Made by a program: the position numbers and the translations under genes. Under the pieces are notes generated by a model. It saw nothing but the letters and a program-made list of their open reading frames with translations. It searched no databases and was not told the origin of the DNA. From Deltaproteobacteria bacterium (GTDB taxonomy: Bacteria > Desulfobacterota > Desulfobacteria > Desulfobacterales > JAFDCJ01): DNA of 6,432 bases. Of this stretch, positions 1 through 6,432 are shown piece by piece (the stretch's first letter is position 1; every line of letters begins with the position of its first letter). The stretch spans positions 1 through 6,432 of the forward strand of contig JAJRVC010000232.1 in assembly GCA_024277475.1 (NCBI GenBank). The letters run 5' to 3'.

Positions 1-432
1 AGCCTTATTCTCCTGCCAGATTGAGAGTCTTAGCGCAAGTTCTCCATAAAGTGGCCAGGGCCACTCTTCTTCCACTCCCCGAAACGTTGCATCCACACGA
101 ATAACACAAGGAACATTCCCGGTATAAAAAACCAGAGACGGTGGAAAAATCGTAAAAATCAAATCCGGCTTCCATAATTCTACAGCTTGATTTAAGGTCT
201 TTGATGCGCGCCATGCACTTGAAAAGTTGAATTTTAAGTATCCTTTTTGGGTGATTTTTCGATACAATTTCTTGATTGCACGCTCAACAAAAATGGGTTT
301 GTCTGAGAATGGCCCTAGTATCTCGACATCCATACCATGACACTTGATGGCATTATAGAAGCTGTAGTCGGATCCACTTCCAAGATCAGAATCTCGTGGA
401 TCATATCGATATGTGACGTATAGTATCTTCAT
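1..432 (-). CDS. Glycosyltransferase, GT-B fold (family 4-like), N-terminal part; gene runs off the left edge
   Basis: This is an open reading frame of 144 codons from an ATG at 432 to the window edge, with no stop. The product begins MKILYVTYRYDP, followed by a Gly/Ser-rich loop (DLGSGSDYSF, about residues 16-25), then GMDVEILGPFS (about 34-44) and WKPDLIFTIFPPS (about 83-95). This is the usual start of a GT-B glycosyltransferase: a first beta strand, a glycine-rich acceptor loop, then a 'KPD-hydrophobic' strand. The C-terminal nucleotide-sugar-binding half lies outside the window, so donor and acceptor cannot be stated. A GGGGAT stretch a few bases before the ATG could act as a weak ribosome binding site. 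It is the last gene of the polysaccharide cluster seen here, 139 bp after the methyltransferase. The gene is AT-rich, like its two neighbours. The family call is fairly sure; substrate specificity is unknown. Confidence 0.8.
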   Translation of the reverse strand, partial: MKILYVTYRYDPRDSDLGSGSDYSFYNAIKCHGMDVEILGPFSDKPIFVERAIKKLYRKITQKGYLKFNFSSAWRASKTLNQAVELWKPDLIFTIFPPSLVFYTGNVPCVIRVDATFRGVEEEWPWPLYGELALRLSIWQENKA

Positions 433-571
433 AAATCCCCATCAAAATTACTTCCACTGTTTTGGGGTGACTTACAGCGGACTCTACCGCTCTATGCATA
501 AGCAACCTTGTAATCACGAATTCCACCGCTTACATCAAATTTGTCCACAAAGAATTATCCATGCTTTTTGG

Positions 572-1336
572 TTAGCCATCTGATCGACGGTAACAGATAA
601 AAGCTACCCTGTTAGCCGAACATCGAGCTAATTCATTTACGCCTATTGTAGGGTTGTTCTCCAGCCACTCGTGGAAGGCTTTTTGAATTCCCTTTGTAGG
701 AATTCCTTTGTAACGGAAATAATCATCAAAAATAACCACAGTGCCATCTTGTATCAAATCAGTGATAAAACTCAGCACCGGTACTGTCGATTCGTACAAG
801 TCACAGTCAATAAATATCAGACTAGCTCGGGAAAGATTATTTGTAATTTTGATACCTTCCGTTAGAGTATCATTAAACCACCCCGGTACTACAACGACTT
901 TAGTATTATCAACATTTTTTTTCTCTAAGTTTGCAAGAAAATATTCTACCGATTTGCTATAAGTCCCTTTTTTCATGAAATGCGAGGGAGTGTCGTCAAA
1001 CTCAGAACCTGGCAAACCCTCAAATGAATCAAACGCAAAAAATCTCATGCGACTTAGGAATCTCTCATCGTATTCATCACCATTAAGCCGGGCAAGGCTC
1101 TGATATCTATCCCAAAGAGTATGAAATAGATGATAAATTTTTATAAACGAATTCCCTGAATATACTCCAAATTCCAGATAATCTCCTTGGACTTGATTAA
1201 CAACAATTGAATTTGTAACATCAAAAAAAAGTTGGTTCACTGGCTCGTCCGTCAAGATCTTTCCGATGGTATCTACGGTATAAGGTCGAATAAATTTGCT
1301 GTAAAAGAAAGCGGCGAGTCGATTGGTTTTTTTCAT
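572..1336 (-). CDS. TylF/macrocin O-methyltransferase-like SAM-dependent methyltransferase
   Basis: The 254-residue product is a class I SAM-dependent methyltransferase of the TylF type. Visible motifs are the SAM-binding motif I GDYLEFGVYSGNSF (residues 51-64), the acidic strand end FFAFDSFEGLP (99-109), FIDCDLYESTVPVL (175-188) and VVIFDDYFRYKG (200-211). In TylF-family enzymes the aspartates of the last two motifs hold a divalent metal and position the hydroxyl to be methylated. The length matches the family. An AAGAGG ribosome binding site (1347-1352) lies 10 nt before the ATG. TylF itself methylates a sugar hydroxyl in tylosin biosynthesis. Here, beside a glycosyltransferase and a Wzt-type exporter, the likely target is a sugar of a surface glycan, which is inference. 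The gene is AT-rich and separated by 281 bp from the upstream acyltransferase, so it may have its own promoter. Confidence 0.85.
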   Translation of the reverse strand: MKKTNRLAAFFYSKFIRPYTVDTIGKILTDEPVNQLFFDVTNSIVVNQVQGDYLEFGVYSGNSFIKIYHLFHTLWDRYQSLARLNGDEYDERFLSRMRFFAFDSFEGLPGSEFDDTPSHFMKKGTYSKSVEYFLANLEKKNVDNTKVVVVPGWFNDTLTEGIKITNNLSRASLIFIDCDLYESTVPVLSFITDLIQDGTVVIFDDYFRYKGIPTKGIQKAFHEWLENNPTIGVNELARCSANRVAFICYRRSDG

Positions 1337-1346
1337 ACTTGATCAA

Positions 1347-1352
1347 CCTCTT
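1347..1352 (-). promoter_or_regulatory. Ribosome binding site of the methyltransferase gene
   Basis: AAGAGG on the minus strand, 10 nt before the ATG at 1336. It supports that start for the 254-residue product. Confidence 0.6.
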
Positions 1353-1508
1353 TTCATCTGATATTTTTTCTTGCCAAGCAGCGGGCTGGGTTAAGGGGTA
1401 ATTTTCGGAACGGGCGAATTTAGCAACTTCAAATTTCGTGGTTTTAGTTTTCCCATTGTGAAAAAATGGTTCTTTGGGATCTCGCGGGGTGACATGATTG
1501 CACGATTT

Positions 1509-1543
1509 GTGGTATTGGAAAACAGGCTTTCCTTGCCTACCAC
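1509..1543. repeat. Imperfect hairpin in the acyltransferase-methyltransferase gap
   Basis: The outer arms GTGGTA (1509-1514) and TACCAC (1538-1543) enclose the inner arms GGAAA (1517-1521) and TTTCC (1528-1532). The structure lies about 75 nt downstream of the acyltransferase stop codon. No T-run follows it on the minus strand, so it is not a classical intrinsic terminator. It could mark the end of the upstream transcript or simply be chance. The rest of 1337-1617 is AT-rich and shows no convincing gene or promoter. Confidence 0.3.
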
Positions 1544-1617
1544 TATGTGAGAGTACGATTTTTTCGATCTGCTAAATTGTCGATTTTATCAACCCCATAA
1601 ATTTCCAAAGAGCCACG

Positions 1618-2265
1618 TTATTTAAGTTTTCGATCATTAATTTTTTTGGCAGGAACACCCACATAAACTCCATATGGGTCGGTTGACTTCGTTACAACAC
1701 TTCCAGTGCCGATCACACATCCACTTCCAATTTTTACTCCATCAAGTATCCTAACACCCGCGCCAACCCAAACGTCATCACCGATTTCTACACCCAACAT
1801 CGTTCCTATTTGATAGAGAATAGGAGTGTCGGGGTCTTCATACATATGATTTCCAGGAACGATAATTGTGTGTGCAGCTATTCGTACGTAATTACCTATC
1901 GTTAAACCTCCATGGCCATATAATATTGAGAATGCGTTCAATGAACAGTGATGACCGATCTTTATATGGCCTCCACAGGTGTATATATACGAATATGGCT
2001 GGATCGCACAATTTTCTCCAATTTCTATAGATCCCGCAGATGAGGATATATTATTCCACATAGTGCATTGCAGTACTGCATGTGGATGAATTATCGTATT
2101 CCTTCCGATAGAAATATTAGATGAGCCATATACAATGGCTTTGGGAGAAATTCTACACTGGGGGTCAATTTTGTAATAGCGCCTCCCTACAAGTATATTT
2201 CTTGTCGTATTTAGGTACCGCGAAATCCAAGCTTTCAAATTAAAACTTGCTATGTATTCTTTCAC
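1618..2265 (-). CDS. Acyltransferase of the left-handed beta-helix (hexapeptide repeat) family, probably a sugar O-acetyltransferase
   Basis: The 215-residue product is built from hexapeptide repeats of the [LIV]-G-x-x-x-x type: ISIGRNTIIHPHAV (51-64), IEIGENCAIQPYSYI (80-94), IKIGHHCSLNAFSI (101-114), LTIGNYVRIAAHTII (121-135), VEIGDDVWVGAGVRIL (159-174) and VKIGSGCVIGTGSVV (177-191). It ends with the typical VGVPAKKI tail (202-209). His140, in PGNHMYEDPD, sits where the catalytic histidine of the CatB/maacetyltransferase group is usually found. Such enzymes move an acetyl group from acetyl-CoA to a sugar hydroxyl or amine; the exact acceptor cannot be read. The start is GTG at 2265, chosen because AGGTG (2271-2275) sits 5 nt upstream. 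It follows the Wzt-type ATPase gene by only 18 bp, so the two are probably co-transcribed. The gene is AT-rich (21 of 60 bases G+C in 2041-2100), unlike the TPR gene and the catalytic part of wzt. Confidence 0.85.
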   Translation of the reverse strand: MKEYIASFNLKAWISRYLNTTRNILVGRRYYKIDPQCRISPKAIVYGSSNISIGRNTIIHPHAVLQCTMWNNISSSAGSIEIGENCAIQPYSYIYTCGGHIKIGHHCSLNAFSILYGHGGLTIGNYVRIAAHTIIVPGNHMYEDPDTPILYQIGTMLGVEIGDDVWVGAGVRILDGVKIGSGCVIGTGSVVTKSTDPYGVYVGVPAKKINDRKLK

Positions 2266-2270
2266 ATTTG

Positions 2271-2275
2271 CACCT
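2271..2275 (-). promoter_or_regulatory. Ribosome binding site deciding the GTG start of the acyltransferase
   Basis: AGGTG on the minus strand, 5 nt before the GTG codon at 2265. It supports a non-ATG start. Confidence 0.6.
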
Positions 2276-2283
2276 AAAAAGTA

Positions 2284-3573
2284 TTACCAATTCACATCTG
2301 AGGAGTTCAAGCAACTCCATATGCCACTTGTAAAAATTACAGACTGTGATTGGATTAATAACCTACCGGTACCGTACACATCCGATGGTAATATTTCGAA
2401 ATTAAGAATACTATCGTAACGAGCGCAATCTATTTGATTGTCGGCAAGCGTCAAGGTTACATAATACATCCCTTGATTTAGTGGAGGGGAAGGAAACACA
2501 ACACGAAACACCCCATTTTGAATTCTCGATCCTAATATTTTCTTGCTTTGAGCATAACTCGTGGTCCCTAGTACCGTAAAGCCTAATGGTGTATTAATTC
2601 TTATACCTAATCCTGGATTAAACAATGGCAATGAACTTGAAAATTCCACTTGAACACCAAAAGAACACCCCATTTTAACACTTTGAATGGGTTTTCCTTC
2701 CTCATCAACAATCGCCGCTCTAGTTAAATGGGGAACGTGATTGTCGGTAGTGTCTAGCAAAACAATATTTTGCCCTCCACTACCTGAAATATATTGAGTC
2801 ACAACATCTTCGGTTTTTGTCTTTATCAGGATGTTGCCATTTTTTAGCAGCAAAGAAGAACTGCATAGAGCAGATATAGCCGCCATATTATGACTAACAA
2901 ACAACACCGTTCGCCCCTCCTTAGCCACATCCCCCATCTTCCCCAAACACTTCTTCTGAAACTCCACATCCCCCACCGCCAGCACCTCATCAATGAGCAA
3001 AATTTCCGGCTCTAAGTACGCTGCAACTGAAAACGCCAGACGCACCCGCATCCCACTTGAATACCGCTTCACTGGCGTATCAATAAACTTTTCCACCTCC
3101 GAAAAATCCACAATCTCGTCGAACTTGCGGTTAATCTCGGCACGGGTCATCCCCAAAATCGTGCCGTTCAGGTAGATGTTCTCGCGGCCGGTCAGTTCGG
3201 GGTGGAAGCCGGTACCCACTTCCAGCAGGCTGGAGACACGGCCATGTAGTTCGACACGGCCGCTGGTAGGGTGGGTAATGCGCGACAGAATTTTGAGCAG
3301 GGTACTCTTGCCGGCCCCGTTGCGGCCGATGATGCCCACCACTTCGCCGGGCTTGACTTCAAAGGAGACATCGCGCAAAGCCCAGATGATGTCGGGGTCG
3401 TCGTGCCGCCCATTGCCGCTGAAGGTGGTGAGGCGACGCAGGCGGCGCAGGTTTTTACCCGGCCGCTTAATCCAATCCGACGCTGCCCCGGCCAGCGTAT
3501 CATGCACCTCTTCCTTCAGGCCGATACGGTACCGTTTGGATAAATTTTCAACACGAATAGCAATATCTGACAT
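2284..3573 (-). CDS. Wzt-type ABC transporter ATPase for polysaccharide export, with C-terminal substrate-recognition domain
   Basis: The 429-residue product is a complete nucleotide-binding subunit of a polysaccharide ABC exporter (Wzt/TagH group). It shows Walker A GRNGAGKST (83-91), signature YSSGMRVRLA (171-180), Walker B ILLIDE (191-196) and the H-loop histidine His228 in FVSHNM. A basic linker (about 25-60) precedes the P-loop domain. Residues about 265-405 match the layout of the beta-sandwich Wzt C-terminal domain, which in characterised Wzt proteins binds the finished glycan. It would power glycan export at the cytoplasmic membrane with a Wzm-type permease, but no intact permease is in the window. 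The ATG lies 5 bp after the stop of the TPR gene and has only a poor ribosome binding site, so translation may be coupled. Composition changes sharply within the gene: 41 of 60 bases are G+C in 3181-3240, but 24 of 60 in 2341-2400. Confidence 0.93.
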   Translation of the reverse strand: MSDIAIRVENLSKRYRIGLKEEVHDTLAGAASDWIKRPGKNLRRLRRLTTFSGNGRHDDPDIIWALRDVSFEVKPGEVVGIIGRNGAGKSTLLKILSRITHPTSGRVELHGRVSSLLEVGTGFHPELTGRENIYLNGTILGMTRAEINRKFDEIVDFSEVEKFIDTPVKRYSSGMRVRLAFSVAAYLEPEILLIDEVLAVGDVEFQKKCLGKMGDVAKEGRTVLFVSHNMAAISALCSSSLLLKNGNILIKTKTEDVVTQYISGSGGQNIVLLDTTDNHVPHLTRAAIVDEEGKPIQSVKMGCSFGVQVEFSSSLPLFNPGLGIRINTPLGFTVLGTTSYAQSKKILGSRIQNGVFRVVFPSPPLNQGMYYVTLTLADNQIDCARYDSILNFEILPSDVYGTGRLLIQSQSVIFTSGIWSCLNSSDVNW

Positions 3574-3578
3574 TTGAT

Positions 3579-4547
3579 TTAATCGTCCGCCACGAGGCGC
3601 TCAAGCGCGTTCCGGACAGTTTCGTTCTCCGGGTCTGTGAGCAATACCTGCCGGTAAGCGGCCACGGCCTTGTCTGTTTCTCCGGCCGCTTCGTAAATTG
3701 CTCCGGCTCGCAGATAATATCTTGGGGTTGAATTCATAACAAGTGCCTGTTCGATGGACGAAATTGCGAGCGCCGGGTTTCCGTTCAGATGGTAAGCCCA
3801 CGCCATTTCAAAATAAGCTTCATCCAGCCGCGCTGCCCCTGGATAAAACAGATGGGCATTCTGAATGACCTGTTCCCAGGTTGCAGCGGCCTCGCCCCAG
3901 CGTTCCTGCTCCATTAAAAGCTGGGCAAGAGTGCGATACCAATAGGGGCGAACACGGTCTAAAGAGGTGCTGTTTAACAGGGCTTCCCGCAACACTTCTT
4001 CTGCTGCCAAAAGCTCGCCTCTTTTTTTATAGAAACTTACCAGTTCACCTGTTGCCTGGCGCGGGTCAATTTCCCAGGCGGTAAGATAAGCTTCATACGC
4101 AACATTGGGCTGCGCCGCGCCCTCAGCGGCTTCGGCCACCCGCAGCAATCCTTCTACAAATCCGATTTGTTCCCAGGCATTTATCGCGGCCGGATAATCT
4201 CCTTGAGCTTCATAAGCGTAACCCATAAACTGAAGTGCATACGGATCGCTCGCATCCGCCAGGGGTTTCATCAGAGAGATTACCGTTCCCCAATCACCGC
4301 TATTCCTGGCCCGAATGGCCTGCCATGACAAGCTGCGAGGATGGGCTGTGGGCGGTATGGGCAATCTCTCTCCTTCATTCCGGGCAAATCGTACCGTTTC
4401 AAACCAATAGGTGAGCGAGGCGCTGTTGATGCTGGCGACATAAAATAAGCGTGGCGTTATGGAGAGTAAAAACATCAATACCAATACGAAAAGGTCGATG
4501 CGGTAGCGCTTGGAGAAAGATTCAACGCGAATGGCGATGTCAGACAC
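3579..4547 (-). CDS. Membrane-anchored TPR protein whose first 17 codons match a Wzt-type ATPase
   Basis: Starting at GTG 4547, the 322-residue product opens with VSDIAIRVESFSKRYRI, the conserved N-terminus of the Wzt-type ATPases in this window. It then switches in frame to a hydrophobic segment (about 18-38, core LFVLVLMFLLSIT). The KRYR before it suggests a cytosolic N-terminus with the rest outside. Helical TPR-like repeats follow: DPYALQFMGYAYEAQGDYPA (about 101-120), one near 202-229, one near 242-272 and a C-terminal one near 275-307 (AGAIYEAAGETDKAVAAYRQ). TPRs mediate protein contacts; a scaffold role in glycan assembly or export is conceivable but unproven. GTG 4547 is preferred because it aligns with the ATPase start codons and lies 4 bp after the upstream stop. 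A TTG at 4595 would add 16 residues overlapping the PIN gene. An internal ATG within the membrane segment is another possible ancestral start. Neither the GTG nor the TTG has a clear ribosome binding site. Confidence 0.75.
   Translation of the reverse strand: MSDIAIRVESFSKRYRIDLFVLVLMFLLSITPRLFYVASINSASLTYWFETVRFARNEGERLPIPPTAHPRSLSWQAIRARNSGDWGTVISLMKPLADASDPYALQFMGYAYEAQGDYPAAINAWEQIGFVEGLLRVAEAAEGAAQPNVAYEAYLTAWEIDPRQATGELVSFYKKRGELLAAEEVLREALLNSTSLDRVRPYWYRTLAQLLMEQERWGEAAATWEQVIQNAHLFYPGAARLDEAYFEMAWAYHLNGNPALAISSIEQALVMNSTPRYYLRAGAIYEAAGETDKAVAAYRQVLLTDPENETVRNALERLVADD
4497..4547 (-). repeat. Second copy of the wzt 5' end, serving as the start of the TPR gene
   Basis: These 51 bases encode 17 residues, 14 of which match residues 1-17 of the complete ATPase (differences at positions 1, 10 and 11). 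The bases are much more diverged and use GC-rich codons (ATCGCC, AAGCGCTACCGC), so the source is more likely a different wzt paralogue than a fresh copy of either neighbour. Similarity ends abruptly where the membrane segment begins. Confidence 0.75.
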
Positions 4548-4551
4548 AGAG

Positions 4552-4923
4552 TTAGCGGATGGGCAACTTGCGAATGCGAACAGTCGTGTCGTCAACAGTG
4601 ACAGCGCTGCCCGCAGACAAGGGGTTCTCGATTTGGGGAAGGACTCGTCTCAGTCGCTGTGTAACTACGCTCGGATCGGTGTTCGTAAATCGCAAGGTAA
4701 CCAGGCTGGGGCGGTCATTGCCGTCAAGCGCCAGCAGTGCGGAAAAATCGAGATCTTGTGTGATCACAACCATCCCTTGCTGTCGAGCCAGGTCCAGAAT
4801 CTCCGAGTCAGCCGCGTCTGCGGGAAGCAGGCTGGTGACTCGTGTGATGTCATACCCATCTTTCCCCAGGTCCTTAACGGTCAGCGGCGAAAGGTTCATG
4901 TCCGCCAGGAATCGTAGCTGCAC
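4552..4923 (-). CDS. DUF5615 PIN-like protein, putative toxin of a toxin-antitoxin pair
   Basis: From GTG 4923 the product has 123 residues and matches the DUF5615 PIN-like family. It shows the N-terminal acidic motif LRFLADMNLSP (Asp8), an acidic helix DSEILDLA (39-46) and the second acidic motif VITQDLDF (53-60, with Asp57 and Asp59). PIN-fold proteins are metal-dependent RNases that use such clustered acidic residues. Many DUF5615 genes are paired with a DUF433 gene, as here, and are predicted toxins, although activity is rarely shown. GTG 4923 is chosen over TTG 4929 because GAGG (4931-4934) is 7 nt before GTG but only 1 nt before TTG. The start also agrees better with the short N-terminus usual for the family. 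The gap to the DUF433 stop is 12 bp, and the TPR gene begins 4 bp after this stop. The last ~25 residues beyond the core are not recognised. Confidence 0.85.
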   Translation of the reverse strand: MQLRFLADMNLSPLTVKDLGKDGYDITRVTSLLPADAADSEILDLARQQGMVVITQDLDFSALLALDGNDRPSLVTLRFTNTDPSVVTQRLRRVLPQIENPLSAGSAVTVDDTTVRIRKLPIR

Positions 4924-4930
4924 GGTCAAG

Positions 4931-4934
4931 CCTC
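4931..4934 (-). promoter_or_regulatory. Ribosome binding site deciding the GTG start of the PIN-like gene
   Basis: GAGG on the minus strand lies 7 nt before GTG 4923. The alternative TTG 4929 is too close to it. Confidence 0.55.
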
Positions 4935-4935
4935 G

Positions 4936-5163
4936 CTATGTTGGCGCCATCTGTAACTGATCGGACACCACCCAGGCGGCGTATTGCATAGCCTGCTTCA
5001 CATCATCATCATCTAATTCCGGGTAAGCGTCCAACACTTCCTGAACAGAGGCGCCGCTCGCCAGCATTTTCAGGATGACACTCACCGTGATCCGCATTCC
5101 GCGAATGGTGGGTTGGCCTAGACAGACGTTGGGATTGATTGTTATGCGTTCAAGTCTTTCCAT
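4936..5163 (-). CDS. DUF433 protein, putative antitoxin partner of the PIN-like gene
   Basis: The 75-residue product, from ATG 5163, has the DUF433 hallmark INPNVCLGQPTIRGMRITV (residues 9-27). A helix with KMLASGASVQEVLDAYP (32-48) and the acidic turn ELDDDDVKQAMQYAA (49-63) follow. DUF433 proteins are small helix-turn-helix-like proteins usually encoded just before a DUF5615 PIN-like gene and are regarded as the antitoxin or DNA-binding partner. The inference is therefore from family and pairing. ATG 5163 is preferred to ATG 5172: the AGGAG site (5173-5177) directly abuts the first ATG and is 9 nt from the second. A promoter with a perfect -10 lies just upstream, so this is the first gene of the transcript. 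If the pair behaves like other toxin-antitoxin operons it would autoregulate this promoter. Confidence 0.87.
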   Translation of the reverse strand: MERLERITINPNVCLGQPTIRGMRITVSVILKMLASGASVQEVLDAYPELDDDDVKQAMQYAAWVVSDQLQMAPT

Positions 5164-5172
5164 CGTGATCAT

Positions 5173-5177
5173 CTCCT
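5173..5177 (-). promoter_or_regulatory. Ribosome binding site of the DUF433 gene
   Basis: AGGAG on the minus strand lies 9 nt before ATG 5163 and 0 nt before ATG 5172. It therefore favours the shorter product. Confidence 0.7.
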
Positions 5178-5213
5178 ACAAACAGCCAAACCATAATGTA
5201 GTCGAGCGACCGG

Positions 5214-5241
5214 ATTATAGCACCATGCCCAGGCTGATCAA
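5214..5241 (-). promoter_or_regulatory. Sigma-70-like promoter of the DUF433-DUF5615 operon
   Basis: On the minus strand TTGATC (5236-5241) is followed after 16 bp by TATAAT (5214-5219). The -10 is perfect and is preceded by TGC, an extended -10 element. The -35 matches four of six consensus bases. Transcription would start near 5207, giving a leader of about 45 nt before ATG 5163. This is the best promoter-like sequence in the window. Confidence 0.65.
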
Positions 5242-5288
5242 AGGGTGAGCAACCGTGGCGAAATCAGGCGCGCGTGCATCCCGCTGAA

Positions 5289-5316
5289 GCCTGCCCTGAG
5301 TTTACCGAAGTGTCGA
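5289..5316. repeat. Possible dispersed palindromic repeat at the 3' breakpoint of the wzt remnant
   Basis: GCCTGCCCTGAGTTTACCGA and the bases after it resemble the interspersed CCTGAGC-TTGTCGAAG type of repeat found between genes in many GC-rich bacteria. It begins exactly where similarity to wzt ends. The family assignment is from memory of the consensus, not from a search. Confidence 0.35.
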
Positions 5317-5356
5317 TGTTCTCCCGGCCGGACAGTTCGGGGCGGAAGCCGGTAAC

Positions 5357-5371
5357 CATCCTTCGACGATG
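5357..5371. repeat. Small palindrome at the internal deletion scar of the wzt remnant
   Basis: CATCCTTCGACGATG has arms CATC/GATG around a TCGA core. It lies between the two stretches that align with the intact wzt, replacing about 150 bp. It resembles half of a CATCGTCGAAGG-type interspersed repeat. Confidence 0.35.
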
Positions 5372-5598
5372 CAACGAAACGTCTTTTAACGCCCAGATGA
5401 TGTCTTCGGGATCGTGTCCATTTTCGCCAAAGCGGGTCAGGCGGCACAGGCGGCGCAGGTTTTTGCCCGGGCGCTTAATCCAGTCTGCGGCCGCTCCGGC
5501 AAACGTATCATGTATCTCTTCTTTACGGCCGATACGGTACCGTTTCGACAAATTCTCTACTTTAATCGCAATATCAGACATGAAAACTTTGGTGTCCC

Positions 5599-5868
5599 TT
5601 ACACCACATCCGCAAACACCCGTTCCATCCGCCGGAAATAAAGCGCCCCGCTGACAAACAACCCCAGCGCCGTCAGCGACCCCACACCAATCAAATCCCA
5701 CGGCATCGGGTTGGTCCCCAGTAGGGCGCTGCGAAACCCTTCAATCACCCCCGCCATCGGGAACAGGCCGTATAACAACCGGTACTGCGCCGGCACACTG
5801 CTGGCCGGGTACACCACCGGCGCGGCATACATCAGCAGCTGCACCAGCACCGGCACAAACAGCTGGTA
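5599..5868 (-). pseudogene. 3' remnant of a Wzm-type ABC-2 permease gene
   Basis: About 89 codons of in-frame similarity run from TAC 5866-5868 to the TAA at 5599. They encode the C-terminal end of a polysaccharide ABC-2 permease: QLLMYAAPVVYPASSVP, then GLFPMAGVIEGFRSALLG, a last membrane helix (LIGVGSLTALGLFVSGALYF) and the short tail RRMERVFADVV. Whole permeases of this family have roughly 260-290 residues and six membrane helices, so about two thirds are missing. An in-frame TGA (5869-5871) sits right before the homologous part and what precedes it is unrelated repeat-rich DNA. A GTG at 5856 could start an 85-residue product, but it would have only about two helices and is unlikely to be a working channel. 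The ATPase remnant starts 17 bp downstream. Confidence 0.82.
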
Positions 5869-5972
5869 TCAGCAATTCCAATTATGCCATAGGGGCGGGA
5901 TGGCGCGGTATCATCTTAGCCGAAGCAAATAACGATTTCCCGCGCGGTTCGAGTGCCTCACCGACCGCCCAT

Positions 5973-5996
5973 CTCGCCCATTTGCTCGCCCATTTG
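5973..5996. repeat. Perfect 12-bp tandem duplication
   Basis: CTCGCCCATTTG occurs twice in direct succession (5973-5984 and 5985-5996). The unit shares CTCGCCC with the inverted repeat just to the right. Confidence 0.8.
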
Positions 5997-6006
5997 CCAC
6001 ATTTTC

Positions 6007-6070
6007 GGGCGAGACAGGCGGGAGACAAGGTCGTTCGGCATGGCAAAGGTATCACCCGCCTGTCTCGCCC
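6007..6070. repeat. 16-bp perfect inverted repeat, hairpin-forming dispersed element
   Basis: GGGCGAGACAGGCGGG (6007-6022) is the exact reverse complement of CCCGCCTGTCTCGCCC (6055-6070), with a 32-nt loop. An outer 8-bp pair, TAGGGGCG (5890-5897) and CGCCCCTA (6066-6073), overlaps it. No T-run follows on either strand, so it is not a standard terminator. A miniature mobile or REP-like element is the most likely explanation (inference). Confidence 0.7.
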
Positions 6071-6110
6071 CTACCAACCATAAATCCAACGAAACACGCC
6101 CAAATCATTT

Positions 6111-6131
6111 GCTCATTGCTCATTGTTCATT
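6111..6131. repeat. Three tandem heptamers
   Basis: GCTCATT, GCTCATT and GTTCATT follow one another without gaps. The third differs at one base. Short heptamer arrays like this are common in intergenic DNA of some filamentous phyla. Confidence 0.7.
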
Positions 6132-6172
6132 GTTGGCCGGGTACAACCAACACGGCCGTACCCGGCCAACAA
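6130..6172. repeat. 15-bp perfect inverted repeat after the right-edge gene
   Basis: TTGTTGGCCGGGTAC (6130-6144) pairs perfectly with GTACCCGGCCAACAA (6158-6172) around a 13-nt loop. It starts 10 nt after the TAG of the right-edge gene on the minus strand. No T-run follows, so it may be a weak or factor-assisted terminator, an mRNA-stabilising hairpin, or a repeat element. Confidence 0.65.
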
Positions 6173-6182
6173 CCATCATAAT

Positions 6183-6432
6183 CTATACCGTCACATCCTC
6201 ACTGGCCTGGCTGACGCCGCCCGGCCGGTCCGTCGCCGCGATGCGCACCGCCGTCCCGGTGGCCACGGCCGTCGCTGCCGTATACAGCCAACGGCCGCTT
6301 GCTCGCCGGCGTTTCCACCGCCTCCCCCGCTTCGATTTCACTCCCGTCTTCATTCGCCACCGTCACCTGTACCCCGGTCACTTCAAAATCATCCGACGCC
6401 TGGATGATGATCTCATCTCCAAACGCGCCGGC
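6183..6432 (-). pseudogene. C-terminal end of a beta-rich (Ig-like) protein gene with a frameshift
   Basis: Reading in from the right edge, one frame gives AGAFGDEIIIQASDDFEVTG, then VQVTVANEDGSEIEAGEAVE and TPA. After that the frame turns into low-complexity Gly/Arg/Asp residues and stops at 6199. Shifting by one base near 6303 gives a sensible continuation: SGRWLYTAATAV, then GTAVRIAATDRPGGVSQASE and DVTV, ending at TAG 6183-6185. The joined product alternates hydrophobic and polar residues as in a bacterial Ig-like or fibronectin-like beta sandwich. Such domains are typical of secreted or surface proteins, but the rest of the gene is outside the window and I do not recognise the family. 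One extra base (or two missing) would explain the shift; it may be a true mutation or an assembly error. Confidence 0.6.

What the first reader, a model, noticed from the sequence alone, without database searches (positions are those of the whole stretch)
4497..4595. TPR membrane protein begins with a captured Wzt N-terminus
The TPR gene starts with 17 codons that match the Wzt-type ATPase N-terminus (14 of 17 residues) and then joins a membrane anchor in frame. The join falls at KRYRI, just before the hydrophobic segment, where the basic residues could also serve as the positive-inside flank. Recombination seems to have given the TPR gene a new start codon and N-terminus. It may also target the protein to the same complex as the ATPase, since a shared N-terminal peptide could compete for or copy a docking site. 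The capture is directly visible; the docking idea is inference.
Basis: partly seen in the sequence, partly recalled or inferred. Interest (0 to 1): 0.72.

Follow-up and report, generated by a model that had tools for sequence, protein, structure and literature searches.

The report
Membrane protein with borrowed ATPase start
A membrane-anchored repeat protein in a bacterial sugar-coat export locus begins with the first 17 amino acids of the export ATPase, a gene fusion also seen in a distant relative and most likely serving just as its start and membrane-side tail.

Summary
The TPR gene (3579-4547, minus strand, GTG start) begins with 17 codons matching the Wzt N-terminus: 15 of 17 residues with the start read as Met, 14 as Val; best by chance 5-7 in 60 simulated windows. 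The finding's 4548-4595 is not part of it.

Capture from a wzt start is supported: of 13 relatives whose N-terminus can be read, 12 have unrelated short basic tails before a membrane helix. The thirteenth, P0003 (113/281 identical over the core), begins with the same Wzt peptide joined at the same residue to a similar helix (27/36 over leader plus helix). So the fusion is not private to this window, and the window's two wzt copies (39/51 and 35/51 bases) are unlikely recent donors.

Relatives lie in polysaccharide loci. Best reading: an old fusion to the start of a lost wzt body, keeping a start codon and a cytosolic basic tail for a membrane anchor. The docking idea has no positive support: the peptide is predicted disordered, excludes Wzt's known interface helix and has lost two residues invariant in 8 Wzts. 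One old fusion versus repeated capture or block exchange stays open, because P0002's start could not be read. Function of the TPR protein is inferred from context.

The parts
4497..4547 (-). Wzt-derived leader: first 17 codons of the TPR gene, GTG start at 4545-4547
   Evidence: 15/17 residues, 39/51 bases to the intact wzt
3579..4547 (-). TPR gene, 322 aa: leader, membrane helix, TPR solenoid
   Evidence: ORF, Pfam TPR families, model with helix 17-56 and helical repeats 72-320
4440..4496 (-). Membrane helix joined to the leader (residues 18-36)
   Evidence: sequence; 14/19 identical to P0003; orientation inferred from charges
2284..3573 (-). Intact wzt (ABC_tran plus Wzt_C), 5 bases after the TPR stop
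5264..5581 (-). Broken wzt copy; reading frame lacks the Walker A region
   Evidence: 164-base repeat, 80% identical to the intact copy; no Pfam match
5599..5856 (-). 3' fragment of an ABC-2 permease (wzm-like)
   Evidence: frame ends upstream at a stop; 35-38% identical over 81 residues to permeases of L014, L026, L027; no Pfam match on its own
4552..4929 (-). DUF5615 gene; its stop lies 4 bases before the TPR start
4936..5172 (-). DUF433 gene, 6 bases before DUF5615

Best explanation
The gene is an old in-frame fusion of the first 17 codons of a wzt to a membrane-anchored TPR gene that belongs to polysaccharide-export loci. It probably arose when a wzt upstream of the TPR gene lost its body by deletion or recombination, leaving its start codon and first codons joined to the TPR gene just before the membrane helix (inferred). 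The fusion predates the split of the window's protein from P0003. The leader now acts as translation start and as a short cytosolic tail whose KRYR is the positive-inside flank of an N-in, C-out anchor, a role filled in relatives by unrelated basic tails. The TPR solenoid would lie outside the cytoplasm and serve as a scaffold in polysaccharide export or ligation (inferred from gene context). Shown: the Wzt match, relatives with and without it, the shared join, the basic tails, the polysaccharide context. Inferred: deletion route, single origin, topology, function.
For: Wzt match far above chance. P0003 has the leader and the join at the same residue. In a tree of the core (from residue 37 on, 13 rows) P0003, P0001 and P0002 group at 89/90. 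Leader plus helix 27/36 between P0001 and P0003 against 113/281 for the rest; permutation P 0.004 for any 36-column window as good, windows taken every third column. The 12 tails of members without the leader carry net +1 to +4. Selected neighbours (10 ORFs of 6 loci): in L013, L018 and L019 the TPR gene lies between an ABC2_membrane permease and a Wzy_C ligase, in L011 and L023 next to a Polysacc_synt flippase, in L003 next to a DegT aminotransferase. Gaps of 6, 4 and 5 bases between DUF433, DUF5615, TPR and wzt make reinitiation at the GTG plausible; no clear ribosome-binding site was seen by eye.
Against: P0002, which groups with P0001, shows no leader as deposited; its first Met aligns to M25 inside the helix, so its start is doubtful, but its DNA could not be read. 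Counted as lacking the leader, the tree needs two changes and only 12% of bootstrap trees allow one. The 89/90 group is below the tree tool's own mark of 95/80. The excess likeness of the helix in the P0001-P0003 pair (14/19, against 4-5 of 19 between either and P0004, P0005, P0007, P0008) could mean that the 5' block moved between genes. No transcript, protein start or topology data.
Confidence: 0.55

Rival explanations
1. Repeated capture or block exchange: wzt starts are recombination sites in these loci, and the leader, or leader plus helix as one block, was acquired separately by, or passed between, the lineages of the window's protein and P0003.
For: Leader plus helix is far more alike (27/36) than the rest (113/281) in this pair, while in the P0004/P0005/P0007 group helix and core are alike. 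P0002 as deposited lacks the leader. The window holds three wzt 5' ends and decayed copies.
Against: Same join residue in both; the core tree groups the two with P0002 at 89/90; P0002's start is doubtful.
Confidence: 0.24
2. Recent local capture in this genome from one of the wzt copies of the window.
For: Three wzt 5' ends within 2.1 kb.
Against: Only 39/51 and 35/51 bases shared with the two copies, less than between them (42/51); P0003 has the same fusion.
Confidence: 0.06
3. The leader is kept as a docking or assembly peptide for the Wzm-Wzt complex.
For: Leader identity between P0001 and P0003 (13/17) is above the core rate (binomial P 0.003); polysaccharide-export context; P0003 keeps all four residues invariant in 8 Wzts.
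Against: Predicted disordered; the described Wzt interface element is the gate helix (PMC6379404 passages), which is outside the captured piece; the window's leader has lost L11 and G18; 12 of 13 readable relatives do without it. Two Wzt-derived peptides resemble each other anyway.
Confidence: 0.07
4. The leader is not translated; the protein starts at M25 within the helix, as in the deposited P0002.
For: P0002's deposited Met aligns with M25; no clear ribosome-binding site before the GTG (by eye).
Against: It would cut the membrane helix; the leader frame is open, and 8 of 10 codon changes against the intact wzt are synonymous (not decisive); P0003's deposited start includes the leader.
Confidence: 0.06

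Closest known systems
Wzt, ATPase of O-antigen ABC exporters (PDB 8dku, 7k2t, 6amx; Pfam ABC_tran + Wzt_C)
   Same: The first 17 residues of the TPR protein match the Wzt N-terminus at 15 of 17
   Different: Only the N-terminal stretch is present (the first strand and the adenine-stacking tyrosine by inference); no ABC_tran or Wzt_C match, so not an ATPase
Unnamed membrane-anchored TPR family seen in Chloroflexota polysaccharide loci (P0002-P0005, P0007, P0008; L003, L011, L012, L013, L018, L019, L021, L023)
   Same: N-terminal membrane helix, an N..S motif after it, TPR repeats; polysaccharide gene context in the scanned loci
   Different: Of the 13 relatives that can be read only P0003 has the Wzt leader; the other 12 tails are short, basic and unrelated
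LapB/YciM and PilW-type envelope TPR proteins (NCBIfam)
   Same: Generic TPR similarity
   Different: Far under the curated cut-offs: 22.1 against 363 bits for LapB, 30 against 154 for PilW

Membership tests
Wzt ABC ATPase (for the TPR protein) | ABC_tran domain | tested here: not met
   Pfam scan lists 15 families, none of them ABC_tran or Wzt_C
Wzt ABC ATPase (for the gene 2284-3573) | ABC_tran plus Wzt_C domain | tested here: met
   ABC_tran 3e-24, Wzt_C 4.6e-13
Membrane-anchored TPR family of these loci | basic tail, N-terminal helix, N..S motif, TPR repeats | tested here: met
Membrane-anchored TPR family of these loci | beside polysaccharide export or ligation genes | tested here: met
   window: permease fragment and wzt copies. 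Relatives: 5 of the 6 loci with scanned neighbours have a permease/ligase or flippase, the sixth (L003) a DegT aminotransferase; L012 (recF-like neighbour, by eye) and L021 were not scanned, and the neighbours of P0002-P0008 are unread
Membrane-anchored TPR family of these loci | N-in, C-out topology | not testable with these tools
   only net charges of the tails are at hand
LapB/YciM | NCBIfam score above the curated cut-off | tested here: not met
   22.1 bits against 363

The most novel reading that the evidence does not exclude
Wzt leader plus membrane helix form one functional module: a piece of the export ATPase, borrowed long ago and kept by selection, that ties a scaffold protein to the Wzm-Wzt exporter, for example by pairing with the ATPase sheet or by co-translational assembly with Wzt.
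Probability: 0.07. Interest if true: 0.62.

Novelty: new variant of a known kind. Interest (0 to 1): 0.33.

Why it matters
It is a clear small case of how a bacterial gene obtains a new N-terminus: the start of a transporter ATPase gene in front of an accessory gene of the same kind of locus, present in two proteins only 40% identical over their core. It also draws attention to an unnamed membrane TPR protein that recurs between permease and ligase genes of polysaccharide loci. If the leader were shown to matter as a peptide, it would be an unusual transporter fragment reused as a tether.

Tried and rejected
Chance similarity: rejected. Recent duplication of a neighbouring wzt start: disfavoured on base identity. 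Docking through a known Wzt interface element: the gate helix is the Wzt part described at the Wzm interface and is not in the captured piece (PMC6379404, passages; I had recalled the LG-loop as part of Wzt, the paper assigns it to Wzm). PMC9445017 (passages) gave nothing on the N-terminus. Selection on the leader codons: against the intact wzt 8 synonymous to 2 non-synonymous codons (P 0.00015 if all 11 base changes were neutral, but 0.61, 0.30, 0.13 and 0.05 if only 3, 4, 5 or 6 fell on the TPR branch), so not used as proof. A Wzt model from one sequence had mean pLDDT 33 and was discarded. A solved-structure search with the first 60 residues of Wzt found nothing, so equating Y15 with Tyr11 of the A. 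aeolicus Wzt is an inference.

Searches that led nowhere: genome contigs with the single protein, viral contigs, plasmids, protein search with residues 15-125 (itself only, among 41 candidates; it missed even P0002-P0005, so it is weak evidence of absence), paper searches (listings and abstract starts only). The DNA behind P0002, P0003, P0004, P0005, P0007 and P0008 was not reached; their start codons and neighbours are unread. Rows left out of the counts: P0006 and P0009-P0047 (weak or generic TPR matches), L001 (Halobacillus, TPR part only), L002/L004 (C-terminal fragment at a contig end), L005-L010 (generic TPR), L024, L025, L060 (matches that begin after the helix, in longer proteins). L021 (fragment) and L023 were left out of the tree. 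The 8 Wzts of A4 were picked for having a comparable N-terminus, the window's included; many of the 31 ATPase frames had none by my pattern.

Full report
What was checked. The window holds a row of minus-strand genes: a 3' fragment of an ABC-2 permease ending at 5599, a broken wzt (5264-5581), DUF433 (4936-5172), DUF5615 (4552-4929), the TPR gene (3579-4547), an intact wzt with Wzt_C domain (2284-3573), a hexapeptide transferase (1618-2265), a TylF-type methyltransferase (572-1336) and a gene cut by the window end (1-432). No whole genome is held for the window and its taxon is not known. The named relative locus that led to the others, L002, is an Ardenticatenales MAG, phylum Chloroflexota.

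The observation. Codons 1-17 of the TPR gene read (M/V)SDIAIRVESFSKRYRI and match the start of the intact Wzt at 15 of 17 residues (14 if GTG is written Val); DNA identity is 39/51 to the intact and 35/51 to the broken wzt, against 42/51 between those two. The best match in 60 simulated windows was 5 to 7 of 17. The match starts at the GTG 4545-4547; the finding's further bases to 4595 are not part of it. DUF433, DUF5615, TPR and wzt are separated by 6, 4 and 5 bases, so translation of the TPR gene by reinitiation is plausible; no clear ribosome-binding site was seen by eye.

Relatives. Two protein searches gave six clear relatives (P0002-P0005; P0007 and P0008, whose other 39 rows are weak or generic TPR matches). 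A third search, with residues 15-125, found only the query. Genome searches with the N-terminal model A3 gave 1 of 7 (order of G001, E 1e-8), 3 of 400 (phylum), 9 of 396 (class), 1 of 48, 2 of 46, 2 of 121, 1 of 10 and 3 of 181 (orders of G365, G256, G243, G093, G392; E 1e-6) and 7 of 341 (second class draw, E 1e-5). The sets overlap, and the wide draws scored only the best 11 to 13 candidates per genome, so these are lower bounds; some of the matches are partial (L024, L025, L060). With the full-length model A2 it was 4 of 396, 5 candidates per genome scored. Eight loci were read at the N-terminus (L003, L011, L012, L013, L018, L019, L021, L023; starts chosen by eye): none has a Wzt-like tail, and the best match to the 18-residue Wzt start in the three forward frames of the 660 bases examined at each was 4 to 6. 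Among the proteins P0004, P0005, P0007 and P0008 have unrelated tails, P0002 starts inside the helix and cannot be judged, and P0003 begins MSDIAIRVDNLSKRYRVGLFLLVLVFLLSVTPRLF. So 2 of 14 members with a readable start have the leader, the window's protein included.

Age and origin. P0001 and P0003 share 13/17 in the leader, 14/19 in the helix and 113/281 in the rest. Residues 1-36 are the best 36-column window of the pair (27/36; permutation P 0.004, windows every third column). To the unfused P0004, P0005, P0007 and P0008 the helix of P0001 or P0003 is 4 to 5 of 19 identical, while within the P0004/P0005/P0007 group helix (11 to 13 of 19) and core are about alike. In a tree of the core (13 rows, from residue 37 on) P0003, P0001 and P0002 group at 89/90, under the tool's mark of 95/80. 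One old fusion with a slowly changing N-terminal block explains this most simply; exchange or repeated capture is the main rival. With P0002 counted as lacking the leader the tree needs two changes and only 12% of bootstrap trees allow one. Whether P0002 really lacks it is the open point.

Why a wzt start. In L018 the TPR gene follows the permease gene directly and precedes a Wzy_C ligase; in L019 a 130-residue frame lies between permease and TPR gene, in L013 about 1 kb without a frame of 130 residues. A wzt lies further down in L026 and L027, the wider stretches around L018 and L019; none was found at E 1e-5 in the other stretches searched (L014, L015, L016, L017, L028, L029, L002). wzt usually follows wzm (recalled), so the TPR gene can sit where a wzt would begin, and loss of a wzt body there would leave its start joined to the TPR gene. 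The window shows such decay: the permease is a fragment and one wzt frame lacks the Walker A region. The intact wzt is a mosaic, GC3 0.66 in the ATPase part and 0.32 in the C-terminal part, like the genes downstream (0.31, 0.34). The route itself is inferred.

How it most likely works. AlphaFold on 5 aligned sequences (mean pLDDT 86, pTM 0.72) gives residues 1-15 under pLDDT 50, one long helix 17-56 and helical repeats 72-320; the best 50 Foldseek matches are TPR or similar repeat proteins, and no NCBIfam equivalog listed for it reaches its cut-off. All 14 tails tallied have net charge +1 to +4, which fits an N-in anchor; the leader's KRYR meets that need. Docking lacks positive support: the described Wzt part at the Wzm interface is the gate helix (PMC6379404, passages); L11, K13, Y15 and G18 are invariant in 8 aligned Wzts, and the window's leader keeps only K13 and Y15, though P0003 keeps all four. 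It is not excluded, since the leader is better conserved than the core.

Verdict.

Noticed in passing
2284-3573: The intact wzt is a composition mosaic: ATPase part GC3 0.66, C-terminal part GC3 0.32 like the downstream genes, as if a crossover that brought in the sugar-specific cassette lay inside wzt near 2800-2900.
   Followed up: partly
4552-5172: A DUF433-DUF5615 pair (toxin-antitoxin-like by recalled reputation; no PADLOC match) lies between a broken wzt and the TPR gene, with gaps of 6 and 4 bases.
   Followed up: partly
5264-5856: A permease reduced to its 3' end followed by a wzt with an internal deletion: a decayed export pair.
   Followed up: partly
L013, L018, L019: An unnamed membrane TPR gene recurs between ABC-2 permease and Wzy_C O-antigen ligase genes.
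   Followed up: partly
6007-6172: A perfect 15-base inverted repeat (6130-6144 / 6158-6172) and a 19-base one at 95% (6007-6025 / 6052-6070) upstream of the permease fragment.
   Followed up: no
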